Source: an uncultured Pontibacter sp.
Lineage (GTDB): Bacteria; Bacteroidota; Bacteroidia; Cytophagales; Hymenobacteraceae
Length of the DNA stretch: 64,000 bases
Direction of reading: 5' to 3'
Assembly: GCF_947499215.1 (NCBI RefSeq)
Contig: NZ_CANMNI010000002.1
Span: forward strand, 930,001 to 994,000
The notes below the pieces were generated by a model. That model made no database searches. It was not told where the DNA came from and was given only the letters and a program-made list of their open reading frames with translations. Below, piece by piece: positions 1 to 64,000 of the stretch. Position 1 is the stretch's first letter. Each line of letters begins with the position of its first letter. The position numbers were made by a program, and so were the translations under genes.

Positions 1-679
1 GCGGGTGCTCATCGGTGTCGAAGATGATTGGATCGCCTTTGCGCTGCGGAACAGGTATAGGTATAATCTCATCTTTGAACTTACCTGCTTCTGCAGCGGC
101 CTTGTACTTGATCTGCGAGCTGTGGGCAAACTCGTCCTGCGCTTCACGTGAAACACCGTAGCGCTCCGCCACATTCTCGGCGGTCTCGCCCATGGTATGC
201 GGGTAGTGCATCGAGGAAAGCGTGTTGTTCACGAAGCGCCAGCCGATAGTAGTATCATAGATCTCGGGGGTGCGGGCGAAAGCGGTTTCGGCTTTGGCCA
301 TCACGAAAGGGGCACGCGTCATGCTCTCCACGCCGCCAGCTAAGTATACGGCCCCATCACCGCAAGTAATAGCGCGCCCCGCGTCGATGATGGACTGCAG
401 CCCGGAAGCGCAGAGACGGTTCACGGTCACACCACCGATTTCGTGCGGAAGTCCTGCCAACAGAAGCGCCATGCGAGCTACGTTGCGGTTGTCCTCCCCG
501 GCTTGGTTAGCCGCGCCCAGCACCACGTCTTCAATCAGGCTCGGGTCTATCTGCGGATTACGGGCCATTAACTCTTTGAGAATAAAGGCCGCCATGTCGT
601 CGGGACGGACAGTACTGAGGGCTCCGGTAAACTTGCCAACGGGTGTTCTAACAATATCAATTATATAAGCTGTGCTCAT
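1..679 (-). CDS. 3-oxoadipyl-CoA-type thiolase (acetyl-CoA acyltransferase), 3' end cut by window edge
   Basis: The reading frame starts at the ATG at 679 (protein begins [16 protein letters not shown]) and is open to base 1, so only the N-terminal 226 or so residues are present. These are the N-terminal thiolase fold: VRTPVGKF at the start, [14 protein letters not shown] at about 57-70, and the nucleophile motif NRLCASGLQ with Cys90. The [14 protein letters not shown] stretch is what I associate with the PcaF/PaaJ (3-oxoadipyl-CoA) branch rather than plain acetoacetyl-CoA thiolases. The enzyme cleaves or forms 3-oxoacyl-CoA with CoA in the cytoplasm. The C-terminal half, with the second Cys and the His, lies outside the window. 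The gene is divergent from the DUF4293 gene. Family is certain; substrate is inferred. Confidence 0.9.
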
Positions 680-684
680 CAATT

Positions 685-713
685 TTTGTTTTACAGGTCT
701 TTGTCTAATTTTG
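685..713 (+). promoter_or_regulatory. Bacteroidota-type promoter for the DUF4293 gene
   Basis: TTTG at 685-688, 17 bases, then TAATTTTG at 706-713, matching the TAnnTTTG -7 element; the start codon follows 30 bases later. Confidence 0.55.
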
Positions 714-743
714 CATCTCTTTGCAAGTTAAATTAACCCCTTT

Positions 744-1241
744 ATGATACAAAGAATTCAAACCGTATTTCTGGCACTCATCGTGATTGCGATGGTGTCT
801 TTGCTGTTTTTGCCACTCTGGTCTAAGATAGATGCCGTGTCTGGTGAAGAAGTCGTGCTTACCGCTTGGGACCTGTCTTTTCAGGCGCTGAATGCTCAAG
901 GTGAAGTAGCGCAGGCTGGCGCACAAACAGGAACGAGCACTATGGCCATTGGTATACTCGCTATTGTAGCCGCAGGTGTAGCCCTGTATGAGATCTTCCA
1001 GTACAAGAGCCGCATCACCCAAATGAAGTTCGGCCTGATCAACACGCTGGTACTGGTGGCGCTCTTTGGCACGTCATTTTACTATGCTAACTACGTGGGC
1101 AACGTGATGGTATCTGGTAACGAAGGTAACTACGAGGCCGGCTTTTACATGCCTGTGCTGGCGCTACTGCTTAATGCACTGGCAAACCGTTTTATCAAGA
1201 AAGACGAGGACTTGGTAAGGTCGGTAGACAGATTGAGATAA
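744..1241 (+). CDS. DUF4293 family four-helix membrane protein
   Basis: A 165-residue protein with four hydrophobic segments at about 7-27, 66-86, 96-116 and 131-150, a polar loop after the first segment, and a charged C-terminus reading DEDLVRSVDRLR. Length, the MIQRIQTVFL start and the DEDLVRS.DRLR tail fit the Bacteroidota-specific DUF4293 family, whose function is unknown. It stands alone between a divergent thiolase gene and a terminator hairpin. The start is the only good ATG behind a promoter. Confidence 0.85.
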   Translation: MIQRIQTVFLALIVIAMVSLLFLPLWSKIDAVSGEEVVLTAWDLSFQALNAQGEVAQAGAQTGTSTMAIGILAIVAAGVALYEIFQYKSRITQMKFGLINTLVLVALFGTSFYYANYVGNVMVSGNEGNYEAGFYMPVLALLLNALANRFIKKDEDLVRSVDRLR

Positions 1242-1261
1242 GGTATAAGGCCTTGCATTAA

Positions 1262-1300
1262 ACAAAAACGGCTTCTGTGATGAACAGAAGCCGTTTTTGT
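1262..1300. terminator. Hairpin terminator, probably bidirectional
   Basis: A 17-base perfect stem with ACGGCTTCTGT / ACAGAAGCCGT core, A-run on one side and T-run on the other. It closes the DUF4293 unit and faces the end of the DUF4476 gene. Confidence 0.8.
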
Positions 1301-1440
1301 TTATCAGGTGCACCAAATCATTTTTATACCATTCTGTAAGAATATTGGTTACCAACTGCTATAACCTATACAACTTGTACACAAGATCCCCCGAAGCAAG
1401 TTCGGGATTTTCAACTTTCAGGATGACAAACTAATTATAG

Positions 1441-2181
1441 CTACCTTCTCCTACTGGTATAGCTCTCCAGTTCCCGCACGTGGTGGTCGAACTCAAAGAT
1501 GTCGTAGATGTAGTAGAAGCGCTCTTTGTCACAGACGCTGTCATAGGCGAATTTGGCAAACTCGAGACGTGTACTCTCAAACTCAAACTGCAGAAGCACC
1601 CGGCGCAGGTCTTCTGACAGGATACTGCCGTTGCGCACCGCTTCCCGGGCAATGGTAAGGCGGGTGCTTTCGAAGTCGCGGCCCTTCATGGCGTCGATGA
1701 GGCGGTCAATGTCATACTTGTCCAAAAGATTTCGGCAGGCATCGGCAGGCTCTTCGTAACGGGGTGGCACCGGCTCATAGCGTGGGGGTACGGGCTCATA
1801 CCTGTCGGGGTAGCGCGGAGGTGGTGGCGGCACTACGACAACGGGCGGCGGACCCAGCGGCACTTCGCTGATCACCCGCAGGCTCACTCTTCGGCCAGAT
1901 ACCCGCACGGCGTAGTTTGTTTCAAAGCCAGCGCGGGCCAGTACGTTTATACCTGTTCTATATATGCCATGACGGCCTCTGATTCTGAACTCCACGTAAT
2001 GGTTACCGGGCCGCAGGTGCGTGATGCGCACAAAGTTGGAGGCCGTGCGGTTGATCACACGTCCGTCCAGCGCCATCTGGAAGGGTTCGCCCCGGTGGGT
2101 GGTAAAGGTCACAACGGTGGGTTGAGCGAAAGCCGGCAGCGCCAGCAGCACAAACAGAAGCGGAAGTAGAAGCTTTTTCAT
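1441..2181 (-). CDS. Secreted DUF4476 domain protein
   Basis: A 246-residue exported protein. Residues 1-19 are a signal peptide (KKLLLPLLFVLLALPAFA, cleavage before QPT). A beta-rich N-terminal part (about 20-105) is followed by a proline-rich linker with repeated YEPVPPRYE units (about 110-145), then a C-terminal domain with paired motifs (RDFESTRLTIAR and FEFESTRLEFAK) and the ending FDHHVRELESY. The C-terminal domain is typical of DUF4476, found in Bacteroidota surface proteins of unknown function. It is monocistronic and convergent with DUF4293. Confidence 0.8.
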   Translation of the reverse strand: MKKLLLPLLFVLLALPAFAQPTVVTFTTHRGEPFQMALDGRVINRTASNFVRITHLRPGNHYVEFRIRGRHGIYRTGINVLARAGFETNYAVRVSGRRVSLRVISEVPLGPPPVVVVPPPPPRYPDRYEPVPPRYEPVPPRYEEPADACRNLLDKYDIDRLIDAMKGRDFESTRLTIAREAVRNGSILSEDLRRVLLQFEFESTRLEFAKFAYDSVCDKERFYYIYDIFEFDHHVRELESYTSRRR

Positions 2182-2291
2182 GGCTTATAGGTTTTAGCGT
2201 ATACTTTCGCCAAGCCAATTATTGTGCCAGTTTATGGAACTAAAGTGAGAAGGAGTTTGTCTGCGGGGACTTCGTTGGTTGTAGGTATAAA

Positions 2292-2323
2292 ACAAAAAAC
2301 CACAGGCGCTATACCTGTGGTTT
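2292..2323 (-). terminator. Terminator of purM
   Basis: A 10-base stem (AAACCACAGG at 2297-2306 with CCTGTGGTTT at 2314-2323). Read on the minus strand it is followed by a T-run. The loop contains one of the TATACC motifs. Confidence 0.75.
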
Positions 2324-2346
2324 CTCTTTATAACTTATGCGAACGT

Positions 2347-3516
2347 CTATCCTTCGTAATAGAACTCTCCCTTGTCGCTCTTAATCGTGAGTTCATTGCG
2401 CTCGCTGGCCTCTACACGGCCTACAATCTGGGCATCCACCCCAAAAGACTTTGAAATGTCAATCAGGCTTTGGGCGTGCTGCTCCGGTAAGTAAATCTCG
2501 AGGCGGTGGCCCATGTTGAAGACCTTGTACATCTCTTTCCAGTCGGTGTGGCTCTGCTCCTGTATGATACGGAACAGCGGTGGTACCGGAAAGAGGTTGT
2601 CTTTGATGATGTGTACTTTTTCGGTGAAGTGCAGCACTTTGGTCTGAGCGCCGCCACTGCAGTGCACCATGCCGTGTATATGCGGACGGTGTTGCTCCAG
2701 TATAGCCTTCACGATCGGCGCATAGGTCCGCGTTGGTGAAAGCACCAGTTTTCCCACTTCCATACCTGTTTCTTCTTCCACATCTGTTAGCCGGTAGTTG
2801 CCAGTATACACGAGGTCTTTTGGCAGTTCCGGGTCGTAGCTTTCTGGGTAAGAAGCTGAGAGATATGAATGGAACACATCATGGCGGGCAGAGGTCAGGC
2901 CGTTGCTGCCCATACCGCCGTTGTACTCGTCTTCGTAAGTGGCCTGCCCGTAAGAGGCAAAGCCCACAATCACATCGCCAGGTTGTATGTTGTCATTTGA
3001 AATCACTTCGTCGCGGCGCATACGAGCCGTCACGGTGCTGTCTACAATAATGGTGCGCACCAAGTCGCCTACGTCGGCTGTTTCGCCTCCGGTGCTGTAG
3101 ATGCCGATGCCGTTATCACGTAGCATTTGCAACACCTCTTCGGTGCCGTTGATGATGGCGGCAATCACTTCGCCGGGTATCAGGTGCTTGTTGCGGCCGA
3201 TGGTAGAAGAAAGCAAAATGTTATCCGTCGCACCCACACACAGCAGGTCGTCGGTGTTCATCACCACAGCATCCTGTGCTATACCTTTCCATACGCTTAG
3301 GTCGCCGGTTTCTTTCCAGTACATGTAGGCCAAGGCCGACTTCGTGCCCGCGCCGTCAGCGTGCATGATGGCGCAGTACTCGGGGTCACCGGTGAGGATG
3401 TCGGGGATGATCTTGCAGAATGCTTTCGGGAAAAGCCCTTTGTCGATGTTCTTGATGGCGTTGTGTACGTCTTCCTTTGAGGCGGATACGCCACGCCGGA
3501 GGTATCTATTTTCCAT
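2347..3516 (-). CDS. purM: Phosphoribosylformylglycinamidine cyclo-ligase (AIR synthase)
   Basis: Forms aminoimidazole ribonucleotide from FGAM with ATP in purine synthesis, in the cytoplasm. The 389-residue sequence has the PurM landmarks: HADGAGTKSALAY near residue 53, the aspartate-rich AQDAVVMNTDDLLCVGA near 80-98, and GIYSTGGETADVGDL near 137-152. It is some 40 residues longer than the E. coli enzyme, which I believe is usual for the Bacteroidota form. The start ATG at 3516 gives MENRYLRRGVS. The gene is monocistronic, with its own promoter and terminator. Confidence 0.9.
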   Translation of the reverse strand: MENRYLRRGVSASKEDVHNAIKNIDKGLFPKAFCKIIPDILTGDPEYCAIMHADGAGTKSALAYMYWKETGDLSVWKGIAQDAVVMNTDDLLCVGATDNILLSSTIGRNKHLIPGEVIAAIINGTEEVLQMLRDNGIGIYSTGGETADVGDLVRTIIVDSTVTARMRRDEVISNDNIQPGDVIVGFASYGQATYEDEYNGGMGSNGLTSARHDVFHSYLSASYPESYDPELPKDLVYTGNYRLTDVEEETGMEVGKLVLSPTRTYAPIVKAILEQHRPHIHGMVHCSGGAQTKVLHFTEKVHIIKDNLFPVPPLFRIIQEQSHTDWKEMYKVFNMGHRLEIYLPEQHAQSLIDISKSFGVDAQIVGRVEASERNELTIKSDKGEFYYEG

Positions 3517-3538
3517 AGTGCTGGTCTTACTTGCTCTA

Positions 3539-3572
3539 CAAATTTAAGAAAGGCCTTGGTATATACGGCAAA
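3539..3572 (-). promoter_or_regulatory. Probable purM promoter
   Basis: On the minus strand TAAATTTG at 3546-3539 with TTTG at 3572-3569, 22 bases apart; the purM start codon lies 23 bases downstream. Confidence 0.45.
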
Positions 3573-3663
3573 AGAAGCGCTTTAAAAAAGCACTAACAGC
3601 AAATTATAAGGCATCTTGACCGGTTCAAGCGCGCACCTGCATAGCAAAGCGCACTCCTTATAT

Positions 3664-3708
3664 AAAAACCCGGCGGCCATAGTATAATGCTACAGCCGCC
3701 GGGTTTTT
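3664..3708 (-). terminator. Terminator of the PorE-like gene
   Basis: A perfect 14-base stem (AAAAACCCGGCGGC / GCCGCCGGGTTTTT) around a 17-base loop, with T-rich tails on either strand. Confidence 0.8.
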
Positions 3709-3743
3709 ATTTTAATAAGGTATAGCGTTATACCTTATAGCTG

Positions 3744-5696
3744 TTACTCCTGAATACGCACCACCTTAAACTCTGTGCGGCGGTTGCGCTGGTGCTCTTC
3801 CTCTGTCTTGGCGTTGCGCACCACCGGGCGGCTCTCGCCATAGCCACGTGCCGTAATGCGCGAACGGTCTATACCTTTGGAGATGATGTAGTCCACAGCA
3901 GACTGTGCGCGACGCTGCGACAGGTCTTGGTTATATACGTCAACGCCACGGGAGTCAGTGTGCGAGCTCAGTTCGATGGAGATGCGCGGATTGTCTACCA
4001 GTATCTGCACTAGTTTGTCAAGTTCCTCAGCCGCGTCAGGTCGGATGTCGGCTTTATCGAAGTCGTAGAAGATATTCTCCAGCACAATAGCCTTTTCTTT
4101 CACAATCTCGGTTAGCAACAGGTCAGCAGTCAGGCGTACCTCGTTCACTTCGTTTGGCAGCTGGTTTTGCGACGGCATTTTGCCTACGGTGGTCACACGC
4201 TGGCGCGCGGCGAAGAATCCCGATTTCTCAGCAAGCAGAGAGTATGTTGATGCGCTGTCAAGTTCAAAGGTGAACTTACCCTCGGCATCGGCTTTTGTCT
4301 CGGCCAGTTTCTGTCCGCGTGCATCCTGCAACACTACCGGGATGTTCGGCACAACGGTTTGTTGCTTGTCTTTATCGCGGCGCTGGTATACAGTGCCATC
4401 CACAAAGAAATTCACCAGCTTACGCGCCGATCTGGAGATGGCATAAATGTCGTCCCCCCCTAGGCCACCTTCACGGTTAGATGACAAGTATCCGGTAAAG
4501 GCATCCTGAAAGAAAATACCGAAGTCATCACCACTGGAGTTAACCGGTATGCCCATATTCACAGGCTTCCCATCTTCTATTTTGAATATATCGAGCCCAC
4601 CCAGTCCCGGCAGACCGTCGGAGGCAATGTATAGCGTGCCATCCGGCGCAACATGTACATAACTCTCATTGCCCGGCGTGTTAACATCCGGCCCTAAGTT
4701 TACAGTCGCTGAGAAGCGACCGTTTTCATCGATTGTAGTCTTGTAGATGTCGTTGCCTCCCAAGCCGCCTCGACGGTCAGATGAGAAGTAGAGCGTTCTG
4801 CCATCAGGCGAGAAAGCCGGAGAAGAATCCCAAGCACGCGGGTCGTTGATGTTGAGAATCTTTGGTTCGGTCCAAGCGTTGGAGCGGTAGAAGGAGATGT
4901 ACAGGTCCACGTTGCGGCGGCCTTTCTTGGTCCCTTCGTTTCCTCTGGCAAATACCATAGTATTGCCATCGTCGGCAAAGGTGGTCATGGCCTCATGCAG
5001 GTCATCAGTATTCACGCCTTCAAGTTTGCGCACCGCGCCTCCCATGGTAGCAGAGTCGCCAAGTGTAGTAGCGTAGATATTTAGAAAGCCCTCACCATTA
5101 CCCAAGTAGGTTTTTCCCGGTCCGCGGGAAGACGAGAAAATCAGTTCGTTATTGCGCACATATGGTGCAAAATCAGAGCCCTCGGTGTTCAGCGCTTCCA
5201 AGTTCTGTATTTCAAAACCGGTGTTTTTCTTCAGGATACTGCTTAATTGGCTCAGATTCTCCACTTCGCGCAATGCCAGTGTTTTGAGCTCCTGCTTACT
5301 ACCGATGCGGGCATAGTCCTGCATCTGGCCCAAGGCTGCCTCATACTTGCCGTTGGCTTTTAGGGCCATGCCATAGTAAAAGAAACCTTCTTCCTTGCGG
5401 TAGTTGTTATCCAGAGCGGCTTTATAGAAAGGCTCTGCCTCCCCTAGGCGGTTAGACAGGCGGTAGGACTCCGCTATGCGGTAGTTGATCTCCCCCGTGT
5501 TGTTGGCTCCTTTCAGCGCCTGCTTGTAAAACTCAATAGCCCGCTCATACTGCTCTTCCTGAAAGCGCTTGTCGGCTTTGCTCAGGTATCGGCCGGAGCC
5601 GCAAGAGCTTAGCATCACCGCAAGAAGCACCAAGGCTCCCGCAAGCTTAATATAGTAGGCCACTGACTGTCGTGAAAGCGTCTGCTGCATGGACAT
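3744..5696 (-). CDS. PorE-like TPR / PD40 propeller / OmpA-C lipoprotein
   Basis: A 650-residue lipoprotein. I chose the ATG at 5696 (MSMQQTLSRQ) because an upstream start at 5780 would overlap the previous gene and put 28 residues before the signal peptide. Order of parts: lipobox AVMLSSC near residue 30; TPR-like helices (about 40-150); a beta-propeller of PD40/WD40-like repeats (about 165-420, with SPAFSPDGRTLYFSSDRRGG and similar); a carboxypeptidase-regulatory-like beta domain (about 430-510); and an OmpA C-terminal peptidoglycan-binding domain (FYDFDKADIRPDA, HTDSRG, LSQRRAQSAVDYI). This domain order matches PorE, which anchors the type IX secretion apparatus to peptidoglycan. No other secretion genes are in the window, so orthology is inferred. 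Confidence 0.8.
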   Translation of the reverse strand: MSMQQTLSRQSVAYYIKLAGALVLLAVMLSSCGSGRYLSKADKRFQEEQYERAIEFYKQALKGANNTGEINYRIAESYRLSNRLGEAEPFYKAALDNNYRKEEGFFYYGMALKANGKYEAALGQMQDYARIGSKQELKTLALREVENLSQLSSILKKNTGFEIQNLEALNTEGSDFAPYVRNNELIFSSSRGPGKTYLGNGEGFLNIYATTLGDSATMGGAVRKLEGVNTDDLHEAMTTFADDGNTMVFARGNEGTKKGRRNVDLYISFYRSNAWTEPKILNINDPRAWDSSPAFSPDGRTLYFSSDRRGGLGGNDIYKTTIDENGRFSATVNLGPDVNTPGNESYVHVAPDGTLYIASDGLPGLGGLDIFKIEDGKPVNMGIPVNSSGDDFGIFFQDAFTGYLSSNREGGLGGDDIYAISRSARKLVNFFVDGTVYQRRDKDKQQTVVPNIPVVLQDARGQKLAETKADAEGKFTFELDSASTYSLLAEKSGFFAARQRVTTVGKMPSQNQLPNEVNEVRLTADLLLTEIVKEKAIVLENIFYDFDKADIRPDAAEELDKLVQILVDNPRISIELSSHTDSRGVDVYNQDLSQRRAQSAVDYIISKGIDRSRITARGYGESRPVVRNAKTEEEHQRNRRTEFKVVRIQE

Positions 5697-5715
5697 AGGG
5701 TTTGTGTTGCCGAAT

Positions 5716-6198
5716 CTAAAAATACTTGGAGAGCCAAGTGTTCTGCACCGGCCTTGGCCATGCTTCCTGCAGCTCTCCATAATTGTTTACTAATGTATCA
5801 AAATATAAGGTATTCGCCTCAATATCACCAGAAGCTACTTTATTTTTCAGCTCACTCATAGCCACTACTTTCACTTCGCCGCTCTGCAAAAAGGCCAATT
5901 GGGTGCGGTCAAAAAAAGACACGCCCAAGCGCTGCTCCAACTCCCGCACAAAACTCACCGACTTATCGATAGAGCAACCACTGGCGGCGGTTACGGTCTC
6001 ATTGTTGGCCAGCACCAGAAAGCGGTCGTGCAGCAAACTAGCCGAAGCCTGCAAGCCCGCTCCGTGGCTACTCCAGTCAGTAGCAAAACGCTCCAGCAAT
6101 GGTTTTATTTCGGACTGCTCCGCCTCCGTTAAGGCCCTGTCTGCTTGGTATATCCAGAGCCGGGCATGCGGCGGCAGTTGATCAAAAGGGATGTACAT
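5716..6198 (-). CDS. Conserved Bacteroidota protein, often labelled 'ABC transporter ATPase'
   Basis: A 160-residue soluble protein beginning MYIPFDQLPPHARLWIYQ. The sequence fits a small conserved family that public annotations often call ABC transporter ATPase, but I see no Walker A, signature or Walker B motif, so that name is not supported. A single cysteine lies in ASGCSIDKSV. It ends 19 bases before the PorE-like gene on the same strand, so the two are probably co-transcribed. The true function is unknown. The leader directly upstream carries the CAATCAACAA-type repeat. Confidence 0.7.
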   Translation of the reverse strand: MYIPFDQLPPHARLWIYQADRALTEAEQSEIKPLLERFATDWSSHGAGLQASASLLHDRFLVLANNETVTAASGCSIDKSVSFVRELEQRLGVSFFDRTQLAFLQSGEVKVVAMSELKNKVASGDIEANTLYFDTLVNNYGELQEAWPRPVQNTWLSKYF

Positions 6199-6209
6199 TT
6201 TTTAATTAT

Positions 6210-6361
6210 TGATTGTTGGTTGTTGATTGTTTTTAAAGAGAAACTCACTGATGTTAAGCCCGCGCTAAAGGCTATACCTTTCTTCGCATGTTGCCTAGGC
6301 AAATAGGTATAACTACAACCCGGATACAAAACATCAATCAGCAATAAACAATCAACAATCA
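6210..6361. repeat. Inverted copies of a TTGATTGTT repeat in the gap
   Basis: TGATTGTTGGTTGTTGATTG at 6210-6229 is matched in inverted orientation at 6342-6361 (18 of 20 bases), with about 112 bases between. On the minus strand the first copy reads as a CAATCAACAA leader ending about 11 bases before the start codon at 6198. Confidence 0.6.
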
Positions 6362-6365
6362 GGTA

Positions 6366-7184
6366 TTACTTACTCAGCCCCTCCGCTTGCGCGATCAGCT
6401 CGGCGATGTCAAAAACTTTTACGTTTCCTTCCTGTTCCTTGTTCTTCACGCCATCGCTCATCATCACCATGCAGAATGGGCAGGCTGTCGCGATCACACC
6501 GTTGCCAGTGCCAAGAGTAGCCAGCGCCTCTTCCGTTCGCTCTATGTTGATTTCTTTATTGCCCGGCTCCGCCTCCTTGAACATCTGGGCGCCACCGGCA
6601 CCACAGCAAAGGCCATTGGCACGGCTGCGCTTCATTTCCACTAAATCGGCATCGAGCGCGGCCAGTACGTCGCGCGGGGCTTCGTAAATGTCGTTGGCGC
6701 GACCAAGGTAGCAGGAGTCGTGGAAGGTGATGCGCTGCCCTTTGAAAGCCTCTCCGCCCTGTACCTTCACTTTGCCCTCGTTTATGAGTTGTTGCAGAAA
6801 GGTGGAGTGGTGAATCACCTCATAGTTACCGCCCAGATCCGGGTACTCATTTTTGATTGTGTTGAAGCAGTGCGGACAGGCCGTCACGATCTTCTTTATA
6901 TTATAGGCGTTGAGCACTTCGATGTTGGTGATCGCCTGCATCTGGAACAGGAACTCGTTGCCGGCACGTTTGGCTGGTTCGCCGGTGCAACTCTCTTCCG
7001 TGCCCAGCACGGCATATTTCACGCCCACGTGTTCCAAAATCTGCACAAAGGAACGTGTTACGCGCTTGTAGCGGTCGTCGAACGAACCGGCACAGCCAAC
7101 CCAGAACAGCACTTCCGGCTCTTCGCCGTTTGCAGCCATCTCCGCCATAGTTGGCACTTTCACTAGTCTTTTATTTTCTTCCAT
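6366..7184 (-). CDS. Cysteine-rich (CCG-domain) heterodisulfide-reductase-like subunit
   Basis: A 272-residue soluble protein with two CCG (DUF224) domains, which bind unusual iron-sulfur clusters in HdrB/HdrD, GlpC and LutA-type oxidoreductases. Landmarks are GCAGS (Cys31), SCTGEP (Cys66), ACPHC (Cys103 and 106), then HDSCYLGR (Cys158), LCCGAGG (Cys193-194) and ACPFC (Cys235 and 238). It is the catalytic-side partner of the membrane iron-sulfur protein immediately upstream on the same strand (gap 119 bases). Together they resemble a split version of the fused membrane iron-sulfur oxidoreductases proposed to take electrons from acyl-CoA dehydrogenase flavoproteins. That role is inferred; the family is clear. 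Confidence 0.85.
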   Translation of the reverse strand: MEENKRLVKVPTMAEMAANGEEPEVLFWVGCAGSFDDRYKRVTRSFVQILEHVGVKYAVLGTEESCTGEPAKRAGNEFLFQMQAITNIEVLNAYNIKKIVTACPHCFNTIKNEYPDLGGNYEVIHHSTFLQQLINEGKVKVQGGEAFKGQRITFHDSCYLGRANDIYEAPRDVLAALDADLVEMKRSRANGLCCGAGGAQMFKEAEPGNKEINIERTEEALATLGTGNGVIATACPFCMVMMSDGVKNKEQEGNVKVFDIAELIAQAEGLSK

Positions 7185-7198
7185 CTGGTAGGGTATGA

Positions 7199-7305
7199 AT
7201 TGTTGATTGTTAGTTGATGATTGTTGTTTCTACACTCCCTCAGGGTTGATACAATCACTCTTAACAGTCAACTTATAAGCAATTAACAATAAGCAATCAG
7301 TAATT
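7199..7305. repeat. TTGATTGTT-type repeats, degenerate inverted copies
   Basis: TTGATTGTTAGTTGATGATTG near 7203-7223 and an inverted, more diverged copy near 7280-7305 (about 15 of 20 bases). They fill the gap between the two iron-sulfur genes. Confidence 0.45.
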
Positions 7306-8677
7306 AATTTTTAGAAGGCACGTATAAGTCTTCGGCCCAGTTAAAGCGGTCTGAAGGCGAGAAGGCCCATGGCGCTCCGTTGTTCTCGATGTTTGTGAAC
7401 ATGGCGTTTACAGAAGCTGGCGCAGCCGATTCCTCAAGCACCAAGTAGCGGCGCAGGTCCATGATCGTGGACAGTTGGTCGATGTTCACCGGGCAGGACT
7501 CCACGCAGGCGTTGCAGGTGGTGCAGGCCCAGAGCTCCTCCGGTGTAATGTAGCCACGCAGCAATGTTTTCTCGTCGGTGGTCTGCACACGCTCCTCTCC
7601 TAGTTCTTTGTAGTGGTTCGGGGCGAAGATGGCTGGATGTTCGCCTTTCTCCTCCATACGGTCGCGGGTATCCATCACGATCTTGCGCGGCGACAGGAGT
7701 TTGCCAGTCAGGTTGGCCGGGCACACAGAGGTACAGCGACCGCACTCGGTACAGGTATAAGAATCCATCAACTGTTTCCAAGTCAGGTCTTCCACGTCTT
7801 TGGCCCCGAAGCGCTGCACGATCGGGTTGCCTTCGGCGTCCATCTCGGGAGCAGGCGGCTGGTAACTAGGATCCAGCATGGCTTTGATTTCGTGCGTAAT
7901 AGCCGGGTTGGTCGTGAACTTGCCCTTCGGCCAAAGCTTGGAGTAGTACACGTTCGGGAAGGCCATGATGATGTGAAAGTGCTTCGAGCTTGGCAGATAG
8001 TTCATGAAAGCCAAGATGCCGATGATGTGGAACCACCAGCCGACACGCTCAATAATATGCAGGGCGTTTGGGTTATCGCCGAAAATGTTTACAAACATCT
8101 GGCTGATCGGGTAGCTTCCCGCTACTTCACCACCTTCTAGCTGCACCAGCTTGAGACCGGCAATATTGAAAGTGAAAAGCGCGAACATCAGCACGATCTC
8201 AGTCACCAGAATAAAGTTGGCATCCAGCTTCGGCCAAGCGCGCATTTCTACGCCACTGGCCAGACGAGGCACCTTGGTCACGTTACGTCTCCAGAGGAAG
8301 ATCACACAGGCAACAATTACAAGAGCGGCCAGCACTTCATTGACAAACATCAGGGCACTATAAAGCGGCCCGAGGAAAGCAAGCACGCGGTGAGTGGCAA
8401 AAACCCCGTCGATCAAAATCTCGATCACCTCGATGTTGATCACTAGGAAACCCACATAAACAAAAAGGTGCAGTACGGCAGGCAGCATGCGTTTAAACAT
8501 CTTCTGCTGACCAAAGGCCACCAGCAAGGTCTTGTTGATTCGCTCCGAAGGATTGTCAGTCAGATCGACGTCGCGACCCATCAGAATGTTCTTGCGGATT
8601 TTGCGAATCTGCCACACAAACAGGCCTATACCTAGGCCCGCTACAATTAGGAAGATAATGTTCTCGAGTTGAATCAC
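7304..8677 (-). CDS. Membrane-bound iron-sulfur oxidoreductase subunit (2x 4Fe-4S)
   Basis: A 457-residue protein. The N-terminal half has about five hydrophobic segments (roughly 5-22, 66-90, 105-130, 155-175, 210-230), with histidines such as His70, His207 and His217 that could bind heme, as in NarI-like cytochrome b domains. The cytoplasmic C-terminal half carries two ferredoxin-like motifs: CTECGRCTSVC with a following CP (Cys309, 312, 315, 319) and CTTCNACVESCPVN (Cys385, 388, 391, 395). It is the electron-carrying anchor for the CCG protein just downstream, probably linking a cytoplasmic donor to the quinone pool. Donor identity is not shown by sequence. The CCG part, fused in many relatives, is a separate gene here. 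Confidence 0.85.
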   Translation of the reverse strand: MIQLENIIFLIVAGLGIGLFVWQIRKIRKNILMGRDVDLTDNPSERINKTLLVAFGQQKMFKRMLPAVLHLFVYVGFLVINIEVIEILIDGVFATHRVLAFLGPLYSALMFVNEVLAALVIVACVIFLWRRNVTKVPRLASGVEMRAWPKLDANFILVTEIVLMFALFTFNIAGLKLVQLEGGEVAGSYPISQMFVNIFGDNPNALHIIERVGWWFHIIGILAFMNYLPSSKHFHIIMAFPNVYYSKLWPKGKFTTNPAITHEIKAMLDPSYQPPAPEMDAEGNPIVQRFGAKDVEDLTWKQLMDSYTCTECGRCTSVCPANLTGKLLSPRKIVMDTRDRMEEKGEHPAIFAPNHYKELGEERVQTTDEKTLLRGYITPEELWACTTCNACVESCPVNIDQLSTIMDLRRYLVLEESAAPASVNAMFTNIENNGAPWAFSPSDRFNWAEDLYVPSKN

Positions 8678-8779
8678 GGCAAATTATTCGTTATACATAC
8701 CAATTCGTAGATAAAGATAGCAGAATAGTGAGAATAAACGTGCACAGGGCCTCTTTTTTAAAATATTTTTGCCAGAAAG

Positions 8780-8810
8780 TTTGCGTCTTCAATTTTGGTT
8801 ACTACTTTTG
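8780..8810 (+). promoter_or_regulatory. Strong Bacteroidota promoter of tRNA-Phe
   Basis: TTTG at 8780-8783, exactly 19 bases, then TACTTTTG at 8803-8810. Spacing and both boxes match the Bacteroidota consensus; the tRNA begins 35 bases later. Confidence 0.75.
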
Positions 8811-8845
8811 CATACCCTTTCGGAAGACGGGGTAACAACAGAGCT

Positions 8846-8921
8846 GGTGATGTAGCTCAGTTGGTAGAGCAAAGGACTGAAAATCCTTGTGTCGTTGGTT
8901 CGATTCCAATCATCACCACCA
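8846..8921 (+). tRNA. tRNA-Phe (GAA)
   Basis: A 76-base gene with encoded CCA. The acceptor stem pairs GGTGATG with CATCACC. The D arm contains GCTCAGTTGGTAGAGC, the anticodon loop reads CTGAAAA with anticodon GAA, and the T arm contains GGTTCGATTCC. CCA is at 8919-8921. It is a lone tRNA with its own promoter and terminator. Confidence 0.97.
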
Positions 8922-8925
8922 GCTT

Positions 8926-8960
8926 AAACCCTTACCTACACAGGTAAGGGTTTTCTGTTT
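8926..8960 (+). terminator. Terminator of tRNA-Phe
   Basis: Stem AAACCCTTACCT / AGGTAAGGGTTT with a short loop, then TTTTCTGTTTTT. Confidence 0.85.
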
Positions 8961-9087
8961 TTATACCCTTCTCATTTCCACTGCCCCTACTATACTTCAT
9001 AATAAGCCACTGGTTGCCTAAAATGTTTTAGCCCGGGAATTTTGCCTGTGTTTTCATATCTTAGCTGTTACAACATTTACTGCCGCC

Positions 9088-9198
9088 ATGAAGAAAACCT
9101 ACTGGAGCGCTATTTTCGCAGGTATGGCTGCTGGCATTGGCACCGTGCTCTTACTTGCGCTCATTTATATGTATTTCATCCAGAACATCCAAGTATAA
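9088..9198 (+). CDS. Small single-span membrane protein, 36 residues
   Basis: ATG at 9088 to TAA at 9196-9198 encodes a 36-residue peptide starting MKKTYWSAIFAGMAAG, with one hydrophobic helix (about 8-31) containing GxxxGxG-like small residues. It ends three bases before the TlpA-like gene, so the two look co-transcribed and possibly translationally coupled. I do not recognise a family. The support is position, codon structure and a clear transmembrane span. Confidence 0.5.
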   Translation: MKKTYWSAIFAGMAAGIGTVLLLALIYMYFIQNIQV

Positions 9199-9201
9199 GC
9201 C

Positions 9202-9708
9202 ATGACCCGCCGCCAAACATTCTGGGCTTCCTATGCCGTGGGCTTCGCTGTTGCTGCTCTTATTGCGGCGTTCGCCTTTTATATGCTCCATCAGACGGTG
9301 CCGCAGCGCGTAAGCTGGCAGGCGCTGCAACTTACCAGCCTGCAAGGCGAGCCAACATCCATAGACCAGTACAAAGGAAAAGTGGTGGTGCTGAATATCT
9401 GGGCGACTTGGTGTAAGCCCTGTCTCGAGGAGATGCCATCCATGGATCGGCTACAACAGCTCTATCCTGATAAAATCGCTGTGGTCACCATATCGGATGA
9501 GGACATTGGCAAACTGCTCAAGTTCAAAAGCCGACAGCCTTATACCTTCACCTACCTCAAGGCGAATACCCCGCTTTCCCAACAGCGGATTACAGTATAC
9601 CCCACCACCTATATCCTCAACTCAAGCGGCGAGATAAAGGAGATATACCTTGGCAACCAAGCATGGGACAGCGATCGAATGAAGAAGAAACTCCTGAGAT
9701 ACTTCTAG
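9202..9708 (+). CDS. TlpA/ResA-like membrane-anchored thioredoxin
   Basis: A 168-residue thiol-disulfide oxidoreductase facing the periplasm. It has an N-terminal membrane anchor (about 9-30), then a thioredoxin fold with [14 protein letters not shown] (active-site Cys71 and Cys74), the TlpA-type [13 protein letters not shown] context and the cis-proline in TVYPTTYIL. Such proteins reduce or shuffle disulfides, for example during cytochrome c maturation, but no cytochrome genes are adjacent. Its stop TAG shares the palindrome CTAG with the stop of the convergent DnaJ-like gene. Confidence 0.88.
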
Positions 9709-10802
9709 CGACAGATAGCCCGCAGTTCCAGCAGAGCCGCGGAGTAGCCCAACCGGTAGGCCTCGTTAAAGTGAGCGCAGGCGGAGTCGGGCTGGGCCTG
9801 CTCCAACTCGGTGCGGCCAAGCAGGTAAAATACCCGGCCATTGGCGTTATCAGCCTGTAGCACCTGCCGGTAGTCCGCCTCCGAGGCGGCATAGTCACCT
9901 GTTTTGTAGTACCCAAAGCCTCGGAAAGTCAACGCATTTGCCCACGACTCGCCTTTGGAGGTATGGCGCAGAAAGCTGGTAAAGTCGGCTATGGCTGGTT
10001 CAAATTTCTGAAGGTAAAACAAGCGCACCTCCCCCCTATCCAATTGCGCTGTGTGCAGCGTGCTATCCAGCGTCAGGGCGATGCCAAAATCTCTTTCAGC
10101 CTCTTTGTACTTCTCAAGTTTGGCCAAGCATTTTCCTCGCATCATAAATACATTCGCCGAGGGTCTGTCTTCCAAAGCAATGACTTGATTCAGGTCCTCC
10201 ACGGCAGAACGGTAGTTCTCATACACGTTCATGGAGATGCTCGCCCGTGTCAGGTAGGCATCAGCATGCTTTGGTCGGAAATAGATGGCATCGGTCAGCA
10301 GACTATGCGCGCTGCTATACTTGCCGTGCTCTATGTAGCTGAGCGCTGTTTTATACCTGTCCTCGCCTGTTATATAGTCCATAGTGGACTTGAGCAGTAC
10401 ACTGAAAACGAACATGAAAGCAAAAAAGCCCAGAGTAATGTACAGGTCTTTGCGTACGAAGCGGCGTTCCTCGCGCCGTGGAATATTCTGATAATAGCGT
10501 TCCGAAACAGGTGCAGGCGGACGCGTTTGGCGATACCGTGCGTGGTGGTGGGGCTGGTGCTGGCGTATGGCCTGCCGCTGCTCGCGCAGGTACTGCAGCC
10601 GCAAGTCGTAACGGGCGCGCTTCGATGGATCGGAAAGTGTTTGATAGGCGGAATTGACCACCTTGAAAAGCTCCTCGGCGCGTGCGTCGCCCGGGTTGCG
10701 GTCAGGGTGGTACTTCAAAGCCAGCCGCTTATAGGCCAGTTTGATCTCCTGCGCCGATGCGGTAGGGCTAACGCCTAAAATGCTATATAAATTATGCTCC
10801 AA
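9705..10802 (-). CDS. DnaJ-domain membrane protein with TPR repeats
   Basis: A 365-residue protein. Residues 3-70 form a J domain with the HPD tripeptide at 32-34, which stimulates an Hsp70 (DnaK) ATPase. A His/Arg/Pro-rich linker follows (75-115), then one membrane span (about 120-142), then five or so TPR-like helix pairs (150-365) ending [16 protein letters not shown]. The topology suggests a cytoplasmic J domain with the TPR part across the membrane. It lacks the Gly/Phe and zinc regions of classical DnaJ, so it is a specialised co-chaperone with unknown client. It overlaps the convergent TlpA-like gene by 4 bases. Confidence 0.8.
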
Positions 10803-10952
10803 GGGGGCTCCTGTAACAAAAAAACTCTACTTAAGTTAAGTAAACACGGACAAGATACAGCAAATTCCGTACTACAACTCTAACTGAATATAACTGCGTA
10901 AATTTTTTAATATACTACCGTATACAGATAAAGCACTAAAAAGCTGGGCAAT

Positions 10953-11327
10953 ATGAACGACAACGGCACGAAAGAAAAAAGCACCAATCTTATCGAGAAC
11001 CTGATGGGTTACATCGATACCCGCATAGACATTATACGCCTCGAGATACAAGAAAAGCTAAAAGCTTCCTTTGTAAGTTTACTGCATGTGGTGCTTCTCG
11101 GTTTTTTTGGCCTTATGAGCTTACTTTTCGTCAGCATTTTCCTCGGCCTTTTGCTCAATCACCTGCTCGACAGCTCTTTCTGGGGTTTCGGCATAATCGC
11201 ACTGTTCTACGTGGCAGTGCTAGTTGTACTGTTAGTAGGACTTGACAAAAAGGTATTCGAAGGTGTAGCCGACAAAGCATTTGACAATACGATATATAAA
11301 ACAGACAAACGAGAAAACCAAGTATGA
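10953..11327 (+). CDS. Phage-holin-family (Holin-X-like) membrane protein
   Basis: A 124-residue protein with an amphipathic start (LIENLMGYIDTRIDIIRLEIQEK) and two strong hydrophobic segments (about 41-70 and 78-100). This fits the holin-like superfamily widespread in bacterial chromosomes (PF07332 type). The name does not imply a prophage and none is visible. The next gene starts inside its stop codon (ATGA overlap), so they form an operon and may act together at the inner membrane. Function is unknown. Confidence 0.7.
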   Translation: MNDNGTKEKSTNLIENLMGYIDTRIDIIRLEIQEKLKASFVSLLHVVLLGFFGLMSLLFVSIFLGLLLNHLLDSSFWGFGIIALFYVAVLVVLLVGLDKKVFEGVADKAFDNTIYKTDKRENQV

Positions 11328-11968
11328 GCGAGACAAAGAATCCCTTGTTTGACAACGAGCGGGAGTTACTAGAGCGCCAAAAAGAAGAATATAAAAACGC
11401 GCTGATGGGTGACGTAGACCAGATCAAGACCCAAGGACAGCAAATCGGTAAAAAAGTAGCCATTGCAGGTGGCGTACTGGTAGCCGGACTGTTGCTGAGA
11501 AACTTGTTCGGCGGCGGCAAAAAAAAAAGTAAAAAGCTGAAGAGGAAAGAGGCTTTAAAGCAACGGAGTTCCCACGGAAAACAACCAGACGCACTCGGGT
11601 TCAATGCCTATGCGTATGAGCAGGAAGACAGCTATACTGCAAGAAATGCAGACGTGGCGGGATATGACTCTTTTGTACACGAGCAAGAGGATGACTATAC
11701 CTTGTCTTCAGAGCGCATGCCACATGCACAGCATGAATCGCAGCAACAAAGCGGCGTAGCCAAAAGCTTTAGGAACTCTGAGCTGACGCAAGTGGTCAGC
11801 CAGCAGTTAATGGCCTTATTACTTGTCTACCTCACTAAAAAGGTGGAAGAATACTTAAGCAGTGTTTCTAAAAATAACGATATTGCAGCAGCACCCATTG
11901 AGGTGACTGAAGTAGAAACCATTGCTTATACCATTCCACAAGAGGATGCCATTCAACAATCTTCGTAA
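11324..11968 (+). CDS. Hypothetical protein with one membrane span and acidic repeats
   Basis: A 214-residue protein I do not recognise. It has a charged N-terminus rich in Glu/Lys/Gln (1-45), a glycine-containing hydrophobic span (about 49-67), a strongly basic KKKSKKLKRKEALK stretch, two copies of a motif (YEQEDSYTARN and HEQEDDYTLSS), and a second hydrophobic helix near 160-175. Translational coupling to the holin-like gene (ATGA) suggests a shared envelope role. The design recalls YtxH-type stress envelope proteins, but that is only a resemblance. Confidence 0.6.
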   Translation: MSETKNPLFDNERELLERQKEEYKNALMGDVDQIKTQGQQIGKKVAIAGGVLVAGLLLRNLFGGGKKKSKKLKRKEALKQRSSHGKQPDALGFNAYAYEQEDSYTARNADVAGYDSFVHEQEDDYTLSSERMPHAQHESQQQSGVAKSFRNSELTQVVSQQLMALLLVYLTKKVEEYLSSVSKNNDIAAAPIEVTEVETIAYTIPQEDAIQQSS

Positions 11969-12710
11969 CAGACAGCAACATGAGTCAGGCAGGAAGCACT
12001 TCGCCGTTCTGATCGATCCCGACAATCTGGATGAGGCTTCCTGCCTGAACCTGCTCTCTCTGAGCGAAACCCATCAAGTGGATTTCTTCTTTGTCGGCGG
12101 CAGCCTAATCACCACCGACAACCAAGCCGACATTATTCGGCTCATCAAAGAAAACAGCAGCATACCAGTTATCCTTTTCCCGAGCAACAGCCTGCACATC
12201 GACAAACAGGCCGATGGTATTCTGCTGCTCTCCCTTATCTCGGGCCGCAACCCGGACTTTCTCATTGGCCAGCATGTACTCTCGGCCCCGATACTCAAAG
12301 CCAGCCAGTTGCAGGTATACCCTACCGGCTACATGCTCGTGGACACTGGCCGCCAGACTACGGCCTCGTACATGAGTGGCACCACGCCTATACCTTACGA
12401 TAAACCGGCTATTGCCGCCTGCACTGCCATGGCCGGCGAAATGCTCGGGCTGCGCTATATCTATCTTGACGGCGGAAGCGGTGCCATGCAGCCCATCAGC
12501 AGCGACATGATAGCGGCAGTGCGCCAAGCCGTGGATGTGCCAATTATCGTGGGGGGAGGAATTAATACAGCAGCCAAGGCTAAACAAGCGCTTGAGGCTG
12601 GTGCCGACGTAATTGTGGTGGGTAACTACATAGAAAAAAACCCCGGCTTTTTGGCCGAGGTTTCTCACACTGTTTATTCTTATAATCTTGCCTTAGATGT
12701 TCATCGCTGA
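11946..12710 (+). CDS. Geranylgeranylglyceryl/heptaprenylglyceryl phosphate synthase (PcrB-like)
   Basis: Transfers a polyprenyl group to glycerol-1-phosphate, making an ether-lipid precursor. I use ATG 11946 (254 residues); the frame extends to a TTG at 11922 further inside the previous gene. TIM-barrel motifs are HFAVLIDPDNL, FFVGGSLITT, YPTGYMLVDTG, YLDGGSGAMQP, IIVGGGI and VIVVGNYIEKNP, placing it in the GGGPS/PcrB family, which is known from archaea, Firmicutes and Bacteroidota. It overlaps the preceding gene by 23 bases, suggesting co-transcription. Its 3' end overlaps the convergent AraC gene and also encodes that gene's terminator hairpin. Confidence 0.88.
   Translation: MPFNNLRNRQQHESGRKHFAVLIDPDNLDEASCLNLLSLSETHQVDFFFVGGSLITTDNQADIIRLIKENSSIPVILFPSNSLHIDKQADGILLLSLISGRNPDFLIGQHVLSAPILKASQLQVYPTGYMLVDTGRQTTASYMSGTTPIPYDKPAIAACTAMAGEMLGLRYIYLDGGSGAMQPISSDMIAAVRQAVDVPIIVGGGINTAAKAKQALEAGADVIVVGNYIEKNPGFLAEVSHTVYSYNLALDVHR
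12634..12663 (-). terminator. Terminator of the AraC gene, inside the opposing coding region
   Basis: Minus-strand stem AAACCTCGGC / GCCGGGGTTT with an A-rich loop and a following T-run. It lies within the last codons of the GGGPS gene. Confidence 0.6.
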
Positions 12711-13616
12711 TTCGCGACGACGCATCTTGCCGGCAGGGATACCAAACATCATCTTGAAACGACGGCAGAAGTAAGCGGTGTCTTTGTAACCCACATCTTT
12801 GCCGATTTCGCGAATGCTCTTCTTCGTAGTACGAAGCAGGAACACAGCGCGCTCCATACGCTGGTATTCAATATAATCCTGAGGGTTGATGCCTGTCAGC
12901 ATTTTAAAGTACTGGCCTACATAGTCCTCCGATACGTTGGCAACATTAGAAAGCACTTTGTTAGACAGGTCGCCGCCCAAGTTCTCCTTAATGTAGTTGA
13001 ACAGGTCGATGAGGCGTGGATCTTTGAAGTAAGTGCTGTTTGTAGCCAACTGCTCCACGAACATCTTGTTGCGCAGGATGTGACGAACGATCTCTACCAC
13101 AATGTTCTCAGTGTAGATGTTGATCAAACGCTCCTTGCCCGGCAGGTCCTGCATGCTCTCTTCTACCACCTTGATCACAAGGTTAGCCAGTTTGTTGTTA
13201 CCTGAGATCAGGAACGCTGGCAGGTCAAGCGATGCAAAGAAGTTAACCGAGTCAAACACTTTCGCTTCGAAGCTCACATAGCTGTGGCTCTCTTCGGCAT
13301 CACCGATAAGGTCGAGGTCATTGTTGTTCTTAAAGAACTTCTCTCTGTTGGTGATCAGATCGTCATTGGAGATAGTTCTGCCTTCACTGGATCCGTAAGT
13401 CACCTTCGTGCTTCGTCCACCAGGTATAAAGAGCAGTTCACCCTCCTCTACCATCTGTTCCTCCTCACCAAAGAAAATTGTACCTTTATGAAGCAGAATC
13501 AGGTTGTTGCCTACATCGTAGTAGTTGCGTACCGAGAACGGCTGCTGCAACACCAGATTTTTCGCTTTAATGAACCGCACCCCAAGCGACTCAATAATCT
13601 TATTGTAATCTTCCAT
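12693..13616 (-). CDS. AraC-family transcriptional regulator
   Basis: A 307-residue regulator. I use ATG 13616 (MEDYNKIIES) rather than an upstream TTG. The N-terminal part (about 20-85) looks like a small cupin-like sensor with VRNYYDVGNNLILLHKG and EGELLFIPGG. The C-terminal 100 residues hold two helix-turn-helix motifs: LSNKVLSNVANVSEDYVGQYF, then SIREIGKDVGYKDTAYFCRRFK with the AraC ending GIPAGKMRR. The gene lies downstream of the acyl-CoA dehydrogenase on the same strand behind a 158-base AT-rich gap, so it probably has its own promoter. Its targets are not shown. Confidence 0.85.
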   Translation of the reverse strand: MEDYNKIIESLGVRFIKAKNLVLQQPFSVRNYYDVGNNLILLHKGTIFFGEEEQMVEEGELLFIPGGRSTKVTYGSSEGRTISNDDLITNREKFFKNNNDLDLIGDAEESHSYVSFEAKVFDSVNFFASLDLPAFLISGNNKLANLVIKVVEESMQDLPGKERLINIYTENIVVEIVRHILRNKMFVEQLATNSTYFKDPRLIDLFNYIKENLGGDLSNKVLSNVANVSEDYVGQYFKMLTGINPQDYIEYQRMERAVFLLRTTKKSIREIGKDVGYKDTAYFCRRFKMMFGIPAGKMRRRESAMNI

Positions 13617-13774
13617 GTGTGTTACCAACTAACTTTTATACTATAAACCCTTTTATTTTGTCCTAAAGCTAGGCTAATCTTTATAAAATTCAAAATATTT
13701 TAAATATTTAATTTTAATTCAATAAACCCTATCCTTAGCCTAAATAACACAATAACAAAGGTTTAAGTGCCAAA

Positions 13775-14914
13775 TTACTTTAACAATTCTCTTGAAATTA
13801 CTATTTTCTGGATCTCAGAAGTGCCTTCATAGATTTGTGTGATTTTGGCATCGCGCATTAAACGCTCTACATGGTACTCTTTCACGAAACCGTAACCGCC
13901 GTGAACTTGCACCGCTTCTACTGTTGTGTCCATGGCTACTTTGGATGCGAAAAGCTTCGCCATTGCACCGGACATGCCGTAATCTTGGTGCGTATCTTTG
14001 TGGTAAGCGGCCTTCAGGCAAAGCATGCGAGCCGCCTCAATGTTGGTAGCCATATCAGCCAGTTTGAACTGTATAGCCTGATGCTTAGCAATCTCCACAC
14101 CGAACGCCTTGCGCTCTTTTGAGTACTTCACAGCCAATTCGTAAGCACCAGAAGCGATACCCAGCGCCTGCGAAGCGATACCGATACGGCCGCCGGCCAA
14201 TGTAGACATCGCGAACTTAAAGCCGAAGCCATCTTCGCCGATGCGGTTTTCCTTAGGCACTTTCACATCCGTGAACATCAAAGAGTGCGTATCAGAACCG
14301 CGGATACCCAGCTTGTTCTCCTTCAGGCCAATTTGGAAGCCTTCCATGCCCTTCTCTACGATAAACGCATTAATGCCACGGTGCTTCTTCTCCGGATCGG
14401 TCTGTGCAATTACAAGGTATACAGAAGCTGTGCTACCATTTGTGATCCAGTTCTTGGTACCGTTCAGCAGATAGTAATCGCCTTTGTCTTCGGCAGTGGT
14501 GCGCTGTGAGGTAGCGTCAGAACCAGCCTCCGGCTCAGAAAGACAGAATGCACCGATGATCTCGCCTGTGGCCAGACGCGTTAGGTACTTCTGCTTTTGC
14601 TCTTCGGTACCGTATTTCTCAAGACCCCAGCATACCAGCGAGTTGTTCACCGACATAACTACAGAAGCGGAAGCGTCTACTTTAGAGATCTCCTCCATGG
14701 CCAGTACATAAGAGATGGTATCCATACCGCCACCGCCGTACTTCGGATCCACCATCATACCCATAAAACCCAGCTCTCCCATCTTCTTGATCTGCTCAGC
14801 CGGAAACTTCTGATGCTCGTCGCGCTCAATTACGCCCGGCAATAGTTCGGTTTGTGCAAATTCACGGGCGGCAGCCTGTACTGCCAAATGTTCCTCTGTT
14901 AATTGATAATTCAT
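13775..14914 (-). CDS. Acyl-CoA dehydrogenase (short-chain type)
   Basis: An FAD enzyme that oxidises acyl-CoA to trans-2-enoyl-CoA in the first step of beta-oxidation, passing electrons to ETF. The 379-residue length is typical. Motifs include CLSEPEAGSDATS (about 124-136, FAD/substrate binding), KNWITNGSTA, the helical core FGVEIAKHQAIQFKLADMA and the catalytic glutamate in QIYEGTSEIQ (about Glu363). This is the short-chain/butyryl-CoA-like layout. A 22-base near-palindrome sits about 80-100 bases upstream. Other acyl-CoA genes in the window (thiolase, 3-hydroxyacyl-CoA dehydrogenase-like) are not linked to it. Confidence 0.93.
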   Translation of the reverse strand: MNYQLTEEHLAVQAAAREFAQTELLPGVIERDEHQKFPAEQIKKMGELGFMGMMVDPKYGGGGMDTISYVLAMEEISKVDASASVVMSVNNSLVCWGLEKYGTEEQKQKYLTRLATGEIIGAFCLSEPEAGSDATSQRTTAEDKGDYYLLNGTKNWITNGSTASVYLVIAQTDPEKKHRGINAFIVEKGMEGFQIGLKENKLGIRGSDTHSLMFTDVKVPKENRIGEDGFGFKFAMSTLAGGRIGIASQALGIASGAYELAVKYSKERKAFGVEIAKHQAIQFKLADMATNIEAARMLCLKAAYHKDTHQDYGMSGAMAKLFASKVAMDTTVEAVQVHGGYGFVKEYHVERLMRDAKITQIYEGTSEIQKIVISRELLK

Positions 14915-14955
14915 GCTTCTATATAATAAAAGGACGTGATTAATAAATTATAGTG

Positions 14956-15012
14956 CAAAAATATAAAATTCGATAGCATTCAGATAACTCGCCTAACTAA
15001 TATTTGTTAGGC
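14956..15012 (-). promoter_or_regulatory. Promoter box and 22-base palindromic operator candidate for acyl-CoA dehydrogenase
   Basis: On the minus strand TATTTTTG (14963-14956) fits the TAnnTTTG box, about 42 bases before the start codon. About 28 bases upstream is an inverted repeat, GCCTAAC at 14991-14997 and GTTAGGC at 15006-15012, with the middle also self-complementary except for one pair. Such a site suits a dimeric TetR-type regulator, which often controls beta-oxidation genes; the regulator is inferred. Confidence 0.5.
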
Positions 15013-15047
15013 AAATTTTTAGTCCTATACCTGTTACCTGAAAATAA

Positions 15048-15082
15048 TAGCGCCATCCGCTCTTAACGAACGGATGGCGCTA
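15048..15082 (-). terminator. Terminator after the zinc metallopeptidase gene
   Basis: A 12-base stem (TAGCGCCATCCG / CGGATGGCGCTA), 11-base loop, T-rich tail on the minus strand. Confidence 0.75.
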
Positions 15083-15113
15083 TACTTAATAACTGTGTAA
15101 TACGTCAGCTAGA

Positions 15114-15791
15114 TTAGTCACGACGGCCCATTAGCAGTGACACATAGTAAAGCAAAGTAGCCAGTGAACCAAGCGCTGCGACCACGTAGGTCATGGCTGC
15201 CCACTTCAGTGCGTCTTTCGACATGGCCAGTTCCTGCTGTGTTACAATGTTGTTAGAGCTGATCCAAGCAAGCGCTCGCTTACTGGCGTCAAACTCCACA
15301 GGCAATGTTACGAAGCTGAAAATGGTCGTAAGGCCAAACAGCGCTACTCCTATCGTAAGTGGAATTGGGGTAGTCTGCAGCATGAAGATACCGATCAGAA
15401 TGATCCACTGCATGTAGCGCGAAGCAATGCTCAGCGCTGGCACCATGGCCGAGCGGAACTTCAGGAAGCTATACGCTTTGGCATGCTGCACTGCGTGACC
15501 GCATTCGTGTGCTGCAACGGCTGCTGCAGCGGCGCTGCGTGCTTCGTATACATACTCACTCAAGTTCACGGTCTTGTCAGCTGGGTTGTAATGGTCTGTC
15601 AGTCGGCCAGCCACGGATATCACTTTCACATCGTGTATACCATTATCGGCCAACATCATTTCAGCAATCTCGCGGCCTGTATGGCCCGATTGCAACGGAA
15701 TTTCAGAGTACTTTTTAAACTTGCTCTTCAGTCTCCAGCTTACCCACATGCTGAGACCCATGAAGAGGATAACGATAATATATATTCCCAT
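15114..15791 (-). CDS. YugP-type zinc metallopeptidase, membrane protein
   Basis: A 225-residue integral membrane protease-like protein of the Zn_peptidase_2 (YugP) family. It has an N-terminal span (2-19), a cytosol-facing domain, the zinc motif HECGH (His95, Glu96, His99) within AAAAVAAHECGHAVQH, spans near 130-160, the family motif LPVEFDASKRA near 165-175 (possible third zinc ligand), and a last span near 195-218. Substrate unknown. It lies 14 bases after rfaE2 on the same strand and may be the last gene of the panD-flippase-rfaE2 group. Confidence 0.85.
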   Translation of the reverse strand: MGIYIIVILFMGLSMWVSWRLKSKFKKYSEIPLQSGHTGREIAEMMLADNGIHDVKVISVAGRLTDHYNPADKTVNLSEYVYEARSAAAAAVAAHECGHAVQHAKAYSFLKFRSAMVPALSIASRYMQWIILIGIFMLQTTPIPLTIGVALFGLTTIFSFVTLPVEFDASKRALAWISSNNIVTQQELAMSKDALKWAAMTYVVAALGSLATLLYYVSLLMGRRD

Positions 15792-15805
15792 TTTTCTTTT
15801 AGCTT

Positions 15806-16294
15806 TTAAGAATTTGGTCGGTTTTCTATTTTTTTAACAACATTCGTGGTGGAGTAGCCCTTCACGAGCGGCACGGTTTTCACCTCGCCTCCTCTTGCTG
15901 TAACGACATCCTGCCCCACTATATTTTCGATGGCATAATCGTCGCCCTTTACCAGTATATCCGGCTGCACAGCCTTTATCAGTTCGAGCGGCGTATCCTC
16001 ATCGAACAATACTACAGCATCCACAAACAAAAGGGATGCCATGACGCGCGCGCGTGACATTTCGTCCTGCAACGGGCGACTTGGACCTTTTATACGGCTT
16101 ATTGACGCGTCTGTGTTAAGACCGAGCACCAATTTATCGCCAAGTTGTCGTGCTTTTTCTAGATAATCGACGTGACCAAGGTGCAGAATATCAAAGCAGC
16201 CGTTCGTAAAAACGATCTTCTGCCCCTGATTGTGCCATGCCTGTACAAGCGCTTGCAGGTCGGGCAGGGATAGGATTTTATCTTTCGAATTCAT
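15806..16294 (-). CDS. rfaE2: D-glycero-beta-D-manno-heptose 1-phosphate adenylyltransferase
   Basis: Makes ADP-heptose for the lipopolysaccharide inner core. The 162-residue protein equals the C-terminal half of E. coli HldE and has the nucleotidyltransferase motif CFDILHLGH (HxGH at 38-41), the TDASISRIKGPSRP loop and the GYSTTNVVKKI tail resembling the ISTT-type motif. The kinase domain (HldE N-terminal half) is not fused and is not in the window. Its start overlaps the end of the flippase-like gene by 17 bases, indicating one transcript. Confidence 0.88.
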   Translation of the reverse strand: MNSKDKILSLPDLQALVQAWHNQGQKIVFTNGCFDILHLGHVDYLEKARQLGDKLVLGLNTDASISRIKGPSRPLQDEMSRARVMASLLFVDAVVLFDEDTPLELIKAVQPDILVKGDDYAIENIVGQDVVTARGGEVKTVPLVKGYSTTNVVKKIENRPNS

Positions 16295-17321
16295 GTATAG
16301 GTGGGTTTGCCGGCATGTGCTCTTCTGCCAAAGCAGGCTTTTGCAACATTCCTGCTATAAAGCTAAGCACTCCCATGGCAACTACCAAAAGCGTTTGCGA
16401 AGTATGCGCTACCAAAGCGTAGGCCATACCTGCCTCTTTGGGTATTCCGTACAGCAGTAGCACAGTCTGTACCAGCAGATGGTACACCCCTACCCCGCCC
16501 TGCACAGGTGCTGCCATACCTAGCGTACCTATTACTAGCACCGAGAGCCCGGCTACCGGCGTTAGCCCCGATGTGGCAGGTATAGCATAGAACACCACGA
16601 GGCTCATGCCGTAGTACATGGCCCACACAAACAAGGTATGACCCCAGAAAGCGGCTTGGTTTTGAATCTTGGTGATGCTGAAAACACCCTGCAGCATACC
16701 GCGCACAAAGGTGACGGCCTTTCTGAAGAAAGCGTTTTGCCGTAGCCTGTTCAGGTAAATAATTCCCAGTACCAAAAACACAGCCCCAACGGCCATTACC
16801 AAGATCACCAACAGGTATAGCGATCCGAAGCTTTGCTCCAGACTGGCATACTTGTCTGTGAAAAGACCGAAAAGAAAATCGCGGAGGCGGTTGACCTCGA
16901 GCAGAAAGGTAAGCCCCAAAAAGAGAAGCAGCATAACCATATCAATGATGCGCTCGGCGATGACCGTGCCGAAGGCTTTATTGACAGGTATGCCATCGCT
17001 ACGTCGGAGCATGCTGCAACGCACCACCTCTCCCATACGGGGTAGCACGAGGTTGGCCACATAGCCCACCATCATGGCATTGTAGGTATTCTTGAAAGAA
17101 GGGGTATAGCCCGTAGGCCGTATTTGCATGTACCAGCGGTACGCCCGACTCAAATAGGCCGCCAAACCCATCATCAGGGAAAGCGCGAGCCAGCTGTAGT
17201 CGATGTTTTGGAGCTCTGTCCACAATTTTTCGAAGTCAAGCTCTTTGAGGGCATACCACATCAGAAATGCGGAAAGCCCCAGAAGCAGGCTGTACTTCAG
17301 AAAAGAGAGCAGTTTTCTCAT
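16278..17321 (-). CDS. Flippase-like membrane protein (LPG synthase TM-region family, UPF0104)
   Basis: A 347-residue protein with about eight membrane spans. Family motifs include the AYLSRAYRWYMQIRP loop and NAMMVGYVANLVLPRMGEVVRC (about 82-103), as in the transmembrane region of lysylphosphatidylglycerol synthases and related candidate lipid flippases. It lacks the soluble aminoacyl-transferase domain of MprF, so it may move or modify a lipid-linked compound. The overlap with rfaE2 suggests an envelope-lipid role, which is inference. Confidence 0.8.
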   Translation of the reverse strand: MRKLLSFLKYSLLLGLSAFLMWYALKELDFEKLWTELQNIDYSWLALSLMMGLAAYLSRAYRWYMQIRPTGYTPSFKNTYNAMMVGYVANLVLPRMGEVVRCSMLRRSDGIPVNKAFGTVIAERIIDMVMLLLFLGLTFLLEVNRLRDFLFGLFTDKYASLEQSFGSLYLLVILVMAVGAVFLVLGIIYLNRLRQNAFFRKAVTFVRGMLQGVFSITKIQNQAAFWGHTLFVWAMYYGMSLVVFYAIPATSGLTPVAGLSVLVIGTLGMAAPVQGGVGVYHLLVQTVLLLYGIPKEAGMAYALVAHTSQTLLVVAMGVLSFIAGMLQKPALAEEHMPANPPIHEFER

Positions 17322-17330
17322 GCAATGGCG

Positions 17331-17678
17331 TTACACCAATCGGTTGTGCTGATCAGGGAATACGAGCGTCGGCTGGTGGTTCTTGGCGTCTTCGAACTTA
17401 ATGGAGCAGTAAGAGATCACGATCACGATATCGCCCACCTGCACTTTGCGGGCGGCCGGTCCGTTCAGACATACCGTGCCGGTACCTCGCTCCCCCTTAA
17501 TCACATAAGTCTCGAAGCGCTCCCCGTTGTTGATGTTGACGATCTGTACTTTCTCATTCTCCACCACGTTGGCGGCATCCATCAGGTCTTCATCAATAGT
17601 GATGCTTCCCACATAGTGCAACTCAGCCTGTGTAACCCGGCAACGGTGAATCTTGGATTTTAAAACCTCAATATACAT
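17331..17678 (-). CDS. panD: Aspartate 1-decarboxylase
   Basis: Makes beta-alanine from aspartate for pantothenate. The 115-residue proenzyme has the self-cleavage site HYVGSITID with Gly24-Ser25 (Ser25 becomes the pyruvoyl group), plus Lys9 and the [13 protein letters not shown] and [12 protein letters not shown] motifs of the family. It is 9 bases upstream of the flippase-like gene and next to panC, so pantothenate genes sit together. A TAACTTTG box (17708-17701, minus strand) lies just upstream. Confidence 0.95.
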
Positions 17679-17700
17679 GGTTTATTTTTGTAATAAGCCG

Positions 17701-17708
17701 CAAAGTTA
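17701..17708 (-). promoter_or_regulatory. Likely -7 box for the panD group
   Basis: TAACTTTG on the minus strand, 22 bases before the panD start codon. I see no clear -33 element at the best spacing. Confidence 0.4.
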
Positions 17709-17774
17709 TGCAATAAGCTGCAGATAAACTACCATGCTTTTGCATCTTCCTAAGCCTTTACAACACCAAACAAA

Positions 17775-18629
17775 TCAGTCCTCTTTTAGATTCACGACCA
17801 TGTTGTCGATCAGGCGCACTTCGCCTACAAAGGCAGCTATGCAAAGGGCCACTTCTTCCTGTCCGCTTACATCGTGCAGTGGCTGTAAGGTAAGAGGGTC
17901 CACTATCTCGAAGTACTCCAACTCCAGTTCGTCTACTTGTGTTAAATAGTGGGCCACTTCGCTTTTAATGGCTGTTACGGACTTTTGCTGTAGGTCGCGC
18001 TTGGCCATTTTCAATGCCTTGTATAGCTGCGGAGCCAACTGTCGCTGAGTGGCATTGAGGCGCTTGTTGCGCGACGACATGGCCAGCCCGTCGGCTTCGC
18101 GTACGGTTGGGTGGCACACCAGCTCCAAATCGAAGCTCAGCGTCTGCACTAATTGCCGCACAATGGCCACTTGCTGCAGGTCCTTTTGTCCGAAGTAAGC
18201 CTTGTGGGGCTGCACGATATGGAACAGCTTGCTCACAATAGTCGCAACACCATTGAAGTGCCCCGGGCGATGAGCTCCTTCCATCACGGCTTCAAGCGCA
18301 CCGAAACTAAACTGTAACACAGACTGTTGTGGGTATACCTCCTCCGCATTAGGAGCAAAAAGGTAGTCGCAACTAACGGTTTGCAGCAGGCTGATGTCCT
18401 GCTCGAGTGTGCGGGGATATAGGTTATAATCAGACGCGTTATTGAATTGAGTCGGATTCACGAACACACTACAGATTGTCACGTCATTCTCGCGGGCCGA
18501 GGCGCGCAACAGCTGCAGGTGCCCTTCGTGCAGGGCGCCCATGGTAGGCACAAAACCAATGCGCTTACCGCCGCAGCGCAGCGCCGTCACAATGGCCCTG
18601 AGGGTTGACACCTGCTCTATAACTTCCAT
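17775..18629 (-). CDS. panC: Pantothenate synthetase
   Basis: Joins pantoate and beta-alanine with ATP through a pantoyl-adenylate. The 284-residue protein has the class I-like nucleotide site PTMGALHEGHLQLLR (His34, His37), the FVNPTQFN pantoate loop, FGQKDLQQVAIVRQL, and MSSRNKRLNA as the KMSKS equivalent. The start ATG at 18629 is followed by EVIEQVSTLRA. A TACTTTTG box (18674-18667, minus strand) lies upstream, and the gene is divergent from the glycogen-synthase-like gene. panD, encoding the other substrate's enzyme, is 96 bases downstream. Confidence 0.95.
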   Translation of the reverse strand: MEVIEQVSTLRAIVTALRCGGKRIGFVPTMGALHEGHLQLLRASARENDVTICSVFVNPTQFNNASDYNLYPRTLEQDISLLQTVSCDYLFAPNAEEVYPQQSVLQFSFGALEAVMEGAHRPGHFNGVATIVSKLFHIVQPHKAYFGQKDLQQVAIVRQLVQTLSFDLELVCHPTVREADGLAMSSRNKRLNATQRQLAPQLYKALKMAKRDLQQKSVTAIKSEVAHYLTQVDELELEYFEIVDPLTLQPLHDVSGQEEVALCIAAFVGEVRLIDNMVVNLKED

Positions 18630-18690
18630 ATTAATAGGTATAAATGATGCAATTGCTGAAAGCCGACAAAAGTAGGTTATAGAACATTAA

Positions 18691-18722
18691 ATTGAAAATT
18701 AGAATAAAAAATGCTAATTTTG
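18691..18722 (+). promoter_or_regulatory. Promoter of the glycogen-synthase-like gene
   Basis: TTG at 18692-18694, 20 bases, TAATTTTG at 18715-18722; the start codon is 44 bases downstream. Confidence 0.5.
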
Positions 18723-18765
18723 CACGTCCCATTACTGTTGCTTAATAATTTTTAATTACATACTC

Positions 18766-19590
18766 ATGTCAAAATTGCGAATCCTTTACGCCGCCACCGA
18801 GATCCTTCCTTTCTTACAAACCACTAAAGTAGCAGAATTTCTGAACACACTACCACAGGGCATGCAGGAGCGAGGTATGGAGATCCGTATCTTTGTCCCG
18901 AAGTTCGGCATAATAAACGAGCGCAAAAACCGTTTGCATGAGGTAGTTCGCCTATCGGGCATTAACATCGCCGTGGGCGACGACGAGAAGCCGCTTGTTA
19001 TCAAGGTGGCCTCTATTCCGAATGCCAAATTACAGGTATATTTTATCGATAACGAAGACTATTTCCAGCGCAAGTCCGTTTTTGTTGACAAGAACAACAA
19101 TTTCCACCAAGACAACGACGAGCGTGCCATCTTCTTCTGCAAGGGTGTGCTCGAGACGGTGAAGAAGCTTGGCTGGCAGCCGGATATCGTGCATTGCAAC
19201 GACTGGATGACCGGTCTGATACCGATGTACCTGAAAACAACTTACAAGAAAGACCCGATCTTTAAGGATTCGAAGTCTATCTTTACGGTTTACAACCACG
19301 AGTACAAGCACAAGTTTAACGGCGATCTGCTCGAAAAAGTAAAAATGCTTGATATTGATGACAGCATGCTAGCCTCTTTGCAGGAAGCAGACTTGGACAG
19401 CTTTATCAAGGTAGGCATGGAGTATGCTGACTCTGTGATCAAGACAAACGAGAACTTCGGCGAGAATATCAACGCGCTGTTCAACGAGTTTGTGGAGACA
19501 AACAAATGCATCAATACCATCAGTGCCGACGACAACCTGTGTGACTCATACTACAACCTATATAATGAACTCAGCGAACTCAGCCGCTAG
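18766..19590 (+). CDS. Stand-alone glycogen/starch-synthase N-domain (GT5) protein
   Basis: A 274-residue protein matching only the N-terminal Rossmann half of GT5 glycogen synthases: ILYAATEILPF at the start, then EIRIFVPKFGIINERKN, DDERAIFFCKGVLETV, WQPDIVHCNDWMTGLIPMYL and IFTVYNHEYKHKF. The C-terminal GT1 half that completes the ADP-glucose site is absent. The usual K-x-G-G-L motif near residue 15-20 is replaced by LQTTKVAEFLNTLP. Catalysis in the usual way is therefore doubtful. A gene of this kind beside panC appears to be a Bacteroidota arrangement. It may be a structural or regulatory relative; the role is unknown. Confidence 0.8.
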   Translation: MSKLRILYAATEILPFLQTTKVAEFLNTLPQGMQERGMEIRIFVPKFGIINERKNRLHEVVRLSGINIAVGDDEKPLVIKVASIPNAKLQVYFIDNEDYFQRKSVFVDKNNNFHQDNDERAIFFCKGVLETVKKLGWQPDIVHCNDWMTGLIPMYLKTTYKKDPIFKDSKSIFTVYNHEYKHKFNGDLLEKVKMLDIDDSMLASLQEADLDSFIKVGMEYADSVIKTNENFGENINALFNEFVETNKCINTISADDNLCDSYYNLYNELSELSR

Positions 19591-20950
19591 AAGATTATTT
19601 CTTTTCTTCTTTTCATTTGCCGCCCTTACAGCCTGCGAAGACCCAAAAGACATCGGAATTGACCTGCAGGACGAAAACCTGATAGGCACAGAGTTTACCG
19701 ACGACCTTACGATCCAGACCGGAACCGTATTGCAGGGCGACTCTATTCTATCTTATCGCACCTCTACTGCCCTTGTGGGGCAGTATGCGGATCCTGTTTT
19801 GGGTATTACACGCTCTGTAGCTTTCGCTGAGGTGGGCCTGAATGGCACAAATGTTTCGCTCGGAGAGAACATTACAGCAGACTCGCTTGTACTCACGCTG
19901 GACTATAGCTTTAAGTATGCCGACACACTTCAGGCCATGCAGTTAAACGTCCACCGTGCTACTAGTGCCTTCGACGAGAGAACGTCGTATTTTACGAACA
20001 CCCCTTTCACCTACGACCCGACCCCAATCGGTACAGCGGCTTTCCAGCCGCGCGTCGAAATGGTAACCAAAGAAGGCACTTCAACCAAGACAACCAGACT
20101 GGCAAAAATAAAGCTAAACAGTGAGTTGGCTAATGATTTTGCGGCCCAGTCCGGCCAGCCTGCGTTTGCCAATCAGGCCAACTTCCTGAATTACTTCAGA
20201 GGGATTGCTTTGGCGGTTCCTGAAGATGAGAACGGCAGTTTGGTAGGCTTTGCGCTTAACTCAGCCTCCTCTAGCCTTGTGCTTTATTATAAAAAGGGCG
20301 ATGGCACACAGGGCACCCATTCATTTTTACTGGGAACAGGCGGTTACTTCAGTCAGATCACAACGAACCGTGCCGGCACAGGTATAGAGGAACTGCAAAA
20401 CAAAGGCGACTTTAAAGCTGCCACTGAAACCGGCGGTGACTCTTATGTACAGGGGGGTACTCAGCTACTTACAAAAATCACCTTCCCGGATCTGTTGCAG
20501 CTAAAAGAGGAGCAGGGCAATATTATTATCAACCGCGCTGAACTGATCATACCTGTAAAAGCGGCATCGACAGGCAACAACTTGTCAGTTCCGCCTCAGC
20601 TGGCCCTGTATGAAACGAATGATGCGAACAATATTCTTCGTGATCAAGGCGGAAGGTTCAGAACAGTACAGCAAGATGGGGCAAATCCTTTTGTATATAC
20701 CCCAGCTCTCCTAGGCTTCAATCGCAAAAAGGGCAAGGAATATTATAACCTTAACGTTACAAGCTACATACAGGGGATTGTGATGGGGCTCAAGCCTAAC
20801 AATGGCCTGTTACTCGGGGCTGTTATCGCAACAACTGATGGGAACGGAAATCGTAGCTTACGTCCCGAAATGCACCCTTACCGCGCTATCGTTACCAACA
20901 ATGAGGCGAATCCGGTAAAATTGCTAATCTATTATTCGAAGTTACAATAG
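19565..20950 (+). CDS. DUF4270 family lipoprotein
   Basis: A 461-residue exported lipoprotein; ATG 19565 lies 26 bases inside the preceding gene and gives the signal peptide RRLFLFFFSFAALTAC with lipobox Cys. A further upstream start would not make a signal peptide. The mature part (EDPKDIGIDLQDENLIGTEF) and C-terminal NVTSYIQGIVMGLKPNNGLLLG are typical of DUF4270, a Bacteroidota-specific beta-rich surface family of unknown function. The overlap indicates co-transcription with the GT5-like gene. Confidence 0.85.
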   Translation: MNSANSAARRLFLFFFSFAALTACEDPKDIGIDLQDENLIGTEFTDDLTIQTGTVLQGDSILSYRTSTALVGQYADPVLGITRSVAFAEVGLNGTNVSLGENITADSLVLTLDYSFKYADTLQAMQLNVHRATSAFDERTSYFTNTPFTYDPTPIGTAAFQPRVEMVTKEGTSTKTTRLAKIKLNSELANDFAAQSGQPAFANQANFLNYFRGIALAVPEDENGSLVGFALNSASSSLVLYYKKGDGTQGTHSFLLGTGGYFSQITTNRAGTGIEELQNKGDFKAATETGGDSYVQGGTQLLTKITFPDLLQLKEEQGNIIINRAELIIPVKAASTGNNLSVPPQLALYETNDANNILRDQGGRFRTVQQDGANPFVYTPALLGFNRKKGKEYYNLNVTSYIQGIVMGLKPNNGLLLGAVIATTDGNGNRSLRPEMHPYRAIVTNNEANPVKLLIYYSKLQ

Positions 20951-20991
20951 TATCACTCAAATATCTACAGATATTTTATACATTCTAAAGA

Positions 20992-21025
20992 AAAGGGTAC
21001 CTTTGCAGGTACCCTTTATTTTTTT
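20992..21025 (+). terminator. Terminator after DUF4270, overlapping a glmS promoter box
   Basis: Stem AAAGGGTACC / GGTACCCTTT with loop TTTGCA, then ATTTTTTT. The box TACCTTTG (20998-21005) that fits the -7 consensus for glmS lies within this hairpin. Confidence 0.7.
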
Positions 21026-21043
21026 AATGTAACATAAATACAT

Positions 21044-22879
21044 ATGTGCGGAATTGTAGCATACGTAGGGCATAGAGACGCTTGCCCGATCGTCTTAAAA
21101 GGCTTGAAACGACTTGAATACAGAGGCTATGACAGCGCAGGCATAGCTCTGATGAACGGAGGCCTGAACGTCTTCAAAAGAAAAGGCAAGGTAAGCGACC
21201 TAGAAGAGTTTATTGCAGATAAAGATGTGCATGGTCACATCGGCATGGGGCATACCCGATGGGCTACCCACGGTGAGCCAAACGATGTAAATGCACACCC
21301 GCATTACTCTAGCTCCAAAAACATTGCGATCATCCACAACGGCATCATCGAAAACTACGCTGCTCTAAAGCAGCTTCTAATCGAGAAGGGCCATACCTTC
21401 CAGTCTGAAACGGACTCGGAAGTGTTTATTAACCTGATCGAAGATATCAAGCAGAACAGCGGCTGCTCACTTGCTGAAGCAGTGCGACTGGCCCTGCACG
21501 AAGTGGTGGGTGCTTACGCCATCGTGGTGCTTTCTAAAGAAGACCAAAACCAGTTGATCGCCGCCCGTAAAGGCAGCCCGCTGGTGGTAGGTATAGGCGA
21601 AGGCGAGTACTTCCTTGCTTCTGACGCCACGCCTATCATTGAGTATACCAACGACGTAGTTTATGTGAACGACTACGAGCTGGTGGTGATCAAAAACGGT
21701 GAGTTAGAGATCCGTACGAAAGAGGACGTGGTGCAGACACCTTACGTGCAGCGCCTCGAAATGGCGCTGGAGTCGATCGAGAAAGGCGGTTATCCGCACT
21801 TCATGCTGAAGGAGATTTTCGAGCAGCCACGCTCTATCCTCGACAGCATGCGCGGCCGTATGATTGCAGAAAGTAACCACCTGATGATGGGCGGCATCCG
21901 TGAGTTTGAAAACAAATTCGTGAATGCGGACCGTATCCTTATCGTGGCTTGCGGAACCTCTTGGCATGCTGGCCTTGTAGCTGAATACCTGATCGAAGAC
22001 CTCGCCCGCATACCTGTGGAAGTGGAGTACGCGTCAGAGTTCCGTTATCGTAACCCGATCATTAGCGAGCGTGACATCGTAGTGGCCATTTCGCAGTCCG
22101 GCGAGACAGCCGATACATTGGCAGCATTGGAGCTTGCTAAGTCGAAAGGTGCCACGATCTTCGGCATCTGCAACGTGGTAGGTTCTTCTATCGCCCGTGC
22201 TACCGATGCTGGTGCTTATACGCACGCTGGTCCTGAGATTGGTGTGGCTTCAACAAAAGCCTTTACCGCACAGGTAACAGTACTTTCGCTAATCGCCATG
22301 ATTCTGGGCAGCAAGCGCGGCACACTGGAAACTACTAAGCTGCACCAACTCATGGTGGAGTTGGAGAGCATTCCGGCCAAAGTAGAGAGAGCATTGGAGC
22401 TGAACGACCAGATCATTAAAATTGCTGAGCAGTACAAAGATGCTACGAACTTCCTATATCTAGGCCGTGGCTACAACTTCCCGGTTGCACTGGAAGGCGC
22501 CCTTAAGCTTAAAGAGATTTCTTATATCCACGCCGAAGGTTACCCTGCCGCTGAAATGAAGCACGGCCCGATCGCCTTGATCGACGAGCAAATGCCAGTG
22601 GTTGTAATCGCGACGAAAGACAGCTCTTATGAGAAGATCGTATCGAACATACAGGAGGTGAAAGCCCGCAAAGGCAAGATCATCGCGGTTGTGACGGAAG
22701 GTGACACGACGATCCCGTCTATGGCGGATCACGTGATCGAGATTCCGGAGACGAGCGAGCACTTAGTGCCATTGCTGTCAGTTATTCCGTTGCAGTTGCT
22801 GTCTTACCACATTGCGGTAATGCGCGGCTGTAACGTAGATCAGCCTCGTAATTTGGCGAAGTCTGTAACAGTTGAGTAA
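21044..22879 (+). CDS. glmS: Glutamine--fructose-6-phosphate aminotransferase
   Basis: Makes glucosamine-6-phosphate from fructose-6-phosphate and glutamine, the first step to UDP-GlcNAc for peptidoglycan and lipid A. The 611-residue length is standard. The mature enzyme begins CGIVAYVGHRDA with nucleophile Cys2. The glutaminase domain has HTRWATHGEPNDVNAHPH and HNGIIENY. Two SIS domains follow, with ACGTSWHAG, SQSGETADTL, GPEIGVASTKAFTAQV and AEGYPAAEMKHGPIALID, ending DQPRNLAKSVTVE. I see no glmS ribozyme in the short upstream gap. Confidence 0.97.
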   Translation: MCGIVAYVGHRDACPIVLKGLKRLEYRGYDSAGIALMNGGLNVFKRKGKVSDLEEFIADKDVHGHIGMGHTRWATHGEPNDVNAHPHYSSSKNIAIIHNGIIENYAALKQLLIEKGHTFQSETDSEVFINLIEDIKQNSGCSLAEAVRLALHEVVGAYAIVVLSKEDQNQLIAARKGSPLVVGIGEGEYFLASDATPIIEYTNDVVYVNDYELVVIKNGELEIRTKEDVVQTPYVQRLEMALESIEKGGYPHFMLKEIFEQPRSILDSMRGRMIAESNHLMMGGIREFENKFVNADRILIVACGTSWHAGLVAEYLIEDLARIPVEVEYASEFRYRNPIISERDIVVAISQSGETADTLAALELAKSKGATIFGICNVVGSSIARATDAGAYTHAGPEIGVASTKAFTAQVTVLSLIAMILGSKRGTLETTKLHQLMVELESIPAKVERALELNDQIIKIAEQYKDATNFLYLGRGYNFPVALEGALKLKEISYIHAEGYPAAEMKHGPIALIDEQMPVVVIATKDSSYEKIVSNIQEVKARKGKIIAVVTEGDTTIPSMADHVIEIPETSEHLVPLLSVIPLQLLSYHIAVMRGCNVDQPRNLAKSVTVE

Positions 22880-22899
22880 TCAACTTAGACATAAAATAG

Positions 22900-22936
22900 A
22901 AAGGGGGGAAGCCAAATAGCTTCCCCCCTTTTTTTG
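22900..22936 (+). terminator. Terminator of glmS
   Basis: A 13-base stem AAAGGGGGGAAGC / GCTTCCCCCCTTT followed by T-run; a very strong hairpin. Confidence 0.9.
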
Positions 22937-22974
22937 TTTTAGAGAGTTTACTATAATTCTAGATCCAAGAAAAC

Positions 22975-23658
22975 CTAGACCTCAAACTTCTCCCCTCTCA
23001 GATACTTGGTCTTGAGCAGCGGACAAATTTTGTAGCGTTCTTCTTTAGTGTCTTCATGCATGGCTTCAAGCACTTGGTATACATTGGCTATACCGATGGC
23101 ATTGGCCCACTCGAACGGTCCGTGCGGGTAGTTGGTGCCGAGTTTCATGCCTAAGTCAATGTCTTTAATTGAGGCGGTGCCCTCCTGTAAGGTATAGCAG
23201 GCTTCATTGATGATCATGCACAGAATGCGCGGTGTGGCCATACCTGCGCGGTCTTCTACCAATTGGTACTCTGTGCCGAGTTGCTCACAAATGCTGTGCA
23301 GCTTCTGGGTGTCGCTTTGTTTATACAGACTCACCTCCAGTACGGGGCGGTTGAAAAGCGTCGGCAGGCCGTTGAAGCCGAACAAGGTACAGCATGTGTC
23401 CAAACCTGACTCACGCACCAGCGCTGCCAGTTGCTTTGTCACGGCTTGGCAGAACACCACCTGACCCGGTGCGTAATCACTCAGGCGCTCCGGCTCTTCG
23501 TGCAGCAGGAAGTCGAAAACCACATCATCGGGACCCAACTGTGCGTCGGTGAGGTGGCGGCTATGCAGAAAGGTATAGGTGTTGTCGTTTGCTCCTTCCG
23601 GAAATTTCTGTTGAAACTCAGCGGCCATTTCATCGCCAGACAAAACAAGTATGTGCAT
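22975..23658 (-). CDS. Short 3-hydroxyacyl-CoA dehydrogenase-like protein
   Basis: A 227-residue protein from ATG 23658 (MHILVLSGDEMAAEF); an upstream frame extension has no suitable start and would overlap the ridA promoter. The C-terminal half (about 125-215) resembles the 3HCDH C-terminal domain: EDRAGMATPRILCMIINEACYTLQEG, then DIDLGMKLGTNYPHGPFEWANAIG. The N-terminal half lacks the GxGxxG NAD motif of full enzymes and is shorter, so catalysis is uncertain. Divergent from ridA across 49 bases. Confidence 0.75.
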   Translation of the reverse strand: MHILVLSGDEMAAEFQQKFPEGANDNTYTFLHSRHLTDAQLGPDDVVFDFLLHEEPERLSDYAPGQVVFCQAVTKQLAALVRESGLDTCCTLFGFNGLPTLFNRPVLEVSLYKQSDTQKLHSICEQLGTEYQLVEDRAGMATPRILCMIINEACYTLQEGTASIKDIDLGMKLGTNYPHGPFEWANAIGIANVYQVLEAMHEDTKEERYKICPLLKTKYLRGEKFEV

Positions 23659-23665
23659 ATTTCTG

Positions 23666-23673
23666 TACTTTTG
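23666..23673 (+). promoter_or_regulatory. Likely -7 box for ridA
   Basis: TACTTTTG, 34 bases before the ridA start codon, in the 49-base divergent gap. No clear -33 element. Confidence 0.4.
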
Positions 23674-23707
23674 ATCAGTAAAGATACACATTAAAACTAA
23701 TCGGACT

Positions 23708-24088
23708 ATGAACCATACCATTATCAAGTCGGCCAACGCGCCAGCTGCTATCGGACCTTACAGCCAAGCAACGCTTCACAACGGCATCATGTATGTTTCG
23801 GGACAAATCCCGCTGGATCCACAAAACGGCGAACTGGTGAGCGGCACCATTGAAGAGGAAACGCACCAAGTCATGAAGAACCTATCCGCCATCCTGCAGG
23901 AAGCTGGCATGGGCTTCGACAATGTACTCAAGTGCACCATCTTCGTGAAGGACCTTAGCAACTTCGGCGCCATCAACGAGGTATACGGCAGCTATTTCAA
24001 ATCCAATCCGCCTGCCCGCGAAACTGTGGAAGTGAGCCGCCTGCCAAAGGATGTAAACGTAGAGATTTCCTGTATTGCGGCTTTATAA
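23708..24088 (+). CDS. ridA: RidA family enamine/imine deaminase
   Basis: A 126-residue cytosolic protein of the YjgF/Rid family that hydrolyses reactive 2-aminoacrylate-type enamines from PLP enzymes. Motifs: APAAIGPYSQATLHNGIMYVSGQ at 10-32, LDPQNGELVSGTIEEET, VLKCTIFVKDLSNFGAINEVY, and PPARETVEVSRLPKDVNVEISCIA with the active-site arginine near 107. Length and the complete motif set make this a confident archetypal RidA. Confidence 0.93.
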   Translation: MNHTIIKSANAPAAIGPYSQATLHNGIMYVSGQIPLDPQNGELVSGTIEEETHQVMKNLSAILQEAGMGFDNVLKCTIFVKDLSNFGAINEVYGSYFKSNPPARETVEVSRLPKDVNVEISCIAAL

Positions 24089-24109
24089 GAATTATTGATC
24101 TATAAATTT

Positions 24110-24151
24110 ATATCTACAGCCTCGTCTTTTGATAGCGGGGCTGTAGATATA
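24110..24151 (+). terminator. Probable terminator after ridA
   Basis: Stem ATATCTACAGCC / GGGCTGTAGATAT with an internal loop; the following tail is only moderately T-rich. Confidence 0.5.
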
Positions 24152-24327
24152 GTTTGAGGGATATATAGTATATTCGGTAATCCGGTTCCGGTTATCTGTT
24201 AAAAATGACGAAAAACCGGATGTTTATTCCGTATAGCTACAAGTTAAGCAAAACTTTAAAAGCACATGCAACCTACTAGGTAGTGATGGGGTCATAACAG
24301 TAATTGTCAAAGAATAAAGACTCAAAG

Positions 24328-24834
24328 ATGAAAAAGTTTAGCCACATCCTGTATGGATTACTATTATTTGCTCTTCTTTCCTGTAAAAAGGAAGAAATTA
24401 TAGCTGCGGAAGCTAATTCCGCAAGCGCCAGCAGGGCCTTGATTGGTACATGGTATCAAGAAGCCGGTCCTTATGGTGCTTTGAGACTTAAGAGAGAATA
24501 CAGTTTCAAGACGGATAACAGTTTTGACCGTTATGAGAAGGTAATCAACTCATCTGGGGATGTTGTTGGATTTAGGCAAAGAGCTACAGGCAAATATGAG
24601 CTTAAAGGAGATAAGTTAACCATGGTTTACCTACAGTTCTACAATTCTGATAAAAGTAAAGACATTGATTCATACGAGGAGGAAATTGATGATTTAATAC
24701 CATCAGGATCAATAGATTATCAAGAAACAGTCACATTGGAATATCATCAAATGAAAAATATAATGATGTTCAAATACCCTCCATGCCCTTTTGATCATTC
24801 CTGTATTGGTAATGTGATTCTTTTCAAAGCTTAA
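24328..24834 (+). CDS. AT-rich orphan lipoprotein (lipocalin-like)
   Basis: A 168-residue lipoprotein from ATG 24328: signal peptide KKFSHILYGLLLFALLSC with lipobox Cys, followed by KKEEI. The mature part starts RALIGTWYQEAG and has alternating beta-strand segments (REYSFKTDNSFDRYEKV, GKYELKGDKLTMVYL), as in small lipocalin-like single-domain lipoproteins. Base composition is clearly lower in G+C than the neighbours (21 of 60 in the line I counted). It is followed 11 bases later by an attC-like hairpin and then by the convergent BrkB gene, so it looks like an acquired cassette. No family identified. Confidence 0.65.
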   Translation: MKKFSHILYGLLLFALLSCKKEEIIAAEANSASASRALIGTWYQEAGPYGALRLKREYSFKTDNSFDRYEKVINSSGDVVGFRQRATGKYELKGDKLTMVYLQFYNSDKSKDIDSYEEEIDDLIPSGSIDYQETVTLEYHQMKNIMMFKYPPCPFDHSCIGNVILFKA

Positions 24835-24845
24835 TAAACAGCTTT

Positions 24846-24912
24846 GCCTAACCCAGTACATAAGCTAAGCTTCGGCTGCGCCTCGCTCTCCTTATGTACA
24901 AGTCCGTTATAC
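24846..24912 (+). repeat. attC-like imperfect palindrome
   Basis: Begins GCCTAAC (fits RYYYAAC, 24846-24852) and ends GTTATAC (24906-24912; one base off GTTRRRY). Inside are the complementary arms GTACATAAG (24856-24864) and CTTATGTAC (24891-24899) around a GC-rich centre. Total length is 67 bases. Size and layout resemble integron recombination sites, but no integrase is in the window. Confidence 0.4.
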
Positions 24913-24918
24913 GTCCCC

Positions 24919-25938
24919 TCAAATCCCCTCCCCCAGCGACTTATCCTCCTCCGACTCCTTCGCCTCTTTCGCTTCCTCTTCTCCATAAATATCCTTCGTA
25001 AACTTACCCGGCTCGGCGTTCACGGCCGTGTGGCCCACTTCTATTTCCTGCCGAATAAAGCGCACGGCATACTCTGCCGGATAAATGTTGAAACCATACT
25101 TACGGGAATACACGAATGTGAACACTGCCCCGAAAAAGATGATCTGGGAGGTATAGAAGACCCACAGCAAGATGACAATGACCGAGCCCGCCGCACCGTA
25201 GATGGAGGTGATATTGCTCGTACCGAGGTATAAGCCGATGATTTCCCGACCGAGGGCAAACAGCACAGAAGTCACTACGGCCCCGACCCACACGTCGCGC
25301 CACTTGATTTTGGCGTCGGGCAGGAAACGGTAGATGCTGGCAAACATAAAAGTCATCAGCACGAAGCCTGACACCAAGTTAACACCCCGCAGCACATACA
25401 CAAACCAACTAGCCAGCCGGGCCGCTAAGAAATCGCCGATGGCTACCAAGATCGTGTTGGCCAGTAACGATACAATGAGCAGAATGGCGATAACCAGAAT
25501 CATACCGAAGGATAGGAAACGGTCGAGAATCAGCTTCAGGTAACCACGTTTAGGGGCAGGCCTTACATACCACACCTCGTTGAGTGAATCCTGCAGCGAC
25601 ACAAACACTCCCGTAGCCGCGATAAACAAGGTGAATACAATGATGATGGTGGCTAGATTAAAGTCCGTGATTTCATTGATATTCTCCACCATGCGCTGCA
25701 CTGCGAAGGCCCCCTCCGAACCGATCAGCTCTCTTATCTGGTAATAGATCTCGCCCGAGACGGCCTGTTCTCCATAAAAGTACCCTGTGGCATTGATGAT
25801 GATAAGCAGGATGGGCGGCAACGCGAAAATGGTGTAGTATGCCAGTGCAGCCCCCTTCTGGAAGGAGTTATTTTCTATAAATTCAAGGCCGGCCTCCTTG
25901 AGCAGGCACCATATCTTTATGAGTGTAGTACGGGGCAT
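24919..25938 (-). CDS. YihY/BrkB family inner membrane protein
   Basis: A 339-residue protein from ATG 25938 (MPRTTLIKIW). It has about six membrane spans and the family hallmarks NSFQKGAALAYYTIFALPPILL (about 24-45), GAAGSVIVILLWVFYTSQIIFFGAVF and TFVYSRKYG. It was once called ribonuclease BN, which is now considered wrong; a transport or envelope role is likely but unproven. The C-terminal tail is highly acidic (EEEAKEAKESEEDKS). The gene ends 7 bases from the attC-like element. Confidence 0.88.
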   Translation of the reverse strand: MPRTTLIKIWCLLKEAGLEFIENNSFQKGAALAYYTIFALPPILLIIINATGYFYGEQAVSGEIYYQIRELIGSEGAFAVQRMVENINEITDFNLATIIIVFTLFIAATGVFVSLQDSLNEVWYVRPAPKRGYLKLILDRFLSFGMILVIAILLIVSLLANTILVAIGDFLAARLASWFVYVLRGVNLVSGFVLMTFMFASIYRFLPDAKIKWRDVWVGAVVTSVLFALGREIIGLYLGTSNITSIYGAAGSVIVILLWVFYTSQIIFFGAVFTFVYSRKYGFNIYPAEYAVRFIRQEIEVGHTAVNAEPGKFTKDIYGEEEAKEAKESEEDKSLGEGI

Positions 25939-26057
25939 GGAGCAGTGTGTGACACTATTTAAACTGATACGCAATTTTCAGGTTATGTTTATGTAGTTCC
26001 TTGGTACAGGCAAGTATCACAGAAAGCAAGTCCTTACTGAAACGAGAATTTATTTTG

Positions 26058-26065
26058 TACCTTTG
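26058..26065 (+). promoter_or_regulatory. Likely -7 box for gltX
   Basis: TACCTTTG, 37 bases upstream of the gltX start codon. Confidence 0.4.
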
Positions 26066-26102
26066 TGCCTTAATTAGCAATGCCTTTTTGAAATAACCAT
26101 AC

Positions 26103-27644
26103 ATGGAAAGAGAAGTTAGAGTACGCTTTGCCCCAAGCCCGACAGGGCCTCTCCATATCGGCGGTGTTCGCACGGCCCTTTACAACTTTTTGCTGGCCAA
26201 GAAAACCGGCGGCAAAATGATCCTGCGCATCGAGGACACGGACCAGAACCGTTTTGTGCCCGGCGCTGAAGATTACATCCGCGAGTCGCTGGAGTGGTGC
26301 GGCATTGAGCTGGACGAAAGCCCATGGAACGGTGGCCCTTATGCCCCCTACCGCCAGTCGGAGCGCAAGCCGATGTACATGCAGTACGCCATGCAGCTGA
26401 TCGAGAGCGGCCATGCCTACTACGCATTTGATACGGCCGAGGAACTGGACGAAATGCGCGAGCGCCTGAAGGCTGCCAAAGTAGCCACACCACAGTATAA
26501 CTCCATCACCCGCATGACGATGAAAAACTCGCTCACGCTGCCGGAGGATGAAGTAAAACGCCGTCTGGAGTCAGGCGACCCGTACGTGATCCGCTTGAAA
26601 GTGCCGCGCAAAGAGGAAGTGCGTTTGAAGGACCTGATCCGCGGCTGGGTAATGGTACACTCTTCTGCCATCGACGATAAAGTACTCATGAAGTCGGACG
26701 GTATGCCAACCTACCACCTAGCCAACATCGTGGACGACCACCTGATGCAGATCACGCACGTGATTCGTGGCGAGGAGTGGTTGCCATCTGCGCCGCTGCA
26801 CGTGTTGCTATACCGCTACTTGGGTTGGGAAGACACCATGCCAGAGTTCGCGCATCTGCCGCTTTTGCTCAAGCCAGACGGCAACGGCAAACTGAGCAAG
26901 CGCGACGGCGACAAGCTGGGCTTCCCGGTGTTCCCACTGCGTTGGCAAGACCCATTCTCAGGCGAAATATCTTCGGGTTATCGAGAGGCGGGCTACATTC
27001 CGGAGGCATTCATTAACTTTCTCGCCTTCTTGGGCTGGAACCCGGGCACGCAGCAGGAGATTTTCTCCATGGAAGAGCTGGCTAATGAATTCACGATTGA
27101 GCGTATCGGCAAGTCCGGTACACGTTTCGACATACAGAAAGCCCGCTGGTTCAACGAGCAATATCTGCGCGCTAAGCCAGACGCGGAGCTAGCAGGTTAC
27201 CTATTGAAGGCGCTGGAAGAGCACAACATCACTTGTTCTCCTGAGAAAGCCGAGAAGATTGCCGGCCTGATGAAAGAGCGTGTGAGCTTCCCGCAGGAGT
27301 TCTGGCGCGAGGCTGCTTACTTCTTCGTGGCTCCTACCGAGTATAGCGAGAAAGTGGCTTCCAAGAAGTGGAACAGCCAGTCTGTGGCCGTTTTCACCGA
27401 CTTCCGCAATGAGCTCTCTACTCTGAGCGACTTCAACGCCGACACGGTGAAGGACCTTCTGGTAAGCATTCTGGAGCGCCACGGCATGAAAATCGGTATG
27501 GTGATGCAGGCGCTTCGTCTGGCTGTGACCGGTGCCGAGGCTGGCCCTGACCTGATGCAGATCATTGAGGTGATCGGCCGCGAGGAAACTCAGAACCGCA
27601 TAGACGCAGCCATCAGTGCCTTGAGCCAGTATGTAACGGCCTAG
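26103..27644 (+). CDS. gltX: Glutamate--tRNA ligase
   Basis: Charges tRNA-Glu (and possibly tRNA-Gln in organisms using the amidotransferase route). The 513-residue class I synthetase starts MEREVRVRFAPSPTGPLHIG (HIGH-type motif at 17-20), has RIEDTDQNRFV, the GEEWLPSAPLHVLLY region and the KMSKS equivalent KLSKRDGDKLG near 262-272. The C-terminal anticodon-binding helices follow. Complete and ordinary. Confidence 0.97.
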   Translation: MEREVRVRFAPSPTGPLHIGGVRTALYNFLLAKKTGGKMILRIEDTDQNRFVPGAEDYIRESLEWCGIELDESPWNGGPYAPYRQSERKPMYMQYAMQLIESGHAYYAFDTAEELDEMRERLKAAKVATPQYNSITRMTMKNSLTLPEDEVKRRLESGDPYVIRLKVPRKEEVRLKDLIRGWVMVHSSAIDDKVLMKSDGMPTYHLANIVDDHLMQITHVIRGEEWLPSAPLHVLLYRYLGWEDTMPEFAHLPLLLKPDGNGKLSKRDGDKLGFPVFPLRWQDPFSGEISSGYREAGYIPEAFINFLAFLGWNPGTQQEIFSMEELANEFTIERIGKSGTRFDIQKARWFNEQYLRAKPDAELAGYLLKALEEHNITCSPEKAEKIAGLMKERVSFPQEFWREAAYFFVAPTEYSEKVASKKWNSQSVAVFTDFRNELSTLSDFNADTVKDLLVSILERHGMKIGMVMQALRLAVTGAEAGPDLMQIIEVIGREETQNRIDAAISALSQYVTA

Positions 27645-27666
27645 GCTACATCGTATACCTAGCAAG

Positions 27667-27701
27667 AGCGGCTATTCCGAAAGGAGTAGCCGCTTTTTTT
27701 A
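27667..27701 (+). terminator. Terminator of gltX
   Basis: Stem AGCGGCTATTCC / GGAGTAGCCGCT with a GAAA tetraloop, then TTTTTTT. Confidence 0.85.
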
Positions 27702-27777
27702 TACCTGTCCGCTATACCTGCCTGTAACTATTTAGCCGTTTCGCCTTATACTTCAGTGAGAACAAAAGGACCAGACC

Positions 27778-28143
27778 ATGGCTAAGAATAAAAAAGAGAA
27801 CAAAAGCTCCAAAAAGAAAACGCGGGTGCACAAAGACCTCGAGGGTTTTGAGATCAAGGTAAACCAGCAGGGCGAGATCATGTCGAACTACTCTATCGAC
27901 CAGATCAATGAGTTTCTGAACAAGAATGTGGAGGACAAAAAATTGGTAAAGCGGGATGCCGCTGAGAAGGCAAAAAAAGAGGAAGAAGAGTTTCATATAG
28001 AGGAGGGCGAAGAAGTAGAAGAGACCGACGAGGACTTCGTGAAAGGCACCAGTTCCGTTTCTGATGACGAAGACGACAAGGACCTGCCCAAAGCCCGCCG
28101 CAAAAAAGGCAAAGATGAGGATGAAGACGATGAAGAGGATTAG
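27778..28143 (+). CDS. Small charged protein, lysine-rich N-terminus and acidic tail
   Basis: A 121-residue protein. Residues 1-20 are almost all Lys/Asn/Ser ([20 protein letters not shown]). A short conserved-looking core ([35 protein letters not shown], split here only in meaning) covers about 22-58. The last 60 residues are dominated by Glu/Asp with a KARRKKGK island. No known domain recognised; probably disordered and nucleic-acid or ribosome associated, which is guesswork. It lies 44 bases upstream of the AIM24 gene on the same strand and may be co-transcribed with it. Confidence 0.6.
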
Positions 28144-28187
28144 ATAAATCGCTATATTGTCTGTCTGAACATAAAGTCCTAAAAACT

Positions 28188-28955
28188 ATGAGAAACGCAC
28201 ACGAAATCGACTTCCGTATATTCGGTAACGACATACAGGTACTTGAAATCGAGCTCGACCCCAATGAAACCGTGATAGCCGAAGCCGGCGCCATGGTATA
28301 CATGGAAGAAGGCATCGACTTCCAGACCAAAATGGGCGACGGCTCCAATCCCAGCCAAGGCTTCTTGGGTAAGTTAGTATCAGCTGGCAGCCGCCTGATC
28401 ACGGGTGAGTCACTGTTTATGACGCACTTTACGCACCGAGGCTATGGCAAGAGCCGTGTGGCTTTCTCGGCCCCCTACCCCGGCACCATCCTTCCGCTTG
28501 ACCTGCAACAACTTAGCGGCAACACGCTTATTGCGCAGAAGGATGCTTTTCTGGCAGCGGCTTTGGGTACGAAACTAGCTATGCACTTTAACCAGAAGTT
28601 GGGCTCCGGCCTGTTCGGTGGAGAAGGATTCATTCTGCAGCGGCTCTCAGGAGACGGCTTGGCCTTCCTGCACGCGGGTGGCACCATTGTAGAGAAAGAG
28701 CTCAATAATGAAACCCTGCGCGTGGATACAGGCTGTGTGGTGGCCTTTGAGCAAGGTATAGACTTCAGTATTCAGCGTGCCGGCGGACTCAAGTCTATGA
28801 TCTTTGGTGGCGAAGGCATCTTTCTGGCCACACTGCGCGGCACCGGCAAGGTATGGCTACAATCCATGCCAGTGAAGAAACTGATCGAAGCCTTGGTGCC
28901 TCGTGGGGAGAATGCAAAGAAGGAAGGTGGTTTTATGAGTAGTTTTTTGGAGTAA
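28188..28955 (+). CDS. AIM24/TIGR00266 family protein
   Basis: A 255-residue beta-rich protein of the AIM24 family. It has repeated Gly-rich turns ([52 protein letters not shown]) and the [23 protein letters not shown] segment typical of bacterial TIGR00266 members. The fold is a double-stranded beta-helix-like trimeric scaffold; in yeast the relative supports mitochondrial inner membrane organisation, but the bacterial function is unknown. It ends before a strong bidirectional terminator. Confidence 0.88.
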
Positions 28956-29017
28956 AGCAGGATTGATGAATGAGTAATTGGGAAAGCTACACCGCTATAC
29001 CTTAAGTATGGCTTTAC

Positions 29018-29060
29018 AATAAAAATGCCCGACAGGTATGAACTGTCGGGCATTTTTATT
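29018..29060. terminator. Bidirectional terminator between AIM24 and GH3 genes
   Basis: A 17-base or longer perfect stem with core ATGCCCGACAG / CTGTCGGGCAT, A-run before and T-run after. The loop again contains GGTATG, near the GGTATA motif. Confidence 0.85.
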
Positions 29061-29159
29061 GTATTTTCTAACACTAGTGAGAAATCCGAAATATTAACTG
29101 CTAACCACTCCAGATTTCTCGCAAAGGACCGAAATGACCTACAGAGAGAAATCACACTT

Positions 29160-30677
29160 TTAACTCTCCACCAGATTCATAATCTCCTCCAAATACTCTC
29201 TGGTATTGCTGAGCCTCGGCACTTTATGCTGACCGCCCAGCTTTCCTTTTTTGCTGAGCCAGTTCATGAAGGTGCCTTTGGGGGCGGCATGCACGATGGG
29301 TTTTTGCAGGGCGATGTCGTTCTGGCGCTTGGCGTCGTAGTCGGAGTTGATTTCACGTAGGGTTTCGTCTAGCACTTGGGTGAAGCGAGGCAGGTTGTCA
29401 GGCGCCTTTTCGAACTCAATCAGCCATTCGTGCCCGCCACGCTTGCCGCTCTCCATGTACACAGGTGCAGCCGTAAAGTTTGAGATGATCGCGCCAGTGG
29501 CTTCGCAGGCCTTGGTAATAGCCTCTTCGGCATTCTCCACGATCACCTCCTCACCAAAGGCATTGATGAAGTGCTTCGTACGGCCGGATATTTTAATGCG
29601 GTATGGGCTGAGGTTGGTGAAGCGTACCGTATCACCGATTTTATAGCGCCATAGGCCCGCGTTGGTGGAGATGACAATGGCATAATTCTTACCCAGTTCC
29701 ACCTGATCAAGCGTGAGCGTTTTGGGGTTTTCTTCTTCGAACTGGTCTATCGGGATAAACTCGTAATACACCCCATAGTCCAGCATGAGCAGCATTTCGT
29801 CTTCGGTGTCCCGCTGGTCCTGTATCCCAAAGAAGCCCTCAGAGGCATTGTATACCTCTAGGTAGTGCATCTGAGCGGAAGGGATGATTTCCTTGAACAG
29901 CTGCCGGTACGGACCGAATGCCACGGCCCCATGCGTGAAGAGCTCCAAGTTAGGCCATACCTCTAATATGTTCTTCTTGCCGGTCACTTCCAGAATACGC
30001 TTGAGTAGCACATAAGTCCATGTTGGCACACCGCTCAGACTGGTCACGTTCTCGGGTACGGTCACCTCCACCATCTTCTCGATCTTCTCCTCCCACTTGT
30101 CCATGAGGGCCACCTTGAGCGGCGGAGTTCGCATAGCCTCGGCCCAGATAGGCAGATTCTGCATGATCACTGCCGATACGTCGCCACATGAGGTCTTGGC
30201 GTTAAATTCGTTCGGATGGTGGGTACCTCCTATAGAGAGCCCCTTGCCTGTGAAAAGCTTGGTATCTGGGTAGTTGTTGACGTAGAGCGAAAGCATGTCT
30301 TTGCCACCCTTGTAGTGGCAGTCTTCCAGTGACTCCGGGCTGACAGGTATAAACTTACTGCGGGCGTTGGTAGTGCCCGAGGACTTGGCAAACCACTCAA
30401 TTTTGCTAGGCCACAGAATATTCTGTTCGCCCTTCATCACCCGCTCAATGTATGGGTATAGATCTTCATAAGTGGTAACAGGCACTCGCTCCTGAAAGGC
30501 TTTCACCGACTTTATATCGCTAAAGCCATACTTCTTCCCGAACTCCGTCCCCTTGGCCGTGCTGATCAGGTTCTGAAACAGCTCGTTCTGCACTTCATGC
30601 GGGTACTTCCGAAACAGATCAATGTCATGAATCCGCTTCTTCATTACCCACGTCACAATAGAATTAATAATTTCCAC
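29160..30677 (-). CDS. GH3-family acyl amido synthetase-like protein
   Basis: A 505-residue member of the GH3 superfamily, adenylating enzymes that in plants join jasmonate or auxin to amino acids. Motifs: SSGTTNARSKFIPVS (about 99-113, ATP loop), YNASEGFFGIQD, YYEFIPIDQFEEEN, and GLWRYKIGDTVRF with SGRTKHFINAFGEEV near the hinge. The start is a GTG at 30677; the next Met (30644) would delete the conserved EIINSIVTWVMKKRIHDIDLF opening. The bacterial substrate is unknown. A repeat of the CAATCAACAA/TTAACAATAAAC type lies directly upstream. Confidence 0.9.
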   Translation of the reverse strand: MEIINSIVTWVMKKRIHDIDLFRKYPHEVQNELFQNLISTAKGTEFGKKYGFSDIKSVKAFQERVPVTTYEDLYPYIERVMKGEQNILWPSKIEWFAKSSGTTNARSKFIPVSPESLEDCHYKGGKDMLSLYVNNYPDTKLFTGKGLSIGGTHHPNEFNAKTSCGDVSAVIMQNLPIWAEAMRTPPLKVALMDKWEEKIEKMVEVTVPENVTSLSGVPTWTYVLLKRILEVTGKKNILEVWPNLELFTHGAVAFGPYRQLFKEIIPSAQMHYLEVYNASEGFFGIQDQRDTEDEMLLMLDYGVYYEFIPIDQFEEENPKTLTLDQVELGKNYAIVISTNAGLWRYKIGDTVRFTNLSPYRIKISGRTKHFINAFGEEVIVENAEEAITKACEATGAIISNFTAAPVYMESGKRGGHEWLIEFEKAPDNLPRFTQVLDETLREINSDYDAKRQNDIALQKPIVHAAPKGTFMNWLSKKGKLGGQHKVPRLSNTREYLEEIMNLVES

Positions 30678-30687
30678 TTTTGCAGTT

Positions 30688-31171
30688 AACAGTTAACAAT
30701 AAACAGTAAATAGATTCTACCTCTACCTCCCACTATCTTTTAGAGTTGATTCTTGTAGACTTCAATATAGAGAATAAAATCTTACTAAGTTCATCGGCGT
30801 CAATTAACATACTTTCGGCAACCGGAGCTTCCAGATAATTAGTGTCTCTTAATAAGCTTAGCCAGTACTTTGTTTCCAGACTCTCTTTATAAGCTAATGA
30901 TATTTTTGATGAGAAGTCTGCGACAGATATTCCACCGTTGGCTTCTGCCACATCAGCCCCAATGGATGTACCACTGCGCAAAAGCTGTTTTGAAAGTGTA
31001 AATTCTCTTTTCTCTGTACTCAAGTGTTGATGTGCCTTTACGATCCTAATAGCAAAAGCATAGCACTTTTTATAAAGGTTGTTGCTGTCCATAATCGCTC
31101 GCGATAAGCTATACCTATCGGAATAGACAGCTGAAAGTTGTACAATTGTTTACTGATAATTGCTAACTGTT
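30688..31171. repeat. 23-base inverted repeats flanking the four-helix-bundle gene
   Basis: Left arm 30688-30710 (AACAGTTAACAATAAAC...) and right arm 31149-31171 (inverted, AACAGTTAGCAATTATC...) agree at 20 of 23 positions. They bound a 484-base segment with one gene. The right arm touches the stop of lptB. I see no target duplication. Confidence 0.6.
30733..31092 (-). CDS. Four-helix-bundle protein (23S rRNA intervening-sequence type)
   Basis: A 119-residue helical protein of the TIGR02436/S23-like family. It has LYKKCYAFAIRIVKAHQHLS at the start, EFTLSKQLLRSGTSIGADVAEA (the QLLRSGTSIGAN-like signature), FSSKISLAYKESLETKYWLSLL and a final helix with ELSKILFSILKSTRI. Relatives are encoded in intervening sequences of 23S rRNA genes and within retroelement (Avd) loci. 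Here the gene sits between protein-coding genes, bounded by inverted repeats, with lower G+C than its neighbours. Role unknown. Confidence 0.85.
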   Translation of the reverse strand: MDSNNLYKKCYAFAIRIVKAHQHLSTEKREFTLSKQLLRSGTSIGADVAEANGGISVADFSSKISLAYKESLETKYWLSLLRDTNYLEAPVAESMLIDADELSKILFSILKSTRINSKR

Positions 31172-31902
31172 CAGATCTTGCGTTTTAATTCGAAGTGCTT
31201 GCCAAGGTATACGCGGCGTACTTGTTCGTCGGCCGCGAGTTCTTCGGCGGTGCCTGACTTCAGAATTTTGCCTTCAAACAACAGGTAGGCGCGGTCGGTG
31301 ATGGAAAGGGTCTCGTTTACGTTGTGGTCGGTGATCAGGATGCCGATGTTCTTGCTCTTGAGTTTGGCTACGATACTCTGAATCTCTTCCACGGCAATAG
31401 GGTCTACACCAGCGAAGGGTTCGTCGAGCAGCACGAATTTGGGATCTACGGCCAAGGCGCGGGCGATCTCGGTGCGGCGGCGTTCCCCACCAGATAGCAC
31501 GATGCCTTTGTTTTTGCGCACGTGCGTGAGCGAAAACTCCTCCAGCAGTTCCTCTACTTTCTCCAACTGCTCTTTCTTGGGCCGGTCAGTCATTTCGAGC
31601 GGGGCTAGGATGTTCTCCTCTACCGTCAGCTGGCGAAACACAGAGGCTTCCTGCGCCAAGTAGCCTACACCACGCTTAGCCCGCTGGTACATCGGCAGAT
31701 CCGTAATATCCTCATTGTCGAGGAATATCCTTCCTTCGTTTGGCTTCACCAGTCCCACGATCATGTAGAAGGATGTCGTTTTACCGGCACCATTTGGCCC
31801 CAGCAAACCCACAATCTCGCCTTGGTTCACTTCCACGCTCACGTCGTTTACGACCATGCGCGATTTATATTTCTTATATAGATGTTCTGCTCTTAATATC
31901 AT
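31171..31902 (-). CDS. lptB: LPS export ABC transporter ATP-binding protein
   Basis: The cytoplasmic ATPase of the LptB2FG complex, which pulls lipopolysaccharide from the inner membrane. The 243-residue protein has Walker [15 protein letters not shown]-loop [11 protein letters not shown], signature [15 protein letters not shown], Walker [15 protein letters not shown] and switch His in ITDHNV. The short linker [21 protein letters not shown] is typical of LptB rather than of amino-acid transporter LivF. lptC is about 9 kb away in the window; lptF/G are not present. Confidence 0.93.
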
Positions 31903-32101
31903 CGGGCTAATTTAAGCATAATAGACCCATCCTGCAATGCAGTTATCTTGCCAAATCGCTGCCACTTTTGAACGGTCTTTATTGGGAGCATGTTGTATAG
32001 CATATTCAAAAATTTCTATTTATGCTGCAAAATATTTCGTCTCGAAAAATTGTAACTATCGCTTCTTCTTCTTAGTTTGGATTTCCGATTAACCAGCCTT
32101 T

Positions 32102-32959
32102 ATGATGTTTTCTTTACTTTTTATGGTCATCCAAAAAATGGCCTATTCCAACTTATTGCTTTTGCTTATGTTTACGGGAGGTTCTTCCGGAAATTCCGAT
32201 AATGCAAAAAACACGAATGCCAATGCCAGAAGCACGGGTGCGACCACTAAAACTACACTCATTACTTCTTCCAGTCTGAAGGGCATTGACGTATCAAAGT
32301 GGCAGAAAGAAGTGGATTGGGATCAGGTAAAGGGAGCGGATGTTTCGTTTGCGTTTGTAAAGGCTACGCAGGACGATTACCGGCTGGACCCATACTTCGG
32401 CCGTAACTGGGAGGAAACAAAGCGTGTGGGCATCAAGCGTGGCGCTTACCACTTCTTTATACCTGCCGCCCCGGTGCAGGGCCAAATCGATCTTTTCATC
32501 AGTACAGTAGAGCTTCAGGCCGGCGACTTGCCTCCGGTGCTGGATGTAGAAGTAATAGAGAAGCATACCTCCGGCGCCGAAATGAGGAAAAATATGCATA
32601 TCTGGCTGGAGGCCATTACAAAGCATTACGGCGTGAAACCCATTATCTATACCAATCAGAATTTCTACCGCCGTTGGCTGCAGGGGCATTTTAAGGATTA
32701 CCATTTCTGGATTGCCCGCTACAATACTATTGAGCCTGAAATTAACCAAGAGGACAAGTGGCTGTTCTGGCAGTATACTGACACCGGCAAAATGCCCGGT
32801 GTTAACGCGGCCATCGACCTCAACTTTTTTGCCGGAGACATGAATACCCTTAACCTGATGTGCGTGCCTGAGAGATTAACGCCATACCCTGAGAAGGTAA
32901 TCATCGCTGAGTTGGAGCAACTGCCTGCCGTGAAGCTTTTAGCGAACAATATCGACTAG
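32102..32959 (+). CDS. Glycoside hydrolase family 25 lysozyme
   Basis: A 285-residue putative muramidase. The N-terminal hydrophobic segment (about 3-26) acts as signal or anchor, followed by a Ser/Asn/Thr-rich linker to about 58. The GH25 barrel starts KGIDVSKWQKEVDW, then FAFVKATQDDY, KRGAYHFF, the catalytic DxE motif PPVLDVEV, IIYTNQNFYRRW, FWIARYN, and FWQYTDTGKMPGV with a final Asp strand AIDLNFFAGD. It would cut the MurNAc-GlcNAc bond in peptidoglycan. The gene is monocistronic with a strong terminator. Confidence 0.9.
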   Translation: MMFSLLFMVIQKMAYSNLLLLLMFTGGSSGNSDNAKNTNANARSTGATTKTTLITSSSLKGIDVSKWQKEVDWDQVKGADVSFAFVKATQDDYRLDPYFGRNWEETKRVGIKRGAYHFFIPAAPVQGQIDLFISTVELQAGDLPPVLDVEVIEKHTSGAEMRKNMHIWLEAITKHYGVKPIIYTNQNFYRRWLQGHFKDYHFWIARYNTIEPEINQEDKWLFWQYTDTGKMPGVNAAIDLNFFAGDMNTLNLMCVPERLTPYPEKVIIAELEQLPAVKLLANNID

Positions 32960-32980
32960 TTATAACACACCATAAACGGA

Positions 32981-33018
32981 GCGTGCCCTACATCTGTAGG
33001 GCACGCTTTTTATTTTTG
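32981..33018 (+). terminator. Terminator of the GH25 gene
   Basis: A 12-base stem GCGTGCCCTACA / TGTAGGGCACGC with a 2-base loop centre, then TTTTTATTTTT. Confidence 0.9.
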
Positions 33019-33071
33019 CGGGTTGTCATTTGCTTAGGTTTGTGAAAAAGGGAGTCGCCCCCAAGCGCACA

Positions 33072-34787
33072 CTATTTCATCATCCGGATGTCCTTGATGC
33101 GCAGCTGCAGCGTCACATTGCCGCGGAATTCGTTTTCCTCTACGGTATAGCAGACATCAAAAGGTATACCTTTGGAGATGTACTTGAAATAGTCGCCAAA
33201 GCCGAAGCCAATAGCGTCGATATCATAAAAGCCATCCTGTGTTAAACGTAACTTCAGGTGACTGTCACCGACCACACGCACGGCACCGGTATCATAGACA
33301 CACTCCGACACGAACACTGGCTTCATGTTGCCCGGTCCGAACGGCTCCATTTGCTTCACGATGTTATAGAAGTTGCGGGAAATCTGGTTTAGGTTTATCC
33401 GAGCGTCCACCTCTATCTGCGGAATCTTCTGGTCTTCGGTAATGGTACTGGCCACCACCTCCTCAAATCGTTGTCTGAAGGCCGGTACGTTCTCAATAGG
33501 CAGTGTTAAGCCTGCAGCATACATGTGGCCCCCGAACTGATCGAGCAGGTCGGAGCAGCTCTCGATGGCATCGTGCACATTGAAACCATGCACCGAGCGG
33601 GCCGATCCTGAGGCCTTGCCATTAGAGTGCGTCAGGATGATGGTTGGGCGGTAGTAATGCTCAATGCAGCGTGAAGCCACAATTCCAATCACGCCTTTGT
33701 GCCAGCTCTCCTTATACAGCACAGTGGAGTTGGCATTGCGCAGGAATTCATCGTCGGCGATCATCTGCAGCGCCTCTTTCGTGATATTGGAGTCTTTATC
33801 GCGGCGCTCTTTGTTGGACTCGTTGATGATGTCGGCCATCTGGAAGGCTTCTTCCTTGGTCTGGGCCAGCAGCATCTTCACGGAGCGCTTGGCATCACCC
33901 ATGCGCCCTGCCGCGTTAATGCGAGGTGCAAAGCCGAACACAATGCTCGTGATATCCATCTCAGCGGTTATACCCGCCAGTTCCTGCAAAGCCGCCAAAC
34001 CGGGACGCGTGGGCGCCGGACCATTGATGAGCTGCAAACCATAATAGGCCAGCACACGGTTCTCACCCGTGATCGGCACGATATCGGCGGCTATACTCAC
34101 CACCAGCAGATCGAGCAGTTTGAAGGCCTCTTCCTGCAGTATACCCTGCTGCATACAGAAGGCCTGCGCCAGCTTAAAACCAACGCCGCAACCTGAAAGC
34201 TCTTTGTAGGGGTATAGGCAATCCACCTGCTTGGGGTCGAGCACAGCTACCGCCTGCGGAATGTCTTCGTCGGGCAAGTGGTGATCGCAAATGATGAAGT
34301 CTATACCTAATGAGGACGCATAAGCTACCTTGTCGGCAGACTTGATGCCGCAGTCGAGGCTAATGATAAGCGTAAAGCCCTCTGCCTTGGCATAGTCTAT
34401 ACCTTGTGTGGAAACGCCATAGCCTTCCTTATACCTGTCGGGAATGTAATACTCTGTCTGGCCGGGCTGGGTAAACTGTTGCAGGAAGCTGTACATGAGC
34501 GCCACAGAAGTCGTACCGTCCACATCGTAGTCGCCGTATACCAGTATTCTTTCGGAGTGGTGCAGGGCCTCTGCCAAGCGTTCAACGGCCCGCTGCATGT
34601 CCTTCATCAGGAAAGGATCGTGCAGATCTAGCAGGCTGGGGCGGAAAAAGGCTTTGGCCTCCTCGTAAGTGCAGATGGAGCGCTGGCACAGCACATCAGC
34701 CAGCGTAGCGCTGATTCTCAGCGATTCGGCCAAGTGGTTGATCACTTCCGGCTGCGCACTTTTGTTGTATACCCACCTTTTCTCCAT
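33072..34787 (-). CDS. recJ: Single-stranded-DNA-specific exonuclease RecJ
   Basis: A 5'-to-3' exonuclease for recombination and mismatch repair. I use ATG 34787 (MEKRWVYNKSAQP), giving 571 residues; ten extra residues would need a TTG start. DHH motifs are YGDYDVDGTTSVALM, SLDCGIKS, ICDHHLP and ELSGCGVGFKLAQAF. The DHHA1 part has HSNGKASGSARSVHGFNV and FGGHMYAAGLTLP. An OB domain closes the protein. Ordinary and complete. Confidence 0.94.
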   Translation of the reverse strand: MEKRWVYNKSAQPEVINHLAESLRISATLADVLCQRSICTYEEAKAFFRPSLLDLHDPFLMKDMQRAVERLAEALHHSERILVYGDYDVDGTTSVALMYSFLQQFTQPGQTEYYIPDRYKEGYGVSTQGIDYAKAEGFTLIISLDCGIKSADKVAYASSLGIDFIICDHHLPDEDIPQAVAVLDPKQVDCLYPYKELSGCGVGFKLAQAFCMQQGILQEEAFKLLDLLVVSIAADIVPITGENRVLAYYGLQLINGPAPTRPGLAALQELAGITAEMDITSIVFGFAPRINAAGRMGDAKRSVKMLLAQTKEEAFQMADIINESNKERRDKDSNITKEALQMIADDEFLRNANSTVLYKESWHKGVIGIVASRCIEHYYRPTIILTHSNGKASGSARSVHGFNVHDAIESCSDLLDQFGGHMYAAGLTLPIENVPAFRQRFEEVVASTITEDQKIPQIEVDARINLNQISRNFYNIVKQMEPFGPGNMKPVFVSECVYDTGAVRVVGDSHLKLRLTQDGFYDIDAIGFGFGDYFKYISKGIPFDVCYTVEENEFRGNVTLQLRIKDIRMMK

Positions 34788-34866
34788 ATGCTGCTTCACA
34801 AATAAAACCGATTGCAAAGGTAGTCAATTATGCAGGATTTTGGGGCAGGTATGGCTCATGACAAGC

Positions 34867-34894
34867 TACCTTTGCCTGATTTTCTGTACTTTTG
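34867..34894 (+). promoter_or_regulatory. Two tandem -7 boxes before the 36-residue gene
   Basis: TACCTTTG at 34867-34874 and TACTTTTG at 34887-34894; the second lies 22 bases before the ATG at 34917. The region is divergent from recJ. Confidence 0.4.
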
Positions 34895-34916
34895 CAACAG
34901 TACAACATTTCAGCCC

Positions 34917-35027
34917 ATGAAACGATTCAGAGAAATTTATGAGAAGTATAAGAACTACTCGCTGGATTTGATAATGTATGGCTTCTTTATCATTTTCCTG
35001 CTGATCCTCTTTGTCTTCTTCTCTTGA
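34917..35027 (+). CDS. Small single-span membrane protein, 36 residues
   Basis: ATG 34917 to TGA 35027. The first half is charged and amphipathic (MKRFREIYEKYKNYSLDL), the second a single hydrophobic helix rich in Phe/Ile/Leu. A longer frame from 34830 starts upstream of the promoter boxes, so the short form is preferred. It resembles other short Bacteroidota membrane proteins of unknown role. The convergent TPR gene ends 8 bases away. Confidence 0.6.
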   Translation: MKRFREIYEKYKNYSLDLIMYGFFIIFLLILFVFFS

Positions 35028-35034
35028 GCACGCT

Positions 35035-36861
35035 TTAGTTTAAGACCGGGCCATCGCCACGCAGCTTGCGGAAACGCTTACGGGCCTCCGCCACGAAGAT
35101 GCTGCCTTTGTGCTTCACCAGAAACTCGTTGTACAGCTCTTGCGCCTTCGCGGTGTCTTTCAGGTTCTCCTCATAGATATAGGCCATCTTAAACAGTGCA
35201 TCATCACTCAGAATATCAGTCGGAACATTCACGACCTTCTCCAAACTGGCAATGGCTTTGTCAAACTCGCCTGTACGCTCATAGATGGTGGCTTTTCGGA
35301 AATAGATCTCATCGGTCAGACTGTGGCCGGGAAACTTCTGCAACATACCGTCCAATCTTGTTTGGGCCTCATTCAGCTTGTTCTGGAAAATGAGCAGCTC
35401 AATAGCGGCGTATTCCTCCATGGCGGTGGTGGAGGTATCCAATCCGGTATTATCGGTGATGAGCAGACTCAGGTCCATGGCGTCGTTGGCTATCTCGCGG
35501 CTGGTGGCCAGTTTTAGGATGTCGAGGTGGGCCTGTGCCAGTTCGAAGTCGCCTTTATAATAGTTAAGACGGGCGTTGCGCAACTTCGCCTCGTGCCCGA
35601 TGGGTGTTTCTTTGTGTGATTTCTCGACCTGCGAGTATAGCAGCGTCGATTCCCAAGGCTCTCCCTTCAGCAGGTATATATCTCCTAAGGTAAGCTTGCT
35701 TTCGGCTACGAAGTCAGGCTTGGCACGCGGCATACCGATGGCCTCGTGCAGCAACGCAATGGCCTTGTCTTTATCATCTAAGTGAAAAGCGTACAGGTTA
35801 GCCATGTGCTGCAGCACCTCCACTGTCTGCGCATTGCGCCCCACTTCCGAAAGCAGCGCCTCATAGTCCGATATCAGCACCCGTATCTGGTCCAGATCGA
35901 CTGGAAAAGTATTCTCCACCTGTTCTTCCCGGGCATGGATGAGCCGCTGCCGCGCAATCAGGTAGTATGGTCCATCCGGATACTCTTTGATGATGTACTC
36001 ATAGGCCTCGATGGCGCCCTGATAGTCTTGGTTGCGAGCGCTGATAGCTCCCAGTTCCATCACTCGGGTACCACCGCTGCGGGTGCGCTTGTCCACGGAG
36101 CGAGCCTGCAGCAGCGCACTGTAGAAGTCTCGGCGCTGTATGTATAGCCAAATTAGCAGTTCGTTGTAAGCCAGCAGATCCGGGTTCTGTTGCACGCGTG
36201 TGATCAGCTCTTTCTCCAGTGCGTCAAAAGCCTTTTCATCCTGCAGACTGTTCTGTAGCATGTTCTGCACGTAAATGAGCTCACTCTCATTTTCCTGCAG
36301 TAGGTTCAGTGCCTCCCCGATCAGGTTTTCGTGCTTCTGTCGGTAGGTATAGAGCGCAATCAAAAAACGATTGTGCTCATAGGGATTCTTGCTCAGTTCA
36401 CGCCCACGCAGATAGGCCTTTTCGGCATAATCAAACTGCTCGTGCTGTATAAAGGCGCTGGCCGCCGCAATCACTTCCTCAGCCTTCAGCTGCGCTATGA
36501 GCTTATCGAAGTGCTTTTCTGCTCCGCTCTTGTCCCCTGCCGCGTGGTACACCATGCCCAAGTCAATGTTGTAATTCACCTGTCCCGGATAGCGTTTGAC
36601 GGTTTTCTTCACCAGTCTTTCGGCTTCCTTGTAGTTGTTCTGTGCCAGCAGGGTTTTGAGATAGTCGGGGTAAACAGCTTGGAACAGGCGCTGGTCGTCA
36701 ATCAGCTTGCTGTAAATGGCTTCCGCTTTCTGGTATTCCCCTTTGCTGAAGTACTCCCTAGCCAGAGCCAGTTCTTGGTTCTGCGCCATAGCCGCTGGGG
36801 CCAACAGCAGGAGCGTCAGCATCAAGAGCAAGCGGGAAAGTATGTGGGCAGGTATAGGCAT
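35035..36861 (-). CDS. Exported TPR-repeat protein
   Basis: A 608-residue protein with a signal peptide (LSRLLLMLTLLLLAPAAMA, cleavage before QNQE) and at least eight TPR-like helix pairs through the length: for example EYFSKGEYQKAEAIYSKLI near 35-53, NNYKEAERLVKKTVKRYPG, ARNQDYQGAIEAYEYIIKEYPDG, and FDKAIASLEKVVNVP near the end. TPR solenoids bind proteins; the periplasmic location suggests envelope assembly. No conserved catalytic motif. 142 bases separate it from ppiD upstream, with a terminator in between. Confidence 0.8.
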   Translation of the reverse strand: MPIPAHILSRLLLMLTLLLLAPAAMAQNQELALAREYFSKGEYQKAEAIYSKLIDDQRLFQAVYPDYLKTLLAQNNYKEAERLVKKTVKRYPGQVNYNIDLGMVYHAAGDKSGAEKHFDKLIAQLKAEEVIAAASAFIQHEQFDYAEKAYLRGRELSKNPYEHNRFLIALYTYRQKHENLIGEALNLLQENESELIYVQNMLQNSLQDEKAFDALEKELITRVQQNPDLLAYNELLIWLYIQRRDFYSALLQARSVDKRTRSGGTRVMELGAISARNQDYQGAIEAYEYIIKEYPDGPYYLIARQRLIHAREEQVENTFPVDLDQIRVLISDYEALLSEVGRNAQTVEVLQHMANLYAFHLDDKDKAIALLHEAIGMPRAKPDFVAESKLTLGDIYLLKGEPWESTLLYSQVEKSHKETPIGHEAKLRNARLNYYKGDFELAQAHLDILKLATSREIANDAMDLSLLITDNTGLDTSTTAMEEYAAIELLIFQNKLNEAQTRLDGMLQKFPGHSLTDEIYFRKATIYERTGEFDKAIASLEKVVNVPTDILSDDALFKMAYIYEENLKDTAKAQELYNEFLVKHKGSIFVAEARKRFRKLRGDGPVLN

Positions 36862-36950
36862 CTTTTATTACAACGTTGATACTATCATTTTGATGTTGGG
36901 TTGCCACCGGAAAATGAAGATAGCCAATAATTTTCAATAGGCCATAAACA

Positions 36951-36984
36951 GAAAAGGGCCGCCCCTGTTGGAGCAGCCCTTTTC
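36951..36984 (-). terminator. Terminator of ppiD
   Basis: Stem GAAAAGGGC / GCCCTTTTC around a 16-base GC-rich loop, T-rich on the minus strand. Confidence 0.65.
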
Positions 36985-37003
36985 GTTATACCTCAAGCAG
37001 GTC

Positions 37004-39109
37004 TTAGAAGAACCTCACGCGGTTGTCTTTGATATCCGCTTTTTCTTTGATCGCTTCAAAAGCGTTCGTCTCTACGCGAGAAGAGCGCGTGTTGGCCAGC
37101 TGTGCTTTCACACCAGACAGGTCCTGTACTTCCGGAGCCTGCGTCAGTTGCAGCAGTTCTACCACAACCACACCGCCCTGTCCTTCGATTGGCGCTGTGC
37201 GGCTGCCCGGCTTCAAACCGAAGGCCTTGCCGATAGCCACTGGCTCCAGTCCAAGACCCGGTAAGGCACCAGAAGCAAGCGATACTTCCTCAGCTTCTCT
37301 GATGATGGCATCAGGACCGTAGTTTGCGGCGATCTGATCCAACGAACCGCTAGCGCCTTTCAGCTTCGCGATGATCTGCTGTGCCTTCACTTCATTACGA
37401 ACGGCGGCTGTTACCTCTTCTTTTACATCCTCTAGTTTCGCATAGCCTTTCTCGCGCTCACCAGTAAGGGCTGCCACTACGTAGTTGTCATTGATCTCAA
37501 ACACTGGCGATACATCCCCAACTGATCTGTCGTTGGCATAGGCCCAGCGCACCAGTTCACGGGCGTTGCTCAGGTTACCTACCAACACGTTGTTCTTGCC
37601 TACATTATCAGCTTGCTCAGGTGTTAGAGCTTCATTCTTTTTCACGTTTGCTCTGAACTCTTCAAGGCTACCACTAGTGCCTGCCAGTTCGTCGGCTATG
37701 GCATAAGCTTGGTCACGGCTTGTTTCGCTGGCTTCCAAAGAGCGGTGCACAGCGGCCAGTTTGTAAGTTCTCTTCGACTTAGGAGCCGTAATTTTAATGA
37801 TGTGGTAGCCATACTCTGTTTCCACAGGGGCAGGCAGTAGGCCTTCGGCAGTGGCACCAAACACGGCTTTCTCGAAAGCCGGCACCATACGGCCTTCTGT
37901 GAAGTAACCGAGGTCACCGCCTACAGCGGCTGTTCCGTCCGTACCGTGCTGCGCAGCCAAAGCCGCGAAGTCAGCACCACCTTTAATCTGAGCCAGCAAA
38001 TCTTTTGCCTTGGCAAGCGCAGCAGCTTTCGCTTCTGGCGAGTCGTTCTCAGGCTTGATCAGGATGTGGCTCGCACGCGCAGTATTTACACTGCCGTCCT
38101 TGATGTCCATTACCTTGAACATAGCGTGTGTGTCGCCTTCGCTGTAAGGGCCGTATACCTTGCCTTCTTCCAAAGGAAGCTGCCCGTGCAGTTTCTCAGG
38201 CAGCTCGGCCGTGTGCAGGTAAGTGCCGTCGTAAGGAAGGTCTGAATTTGTGTTCACAAAAGCCGAATCGTTTGTAGCGGCAGCGAACTGCTCTGTCAAC
38301 TGCTTCAGCTCATCTTGGAAATAGTTGATGTCTTCTGTTGAAGCTGCAACCGGAATGGTCACGAACTCCATTGAGCGCCCGTCTTCTACTTTGTAAAGCT
38401 CTTTGTTGCGTTCAAAGTAGTCCTTTAGTTGCGCGTCTGTCACCTTTACGGCAGAGTCAGCAACAGAGACGTAAGGCACATACAACACTTTCATATTGGC
38501 CAGTGTGTTCTGTGCTTCGAAATGCTTTTTGGCTTCAGCCGCTGTTACGTACACAGACTTGCTAAGCAGGTTGCTGTATTTTGTCTGGATACGGTCGCTA
38601 TGAATACCCTGCTCGAAGTTAACCCACATAGGGCGGGCGCCCATCTGGTCGAGGTTCTGCAGGTATTGCGTTACTTGGTTGCGGTCAAACTCGCCTGTCT
38701 GTGGGTTAGAGAATGCCTGACGAACGGATGGGTGGATGTTGTTACCCTGCACCATGTCAGCCAGTTCCTCATCTGTCACCTCAATGCCAAGACGGTCATA
38801 TTCTTTCTGCAAGGCAATCTGGAAGATTAGCTGGTTCCAAGCCTGCTCGCGCATCATCGCCATTTCGCTCTCGGTAGCAGCGCGCTGTACCTGTCCTTCA
38901 TACTGGGCTTTGATCTGCTGGAACACCATATCGAAGCGCTGGTAATCAATTTTCTCACCGGCTATTTCGCCTACGGTAGTAGTATCGTTACCTAAAAGTC
39001 TTGAGTTTGGCCCTAATAGGTCGCCGCCTACTACAAATACGCCAAGTCCGATGGCGATAGCGCCAACAGCCCAACCCGACTTTTCTCTAATCTTGTTAAT
39101 TAATGCCAT
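37004..39109 (-). CDS. ppiD: PpiD/SurA-type periplasmic peptidyl-prolyl isomerase
   Basis: A membrane-anchored folding factor for outer-membrane and secreted proteins. Of its 701 residues, 12-30 form the anchor (GWAVGAIAIGLGVFVVGGD). A SurA-N-like helical region follows (45-160, MMREQAWNQLIFQIALQKEY). A parvulin rotamase domain at about 340-450 has ARASHILIKPEND, AKDLLAQIKGGADFAALAAQHG, GGDLGYFTEGRMVPAFEKAVF and ETEYGYHIIKI. A second, degenerate rotamase-like region and a C-terminal tail (VETNAFEAIKEKADIKDNRVRFF) complete it. It follows the CorC/hemolysin gene by 74 bases. Confidence 0.9.
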   Translation of the reverse strand: MALINKIREKSGWAVGAIAIGLGVFVVGGDLLGPNSRLLGNDTTTVGEIAGEKIDYQRFDMVFQQIKAQYEGQVQRAATESEMAMMREQAWNQLIFQIALQKEYDRLGIEVTDEELADMVQGNNIHPSVRQAFSNPQTGEFDRNQVTQYLQNLDQMGARPMWVNFEQGIHSDRIQTKYSNLLSKSVYVTAAEAKKHFEAQNTLANMKVLYVPYVSVADSAVKVTDAQLKDYFERNKELYKVEDGRSMEFVTIPVAASTEDINYFQDELKQLTEQFAAATNDSAFVNTNSDLPYDGTYLHTAELPEKLHGQLPLEEGKVYGPYSEGDTHAMFKVMDIKDGSVNTARASHILIKPENDSPEAKAAALAKAKDLLAQIKGGADFAALAAQHGTDGTAAVGGDLGYFTEGRMVPAFEKAVFGATAEGLLPAPVETEYGYHIIKITAPKSKRTYKLAAVHRSLEASETSRDQAYAIADELAGTSGSLEEFRANVKKNEALTPEQADNVGKNNVLVGNLSNARELVRWAYANDRSVGDVSPVFEINDNYVVAALTGEREKGYAKLEDVKEEVTAAVRNEVKAQQIIAKLKGASGSLDQIAANYGPDAIIREAEEVSLASGALPGLGLEPVAIGKAFGLKPGSRTAPIEGQGGVVVVELLQLTQAPEVQDLSGVKAQLANTRSSRVETNAFEAIKEKADIKDNRVRFF

Positions 39110-39183
39110 GTGTTATACAAATGATAAAGGAACTGCAAAATAAGGGTAATCGTGTAAAAATTCAAAATTTTGTGCGCTTCTGT

Positions 39184-40482
39184 TTAAAATACGCCATCTG
39201 CCTGTAAATCTGGGTTTTTAAAGAGCTTCACGGCGTTGATGCGGTTGTCATCCATTGACAGGATGGTAATGGCAAACGGCGGCATCTCCACCACATCGCC
39301 GGCCTTGGGTATCTCTCCCAACACCGAGAAGATAAGTCCGCCCAACGTCTCGTAGTCGCCCTCGGGCAGGTTCAAGTCGTATTTGTCGTTGAGGTAGTCT
39401 ATCTCGTGGCGGGCGCTGAGCAGGTATAGGTTCTTGGCCGGGAACACTTGCTCGAGCAAAGCCTCGTAGTCATACTCATCCTGTATCTCGCCCACAATCT
39501 CCTCAATCACGTCTTCTACCGTCACAATGCCGGATGTGCCGCCGAACTCATCCACGACCACGGCTACGGTACGGTGCTCGGTGCCGAAGCGCAAAAACAG
39601 CTCACTGGCCAGCATACTCTCCGGCACCAGACTTACCGGCGACAGGATCTCGCGAATCTGGCGTGGCTGCTGGAACATGGCCAACTGGTGGCAGTAACCG
39701 ATTATGTTGTCAATACTGTCTTCGTATACCAGTATCTTAGAATGCCCTGTGTTGATAAAGGTATCACGCAGTACCTCTACCGGCTCATTCACTTCCACGG
39801 CCTCCACCTCGGTGCGGGGTACCATGCACTCCTTTACACGCACTTTTTTAAACTCGAGCGCATTATGGAATATCTCTTGGTCGACTTCCGGTGCCCCCTC
39901 CTCTACCGGATGGTATAGCCTGTTTTTGATGTAGGCGTTCAAGTCTGTGATGCCGAACACGGGATGCTCATCTGAAAACTCGATTTTGAGTATCCGCTCG
40001 GCAATCCACTTGCTCAAGCCCACTAACAAAAACACCACCGGGTATAGCAGGTAATGGAACAGCAGGATGGGCACTGCCAGCACGTCCAGCATGCGGTTGG
40101 GGTTAATGGCAAACAGGCTGCGGGGAAGAAACTCAGCGGTGAGCAACACGATAACCGATGCCACCAGCACCTGCAGCACCAGTATAAACGGAGCCAATTG
40201 CAAAGACTCCGGCAGATAAGTCTGCAGCAGGGTATGCAGTATACCTGCTATCACAAAACCATAAAGCACAAGAGAGATCACATAGCCGATCAGGGCTGTG
40301 CCCATGAGGCGGGAAGGGTGCTGCAACAGGTGCGTTAAAATGCGACCGGACAGCACATTGTTTTTCTCGTCGAGCTCGATCTGCAGCTTATTGGCGGCCA
40401 TGAAAGCGATCTCTATACCTGAGAAAAAAGCACAGGCCAAAAGCGCGAAAAACAGCAACAGTATCTGGTCGGGGTCTATCAT
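39184..40482 (-). CDS. Hemolysin-family CNNM/CBS/CorC membrane protein
   Basis: A 432-residue protein with a four-span CNNM (DUF21) domain (FFALLACAFFSGIEIAFMAAN at the start), then two CBS domains (about 210-330, with VKECMVPRTEVEAVEV and GGTSGIVTVEDVIEEIVGEI) and a C-terminal CorC/HlyC domain (LLSARHEIDYLNDKYDLNLPEGDYETLGG). The family exports Mg2+/Co2+ or senses divalent ions; the name hemolysin is historical. In Flavobacteria the gliding protein GldE has the same layout, but identity as GldE cannot be shown here. It lies between the lptC pair and ppiD on one transcript. Confidence 0.88.
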   Translation of the reverse strand: MIDPDQILLLFFALLACAFFSGIEIAFMAANKLQIELDEKNNVLSGRILTHLLQHPSRLMGTALIGYVISLVLYGFVIAGILHTLLQTYLPESLQLAPFILVLQVLVASVIVLLTAEFLPRSLFAINPNRMLDVLAVPILLFHYLLYPVVFLLVGLSKWIAERILKIEFSDEHPVFGITDLNAYIKNRLYHPVEEGAPEVDQEIFHNALEFKKVRVKECMVPRTEVEAVEVNEPVEVLRDTFINTGHSKILVYEDSIDNIIGYCHQLAMFQQPRQIREILSPVSLVPESMLASELFLRFGTEHRTVAVVVDEFGGTSGIVTVEDVIEEIVGEIQDEYDYEALLEQVFPAKNLYLLSARHEIDYLNDKYDLNLPEGDYETLGGLIFSVLGEIPKAGDVVEMPPFAITILSMDDNRINAVKLFKNPDLQADGVF

Positions 40483-40495
40483 AGGGTGTTACAGA

Positions 40496-40669
40496 CTACT
40501 CAGTCTGTTTCTTCTTGCGATAATGGTACACGATGTACAGCATAAAACCGATCATGTAGATCCAGTAATTGCCTGCAATATCGGACTCCTGTATGCTCCT
40601 GTGCACACCAATGACCATGGCTACAAAAGCCAACGACAGTAAAATAGTATTAACCAGTTTTTGGTTCAT
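40496..40669 (-). CDS. Small two-span membrane protein coupled to lptC
   Basis: ATG 40669 to TAG at 40498-40496; 57 residues. Two hydrophobic helices (about 4-22 and 34-50) flank a polar turn (HRSIQESDIAGN), with a basic end YRKKKQTE. Its start codon overlaps the lptC stop in a TAATG arrangement, so translation is coupled. 13 bases separate it from the CorC/hemolysin gene. No family recognised; position suggests an inner-membrane envelope role. Confidence 0.65.
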   Translation of the reverse strand: MNQKLVNTILLSLAFVAMVIGVHRSIQESDIAGNYWIYMIGFMLYIVYHYRKKKQTE

Positions 40670-41205
40670 TATTCCTTCAGGCTGAAAACGCCTGTCACTT
40701 TTTTGATCTTGTAAATAGAAAAATCTTGGTTCGCCTGCAGGCCGTGGCCCATCAGAATCTCTTCGGGCGTGGTGATCTTCACGAATTTATCGGTATAAAT
40801 TTCCGCCTTTGCTTTGTTCCAGTAAAGTTCTTCGGTTTCGAGCTTTTCTTTTTTCTGCAGGTTCTCCACTATTACGTTGCCACGCACGAGGTAAAGGTCC
40901 TTGTTGCGCTCCTGCTTACCATAGTTGGCTCGCAGCGTAGAGGTCACTGCTCCCCCCTCCTCATAGAACTCCACATCAATGCCGTCCGAGAAAATGACGT
41001 CGCCATTCTCGTAATCCTCTTGCATGGGAGCCTGCAGCCTGATGAGCACTTTGGCCGAGTCGCTATAAAGCGTAAGCACATTGGCTGTCTCCCTGAAAGG
41101 TCCTATGTGTTTCTTTTCCTGATCCGGGTCTTTCAGGTCCTTCCCGCAGCCTAGGGTTAGCAAGGCGAGCGTGGCTATCAGCACTGAAATAAAAGATTTC
41201 GGCAT
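40669..41205 (-). CDS. lptC: LptC-like LPS export protein
   Basis: A 178-residue lipoprotein (LIATLALLTLGC lipobox) with a periplasmic beta-jellyroll: VLTLYSDSAKVLIRLQAP, DVIFSDGIDVEFYEEGG, LRANYGKQERNKDLYLVRGNVIVEN and TEELYWNKAKAEIYTDKFVKI. These match Bacteroidota LptC, which bridges LptB2FG and LptA. E. coli LptC has a plain membrane anchor; here a lipid anchor is predicted. A terminator separates it from the outer-membrane gene upstream, so it probably starts a separate unit: lptC, small protein, CorC/hemolysin, ppiD. Confidence 0.85.
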   Translation of the reverse strand: MPKSFISVLIATLALLTLGCGKDLKDPDQEKKHIGPFRETANVLTLYSDSAKVLIRLQAPMQEDYENGDVIFSDGIDVEFYEEGGAVTSTLRANYGKQERNKDLYLVRGNVIVENLQKKEKLETEELYWNKAKAEIYTDKFVKITTPEEILMGHGLQANQDFSIYKIKKVTGVFSLKE

Positions 41206-41241
41206 GTCACTGAGTACTTTTCGAATTGAAGTTAATAAATT

Positions 41242-41266
41242 AAAAAAGACCGCAACTAGTACGGCC
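41242..41266 (-). terminator. Terminator after the outer-membrane protein gene
   Basis: Minus strand: GGCCG, 9-base loop, CGGTC (one G-U pair), then TTTTTT. Short but with a clear T-run. Confidence 0.5.
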
Positions 41267-41298
41267 TGTTTTAATAATGCTTTTATAGCCAGATTAGT

Positions 41299-42594
41299 TT
41301 ATTCTATTCTGCGTTTTACGAACCAGCGGGTGTTTATTGTCACACCTGCGCCGAATTGCAGGTAGTTTTCAGCGATAAGCCCACTGTCCGTTGTGCCTCT
41401 TTTACCGTAACCGAACATCAGGTTCAGTTGGTAAGGCGGCTCAAAGTAACTGCCTCGGCCAATCGGGAATGTCATACCACCCGTCACAGCCATATCATTT
41501 ATGTGCTGACCGTTGATCACGTATGGGCTTTGGGCGTAGCGGACGCCTGCACGATAAGTAATGCGCTTAAAATAGCTGTTGATGGCATTGGCGTTTGGCG
41601 TATACTCGGCTCCCAGACCTACTTTGTAGCTCTGCCCAAGCTCCTGCTCTCCATCTACGTTGCGGTAATCAGACCAATCTTGGGTCATGAACTCTGCTCC
41701 GATCGTTAGGTTTGAGCCATTGTCGTACCCCAGCGCAAACTGAAGGCTTGGCGGCAGATTCACAGAGCTCTCGACGCTATCAGGAAGCATCGGCGCATCC
41801 GTTAACCTGTCATCAAGGGTGCGGCGCTCATAAGAGGTTTTGCGCTTCGTAGTTAAGTCTGTACCCAACGTATAGACAGCGCCGGCACTTAAGAATGCCT
41901 TGTCCGCTATCTTTCTGCGGTAGTTTGCGCCTGTTCTGAACAGGAAATCGGTGTAGCGGGTGCGCTCTACAAATGCCACACGCTCCAAAGATGTGTTACT
42001 GATCGAGGTATCTGCCACGATGGAGGATGACTCTTGCGAAATAGTACCGAAAAGATAAGAAGCGCTCGCACCGATCGTCAGGCCATCTGCCAACCTAAAA
42101 CCGTGTCCAAAATAGATCTCAGATATACCGCCTTCTCCGCTGTACTCGTTGATCACAATAGCCTCCGGTCGGTTGGGCAAAGACCCTGAATTTCTGATAG
42201 TGTAGTCTACGGCGCTGTAAGGGCGCAGACTTATAACGGAACTCCAACGCTTAGAAATCGGTACGCCCAGCGTCAGGTAGCTGAGGTTGGCATCGCCATC
42301 GCGCTGCGACTGCTCCGCGTTTTTGAGTGTCTTGTATTTGCCCGCTACTCCTACATCAAAAATGGTGATGCTGTTATAGTATAGCAAAGCTGGGTTAGCT
42401 GTATTCGAATGCAGACTGCTACCCGCGCTCACGCCTACATCGCCCATACCTGCCGTTCTTATGTTGCCTAAGTTTGTGTTGAGTTCCCCCAGACCATAGC
42501 GGGAGTACGGCGAGTTACCAATGCTTTGCGCCTGCACGCCCTGTGCTAGGCACAGAATGGATGCGCAAAAAAGTAAACGGAGCGTTTTATACAT
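41299..42594 (-). CDS. Outer-membrane beta-barrel protein (OmpP1/FadL-like)
   Basis: A 431-residue protein with signal peptide (KTLRLLFCASILCLAQGVQA, cleavage before QSIG). The opening NSPYSRYGLGELNTNLGNIRTAGMG is typical of Bacteroidota FadL/OmpP1-like barrels. A long alternating beta pattern follows, and the protein ends in a short aromatic-basic strand. FadL-type barrels let hydrophobic compounds cross the outer membrane; the substrate here is unknown. It overlaps coaX by 8 bases, so the two are translated from one message. Confidence 0.82.
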   Translation of the reverse strand: MYKTLRLLFCASILCLAQGVQAQSIGNSPYSRYGLGELNTNLGNIRTAGMGDVGVSAGSSLHSNTANPALLYYNSITIFDVGVAGKYKTLKNAEQSQRDGDANLSYLTLGVPISKRWSSVISLRPYSAVDYTIRNSGSLPNRPEAIVINEYSGEGGISEIYFGHGFRLADGLTIGASASYLFGTISQESSSIVADTSISNTSLERVAFVERTRYTDFLFRTGANYRRKIADKAFLSAGAVYTLGTDLTTKRKTSYERRTLDDRLTDAPMLPDSVESSVNLPPSLQFALGYDNGSNLTIGAEFMTQDWSDYRNVDGEQELGQSYKVGLGAEYTPNANAINSYFKRITYRAGVRYAQSPYVINGQHINDMAVTGGMTFPIGRGSYFEPPYQLNLMFGYGKRGTTDSGLIAENYLQFGAGVTINTRWFVKRRIE

Positions 42595-43309
42595 TATGTT
42601 TTAATATTCTTTGAAGCCCAATCAGGACCAGTTCAGGAATTACAAAGATGGGGTGTTTTATGTTACTTTCAAAAAATCCTGCGTCTCCCCCGCAAAGTAT
42701 AACCACCAGATGATCTGTTTTTTGCCTGTAAGCTTGGATTATACCCTCCACTTCTGCCACTGTTCCGGCCAGAACGCCGCTTTCCAGCGACTCTTGCGTA
42801 GTTTGCCCGACTAGGGGGAAGTTTTCTTTAATTCCTTGTACTAACGGAAGGCGCCCAGTAAAATTATGCAGTGCTTTGAATTTCATCTGGATGCCGGGTG
42901 CTATACCTCCACCTTGGTAATGCCCTTGTGCATTAATAAAGTCGTAAGTGATGGCTGTGCCTGCATCGATGGTTAGGCAATTGCGGTCCGGGAAGAAATA
43001 ATTTGCCGCCACAGCCGCCGCGATACGATCCGCGCCCAGCGTCTCAGGCGTTTTGTAATCGTTAGAAACAGGCAGGGCTGTCTGTGCTGAAAGCTCAATG
43101 ATGCTTCCGGACACTGACAGCCCTGCTTTAATATGTTCTACTGCGCCACCGCTCACTGAGGCAATAATGGCATGATCAAAGGATTGGGCCGCCACTTGTT
43201 GCGGCAGCCCCTCCTGTTCTTTGAAATTACCTTGCGAGACAAGCGCATCCTTTTCGAAGATACCGTATTTGCCCCCCGTATTGCCTATGTCAAGGACGAT
43301 GCTGCGCAT
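42587..43309 (-). CDS. coaX: Type III pantothenate kinase
   Basis: Phosphorylates pantothenate in the first committed step of CoA synthesis. The 240-residue ASKHA-fold protein has VLDIGNTGGKYGIFE (phosphate 1), LGADRIAAAVAANYFF, TIDAGTAITYDFI (catalytic Asp region) and GGIAPGIQMKFKALHNFTGRLP, with CGGDAGFFES near the end. It is the functional partner of panC and panD elsewhere in the window. It begins 4 bases after the pseudouridine synthase gene. Confidence 0.93.
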   Translation of the reverse strand: MRSIVLDIGNTGGKYGIFEKDALVSQGNFKEQEGLPQQVAAQSFDHAIIASVSGGAVEHIKAGLSVSGSIIELSAQTALPVSNDYKTPETLGADRIAAAVAANYFFPDRNCLTIDAGTAITYDFINAQGHYQGGGIAPGIQMKFKALHNFTGRLPLVQGIKENFPLVGQTTQESLESGVLAGTVAEVEGIIQAYRQKTDHLVVILCGGDAGFFESNIKHPIFVIPELVLIGLQRILKHNV

Positions 43310-43313
43310 GTGC

Positions 43314-45092
43314 TTACATGAAGTATTTCAGACGAATCACTTCTTTTTCGGAGAGGTAACGCCACTCGCTGCGCGGCAGGTCTTTTTTAGTAAGGCCGGC
43401 ATACTGTACACGATCTAGTGTTACTACTTCATAACCTAAGTGCTCAAATATGCGGCGCACGATGCGGTTACGACCGATGTGGATCTCCAGTCCGAGGAAC
43501 TTCTTGGAGTCACCCAGCATGGCCACGTCGTCTACCATCGCTTTGCCGTCTTCCAACTCCACGCCTTCCACTACTTTCTGGAAATCGTCTTTGGTGATTG
43601 GCTTGTCCAACTCTACCTGATAGATTTTCTTTATCTCATTGGAAGGGTGCGTCAGCTTCTGGGCCAACTCACCGTCGTTGGTGAACAGCAACAGACCTGT
43701 GGTGTTACGGTCAAGGCGGCCAACCGGGAAGATACGCTCTTTCGAGGCCTTCTCTACCAAGCTCATCACCGTTTTGCGACCTTCTGGATCTTCTGTCGTC
43801 GTGATAAAGTCTTTCGGTTTGTTAAGGAGCACGTATACCATCTTCTCGCGGCTCAGCACTTTCTTACCGTAGGTCACGGTATCAGAAGGCTGAACTTTGA
43901 AGCCCATTTCGGTTACTGCTTCACCATTTACCTTGATCTCGCCTGACAGGATCAGTTCATCCGCCTCACGACGGGAACACACACCTGCATTGGCGATGTA
44001 ACGGTTCAGACGGATAGATCCGTCCTCATCTTCGCCTTTGCGGTTGGTTTTCTTGATGCGCGGATTGTCTTTGTAGCGGCGCAGGTCGTAGTTGGGCGTC
44101 TCCGGGTTATGTTCTGAATCGGAGCTGCGGTCGAAGCTACGGCCCCGGCGCTCTTCACCACCTTTGCTGAATTTGTCTTTGCGGTCGAAAGATTTACGCT
44201 CGCCACCTTCACGACGATCGCCGTAAGGTCTGCGCTCTCCGCCTTCTTCTCTTCTATCACCCCCAAATGAGCGTCTTTCGCCGCCCTCTCTGCGATCTCC
44301 ATATGACTTTCTTTCTCCGCCTTCGCGACGGTCGCCGTATGGTTTACGTTCTCTGTCACCTCCTTCACGGCGATCACCATAAGGTTTACGCTCTCTGTCA
44401 CCACCGAATGAACGACGTTCTCCGCCTTCACGACGGTCGTTGCCATAGGAACGACGCTCACCTCTTTCTTCGCGGTTTTCACCGAACGAACGGCGCTCAC
44501 CACCTTCTCTTCTGTCGCTACCGAAAGATTTTCTTTCGCCACGCTCAGAGTCGAAGCGACGCTCACCGCCTTCTTTGCGTTCGCCGCCTTCGCGACGATC
44601 ACCATATGATCTGCGTTCGCCACCTTCGTTGCGGTCGCCATAAGACTTACGCTCACGGTCCCCTCCAAAAGAGCGGCGTTCGCCACCCTCTCTTCTATCA
44701 CCGTAAGGCTTGCGATCGCGGTCGCCGCCGAAAGAGCGCCTTTCACCGCCTTCTCTGCGATCTCCCCCGAAAGAACGGCCTTCGCCGCCCTCTCTGCGAT
44801 CTCCGTAAGGCTTTCTCTCACCGCCTTCGCGGCGCTCCCTGTCGCCTCCGAAGCTGCGACGCTCGCCCCCTTCACGGCGGTCGCCGTATGGTTTGCGGTC
44901 TCCGCGGTCTTCTCTTCTATCGTTTCCGTAAGAGCGGCGCTCTCCGCCATCTCTTCCTTCGCCTTTATCTCTTCTGTTAAAAATCTTCTTTTCGCCGCGG
45001 TCGTTATACGGCCTGCCTGACTCGTTTCTGTCAGATGATCTTCTGCCTTCGCCGTCGTTGTCGCGGGATGGTCTTTCGTTTTCTGTTGCCAT
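43314..45092 (-). CDS. RsuA/RluB-type rRNA pseudouridine synthase with long RGG-like N-terminal repeats
   Basis: A 592-residue protein. The first 340 or so residues are low-complexity repeats of GGERRSFGGDRR, DRKPYGDRREGG and similar, rich in Arg, Gly, Asp, Glu and Tyr and certainly disordered. From about 355 there is an S4 RNA-binding domain (IRLNRYIANAGVCSRREAD), then the RsuA-family catalytic domain with VGRLDRNTTGLLLFTNDGEL (catalytic Asp near 461) and LEIHIGRNRIVRRIFEHLGY. The enzyme isomerises a uridine in rRNA. The extension far exceeds the roughly 240-300 residues of usual RluB. It is preceded by scpB and followed by coaX. Confidence 0.9.
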   Translation of the reverse strand: MATENERPSRDNDGEGRRSSDRNESGRPYNDRGEKKIFNRRDKGEGRDGGERRSYGNDRREDRGDRKPYGDRREGGERRSFGGDRERREGGERKPYGDRREGGEGRSFGGDRREGGERRSFGGDRDRKPYGDRREGGERRSFGGDRERKSYGDRNEGGERRSYGDRREGGERKEGGERRFDSERGERKSFGSDRREGGERRSFGENREERGERRSYGNDRREGGERRSFGGDRERKPYGDRREGGDRERKPYGDRREGGERKSYGDRREGGERRSFGGDRREEGGERRPYGDRREGGERKSFDRKDKFSKGGEERRGRSFDRSSDSEHNPETPNYDLRRYKDNPRIKKTNRKGEDEDGSIRLNRYIANAGVCSRREADELILSGEIKVNGEAVTEMGFKVQPSDTVTYGKKVLSREKMVYVLLNKPKDFITTTEDPEGRKTVMSLVEKASKERIFPVGRLDRNTTGLLLFTNDGELAQKLTHPSNEIKKIYQVELDKPITKDDFQKVVEGVELEDGKAMVDDVAMLGDSKKFLGLEIHIGRNRIVRRIFEHLGYEVVTLDRVQYAGLTKKDLPRSEWRYLSEKEVIRLKYFM

Positions 45093-45181
45093 TTTCTAAA
45101 TATTAATGATGCAGTATCGCTACTGTACCTGTGTGTGCAGTATATATGAATTGTATACTCTAATAAGTGATGGGGTGTTCG

Positions 45182-45742
45182 CTAATCAGCCACCTCGCCG
45201 ATCATGTTCTCTTCTGAGGCGAAGTCCTTAAGCTGCGGAAGGTCCTTGATGTGGTTAATACCGAAGTAGTCCATGAATTTCTGAGACGTGCCGTACAGGA
45301 CGGGTCTCCCAATGGTCTCGGCTTTACCCTTGATCTCGATAAGTTCTTTCTCTAACAATTTGTGAATGGCGTAGTCACAGCCCACGCCACGAATCTGCTC
45401 TAGGGCCGAGCGGGTAATCGGCTGCTTGTAGGCAATAATTGCCAGCGTCTCCAGAGAAGACGCTGACAATTTCTTTTTTGACTTGTGTTTCAGGTAGGTG
45501 CTCACCGTCTCCTGATATTCAGGCTTGGTCAGGAATTGATACCCGCCCCCGATAGCATATATCTGAAAGGCAAAACCAGCTCCGGTCAGCTGCTCGTTGA
45601 TGCTCTCAACGGCTTCCAGCACGTCGCTTACCAGCACCTCCATTTGCAGCGACTCCGTGAGGCAGCGCTGAATCTCTTCGATGCTTATGGGCGATTGGGC
45701 ACAAAAAACCAGTGCCTGAATATGGTTCTGCAGTATATTCAA
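45182..45742 (-). CDS. scpB: Segregation and condensation protein B
   Basis: A 186-residue two-winged-helix protein that, with ScpA, regulates the SMC complex in chromosome segregation. Motifs: IQALVFCAQSPISIEEI at the start, SIGGGYQFLTKPEY-like AIGGGYQFLTKPEYQ, and LSASSLETLAIIAYKQPITRSALEQIRGV with KLLEKELIEIKGKAETIGRPVLYGTS. scpA is not in the window. It lies 12 bases after the DksA-like gene on the same strand. Confidence 0.93.
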   Translation of the reverse strand: MNILQNHIQALVFCAQSPISIEEIQRCLTESLQMEVLVSDVLEAVESINEQLTGAGFAFQIYAIGGGYQFLTKPEYQETVSTYLKHKSKKKLSASSLETLAIIAYKQPITRSALEQIRGVGCDYAIHKLLEKELIEIKGKAETIGRPVLYGTSQKFMDYFGINHIKDLPQLKDFASEENMIGEVAD

Positions 45743-45754
45743 AGTATAAATTTA

Positions 45755-46144
45755 CTAGTCTTTACGCTGAAGCTTGGCTTCGATGGTATGCTGTGTATGC
45801 GGCACGGCACGCAGTCTCTCTTTCGGGATCAGCTTACCCGTTACGATGCAGACACCGTAAGTGCCGTTTTTGATGCGGATAAGCGCATTCTCCAACTGCT
45901 GGATGAACTTCATCTGACGCGATGCCAGCTGGTTCAGGCTTTCCTTCTCGGCTGTGTCTGCTCCGTCTTCCAACACTTTGGTTGGAGAAGCTGTGTTATC
46001 AGTGCCCGAGTCGTTTTTGCGGCTCAGGGTTTCTTTGATAAACGATACTTCCTTACGCGCATTGTTCAGCTTCTCTTGAATGATTGCTTCAAATTCTGCC
46101 AATTCCTCACGGGAATACCGTTGTTTCTCTTCGTTTGTATTCAT
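45755..46144 (-). CDS. DksA/TraR-family regulator lacking zinc-finger cysteines
   Basis: A 129-residue protein with a coiled-coil N-terminal half (FEAIIQEKLNNARKEVSFIKETL), an acidic turn (EDGADTAEKE) where DksA inserts into the RNA polymerase secondary channel, and the C-terminal motif GTYGVCIVTGKLIPKERLRAVPHTQ. The motif matches TraR/DksA (GxYGxCxxxGxxIxxxRLxAxPxxxxC), but only the first cysteine is kept, so a normal zinc finger cannot form. It probably modulates transcription with or without ppGpp. First gene of the scpB-rluB-coaX group. Confidence 0.88.
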   Translation of the reverse strand: MNTNEEKQRYSREELAEFEAIIQEKLNNARKEVSFIKETLSRKNDSGTDNTASPTKVLEDGADTAEKESLNQLASRQMKFIQQLENALIRIKNGTYGVCIVTGKLIPKERLRAVPHTQHTIEAKLQRKD

Positions 46145-46494
46145 GATACTATCTTAGAACTAGGTTATAGTTTTTTGTCTCGCAAGCTAAAAAAACCGTC
46201 CCCGTATGGAGCTTTGCGCTCGTGCCTATCAACAGCGACGGGGTAGATTTAGTTTAAAGCTGAAATTTTAAACCCAAAAACCGAACCACTCTGATGTTCA
46301 GGTTATTATTTAAGCTAAATTTCGTGCAAAAATAGAAGTTATATCTATAATTTACTACCCGCCTTCTTTATTTTAATTTTAATTTTGTCATTCTCAACTT
46401 CTTTCAAACCTTCTGCAAGCTTGGAATGGAAGTTGCTACTAGGCAACCATGGCCTATTGGCTAGACCGACTACTAAGAAAATTCGCTTACACTT
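46145..46494. other. 350-base gap between dksA-like and DUF3575 genes
   Basis: Divergent regulatory region, AT-rich. On the minus strand TATTTTTG (46334-46327) may serve the DksA-like gene, leaving a leader of about 180 bases that includes a possible stem (CCCCGT near 46201 with ACGGGG near 46229). On the plus strand TAATTTTG (46380-46387) may serve the DUF3575 gene. No open reading frame of note and no known RNA seen. Confidence 0.4.
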
Positions 46495-47097
46495 ATGAAA
46501 AACAAAATACTTCTCACCGTTGCCGCTGCGGCATTTTTGATGGGGCCTTTACAAGAAACTCAGGCTCAGGCGCAACAGCCTAAGCGAGCTGTTATTAAAG
46601 TGAATCCACTCAGCGCCTTTGCCCTCACGGGGTCGGGCTTTCTGGAGTATGCTGTAACTGACAATATAAGCGCTCAGCTAGGGGCCTTTACGACTGGAGT
46701 TTCCATTTCGAATGTCAAATTCAAGGGTTATGGTTTTACGCCAGAGGTACGTTATTACTTTTCTGAAAACAAAGTGGCGCCCATGGGGCCTTATGTGGCT
46801 GGCTATGGCCGCATTCAAAACTTTAAGCTGACAGTGGAGAAGCAAGACGAGGAAGGCAACACTCGTGAATACAGCGCGACGTATGCACCTATTGGTGCCG
46901 GTGTGGCTATTGGTAACCAATGGATCTTTAACAGCGGCTTTACGCTCGACGCTTTTTTGGGTGCTGGTTACAATGGTGGCAACCTGAAAGTGAATGTCGG
47001 CACAGAAGAAGACTTTGACGCAGGTATAATTGGCGACATGATTTTGGGCGGGGGCTTCGGTCTTAGACCGGGTATAACACTGGGCTACAACTTCTAG
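46495..47097 (+). CDS. DUF3575-like outer-membrane beta-barrel protein, copy 1
   Basis: A 200-residue secreted protein: signal peptide to about residue 25 (ILLTVAAAAFLMGPLQETQAQA), then VIKVNPLSAFALTGSGFLEYAVTDN and short amphipathic strands ending GLRPGITLGYNF, a terminal aromatic residue typical of outer-membrane barrels. The opening NPLSAF.. and YGFTPEVRYYFSE match DUF3575-type barrels. It is a paralogue of the next gene (shared KVN.LS, GF.TPE.R, GGGFG/GGFG.R.GI.LG). Function unknown. Confidence 0.8.
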   Translation: MKNKILLTVAAAAFLMGPLQETQAQAQQPKRAVIKVNPLSAFALTGSGFLEYAVTDNISAQLGAFTTGVSISNVKFKGYGFTPEVRYYFSENKVAPMGPYVAGYGRIQNFKLTVEKQDEEGNTREYSATYAPIGAGVAIGNQWIFNSGFTLDAFLGAGYNGGNLKVNVGTEEDFDAGIIGDMILGGGFGLRPGITLGYNF

Positions 47098-47159
47098 GCA
47101 TCATTTCCTCCAGCCTCAGCATAGGTTAAATTTTTATTATTTTGTGCAATTGCAGGAAA

Positions 47160-47198
47160 GTTAAAGCCTGCCCCTAGCGGGCAGGCTTTAACTTTTTA
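47160..47198 (+). terminator. Terminator of DUF3575 copy 1
   Basis: A 14-base stem GTTAAAGCCTGCCC / GGGCAGGCTTTAAC, 5-base loop, then TTTTT. Confidence 0.9.
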
Positions 47199-47319
47199 AC
47201 AGGTATGGCATAGCTCTCTATACCTTTCCTGCTTAGAACCCGATTCATCAAGCTTGGAAAGTCCATTTAAAAACTTTTCAAAGAATATATAGAGGTGCAT
47301 ATATATTGATTTTAATATA

Positions 47320-47327
47320 TATATTTG
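47320..47327 (+). promoter_or_regulatory. Possible -7 box for DUF3575 copy 2
   Basis: TATATTTG within a TA-repeat stretch, 45 bases before the ATG at 47373. Confidence 0.35.
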
Positions 47328-47372
47328 AGTACAATTATTTATCAAATCCAACCTTTATTAATTTTTCCAAGC

Positions 47373-47948
47373 ATGAAAAAAGTATTAGTAATGGCCGCAG
47401 CATTTTTTGCTATGACCATGGGTGCTGCACAGGCACAGAGCAACATTGTAAAAGTAAATGTTTTAAGCCCGGTTGTTAGCACAGGCTCCTTCTTTTACGA
47501 GCGCACTATTGCTGATGACAAGAGCTTACAGTTGGGCCTTTTCTATACAGGCTTTAGCATTGGCGAAACAAAATTCAGCGGCTTTGGTGTTACGCCCGAG
47601 TTCCGCAAGTATTTGTCAAGCTCTAAGCAGGCTCCAGAAGGATTCTATTTAGCCCCATTCCTGCGCTACCAGTCTTTCAATCTTAAGTCAGAGTATAGCG
47701 ACTGGTCAAGCGAAAACGAAGGCGAAACAACCACAGCAGAAGCCTCTTACAACACGATTGGTGGTGGACTTCTCATAGGCAAGCAGTGGGTATTTGCGGA
47801 TCGTATCGTGCTAGACACTTTCTTCGGCCCTAACTACAACCACGGCAACATAAAAGCAAAAGACGGCTCTACAGAGGAGCAATTCGAAACCGGTGCATTC
47901 GGTGGTTTCGGTATCCGTACAGGTATAGCTCTTGGTCTTAAATTCTAG
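47373..47948 (+). CDS. DUF3575-like outer-membrane beta-barrel protein, copy 2
   Basis: A 191-residue protein from ATG 47373, where a signal peptide begins (KKVLVMAAAFFAMTMGAAQAQ); a frame extension to 47325 is upstream of the promoter-like box. The mature part parallels copy 1 through the whole length: IVKVNVLSPVVSTGSFFYERTI, FSGFGVTPEFRKYL, GGGLLIGKQWVF, GGFGIRTGIALGLKF. Tandem duplication is evident, but sequences have diverged and each copy has its own promoter and terminator. Confidence 0.8.
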   Translation: MKKVLVMAAAFFAMTMGAAQAQSNIVKVNVLSPVVSTGSFFYERTIADDKSLQLGLFYTGFSIGETKFSGFGVTPEFRKYLSSSKQAPEGFYLAPFLRYQSFNLKSEYSDWSSENEGETTTAEASYNTIGGGLLIGKQWVFADRIVLDTFFGPNYNHGNIKAKDGSTEEQFETGAFGGFGIRTGIALGLKF

Positions 47949-47970
47949 TATAGCATAATCTATACTAATA

Positions 47971-48008
47971 AAAAAAGAGTCGGCTCCAAAAGGGGCCGAC
48001 TCTTTTTT
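47971..48008. terminator. Terminator between DUF3575 copy 2 and ribH
   Basis: Stem AAAAAAGAGTCGGC / GCCGACTCTTTTTT, usable from either side. Confidence 0.88.
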
Positions 48009-48050
48009 ATACCATACAACAACGGATAGTACCCCAAGGCTGACTTTTAC

Positions 48051-48527
48051 CTAGAAGCTAAGCATATGTATTGCCGCCGCAGCCGCTTCCACACCTTTGT
48101 TGCCATGCTTACCTCCTGCTCTATCCAACGCCTGCTCTAGGTTGTTAGTGGTTACTAGGCCAAACGAAACCGGCTTATTGAACTTCAGTGACACATTGGT
48201 TAGACCATTGGCTACCGCGTGGTTGATGTAGTCGTCATGCTTCGTGTCCCCTTTGATGACCACCCCGATACAGATAACAGCGTCTATCTCCTCCTGCAGC
48301 GCCAGAAACTGCGCTCCTAAGGTTAGCTCGAAACTTCCCGGCACGGTGTTGCGGAAAATGTTCTCTTTCTTAGCGCCATGCTCCAACAGTGTGTCGATAG
48401 CCCCGGCGCACAGCACATCGGTAATGTCACTGTGCCAGTCGGCCACTACAATGCCAAATTTCTTTTCTGAGATATCGCCGAAGCCTTCTTTCTTGTAGTC
48501 GTTCAGGTTTTTTAAGGAAGTCGCCAT
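48051..48527 (-). CDS. ribH: 6,7-dimethyl-8-ribityllumazine synthase
   Basis: Penultimate step of riboflavin synthesis; assembles into pentamers or icosahedral capsids. The 158-residue sequence has FGIVVADWHSDITDVLCAGA (substrate pocket), VPGSFELTLGAQFLA, CIGVVIKGDTKHDDYINHAVANGL (catalytic His in the KHDDYI context) and GLVTTNNLEQALDRAGG. The other rib genes are not adjacent and no FMN riboswitch is seen upstream; instead two tandem ATTGTTGATTGTT repeats lie just before the start. Confidence 0.94.
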   Translation of the reverse strand: MATSLKNLNDYKKEGFGDISEKKFGIVVADWHSDITDVLCAGAIDTLLEHGAKKENIFRNTVPGSFELTLGAQFLALQEEIDAVICIGVVIKGDTKHDDYINHAVANGLTNVSLKFNKPVSFGLVTTNNLEQALDRAGGKHGNKGVEAAAAAIHMLSF

Positions 48528-48532
48528 GTTAA

Positions 48533-48560
48533 ATTGTTGATTGTTACATTGTTGATTGTT
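48533..48560. repeat. Two direct ATTGTTGATTGTT copies before ribH
   Basis: Identical 13-mers at 48533-48545 and 48548-48560. In the ribH message they read AACAATCAACAAT, ending 5 bases before the ATG. Confidence 0.7.
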
Positions 48561-48606
48561 TGGCTCACAGAGCTAAATCTATTTTCGTGACCTCAAACAT
48601 ATTAAA

Positions 48607-48644
48607 AAAAGAAGCGCTTTTGCCGAGTAGACAAAAGCGCTTTT
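48607..48644 (-). terminator. Terminator of the TPR/YfgM-like gene
   Basis: Stem AAGCGCTTTTG / CAAAAGCGCTT, 9-base loop, T-run on the minus strand. Confidence 0.8.
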
Positions 48645-48671
48645 AATGACTAGGCATTCGCCTAAAAATTC

Positions 48672-49388
48672 TTAGTTAGCTGTACCTGCAAGAGCCTCTG
48701 CACGAGCCTTATACTTCTTGGCTTCCGTTACTTCAGCTGCTGTTACAAAGTCTTTGATGATCTTATCGTACGTGTTGGCAGCTGCTTGGAAGTCGTTAGC
48801 GGCTTCGTAAGCTACACCGGCCTTCATCAGGTATTGTGGCGAGAAGTATTGGTTGCTATTGTGGGTAGCGGCTTTGTTATACATATCGGCCGCTTCTTTA
48901 TACTTACCCTGCTCAGAAAGTGCATCTCCTGTTAGGCTGTAAGCACGCGCCTGCATCAGGAAGTCCTCAGACTCGAATTCCTCCAAGTGAGACTGCGCCT
49001 CCGCAAAGCTACCCTGCTTTAGCAAAGCGACGCCAGCATAGAAGTTTGCCAAGTTACCGGCATCCGTTCCGCTATACTCGTCAGCAATTTTCAACAGACC
49101 GTCATACTGTCCGTCACCGTTCAAGGCTTTGTTCAGCGAGTCAGCCTCAAAGTAATACACCGCTTGGAACATTGCCTCTTGTGCCTCTTGGCTCTGGGTA
49201 GTGCGGTGGTTGTAGTATAGGAAACCTGCAACGATGATAGCGGCAATGGCGGCAAACACACCGAGTAGCTTGGTTTTGTTTTTCTTCACGAAATCCTCAG
49301 AACCTGTTGTCAGGCGCTCTGCCAACGCATCCGGATTCTCTACCAGCTCCTCAAACTCGCTGTGCTTCTTTACTGTCTCTTTTGCCAT
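48672..49388 (-). CDS. Membrane-anchored TPR protein (YfgM-like layout)
   Basis: A 238-residue protein: cytoplasmic N-terminus (1-38), one span (about 40-60, LLGVFAAIAAIIVAGFLYYN), then four TPR-like pairs in the periplasm (FYAGVALLKQGSFAEAQSHLEEF, YSLTGDALSEQGKYKEAADMYNKAA, YLMKAGVAYEAANDFQAAANTYDKII). The layout equals E. coli YfgM, a SecYEG/PpiD-linked chaperone, though direct orthology is not proven. It is single, with terminator downstream; ribH lies beyond. Confidence 0.8.
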   Translation of the reverse strand: MAKETVKKHSEFEELVENPDALAERLTTGSEDFVKKNKTKLLGVFAAIAAIIVAGFLYYNHRTTQSQEAQEAMFQAVYYFEADSLNKALNGDGQYDGLLKIADEYSGTDAGNLANFYAGVALLKQGSFAEAQSHLEEFESEDFLMQARAYSLTGDALSEQGKYKEAADMYNKAATHNSNQYFSPQYLMKAGVAYEAANDFQAAANTYDKIIKDFVTAAEVTEAKKYKARAEALAGTAN

Positions 49389-49506
49389 TAGTTTAATTGA
49401 AATAAGAACTCAAAAATAGAAATTAAAAGCGATTCGTTCCAAATCTCATTAAGATCAGAACATCAAATTTATGTTTTTTAATTCCTAATCCTTAATTATT
49501 TAAAAT

Positions 49507-50553
49507 TTAGTCCATTATGTATGGATAGTCCGGCTCCACGTAAATGTCAGTGTACAGCTCAGACGGATCCGGATATGGAGACTCCTCGGCAAATTTCACG
49601 GCCTCGGCCACGATCTGCTTCTGTTTCTCGTCGATCTCGTCCAGTTCTTCTTCCGTCGCCCAACCGTTTTTCAAGATAGTCGCTTTTACAGATTCTATCG
49701 AGTCGCGGCCTTTATAGTCTTCCAGTTCTTCTTTTGTTCTATACTTGGCAGGGTCAGACATAGAGTGGCCTTTGTAGCGGTAAGTCTTGAACTCGAGCAA
49801 AGTAGGTCCCTCGCCGGCACGGGCACGCTCAGCGGCTTTCGCTACGGCGTTGTGCACGTTCTCTACGCTCATCGCCTCTACTGGCTCCGATGGCATTTCG
49901 TAAGCATGGCCCAGCTTGTAAAGGTCGTTCACGTTAGAGGTACGCGTTACAGAGGTACCCATCGCGTAACCGTTGTTCTCGATAACGAAGATCACAGGCA
50001 GTTTCCAAGTCATGGCCATGTTCAGGGCCTCGTGGAATGCACCCTGACGCACCGCACCGTCACCCATGTAGCAGATGCACAGTTTGCCTGTCTTGTTATA
50101 CTTCTCAGCGAAGGCCAAACCAGCACCCAGTGGAATCTGTCCGCCTACGATACCGTGTCCGCCTACGAAGTTTACTTCTTTGTCGAACATGTGCATCGAG
50201 CCGCCTTTGCCTTTAGAGCAACCGGTAGACTTGGCGAACATTTCGGCCATTACTGCGCCCGGCGATGTGCCAAGGGCCAATGGATGCGCGTGGTCGCGGT
50301 AAGCGGTGATCCACTTATCGCCTTTCTCGAGGGCTGTTACAGCACCTGCCACACAGGCTTCTTGGCCGATGTAAAGGTGGCAAAAGCCTTTAATTTTCTG
50401 CTGGCCATAGAGCTGGCCCGTTTTTTCTTCGAAGCGGCGGATGAGTTTCATCGACTCGTACCACCACATGTAAGTCTCTTTTGAAAATGTTGGTTCAGCC
50501 TGTACCTTTGCTTTCTGCGACTTCGCTTTTGCCTTTTCTTTCGTATCAGCCAT
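49507..50553 (-). CDS. pdhA: Pyruvate dehydrogenase E1 component, alpha subunit
   Basis: Thiamine-diphosphate subunit of the pyruvate dehydrogenase complex, paired with a separate beta subunit not in the window. The 348-residue protein has MKLIRRFEEKTGQLYGQQKIKGF, HAHPLALG, the substrate-loop region GKGGSMHMF, the TPP motif GDGAVRQGAFHEALNMA ending in IENNGYAMGTS, and the phosphorylation-loop-like YRYKGHSMSDPAKYR. A Lys/Ala-rich N-terminal stretch (ADTKEKAKAKSQKAKVQAEP) precedes the domain. Confidence 0.93.
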   Translation of the reverse strand: MADTKEKAKAKSQKAKVQAEPTFSKETYMWWYESMKLIRRFEEKTGQLYGQQKIKGFCHLYIGQEACVAGAVTALEKGDKWITAYRDHAHPLALGTSPGAVMAEMFAKSTGCSKGKGGSMHMFDKEVNFVGGHGIVGGQIPLGAGLAFAEKYNKTGKLCICYMGDGAVRQGAFHEALNMAMTWKLPVIFVIENNGYAMGTSVTRTSNVNDLYKLGHAYEMPSEPVEAMSVENVHNAVAKAAERARAGEGPTLLEFKTYRYKGHSMSDPAKYRTKEELEDYKGRDSIESVKATILKNGWATEEELDEIDEKQKQIVAEAVKFAEESPYPDPSELYTDIYVEPDYPYIMD

Positions 50554-50685
50554 GGGTATTTGTGTATCGTTATTGTTGTCCGTACAGCTTTTTTAGCGAG
50601 ATTCGGCCCGCAATGGACGGCAAATCAGCTTACTGACGGATTTTAGCATGCGAAATTAAGGAAAAAGTAATCAAAGAAGAAACTA

Positions 50686-51792
50686 ATGCTCCTCGAAAAT
50701 CTAAGTCTGCTGTTTTTCAAGAACTACGACGAAGCTAACATTAGTTTCTCGCCGCACATCAATTGCTTTATCGGCGACAATGGCAGCGGCAAAACCAACC
50801 TCCTCGACGCCATCCACTATCTCTCCATGACGCGCAGCGCCTTCAACAGCTCCGACGCCCTCAACATCAAACAGGGCGAAGAGTATTTTATGGTGAAAGG
50901 GCGCTTTAAGATTGATAGTGAGAAGCACACCGTGACCTGCAGCCTGAAACAGGGCCAAAAGAAGACGGTGGTCCACAACAAAGTGGCGTATGAGAAAATG
51001 AGCGACCACATCGGCCGTTTCCCGGTCGTGCTGATCTCGCCTTACGACACAGATTTGATCCGGGAAGGCAGCGAGGAGCGCCGCAAGTACTTCGACAGCC
51101 TGATTTCGCAGCTCAACCATACCTATCTGGAGCAGCTGATCCAGTACAATTACATACTCAAGCAGCGCAACTCGCTGCTCAAGCAGTTTGCCGAGCGCCG
51201 CTACTTCGACCGCGACTACCTGCACATCCTCAACGAGCAGCTCGTGCCGCTGGGTGAGCAGCTGGCGCAAGAGCGTATGGCTTTTTTGGAGAGTTTTGAG
51301 CCGGTGTTCCAAAAACATTACCGCCACATATCGGACAGCAGCGAAACCGTGACACTCACCTACAAAAGCCAGCTGCCCGGCGCCAACTTTGCCCATCTGC
51401 TGGAACAGGCCGAGCAGAAGGACCGCGCCCTGCAGCGCACCACCGTCGGCACGCACAAAGATGACTTCGTGTTTCTGATGGACGGCAACCCCGTGAAGAA
51501 CTTCGGCTCACAAGGCCAGCAGAAGAGCTACGTGATCGCCCTGAAGCTAGCGCACTTCGAGGTCATGGACGAGCGCCAGCACCACAAGCCCCTCCTCCTC
51601 CTCGACGACATCTTCGACCGCCTCGACGAGAAGCGCATCACTAAGCTCATGCAAATGGTCGCCGCCCATACCTTCGGCCAGATCTTCTTGACGGATACCC
51701 ACTTGGAGCGGACGGATAAGATTCTGGAGAACCTATCGGAGCAGATTCGTAGATTTGAAGTGAAGGAAGGGGCGGTTGGTCTAATTGCTTAA
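50686..51792 (+). CDS. recF: DNA replication and repair protein RecF
   Basis: An SMC-like ATPase that loads RecA at gaps. The 368-residue protein has Walker A IGDNGSGKTNLLDAIHYL (about 30-47), LISPYDTDLIREGSEERRKYFD, the signature GSQGQQKSYVIALKLA and Walker B LLLLDDIFDRLDEKR. The upstream gap separates it divergently from pdhA. In many genomes recF is directly followed by a dciA-like DUF721 gene; here an AT-rich gene lies between. Confidence 0.95.
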   Translation: MLLENLSLLFFKNYDEANISFSPHINCFIGDNGSGKTNLLDAIHYLSMTRSAFNSSDALNIKQGEEYFMVKGRFKIDSEKHTVTCSLKQGQKKTVVHNKVAYEKMSDHIGRFPVVLISPYDTDLIREGSEERRKYFDSLISQLNHTYLEQLIQYNYILKQRNSLLKQFAERRYFDRDYLHILNEQLVPLGEQLAQERMAFLESFEPVFQKHYRHISDSSETVTLTYKSQLPGANFAHLLEQAEQKDRALQRTTVGTHKDDFVFLMDGNPVKNFGSQGQQKSYVIALKLAHFEVMDERQHHKPLLLLDDIFDRLDEKRITKLMQMVAAHTFGQIFLTDTHLERTDKILENLSEQIRRFEVKEGAVGLIA

Positions 51793-51832
51793 TTTTTAAA
51801 TTGTTACTCTATTTATAGAGATAAATTGGTCT

Positions 51833-52558
51833 ATGAAAAGCAAACATGAAATAGAGGAACACTTTTTCAACAAGCTAAAAGAACTATATCCTGAAATTCC
51901 TGAAGGTAAAGTAAGCAGACCTGAGCCTCCTGATTTCATTATTGAAACTGATGCAGAATCCATTGCTGTAGAAATCACTCAGATTCATAATGAAAAAGGG
52001 CTTAATGACAAGTTCCCTCCAGCTCAAAAGCACGCCACTGAAGATTTGATTTTAGAAAATGCTCGGAATTTGTTCTCAACGCGAGTTGGCCTATCGTTAC
52101 ACATAAGCATTGCTTTTACTAATAATTTGATTCTTGATGAGAAACAAAGACATGGGCTTTCTGACCATATTTGCGAAATAGTAGAGCGTGAAGTTTACGG
52201 AAGAAATCTTGACGAATATTTTTCATTTCATTTACGACAAAACCTACCTAAAGAGCTCATACGTGTAAGTGGCTATTACTCTCCAAATGTTGTCGCCGAT
52301 TGTTGGTTCTCAGCAAAGGGAAAACTTGTACCTAATCTTACAAAAAGAGAAATTCTTAATGTCATCAGGACAAAGGAGCGAAAAATGAAAAGGTATCTCA
52401 ATAAAGTAGATAAGGCTATACTTGTGATTGCAGAGGGAATTATCCCTAATTCGTGGTATGATGGTATTGAATCATTTGAGCAAAATGAATTTGTGAGTCA
52501 ATTCCATAAGGTATTCATTATTCGTTATCTATCTGACCAGCTGATTGAGCTTAAATAA
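51833..52558 (+). CDS. AT-rich orphan gene, PD-(D/E)xK-like candidate
   Basis: A 241-residue soluble protein of unknown family. The N-terminal part has EIEEHFFNKLKELYPEIP and PEPPDFIIETDAESIAVEITQIH, which reads like a nuclease-fold core with PD followed by E-x-T about 15 residues on (Asp33, Glu47 region); this is a resemblance, not proof. The middle is beta-rich, the C-terminal region (NVIRTKERKMKRYLNKVDKAILVIAEG) helical then strand. G+C is visibly lower than the flanks (about 36 % in two counted lines against well over 50 % in recF). It interrupts the recF-DUF721 pair and may be recently acquired. Confidence 0.55.
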   Translation: MKSKHEIEEHFFNKLKELYPEIPEGKVSRPEPPDFIIETDAESIAVEITQIHNEKGLNDKFPPAQKHATEDLILENARNLFSTRVGLSLHISIAFTNNLILDEKQRHGLSDHICEIVEREVYGRNLDEYFSFHLRQNLPKELIRVSGYYSPNVVADCWFSAKGKLVPNLTKREILNVIRTKERKMKRYLNKVDKAILVIAEGIIPNSWYDGIESFEQNEFVSQFHKVFIIRYLSDQLIELK

Positions 52559-52645
52559 AATATAGCTTTTGCCTAAGTCATTATGGAGTACCTACTTCAA
52601 ATTCACTAATTTGCACTCCATTTCACTCATACAAAACCACCCCCC

Positions 52646-52969
52646 GTGCGCTACTACAAAAAGAAAGAGGAGATTGCGAAGCGAAAGGCTGACGTGCAGA
52701 CCATCGGTGACAGCATCAAAGGGTTGCTGAAGGCTTATCGGCTGCAGGGCAAGCTTAATGAGGTGGATCTGGTGCAGCGCTGGGAGCAGATCATGGGCAA
52801 ACCCATTGCCATGAAAACCAAGGAGCTATACTTCCGGGATCAGAAGCTGTTTGTGCGCCTCACCTCTGCCCCGCTCAAGCACGAGCTCAATATGTCGAAG
52901 AGTAAGGTGGTGGAGCTACTCAACAAAGCCATGGGCGATGAGGTAGTGAAGGAAGTGGTGTTTTTGTAA
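52646..52969 (+). CDS. DUF721 (DciA-like) protein
   Basis: A 107-residue protein with GTG start at 52646 (protein MRYYKKKEEIAKRKA). The DUF721 core reads GLLKAYRLQGKLNEVDLVQRWEQIMGKPIAMKTKELYF and LFVRLTSAPLKHELNMSKSKVVELLN. DciA proteins load the replicative helicase in bacteria without DnaC. Proximity to recF supports a replication role; the gene is separated from recF by the AT-rich orphan. Confidence 0.85.
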   Translation: MRYYKKKEEIAKRKADVQTIGDSIKGLLKAYRLQGKLNEVDLVQRWEQIMGKPIAMKTKELYFRDQKLFVRLTSAPLKHELNMSKSKVVELLNKAMGDEVVKEVVFL

Positions 52970-53064
52970 CCGCTATACCTGTCTTGTTTCAGGCGCTATA
53001 TATCCGATGTAAGGTATAGCCCCGTATACCTGCCTGAACACTTCCTGAACACTTAAAACTCAAC

Positions 53065-53622
53065 ATGGCTATACCCGCATTCCGACCCGTTTCCTACTCC
53101 CGCACCACCCTCACCGAGCTCATGATCCCGAGCTATGCCAACTTCGGAGGCAAGATACACGGGGGCATCCTGCTCTCGCTCATGGACAAAGTGGCCTATG
53201 CCTGCTCCGCCAAACATGCCGGAAACTACTGCGTGACGGTGACGGTGGATGGCGTGCATTTCCTGCAACCGGTGGAGGTGGGCGAACTGATATCCCTCAT
53301 GGCATCGGTGAACTACGTGGGCAATACTTCGCTGATGGTAGGCATAAAAGTGATCGCTGAGAATGTGAAAACAGGTATCGTGAAGCATACCAATACCTCC
53401 TACTTTACCATGGTGGCCAAAGGCGACGATGACAAACCTACTCAGGTACCCGGTCTTATTTTAGAAGATCGCGCTGATGCCCGCCGCTTTCTGGAGGCTC
53501 TAAAGCGCCGCGAACTGGCACAGCGCTACCAATCAGAATTCAATGAGGCCAAGAATGTGCTTACTGTGGAACAAGAGCTGCACAGGCTGGAAGGCGAGCG
53601 CTGTAAACTGGCCTTCCTGTAG
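53065..53622 (+). CDS. Acyl-CoA thioesterase, hotdog fold (YciA-like)
   Basis: A 185-residue hotdog-fold enzyme that hydrolyses acyl-CoA. Motifs: TLTELMIPSYANFGGKIHGGILLSLMDKVAYACSAKHAG (acidic residue Asp42 and His33 typical of 4HBT_2 thioesterases), VDGVHFLQPVEVGELISLMASV and HTNTSYFTMVA. The last 60 residues are a charged helical extension (RFLEALKRRELAQRYQSEF). Substrate chain length is unknown. Monocistronic. Confidence 0.85.
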   Translation: MAIPAFRPVSYSRTTLTELMIPSYANFGGKIHGGILLSLMDKVAYACSAKHAGNYCVTVTVDGVHFLQPVEVGELISLMASVNYVGNTSLMVGIKVIAENVKTGIVKHTNTSYFTMVAKGDDDKPTQVPGLILEDRADARRFLEALKRRELAQRYQSEFNEAKNVLTVEQELHRLEGERCKLAFL

Positions 53623-53709
53623 ACCGGTTTTTCATTCCTGCCGATTGCTGCTTATATTTAGAATCTCATTCTAACCTATTAAGCACCTAATTTACCTCAC
53701 CTAACACAA

Positions 53710-55086
53710 ATGACTTACAAGACAAAACTCACCCGACTGCTAGCGCTTTGCATGCTGGCAGGGCTATACCTTACCCAAACAGTTGCCGCACAAGCACCCA
53801 CTACCCATGACGAAGAGATTCAGAAAATGGTCAGCGAAGTATCTGCGGAGAACCTGCGGGCACTAGTCGACAAGATGGTTTCCTTTGAGACCCGCCATTC
53901 TTTAAGTTCTACTACCGACAAGAAAAGAGGTATAGGTGCTGCCCGTGAGTGGGTGAAAGCCGAGTTCGAGAAATATGCCAAAGCATCCAACGGCCGCATG
54001 ACTGTGGAGATGGACCGCTATACTGTAAAAGGCGATGCCCGCCGCATTCCGCAGGACGTGGAGATGGCCAATGTGGTCGCCACACTCAAAGGCACCGACC
54101 CGACCGACGACCGTGTCATCATCGTGAGCGGCCACCTAGACTCTCGTGCCACTGATGTAATGGACGCTAAAAGCAAGGCTCCCGGCGCCAACGATGACGC
54201 CTCGGGCGTAGCGATCGTGATGGAAATGGCGCGTGTGATGGCTTCACGTCAGTTTCCGGCTACACTTGTGTTCGTTGCTTTCCAAGGTGAAGAACAAGGA
54301 CTGTACGGCTCCCGCCACATGGCTGAGCGCGTGAAAAAAGAAGGCTGGAACCTCGTGGCGGTGCTCAACAACGACATCGTGGGCAACTCCTACTCTGCCG
54401 AAATGGGCATTCATGACAATACCCGCGTGCGCGTGTTCAGCGAGGCAACGCCATCTAACGAAACTGAAGAACAGGCCCGCCTGCGCCGTACATTAGGCTC
54501 TGAAAACGACGGCCCGAGCCGCAACCTAGCCCGCTACATGAAAATGACCGGCGAGCAATACGTAGACCAGCTTGAAGTCGTGTTGAGCTATCGTCCCGAT
54601 CGTTTCCTGCGTGGGGGCGACCAAACACCGTTCAACCAGCAGGGCTTCGCGGCGGTGCGCATGAGCGAGATGAACGAGGACTTTGACCACCAGCACCAAG
54701 ACGTGCGAAAAGAAAACGGCAAGCAGTACGGTGACTTGGTTGAATTTATGGACTTCGAGTACCTGCGCAAGAACACCGCCGTGAACTTGGCTACGATGGC
54801 AAACCTAGGTATGGCACCGCATGCTCCCGAAAAAGTGGGCGTCATCACCTCTGGCCTAACTAACAAAACCGACCTGAAGTGGGAAGCCCCAACCAAGGGC
54901 AAGAAACCGGCTGGTTACTACATCCTCATGCGCGAAACCAGCAGCCAGACTTGGGATAAGAAGTTCTTCGTGAAAGAGACCAACGTAACACTGCCTTATT
55001 CCAAAGACAACTACTTCTTTGCCGTACAGGCTACCGATGCGCAAGGCCATACCAGCCTGCCGGTGCTGCCAGTGCCGGTGCGTTAG
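53710..55086 (+). CDS. Exported M28-family metallopeptidase
   Basis: A 458-residue aminopeptidase-like protein. It has a signal peptide (1-27, LLALCMLAGLYLTQTVAA). Zinc-site motifs are VIIVSGHLDSRA, PGANDDASGVAIVMEMAR, VFVAFQGEEQGLYGSRHMAE, NNDIVGNS and the final ligand in FDHQHQD, i.e. the His-Asp-Glu-Glu-Asp-His set of M28. A C-terminal fibronectin-III-like domain follows (about 370-458, TDLKWEAPTKGKKPAGYYIL), often used for surface attachment. Likely peptide scavenging. Bounded by a shared terminator. Confidence 0.9.
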   Translation: MTYKTKLTRLLALCMLAGLYLTQTVAAQAPTTHDEEIQKMVSEVSAENLRALVDKMVSFETRHSLSSTTDKKRGIGAAREWVKAEFEKYAKASNGRMTVEMDRYTVKGDARRIPQDVEMANVVATLKGTDPTDDRVIIVSGHLDSRATDVMDAKSKAPGANDDASGVAIVMEMARVMASRQFPATLVFVAFQGEEQGLYGSRHMAERVKKEGWNLVAVLNNDIVGNSYSAEMGIHDNTRVRVFSEATPSNETEEQARLRRTLGSENDGPSRNLARYMKMTGEQYVDQLEVVLSYRPDRFLRGGDQTPFNQQGFAAVRMSEMNEDFDHQHQDVRKENGKQYGDLVEFMDFEYLRKNTAVNLATMANLGMAPHAPEKVGVITSGLTNKTDLKWEAPTKGKKPAGYYILMRETSSQTWDKKFFVKETNVTLPYSKDNYFFAVQATDAQGHTSLPVLPVPVR

Positions 55087-55110
55087 CAGAGGTTCCATGT
55101 GAAAAACAAC

Positions 55111-55143
55111 AGAAAAGGGCAGCCCATAAAGCTGCCCTTTTCT
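55111..55143. terminator. Bidirectional terminator
   Basis: Stem AGAAAAGGGCAGC / GCTGCCCTTTTCT, lying between the convergent M28 and DUF2807 genes. Confidence 0.85.
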
Positions 55144-55165
55144 GATTTATATGCGATGTATTCTC

Positions 55166-55894
55166 TTACATTTTGGATATCTTGGCCGCTGCTGATACAT
55201 TTGACGATATAGATGGGTCGCCTTTGTAAGCTACTTTGGTAGCACCTGAAGCATTCACGGTCAGTTCATTTCTCGCGAATACCTTCACATTGCTGGCACC
55301 ACTCGCCTCCACATGCACACGCTTGGACTCCAATTCCGAGGCATCTACTTTAGAGGCCCCTGACATATCCATGCGCACTTCGTCAGCAACACCAGAGAGC
55401 TCCACCTTACTGGCGCCGCTCATGTCGGCTTTCAGCTTTTTCGTGTCGATAGCAAGCTGCACCTTCGAGCCTCCGCTCATATCCAAGTCAAAGCTGTTTG
55501 CCTTAAAGGTGGAGTTACCCACCACTTTCACGCCGCCGCTGATGCTCACGCTGTTCAACTCTCTGATGGTGATATAGGCTTTCATGCCTTTGGTAGAGGA
55601 AATATTGTCAGAGGTATAGATGTGGAGCACGCCGTTCTTCACTTCCGTTTGGATGCTGTTGAGCAGGTTCTCTTGCGCCTCGATGCGCACGCCTTCATTG
55701 TTGCCTTGCGTGAGTTCCACCGCAAAACCTCCACTTACGTTGATACCTTTAAAGCCAGACGCATTTCTGTTCTGAGATACAAGTTCTCCTTCGCCTTTAA
55801 TGTGTTGGCGCTGCGCAAGCGCTGGTAGGTTTGCCAGCATCAGGGCCAGTACTAAAACAGAAAGAATGCCTTTGTAGAATTTGATGGTGCTCAT
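55166..55894 (-). CDS. DUF2807 (head-GIN) exported protein
   Basis: A 242-residue secreted protein with signal peptide (ILSVLVLALMLANLPALA before QRQH). The mature part is a DUF2807 auto-transporter-adhesin-like beta-helix: GFKGINVSGGFAVELTQGNNEGVRIEAQENL, then repeated Ser/Gly/Ala rungs (ISGGVKVVGN, DMSGGSKVQL, DMSGASKVELSG, DMSGASKVDAS, EASGASNVKV, NASGATKVAY). The rungs recur about every 20 residues. Function unknown; often an anti-sigma or surface-stress association is proposed. Confidence 0.88.
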   Translation of the reverse strand: MSTIKFYKGILSVLVLALMLANLPALAQRQHIKGEGELVSQNRNASGFKGINVSGGFAVELTQGNNEGVRIEAQENLLNSIQTEVKNGVLHIYTSDNISSTKGMKAYITIRELNSVSISGGVKVVGNSTFKANSFDLDMSGGSKVQLAIDTKKLKADMSGASKVELSGVADEVRMDMSGASKVDASELESKRVHVEASGASNVKVFARNELTVNASGATKVAYKGDPSISSNVSAAAKISKM

Positions 55895-56005
55895 AGTTTT
55901 ATCTTGATGATGTGGATAGATATGGCTTTCCGGAGAGCCTTTGACCTAATAGATGCCAAAATTCCAGAATGGTTGCTTGGGACCTGAAAAAAATCTCAGG
56001 TATTA

Positions 56006-56383
56006 TTAAGATCTGGCAGGTGTGTTTGAAACACAGAGAGGCCTATTGACAGTAAAGTGAAAAAGAACGGCCCCTACAGCATAAGCCACCACATCGAGCC
56101 AGTCGGCGGTGTGTTTTTGGGAAAACGGAGGGAGTATCAGCTCAAAGAAAACACTGAAGGCCGCTACAGCGCCTGAAATCCAAGCAAGGGGAAGTACGAA
56201 GTCATCTTTCCGGAAGTAGATGCGCTCGGCTGCCAATATGATGGTGAGCACGATAGGCATGGCCAATAGATCGTCGAGGTAGCTGAAGAGCAGCGGGAAA
56301 AAAACGCCGGTCTGCTCCAATGCCTGATTCACGAGGAACAGAACTACACTGACCAAAAAGACCGGATGCCGCAGGGTACGCAT
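56006..56383 (-). CDS. Small four-span membrane protein
   Basis: A 125-residue protein from ATG 56383 (MRTLRHPVFLVSVVLFLVNQ); the frame extends further but would overlap the zinc-ribbon gene. Four hydrophobic segments, charged turns such as AERIYFRKDD and the motif DWLDVVAYAVGAVLF near the end. Homologues are sometimes labelled magnesium citrate secondary transporter, a name I cannot support from motifs; the DxxDxxAYxxG pattern also recalls VanZ-like proteins. It starts 8 bases after the zinc-ribbon gene. Confidence 0.6.
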   Translation of the reverse strand: MRTLRHPVFLVSVVLFLVNQALEQTGVFFPLLFSYLDDLLAMPIVLTIILAAERIYFRKDDFVLPLAWISGAVAAFSVFFELILPPFSQKHTADWLDVVAYAVGAVLFHFTVNRPLCVSNTPARS

Positions 56384-56391
56384 AGGTTTTG

Positions 56392-56571
56392 CTATACCGC
56401 CACCAGCCCCACCATGAGCATAATAAAGCCCAATATGGCCAGAAAGATTTCCGTTGGGGTTAACTTCGGTATCTTCCATTTTTTCTTTTCACGCTTCGGC
56501 AAATACTGTCCGCAATTGGGACAGCGGTTCTTATGGGGCACTTCCTTCCCGCAGTGCGGGCAGGTGATCAT
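56392..56571 (-). CDS. Zinc-ribbon plus single membrane span protein
   Basis: A 59-residue protein from ATG 56571 (alternatives ATG 56577 or GTG 56601). Starts MITCPHCGKEVPHKNRCPNCGQYLPKR, a C-x2-C ... C-x2-C zinc ribbon, then a Lys-rich linker and one membrane helix (about 38-58). Such ribbon-anchor proteins are common in Bacteroidota but uncharacterised. Closely spaced with the next gene downstream. Confidence 0.7.
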   Translation of the reverse strand: MITCPHCGKEVPHKNRCPNCGQYLPKREKKKWKIPKLTPTEIFLAILGFIMLMVGLVAV

Positions 56572-56668
56572 CGGCATTCCGGTAGCGTCTTGGTAAGGCA
56601 CGTAGGTAAGTTTTGATTAAGTGATTATATAACTACCTCAAATTGGTTGATCGGGTTATGATAGCGGT

Positions 56669-58033
56669 TTATTCTGGTATTTCGTTTACAGTAGCACTCT
56701 CCTCGAGCTCCTTGCCTTCCCGCAGCGCCTGCAGTTCTTGCACATACGTGCCAATGGCCCACAGCACCTGTTGCTGCTTTGGATGCATCCAAGGCTGGTT
56801 GCTCTTTATGTCGTCGCGCATCATCCGGTAGGAGGTTTTGCGCAATTGGGTGTAGTTTAGCAGTATCTCTACCTCTTTGGCCTCCTTTTCACCTAGGTCC
56901 GGCAGTTCTTGCAATGCGATCAGCTCTTTAATGCTTTCATCCCAAAGGCCTATACCTTGTTCCAGCCCACTCATATACTGATTTCCGTTGGCAAGGCTAG
57001 CTGTTTTCTCCATGTCCTGCATCACACCCATGGCCACTTCCTCACGCTCGCCAAAACGTTCCACGGCAGTCAGGTATTTGGCTTTGGCGGTCGGGATCTG
57101 TAGGTATAGCCCTACAAAAGCCCCCAGCATCAAAGCGACCGTCACGACGCTGCCGCGCAGACCGTAGCCGGGTATGAAATACCTGCCAGAGCGCAGCATC
57201 AGCACGCCACCGTACACAACGCCCAGCACCAAACCGCCGGTATGGGCCGCATTGTCGATGCCACTCTGCAAGCCGAACAGCAAATTGAAGGCGATAACGC
57301 CCAATAGGTTCAGTACGATGCCTTTCTTCTCCTGCCAGCTCATTTGCCGCTCCAAAAGCATCAGCGTCATAAACATGCCGAACATGCCAAAAATAGCACC
57401 CGAGGCTCCGGCGCTGATCCGGAACTGGTCCCACCACAGGCTGCCCAAGCTGCCGGCCAGACCTGCCAGCACATAAGCTATGATGAACTGCTTGCGGCCT
57501 ACTAAAGGCTCCAATGCACCGCCTATGCTGGCCAGCGCATACATGTTCACCAGCAAGTGGATGATGCCGATGTGTAAGAACATGGACGTAAACAGTCGCC
57601 ACCACTCCCCGGTCAAGGTATAAGGCCCGAAGTTGGCGCCCACAGCCACCAGATCCTGTCCTTCGGGAGACAGCATGTGCATGCCTGCCAGCACTAGTAC
57701 CACAAAAATGAGGATGTTGATAATAATGAGAATAGGCGTGACAAAGTAGTGCCGCTGTGGCACAAAAAGTGTCCAGAAAGTTTTAAGCTTATCGGTAAGG
57801 GAAGTAGGAGCAGGCAAGTTTGTCTCCGGGTTCATGTGCTTTTCCTGCAGTTCAAAGGCTTGCAGGGTCTCTTGCTTTATTTGTTCCAGATTCGGAACGG
57901 GGATATTTCTTCTCTCAATTTCGGCAATGACGGCCAATATGGCCGCGGGCTCGTATTCTGTGTGTTCTTCAAGTATCTGTAGCAGTTCTTCGTCGTTTTT
58001 GCCCGAAGCCACCACTGCGTAATCATTTTTCAT
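56669..58033 (-). CDS. Rhomboid intramembrane serine protease
   Basis: A 454-residue protein. The N-terminal 95 residues are cytosolic and acidic (DEELLQILEEHTEYEPAAILAVIAEIERR). The rhomboid domain (about 100-300) has six spans, the WWRLFTSMFLHIGIIHLLVNMYAL segment, the nucleophile motif SAGASGAIFGMFGM and the catalytic His in NAAHTGGLVLGVVYG. A C-terminal helical domain (320-454) follows. It should cut transmembrane substrates; targets unknown. The HxGHLLxNM-like and GxSG motifs are complete. Confidence 0.9.
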   Translation of the reverse strand: MKNDYAVVASGKNDEELLQILEEHTEYEPAAILAVIAEIERRNIPVPNLEQIKQETLQAFELQEKHMNPETNLPAPTSLTDKLKTFWTLFVPQRHYFVTPILIIINILIFVVLVLAGMHMLSPEGQDLVAVGANFGPYTLTGEWWRLFTSMFLHIGIIHLLVNMYALASIGGALEPLVGRKQFIIAYVLAGLAGSLGSLWWDQFRISAGASGAIFGMFGMFMTLMLLERQMSWQEKKGIVLNLLGVIAFNLLFGLQSGIDNAAHTGGLVLGVVYGGVLMLRSGRYFIPGYGLRGSVVTVALMLGAFVGLYLQIPTAKAKYLTAVERFGEREEVAMGVMQDMEKTASLANGNQYMSGLEQGIGLWDESIKELIALQELPDLGEKEAKEVEILLNYTQLRKTSYRMMRDDIKSNQPWMHPKQQQVLWAIGTYVQELQALREGKELEESATVNEIPE

Positions 58034-58102
58034 CTACGTACCTTAATCTTTGTAAAGATAAGGTACAGTCTTCATATTACAAGATACAGAAGGCTCTTCT
58101 AA

Positions 58103-58291
58103 TCAGCGGGTATAGGCCACTGCCGCCCCGCCTACCAGTGCCGCTACTACCAATCCAATTGCATACCAAAAGCCTAGGGACAGCACTTCAGGCAGGTATA
58201 AACCGCCTTCCCGAAGGTATTGCATAAGCACAGCTAGCAGGAAGATGGCAATCACCATAATCGAATTTCTGTAAAACTGACGCATAGGCAT
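58103..58291 (-). CDS. Small two-span membrane protein, 62 residues
   Basis: Starts MPMRQFYRNS, with hydrophobic helices at about 10-25 and 38-60 (LGFWYAIGLVVAALVGGAAVA) and a polar turn with REGGLYLPE. No family recognised. Single gene downstream of nothing obvious; it lies 69 bases from the rhomboid start region on the same strand. Confidence 0.5.
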   Translation of the reverse strand: MPMRQFYRNSIMVIAIFLLAVLMQYLREGGLYLPEVLSLGFWYAIGLVVAALVGGAAVAYTR

Positions 58292-58462
58292 CTGAGATTG
58301 ATATTAGAACAATAAATATATAGCTATACTTTGTAATATACTGTTTTGTTATAGTGTTTTAAATGTATGTAATTCAGACCAATCTTCAAACTATCTTGTG
58401 TTAAGCTTTTTACAAAATAACCTTAGGTATACATATCGGGTAAAAATCCCTAAAAAGTATTT

Positions 58463-59278
58463 ATGCCTGACACAAAACAGCTCCAACCCTATTATACCAT
58501 CATTTCCGGCCAAAGCCCCCTAATCGCCACCGCCATACACGACGGCCACACCGTGCGTGACAACATCAGCAGCCTTTTTTCGCTCACTTCAGAGGAGCGG
58601 ATGCGCGAAGAAGACCCTTTCACGGCGGGCTGGGTAAGTATAACCGATAACCAGATCATTGGTTTAAACTCCCGCTTTGAAATGGACCTGAATCGCCCGC
58701 GGGAGAAAGCCATCTACCGCAAACCCGAGGACGCATGGGGCCTCACCGTCTGGAAAGACGAACTGCCCGAGGAGCTGGCACAGGAATCATTGGCCTGCTA
58801 CGACCAGTTTTATGCCGCCGTGAAAAAGATGCTGCAAGGTATAGTCGACCGCCATGGCTGCATTGTGGTGTATGACCTGCATACCTACAACCACCGACGC
58901 GACGGCGCCGACGGACCAGAGGCCGACCCGCAGGAAAACCCCGAGGTAAACCTCGGCACCGGAAACATGAACCGTGCCCTCTGGGCGCCGGTGGTTGATG
59001 CCTTTACCCAAAACCTGCAGCAATACGACTACCAAGGCCGCCACCTCGATGTGCGCGAGAACGTGAAATTCCAAGGCGGCCATTTCATGCGCTGGATTCA
59101 CGATACTTTTCCCGACCGCGCCTGTGTCATCTCAATCGAGTTTAAGAAGTTCTTTATGGACGAGTGGACAGGCAAACCTGACGAAGCCCAGCTGCGGGAA
59201 ATCAAAAAAGCGCTGCAAAGCACGATAGAGCCTGTATTGGCAGCGCGCGAACAGGTATGCAAAACCCTCTCGCCATGA
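58463..59278 (+). CDS. N-formylglutamate amidohydrolase family protein
   Basis: A 271-residue hydrolase-like protein of the FGase family. Motifs: ATAIHDGHTVRDNI (His26 and His29, metal-like), NSRFEMDLNRPREKAIYR, GCIVVYDLHTYNHRRDG and ALWAPVVDAFTQNL, then VISIEFKKFFMDEWTG. True FGases act in histidine breakdown, but no hut genes are near. Instead the next gene (DUF1704) starts within its stop codon (ATGA) and an ATP-grasp gene follows, so this is part of a dedicated three-gene pathway of unknown substrate. Confidence 0.85.
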   Translation: MPDTKQLQPYYTIISGQSPLIATAIHDGHTVRDNISSLFSLTSEERMREEDPFTAGWVSITDNQIIGLNSRFEMDLNRPREKAIYRKPEDAWGLTVWKDELPEELAQESLACYDQFYAAVKKMLQGIVDRHGCIVVYDLHTYNHRRDGADGPEADPQENPEVNLGTGNMNRALWAPVVDAFTQNLQQYDYQGRHLDVRENVKFQGGHFMRWIHDTFPDRACVISIEFKKFFMDEWTGKPDEAQLREIKKALQSTIEPVLAAREQVCKTLSP

Positions 59279-61131
59279 CCGACACCATTTCTGACATTTT
59301 CATAAAAGGCATCGTCCGGAGTCTGAAGCGTGGCCGGCAGGTACGCCGACGGCTGCCCGATGGGGGCTTGCTGCACATTGACAGGCCGCTGCCCTTTCTG
59401 GTGCTCTACCGCCACCCGGCTGGCCAGCCCGACCATGCCACCGCCGACTTCGTGAAAGCCGAGGCGGCTTACATCATCGCCCGCGAAGAGCAGACACCCG
59501 AACTGCGCCGACTGATAAGCGAGATAGTCAAAGCCATGGCCGACGAGTTTGGCGCTTTTATGGTGCTCGAGCTATTTGCGGCTCCTGATATAAGCGCAGC
59601 TAACAGCCCGACTTTTCGGGTATTGGGGCCGGAACAGGCGCTGCCCGCCACCATTCGCACGCTCAAAGATGAGCTGGCTAAGATAAAGATCAGCAACCTG
59701 CCCGTTTCGGTGGCTACGGCCTCTAACCAAGCCTTACTGGAAGGACCCAACAGTCTGATGAGCGAAGAAGAACTTAAACAGCACAGTGCGCTCATGCTCG
59801 GGCTTGAGTTGAAGCCCATCTACCGCCAAGCCAGTTCCGGACAGGTATACCCTTTGCTGCAACGCACGCTCCGCACCCATGTGTCGAGCGCCATCAAAAA
59901 GGCCGTGTTCGACTTTGTGCGCGTGCAGACCTCGCATCAGCCGCAGCACTTTCAGGCGCTGGGCAGGCAGGCCGTGGTGCCCGCCGTCTGGCGCATCGAC
60001 AAGCAACTTACCGCCATTAGCGATCAGTTCAGGTTTCTGTTGCTTATCACGCCTATCAACGCAGATGATGCTTGGGAGGAGTTTCGTAAAAAGAAGTTCA
60101 AGCACGCGCCCAACTTTCACTACCGCCTGATGCCCGTGGACGCAGACATGCTCAAGCGAAAACTCTACAACATACCCATCGAGAAGGTGGAGGACCCGAC
60201 GCTGGCTTTCCTGTTCCGGGACAAGCGCCACGAGCTCGACAAAACCCTGAGCATGCTCGCCGACCGCAACACGCCCCATTTTCTGTACAGCAGCCTGCAG
60301 CTGTTTGGCGGTGTGGATGAGCATTTGCTGAAAGTGGCCGAAGGTATACTGGCCGCTATACCCGAGCCTACGCGCGACGAAAACGTGCCGCTTATACCTG
60401 TAGATGAATTTGCCGCATTGGCCGAGCAGGAAATCGCTTTTCTGAAAAGCCAGTACCCGAAACTCGACTCGGGCGTGGACATCCGCAAAGACATTGTGGG
60501 ACTGATCGTTTCCAAGGGCAGACTCAACATCGGAACCGACGCCAAAATACCGCGTCACCGTGCTGAAGCGCTGATACAGCACGAAGTGGGCACGCACATC
60601 CTCACCTACTTCAACGGCAAAGCCCAGCCGCTGCAGCAGCTTTATGTGGGTGTGCCGGGCTACGAGGAGCTGCAGGAAGGACTCGCTGTGCTGAGTGAGT
60701 ACCTCGTGGGGGGACTAGACCAAGACCGGCTCCGCATATTGGCCGCCCGCGTGGTGGCGGTGCATCACCTTACCAAAGGCTGCAGTTTTACCGACAACTT
60801 CTGCCGCCTTAAGGAAGAGTATAGTTTCAATGACGACACGGCCTTTAACGTGGCCATGCGCGTGCACCGGGGCGGCGGACTCACCAAAGACGCCGTATAC
60901 CTGCGTGGGCTCGTGCACCTGTTGCATTACCTCAAGGAAGGACATGAACTGGAACCGCTCCTCATTGGCAAAATACGGCAGGAATACATTCCGATAGTAC
61001 AAGAGCTCATCTACCGCCAAGTACTGCGGCCAGTACCCATCCGGCCGCGCTACCTTACCGACCCGGCCGTGCAACCCAAATTGGAAAAACTAAAAGCAGG
61101 GATATCAGTATTTAACTTACTGGAAAATTAA
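59275..61131 (+). CDS. QEGLA-motif DUF1704 metallopeptidase-like protein
   Basis: A 618-residue protein from ATG 59275 (ATGA overlap with the previous stop); an alternative ATG lies at 59257. The N-terminal 250 residues are helical and uncharacterised. The C-terminal region has IQHEVGTHILTYFNG (HExxxH at 436-440) and GYEELQEGLAVLSEYLVGGL (from 463), the QEGLA hallmark of TIGR02421/DUF1704. The family is homologous to the eukaryotic tubulin tyrosine-removing carboxypeptidases MATCAP1/2, so a zinc carboxypeptidase is likely. The annotation 'flavohemoglobin expression modulating' is an indirect association. Confidence 0.88.
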   Translation: MTDTISDIFIKGIVRSLKRGRQVRRRLPDGGLLHIDRPLPFLVLYRHPAGQPDHATADFVKAEAAYIIAREEQTPELRRLISEIVKAMADEFGAFMVLELFAAPDISAANSPTFRVLGPEQALPATIRTLKDELAKIKISNLPVSVATASNQALLEGPNSLMSEEELKQHSALMLGLELKPIYRQASSGQVYPLLQRTLRTHVSSAIKKAVFDFVRVQTSHQPQHFQALGRQAVVPAVWRIDKQLTAISDQFRFLLLITPINADDAWEEFRKKKFKHAPNFHYRLMPVDADMLKRKLYNIPIEKVEDPTLAFLFRDKRHELDKTLSMLADRNTPHFLYSSLQLFGGVDEHLLKVAEGILAAIPEPTRDENVPLIPVDEFAALAEQEIAFLKSQYPKLDSGVDIRKDIVGLIVSKGRLNIGTDAKIPRHRAEALIQHEVGTHILTYFNGKAQPLQQLYVGVPGYEELQEGLAVLSEYLVGGLDQDRLRILAARVVAVHHLTKGCSFTDNFCRLKEEYSFNDDTAFNVAMRVHRGGGLTKDAVYLRGLVHLLHYLKEGHELEPLLIGKIRQEYIPIVQELIYRQVLRPVPIRPRYLTDPAVQPKLEKLKAGISVFNLLEN

Positions 61132-61156
61132 TCCCAACAAATACTTATATATAGAC

Positions 61157-62206
61157 ATGACAATAGGATTCGTAGTAAACGATGTAAATACAGAACAACC
61201 CGGCCACACCACTATTTTTATAGCACAGCGAATGCACAATGCAGGGCATACGGTGGTGTTGATGGGCGTAGGTGACCTTGCCTACTATCCCGACGGCTAC
61301 ATGGGCGCCAATGCCGCCATCGCCGATATGAAGCATAAGTATAAATCGCCGGCCACATACCTAGAAGCCATACAAGGCTCGAAGGCAAAGCGCACCCGCA
61401 TCACGGCACCCGAACTGGATGTGCTCATGCTCCGCAATGACCCTTCTTCAGAAGGTGAAGGCCGCGGCTGGGCCCAGAACGCGGGCATTATTTTCGGTCA
61501 ATTGGCTTTGCGCCACGGCGTGATCGTGCTCAACGACCCGACTTCACTCTCCGATGCGGTGAACAAGATGTATTTCCAGCACTTTCCGGAGGCGGTGCGC
61601 CCCCGTACGCTCATAACCCGCGATAAGGATGAGATTAAGGATTTCTTCAACGAGCAGAAAAACAACATTATCCTGAAGCCACTGCAGGGCTCAGGCGGCT
61701 CGGGTGTGTTCATGGTGAAGAAGAACGACGCGACCAACCTCAACCAGATCGTGGAGGCCATCAGTCGCGACGGCTACGTGATTGCACAGGAGTACCTGCC
61801 ACAGGCCACTGAAGGCGACATACGCCTCTTCGTTGTGAATGGCGAGGCGTTGCAGTACAAAGGGAAATACTGCGCGCTACACCGCGTAAACAGCAAAGAC
61901 GATATCCGCAGCAACATACACGCCGGTGGCTCCGCCGTGGCCGCCAAAATCACCCAAACCGCATTAGATTTGGTAGAACTGGTACGTCCGAAACTGATAC
62001 AAGACGGCATGTTTATGGTAGGCCTCGACATTGTAGGCGACAAGTTGATGGAGATCAACGTGTTTAGCCCGGGCGGCATGCCGACTGCCAGCAACTTGGA
62101 GGGTGTGGACTTCTCCATACCTCTCATTGAAGCGCTCGAGCGCAAGGTGCATTACAAAAACACCTACGGCACCCAGATTGATAACAAAACGGTGGCGATG
62201 ATCTAG
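61157..62206 (+). CDS. GshB-like ATP-grasp ligase
   Basis: A 349-residue ATP-grasp enzyme resembling glutathione synthetase: IGFVVNDVNTEQPGHTTIFIAQRMHNAG at the start, LDVLMLRNDPSSEGEGRGWAQNAGI, NKMYFQHFP and LKPLQGSGGSGVFMVKK (ATP loop), YVIAQEYLPQATEGDIRLFVVNGE, and the metal site MEINVFSPGGMPTASNLEG. A true glutathione pathway would need gshA, which is absent; 25 bases separate this from the DUF1704 gene, so it probably joins an amino acid to a peptide or metabolite handled by the two hydrolases. Confidence 0.85.
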   Translation: MTIGFVVNDVNTEQPGHTTIFIAQRMHNAGHTVVLMGVGDLAYYPDGYMGANAAIADMKHKYKSPATYLEAIQGSKAKRTRITAPELDVLMLRNDPSSEGEGRGWAQNAGIIFGQLALRHGVIVLNDPTSLSDAVNKMYFQHFPEAVRPRTLITRDKDEIKDFFNEQKNNIILKPLQGSGGSGVFMVKKNDATNLNQIVEAISRDGYVIAQEYLPQATEGDIRLFVVNGEALQYKGKYCALHRVNSKDDIRSNIHAGGSAVAAKITQTALDLVELVRPKLIQDGMFMVGLDIVGDKLMEINVFSPGGMPTASNLEGVDFSIPLIEALERKVHYKNTYGTQIDNKTVAMI

Positions 62207-62509
62207 TCTCTAGAGAAGAAACAAATTTAGAAGCGCAGGGCAAGCGGGGAAGCTGTGAAAAAGCAGCGGACCGCTTGCCTTCGTTGCTTTAAAGAGAAAG
62301 CAGCAAATTAAGGAGGTTAAGCATCCACTTCCGTGCGACTCGAAACAAGGTATAGAGAAAGGAAGAAAGCCGGCTATTTTTAGGTTACTAAACGAGCCTA
62401 CCCATACTTATTTTGTCAGGAAATAAAAATTATTCGCCTGACAGTCAGGTATATACAAAAAATGCAAAAAAATTTGTTCGCTTTCCTTTCTTTTAGGAAA
62501 ACAAAATCA

Positions 62510-62517
62510 TAGTTTTG
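62510..62517 (+). promoter_or_regulatory. Promoter -7 box of the candidate RNA
   Basis: TAGTTTTG matches TAnnTTTG. No perfect TTTG at the best distance. The palindrome CCTGACAGTCAGG lies about 60 bases upstream. Confidence 0.45.
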
Positions 62518-62523
62518 CACCCG

Positions 62524-62750
62524 ATTTGAGAGAGACACATAAACGGAAAGCTAATATGTAAAGGCATTTTCATTTATGCAAATCTCACCCAGATTTTCTT
62601 GAAAGTTATTGGCTGCGTCCAGCACCGTAATAAAAAAATGATATACGATCTGCCTCGGCAGGTATAAAGATAAGGTTAGTTAAAGTTTAGATTAGTTTGT
62701 TTTAAGGTGAGAGAAGGCCCCAGTCATTTTGACGGGGCTTTTCTCATTTT
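62524..62750 (+). ncRNA. Candidate non-coding RNA, about 220 bases
   Basis: The stretch between a TAnnTTTG box and a strong hairpin terminator contains only tiny reading frames (the best is nine codons). A small CTGC-CTCG-GCAG stem-loop lies near 62650. No match to tRNA, and I do not recognise 6S, tmRNA or RNase P. It could also be a leader whose gene is lost, or an unrecognised small protein message. Confidence 0.4.
62711..62750 (+). terminator. Terminator of the candidate RNA
   Basis: Stem GAGAAGGCCCC / GGGGCTTTTCTC (one bulge region), 12-base loop, then ATTTT. Confidence 0.7.
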
Positions 62751-62823
62751 AAGACTTTCCTAGGTCGCACATTCTGTGATACTATCCAATAAAATTTTAG
62801 TCTCCGTTTTTTCAGAAAACTGA

Positions 62824-63276
62824 TCAAGCATAGAGCACATAAGCCACGGCCACGGTCATAGGTATAGCCGCCAACAATAGCTTAAGAATTAATCCCGGAG
62901 AAGGAGTCCCTTTCCCCCATGGCAGTTCTGATTTGAAAACAAAGCGCAGACTCGTCATTAAGGTGACCATGGCCAGCAGACCCGCCACCAAATGGACAAT
63001 GGCTATAGCGTTGTCGAATGCCGTGTCCTGTGCCATGCTGTGCTCGGCCGTGCGCAGGTTCCAGTAAATCAGCACCAGTAGAGAAGGTAGAGATATCAGC
63101 GCGCCAATCCGCATAGTGAAAAGCGTAAGCCACGACGAGAAGGCAAATAGTGGCACGGCTGCCGCCAATCCCATGTTTCTGTAAAACAGGGCATCGTCGC
63201 CTGTCAGGTCTGTGTAGAGCAGGATTAGGAGTGCGTGGGCAAAGCCCGTCAGGAAAAGCAGCAGATAGCGCGTCAT
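62824..63276 (-). CDS. Hypothetical four-span membrane protein
   Basis: A 150-residue protein with hydrophobic segments at about 3-20, 35-52, 56-72, 88-108 and 130-149 and few charges. Starts MTRYLLLFLTGFAHALLILLY; a WLTLFTMRIGALISLPSLLVLIYWNL core. No family recognised. It lies 27 bases after the partial gene on the same strand. Confidence 0.6.
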   Translation of the reverse strand: MTRYLLLFLTGFAHALLILLYTDLTGDDALFYRNMGLAAAVPLFAFSSWLTLFTMRIGALISLPSLLVLIYWNLRTAEHSMAQDTAFDNAIAIVHLVAGLLAMVTLMTSLRFVFKSELPWGKGTPSPGLILKLLLAAIPMTVAVAYVLYA

Positions 63277-63303
63277 ACGCTACTATACTGCAGAAGCCGG
63301 GTT

Positions 63304-64000
63304 TCAGATTTCCTCGAGCGTGTAATAGGTATAGCTACTGCGCAGGAGCGGCAGCTTTTCGGGCAAATTGGTATTGTAGATCAGCACTTGACTGGCTTGG
63401 CCGCTTGCGTTGTAGATATACTCTTCCTGTATGTAAGGATTGCTGCTCCGAAGAATTGTGCGTTTGGATAGTTGTCCGGTTTCGTTGTAGGTAAAGTTTA
63501 TCTTATGGGTTGCTCCATACACCTCTCTGATGCGAATCTCTTTTAAACGCCTAGCTACATCGTAGTCAAACGCCATGTGCTTCTGCAGCAATCCATCTCT
63601 GTGCAGTTCCCGCTCCACCACAAAGCCTTCCTGTTGACGGTGTGTCCAGCCAGCCCCTTTTTCTTTAAGCGTGCGCAAGGTATACGGGTGAATGTAATTG
63701 TTATAAATCACCGCTGCACTTTCATGCATCTCTTCTTTCGCTGTTATCTCTCCCCCCGGACTGAACCGGAGCGACAGCAGTGGATGGAAGGTACCGCTTA
63801 CGGCGTCGTACATCTCTATGTCTTGGGACTTAGGAAGCAAACCTGTATCTAGGTTCTTCTTGTACTTGATGCCTATACCTGATAAGCTGCTTAGGGTTGT
63901 AGTGGTTACCCTGTCCGTGATAATTTTAGTATGCACATCCGAGATTTCCTTCTTCTCCTGAACCAAAATGGCATCAGCACCATAGGCTCTGGCTTTTGCC
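63304..64000 (-). CDS. Hypothetical protein, 5' end outside the window
   Basis: The reading frame runs off the window edge: reading upstream from the internal residue in ILVQEKKEIS the codons continue (AKARAYGADAILVQEKKE) to base 64000 with no stop. About 232 residues are visible. Beta-rich, with a short tract SLRFSPGGEITAKEE and repeated YD-like strands (EIRIREVYGATHKINFTYNETGQLSKR, EEYIYNASGQASQVLIYN). The stretch KARAYGADAI recalls small heavy-metal/stress proteins, but nothing firm. Function unknown. Confidence 0.6.
   Translation of the reverse strand, partial: AKARAYGADAILVQEKKEISDVHTKIITDRVTTTTLSSLSGIGIKYKKNLDTGLLPKSQDIEMYDAVSGTFHPLLSLRFSPGGEITAKEEMHESAAVIYNNYIHPYTLRTLKEKGAGWTHRQQEGFVVERELHRDGLLQKHMAFDYDVARRLKEIRIREVYGATHKINFTYNETGQLSKRTILRSSNPYIQEEYIYNASGQASQVLIYNTNLPEKLPLLRSSYTYYTLEEI

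Follow-up and report, generated by a model that had tools for sequence, protein, structure and literature searches.

A conserved bacterial trio of GshB-like ligase, MATCAP-family and amidohydrolase genes: a tentative make-and-break module for a small N-acylated peptide

What might an N-formylglutamate-amidohydrolase-like enzyme (NFGAH), a predicted DUF1704/MATCAP metallocarboxypeptidase and a GshB-like ATP-grasp ligase do together, when their genes lie co-directionally in the genome of a Pontibacter-like bacterium? We addressed this question for a trio found in a 64,000-nucleotide window (the whole stretch of DNA that was analysed; Table 1). The initial annotation had named the three families and an operon, and profile scores and ORF positions agree with it: NFGAH scores 70 bits against the FGase family PF05013 (cut-off 28.9), the middle protein 289.5 bits against PF08014 (MATCAP, that is, DUF1704; cut-off 27), and the ligase 180.9 bits against GSH-S_ATP PF02955 (cut-off 23) and 457.4 bits against NF009110/PRK12458 (cut-off 408). 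The longest DUF1704 ORF begins at 59257; the ATGA overlap described for the first two genes is correct given a start at the second ATG (59275-59277), which runs into the NFGAH stop TGA (59276-59278). The 25-base gap described before the third gene is likewise present (61132-61156). Across the sequence, promoter-like sites are at shuffle level (5 vs a mean of 4.2) and TAnnTTTG matches are no commoner than chance; terminator-like sites are somewhat above shuffle (10 vs 5.9, s.d. 2.6), with no clear terminator for the operon among them.

Table 1. Features of the three-gene operon, in window coordinates.
Feature	Position	Strand	Remarks
NFGAH-like zinc amidohydrolase, not HutG	58463..59278	+	271 aa; PF05013
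DUF1704/MATCAP protein	59257..61131	+	624 aa from first ATG; start may be 59275
Degenerate NFGAH domain, residues 1-245 of the DUF1704 protein	59257..59991	+	profile and fold
MATCAP metallocarboxypeptidase domain (predicted), residues 261-623	60037..61125	+	fold comparison
HEVGTH metal-binding motif, residues 442-447	60580..60597	+	motif
QEGLA with E474, likely third ligand	60673-60687	+	motif
GshB-like ATP-grasp ligase, PRK12458 subfamily	61157..62206	+	349 aa

The DUF1704 protein combines two domains. By profile and by modelled fold, its N-terminal region is a degenerate NFGAH domain: the first ~245 residues match an NFGAH profile (hhalign probability 91.6, E 8.2e-7; four controls no higher than 0.6), and in an AlphaFold2 model of the protein (mean pLDDT 91.9; residues 1-6 below 50) residues 34-225 superpose on the NFGAH structure 2q7s (VIA Z 14.3, rmsd 3.0, 177 aligned). 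The HxGH, DLNR and DLH motifs are absent from this domain; both of the NFGAH motifs searched for were found in one of 110 long DUF1704 proteins, that of locus L011, in which an NFGAH is fused to DUF1704. The remainder is a predicted zinc carboxypeptidase, in which HEVGTH and QEGLA supply the HExxxH + E signature of a metallopeptidase site. HExxxH is present in all 125 DUF1704 ORFs picked by the QEG(L/I/M)A motif (122 HExGxH, 3 HExATH), the motif counts of the 122-ORF set being confined to ORFs with that motif and of at most 800 aa. DUF1704 is the bacterial arm of a protein family noted for a tubulin detyrosinase, and the relation to MATCAP, the tubulin-detyrosinating enzymes, that had been proposed for this protein is borne out by fold: the domain aligns with 7z6s_C (VIA Z 24.9, rmsd 3.0, 291 aligned) and 7z5g_D (Foldseek E 6.2e-9), and MATCAP1 is its nearest neighbour among solved structures. 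Residues 248-611 also match TIGR02421 ('flavohemoglobin expression-modulating QEGLA motif protein') at 320.6 bits, just under the cut-off of 338.65; in the literature searched we found no tested mechanism behind that name and no tested function of a bacterial DUF1704 member.

The trio is no chance cluster. Every one of the 104 DUF1704 loci flanked by 2.5 kb or more of sequence in each direction has the ligase no further than 3.5 kb away (126 loci entered this flank-filtered set and 22 were dropped; ten ligase-less loci, described below, were sampled later and stand outside it). Our initial sample of relatives comprised the best 80 of at least 587, so it leans to close relatives, and the family loci (20 + 20 retrieved) were chosen by score and type rather than at random; the trio is found under many phylum names, many of the matches being metagenome bins with possibly erroneous names. 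We also analysed 397 genomes of a single family, that of G053, which the named AspA-type loci (see below) suggest is Flavobacteriaceae; 189 of these genomes are DUF1704-positive and 208 DUF1704-less. A strong ligase match, defined for this analysis set as E <1e-50 (162 of the 177 exceed the curated cut-off), is present in 177 genomes, every one of which also has DUF1704, and in 0 of the 208 DUF1704-less genomes; weaker ATP-grasp hits, with E of about 1e-18 to 1e-29, are the only kind in 159 genomes and were not counted as ligase. In this family sample, then, the ligase occurs only with DUF1704, and the co-occurrence and the linkage together dispose of the possibility, raised by the initial annotation, that the trio is a chance arrangement confined to close relatives.

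In one clade the third enzyme is exchanged. Among the 104 loci, 75 have NFGAH only, 22 have only AspA (an aspartoacylase-family hydrolase that takes the place of NFGAH in one clade), none has both, and seven have neither; the exchange is a single event, with one change on a tree that includes 22 rows without a label. Profiles of the two families show no detectable homology (probability 0.3). Each keeps its own motifs: HGNE, DLNR and DCHT are intact in 14/14 AspA proteins, and the trio NFGAH has HDGH, DLNR and DLHTYN, with H26, E49, E50, D51, N77, R78, H140, E226 and E234, residues with putative catalytic roles, invariant in 31/31 aligned homologues (N77-R78 belong to the DLNR-like motif). Another PF05013 protein is encoded elsewhere in 8 of 17 AspA-type genomes, in seven of them ~1 kb from a GCS2 match. 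Of the seven loci with neither hydrolase, four come from genomes that carry an additional DUF1704 gene, and an NFGAH similar to that of the trio occurs in one (G127) of 20 genomes without DUF1704.

Ten loci (L198-L207), sampled because their genomes lack the ligase, proved to have no NFGAH either while retaining DUF1704, which in nine of them adjoins a dicarboxylate symporter. This joint absence needs four changes on a tree, at least three of them forced by supported branches; that tree holds 12 rows for the ten loci (L103 duplicates L199, and L116 duplicates L198), and the count leaves out L208, at a contig edge, and the G454 locus. Since ligase and NFGAH are gone where DUF1704 stays, DUF1704 would have work without the ligase, and the joint loss implies that NFGAH goes with the ligase and not with the carboxypeptidase, which would not be expected of a simple, linear route of degradation.

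We tentatively favour the reading that the trio may be a self-contained module that makes and breaks a small N-acylated, probably acidic, amino-acid peptide. In the presumed order of steps, the GshB-like ligase would activate a carboxylate at the expense of ATP and couple it to an amino acid, the MATCAP domain would cut off the C-terminal residue, and NFGAH, or the AspA-family enzyme in one clade, would cleave the acyl linkage in an N-acyl amino acid with a free α-carboxylate; the probable role of the dead NFGAH domain in the DUF1704 protein is to dock the partner or the substrate. One shared substrate is suggested because L011 carries a fusion of NFGAH with DUF1704 and because NFGAH and AspA exchange so cleanly, an exchange that would narrow the chemistry to N-acyl amino acids. 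N-acyl-Glu/Asp chemistry is familiar from the NFGAH and AspA/AstE families; that, and a dicarboxylate symporter adjoining 19 of the 104 loci (all in genomes of the G053 family; PF00375 in both instances that Pfam scored), point to an acidic substrate. The reading is also favoured by the linkage of the ligase, by its restriction to DUF1704 genomes in the family sample, by the lack of γ-Glu-Cys ligase families in most carriers of that sample and by the low-salt induction of 'GshB' and QEGLA in Photobacterium damselae (both described below). Against it speak the joint absence of ligase and NFGAH in the ten loci, the origin of the AspA exchange in a single event, the other PF05013 proteins of AspA-type genomes, the seven loci with neither hydrolase, the trio-like NFGAH of G127 and the lack of homology between the NFGAH and AspA profiles; nor does anything resembling a dedicated acyl donor enzyme recur in the neighbourhoods of the loci.

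There is a mammalian precedent: the NAAG cycle consists of a RIMKLA/B ligase, the carboxypeptidase GCPII and aspartoacylase. By family membership the trio has the same type of enzyme set, a predicted ATP-grasp ligase, zinc carboxypeptidase and N-acyl acidic-amino-acid hydrolase, and one clade's third enzyme is itself of the aspartoacylase family. In contrast to the mammalian set, the trio's ligase is GshB-like and not RimK-like, its carboxypeptidase belongs to the MATCAP family and not to that of GCPII, most loci have NFGAH, and the genes share one operon; the trio may thus work like the NAAG cycle, which is not to say that it is one. A more specific version, which we consider rather unlikely, is a bacterial NAAG-like cycle whose N-acyl acidic dipeptide or short peptide would be a salinity-controlled anionic solute or store, with DUF1704, including its dead NFGAH domain, as the constant hub and ligase and amidohydrolase (NFGAH or aspartoacylase) as a swappable cassette. 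If that were true, ATP-grasp plus MATCAP would be a prokaryotic counterpart of the tubulin ligase/carboxypeptidase pair of eukaryotes.

That pair also inspires a different, fairly improbable proposal: a protein-tail cycle like tubulin tyrosination, in which the ligase would add a C-terminal residue, MATCAP would remove it, and NFGAH would strip an acyl or side-chain addition. Tubulin is served by the ATP-grasp ligase TTL and MATCAP/TMCP, which the trio's ATP-grasp ligase and MATCAP1-like domain resemble, and RimK, which extends the S6 tail, has the fold next nearest to the trio ligase; GshB, however, is nearer still, and the NFGAH and AspA families act on small N-acyl amino acids. The persistence of DUF1704 in the ten ligase-less loci would suit a tail cycle, as would the 52-fold induction of P. 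damselae RimK at low salt given in PMC10308900. The conserved small acceptor protein that the initial annotation suggested seeking in the flanks did not materialize: among ORFs of at least 60 aa near 86 loci only the trio recurs, although an unlinked acceptor would escape this search. Unlike the tubulin enzymes, moreover, the trio includes an extra amidohydrolase, and its peptidase domain is preceded by the degenerate NFGAH domain.

The trio might instead be a loose amino-acid or peptide salvage operon, with three separate substrates and a shared recovery of nitrogen or glutamate. Enzymes such as NFGAH, AspA and carboxypeptidases typically act in catabolism, and the finding that the symporter and DUF1704 can remain alone is consistent with salvage; we nevertheless judge it unlikely, given that a conserved ATP-consuming ligase is ill-suited to pure catabolism, that this ligase keeps exclusively to DUF1704 genomes in the family sample, and that the fusion and the clean exchange point to one pathway. 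The symporter is all that we retain of an ion/osmotic theme among neighbouring genes, which was not robust against a distal control: Pfam matches among 146 neighbour ORFs (from a list of 45 loci, some omitted) included MgtE_N 4, CorA 3, AA_permease 4 and SDF 2, whereas 150 ORFs at least 4.5 kb away, from 34 loci, gave 6 mechanosensitive-channel and 3 AA_permease matches, MgtE and CorA not being among the 25 families listed for that control.

The GshB family to which the ligase belongs raises the question of glutathione. Its best solved relative is E. coli GshB (1gsa; phmmer E 3.2e-36, Foldseek E 5.3e-23), with which it shares the fold and ATP-grasp residues; K174, D221, R223, D291, E299 and N301 are invariant in 43/43 sequences. 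It differs from GshB in falling below both glutathione-synthase equivalog cut-offs (215.9 vs 272 for PRK05246; 198.2 vs 299.05 for TIGR01380), in carrying SPGG where E. coli GshB has SPTC (P and the first G in 43/43 trio ligases, S in 42/43), and in having no gshA partner: PF04262 is found neither in the host genome nor in any of the 397 family genomes. The host's only GCS2 protein lies in another amidoligase cluster and scores below every glutamate-cysteine-ligase cut-off we applied, so the host has no recognizable γ-Glu-Cys ligase. In the family sample, 144 of the 189 DUF1704 carriers lack both γ-Glu-Cys ligase families searched; the glutathione label is therefore doubtful for those carriers, and we reject such a role for most carriers, in which glutathione appears unlikely. 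GCS2 is present in 45 of the 189 carriers, which leaves room for glutathione in individual cases, as against 33 of the 208 other genomes (p 0.058, Fisher, relatedness ignored).

More broadly, the ligase could make glutathione or a cysteine-containing analogue that the hydrolases recycle. For such a low-molecular-weight thiol pathway speak, besides the family of the ligase, the second ligase of L012 (279.4) and the ligase of L013 (286.5), both above the PRK05246 cut-off, and a rhodanese resembling 3-mercaptopyruvate sulfurtransferase near 5 of the 104 loci (that of L012 scores 205 bits, under the cut-off of 250). Four second copies adjoin an ORF, identified as BshC in each of the three cases scored, but these neighbours look like one shared synteny; with the equivalog scores, the missing gshA and the sparse GCS2 also against it, this pathway seems to us quite unlikely.

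The host genome has two PF05013 matches, the trio NFGAH and the NFGAH of a second cluster (L017; RLAN-ATP-grasp, GCS2, NFGAH and C39-like genes). Like the trio, that cluster has an ATP-grasp ligase alongside an enzyme of the NFGAH family; it differs in containing a GCS2 amidoligase, and DUF1704 is absent from the stretch. We considered whether the trio and the RLAN/GCS2 cluster go together and set this aside, the weaker-scoring GCS2 kind being present in 29/189 carriers and 19/208 other genomes (p 0.065, Fisher, relatedness ignored; not significant).

That ordinary Hut or glutathione genes were grouped here by chance, as the family names might suggest, is extremely improbable: NFGAH scores 26.4 against the HutG equivalog TIGR02017 (cut-off 278.75), gshA is missing, and the linkage of the ligase, the family co-occurrence and the retention of the trio under many phylum names all contradict it. 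The view of the initial annotation that neither textbook role fits thus holds, for histidine (checked through the NFGAH family) as for glutathione.

Related neighbourhoods were reportedly described by Iyer et al. 2009 in work on ATP-grasp amidoligases. In the literature searched, we found no paper joining DUF1704 with ATP-grasp or NFGAH with RimK, and for ATP-grasp + aspartoacylase or operons of NFGAH + glutathione synthase only unrelated work, judged by title or by title and start of abstract. New here are the degenerate NFGAH domain, the replacement of NFGAH by AspA and the loci that lack both ligase and NFGAH, none of which the initial annotation had foreseen, as well as the improbability of glutathione in most carriers; a vague annotation, 'glutathione synthase next to hypothetical protein', becomes a testable module. 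This may also bear on P. damselae, for which PMC10308900 gives fold changes of +38.42 for 'GshB' and +27.51 for QEGLA at 1% vs 3% NaCl, the condition in which RimK is induced: judging from the neighbouring locus tag RS17025, this salt-induced 'GshB' may not be a glutathione synthetase.

An ORF check confirmed three co-directional genes at the positions given in the initial annotation, together with the 25-base gap before the third; the ATGA overlap of the first two is correct if the DUF1704 gene starts at 59275. In Pfam and NCBIfam searches the first product falls in PF05013 (N-formylglutamate-amidohydrolase-like, NFGAH; 70 bits), the second in PF08014 (MATCAP/DUF1704, which we take to be COG3930; 289.5 bits) and the third in GSH-S_ATP and the ligase subfamily PRK12458 (457.4 bits, above the cut-off of 408). 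These individual families are already known; what we consider new is their combination and its behaviour: a degenerate domain, an exchange of NFGAH for an aspartoacylase-family hydrolase (AspA), and coupled loss of ligase and NFGAH. Our favoured, if tentative, reading is of a module whose enzymes would make, and then unmake, a small N-acyl acidic amino-acid peptide.

Locations of the features discussed (L, fetched loci; G000, host genome; C1–C3, its contigs)
Feature	Location	Remark
Window	G000:C2:930001-994000	
NFGAH gene	58463-59278 of the window	+ strand
DUF1704/MATCAP gene	59257-61131 of the window	+ strand
ATP-grasp ligase gene	61157-62206 of the window	+ strand
Host second cluster: C39-like peptidase, RLAN ATP-grasp, GCS2, second NFGAH	L017:7714-11883	G000:C3, outside window
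Tandem alpha/beta-hydrolase-like ORFs	L139:7042-8720	
Rhodanese	L012:12316-13137	
Rhodanese	L013:7770-8609	
Small protein	L013:8612-8938	
Host cyanophycin synthetase	L005:811-3273	G000:C1; ORF cut by locus end

A genome-contig scan gave 80 named loci, the best 80 of 587 relatives and many of them metagenome bins, with record titles from Bacteroidota, Balneolaceae, Planctomycetota, Poribacteria, Calditrichaeota, Acidobacteriota, Gemmatimonadota, Kiritimatiellae, Verrucomicrobia, Actinobacteria and several proteobacterial groups; the closest named relatives among these 80 are Pontibacter (DUF1704 protein identity up to 92%). We scored 126 loci, these and others from additional genomes, and kept the 104 with at least 2.5 kb on each side. 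Conservation of the trio across Bacteroidota and proteobacterial groups, a point raised by the initial annotation, held up under many phylum names: the ligase lies within 3.5 kb of DUF1704 at all 104 loci. The order NFGAH-DUF1704-ligase is the most frequent (51 loci), with DUF1704-ligase-AspA at 22 and symporter-ligase-NFGAH-DUF1704 at 12. At four loci with planctomycete titles (L039, L041, L088 and L097), two DUF1704 genes with intact sites and up to three ligases stand in a row, repeats that could reflect stepwise ligation; one L088 ligase is without the usual Lys motif, and the L041 ligase ORFs are fragmented.

The best clue to the chemistry of the trio is the exchange of its hydrolase. NFGAH alone is found at 75 of the 104 loci, AspA alone at 22, both at none and neither at seven, four of which (L132, L133, L135 and L138) are in genomes that hold another DUF1704 copy. 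The replacing enzyme is of the AstE/AspA family (PF24827 in those scored), and its HGNE, DLNR and DCHT motifs are intact in 14 of 14. On the DUF1704 tree the AspA type arises once (21 rows, support 98) and is thus a single event kept by descendants. Profile comparison detected no homology between NFGAH and AspA (probability 0.3); the insignificant alignment nonetheless pairs HxG with HGN, and the DLNR and DxH motifs. Members of both families deacylate N-acyl acidic amino acids. As a caution on the exchange argument, 8 of 17 AspA-type genomes encode a PF05013 protein elsewhere, seven of the eight about 1 kb from a match to GCS2 (a gamma-Glu-Cys ligase family), as in the host's second cluster.

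The N-terminal region of the DUF1704 protein is a dead NFGAH domain, for which we infer a docking role. Profile alignment pairs residues 1-245 with NFGAH at a probability of 91.6 (E 8.2e-7; 14% identity over 178 columns); control probabilities were 0.3 (reversed profile), 0.2 (ligase profile), 0.6 (C-terminal domain against NFGAH) and 0.1 (N- against C-terminal domain). In an AlphaFold2 model (mean pLDDT 91.9), residues 34-225 align with NFGAH 2q7s (Z 14.3, rmsd 3.0, 177 aligned) and residues 261-623 with MATCAP 7z6s (Z 24.9, rmsd 3.0, 291 aligned); Foldseek concurs (E 9.6e-4 for the NFGAH part; E 6.2e-9 to 7z5g for the MATCAP part). Of 110 long DUF1704 proteins searched for the NFGAH motif pair, L011 alone showed both motifs, in a single 667-aa ORF that fuses NFGAH (HDGH, DMHSYN) to DUF1704; three others showed one loose match each. 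Short DUF1704 forms (~390 aa) from a 397-genome Bacteroidota family sample are without the NFGAH-like domain; downstream of short genes in L139, L141, L142, L149, L199 and L204 are two similar-looking tandem alpha/beta-hydrolase-like ORFs (~285 and ~270 aa), named by eye. A cycle acting on a protein tail, to which the MATCAP-like part might belong, seems unlikely to us; clustering of neighbouring ORFs (60 aa or more) at 86 loci placed an NFGAH/DUF1704 cluster in 51 lineages, a ligase cluster in 46, and no further cluster in more than seven.

Among 118 genomes from the window's phylum, 6 were found to carry DUF1704, as were 189 of the 397 family genomes. Strong PRK12458 matches (E < 1e-50, a threshold that we set) occur in 177 of the 397, 162 of them above the curated cut-off, and weak ATP-grasp matches only in 159 others; all 177 carry DUF1704, and strong matches are absent from the 208 DUF1704-less genomes (Fisher p 2e-99, relatedness ignored). 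The strong ligase is absent from 12 of the 189 carriers, from which we fetched 11 loci: L208, cut by a contig end, keeps NFGAH, and the ten others keep DUF1704 with both ligase and NFGAH gone, nine having a dicarboxylate symporter beside DUF1704. The rest of these ten genomes yielded no trio-type NFGAH: eight are without any PF05013 match and two have one strong match each at another place; the same search recovered a PF05013 match at the locus in 16 of 16 NFGAH-type genomes, and a trio-type-like match in one (G127) of 20 DUF1704-less genomes. On the short-form tree the losses need four changes, at least three on supported branches. These losses, in which DUF1704 is kept, indicate that ligase and NFGAH are coupled and that DUF1704 is able to function in their absence; they speak against a simple linear route of breakdown. 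Unlinked salvage, which would leave each enzyme to its own task, is in our estimate quite improbable; the independence of DUF1704 stands on its side, while occurrence of the ligase only with DUF1704 in the family sample, the L011 fusion and the NFGAH/AspA exchange stand on the other.

The view that a textbook glutathione role does not fit was sustained: PF04262 gshA is absent from the host genome, and the window's ligase misses both glutathione-synthase equivalog cut-offs. The host's sole GCS2 protein belongs to a separate cluster and falls below every glutamate-cysteine-ligase cut-off it was scored against. PF04262 was found in none of the 397 family genomes (E. coli and Bacteroides ihuae controls were detected) and GCS2 in 78 (45 of 189 DUF1704 carriers, 33 of 208 others), leaving 144 of 189 carriers with neither. 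One glutathione-synthase cut-off is passed by the second ligase of locus L012 and by that of L013, making glutathione-like ancestry plausible. We consider a thiol pathway quite unlikely. HutG was rejected as the identity of the window's NFGAH (26 against a cut-off of 279).

In the RNA-seq data given in PMC10308900 for P. damselae, A0J47_RS17020 'GshB', treated there as a glutathione synthetase, is up 38.42-fold and A0J47_RS17025 'QEGLA' 27.51-fold at 1% relative to 3% NaCl; for V. vulnificus, PMC3091676 lists the consecutive genes VV2_1203 (COG3930) and VV2_1204 (glutathione synthetase) as clade-2-specific. Both loci enter here by their published annotation.

The second DUF1704-ligase copies of L132, L133, L135 and L138 are flanked by the bacillithiol-synthesis gene bshC (an identity that NCBIfam supports in the last three) and by guaA (confirmed in L133, elsewhere by eye), probably one shared synteny. 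A 3-mercaptopyruvate-sulfurtransferase-like rhodanese is near DUF1704 at five of the 104 loci (L012, L013, L131, L136 and L149); between it and NFGAH, L013 and L131 each encode a small protein, of 108 and 123 aa respectively, that of L013 having no Pfam or NCBIfam match. The host's second cluster follows arginine-synthesis genes, with argC, argB and argH above their cut-offs and argD-, N-acetylornithine-carbamoyltransferase- and argE-like genes below theirs. The host also encodes a cyanophycin synthetase (1142 bits against 850).
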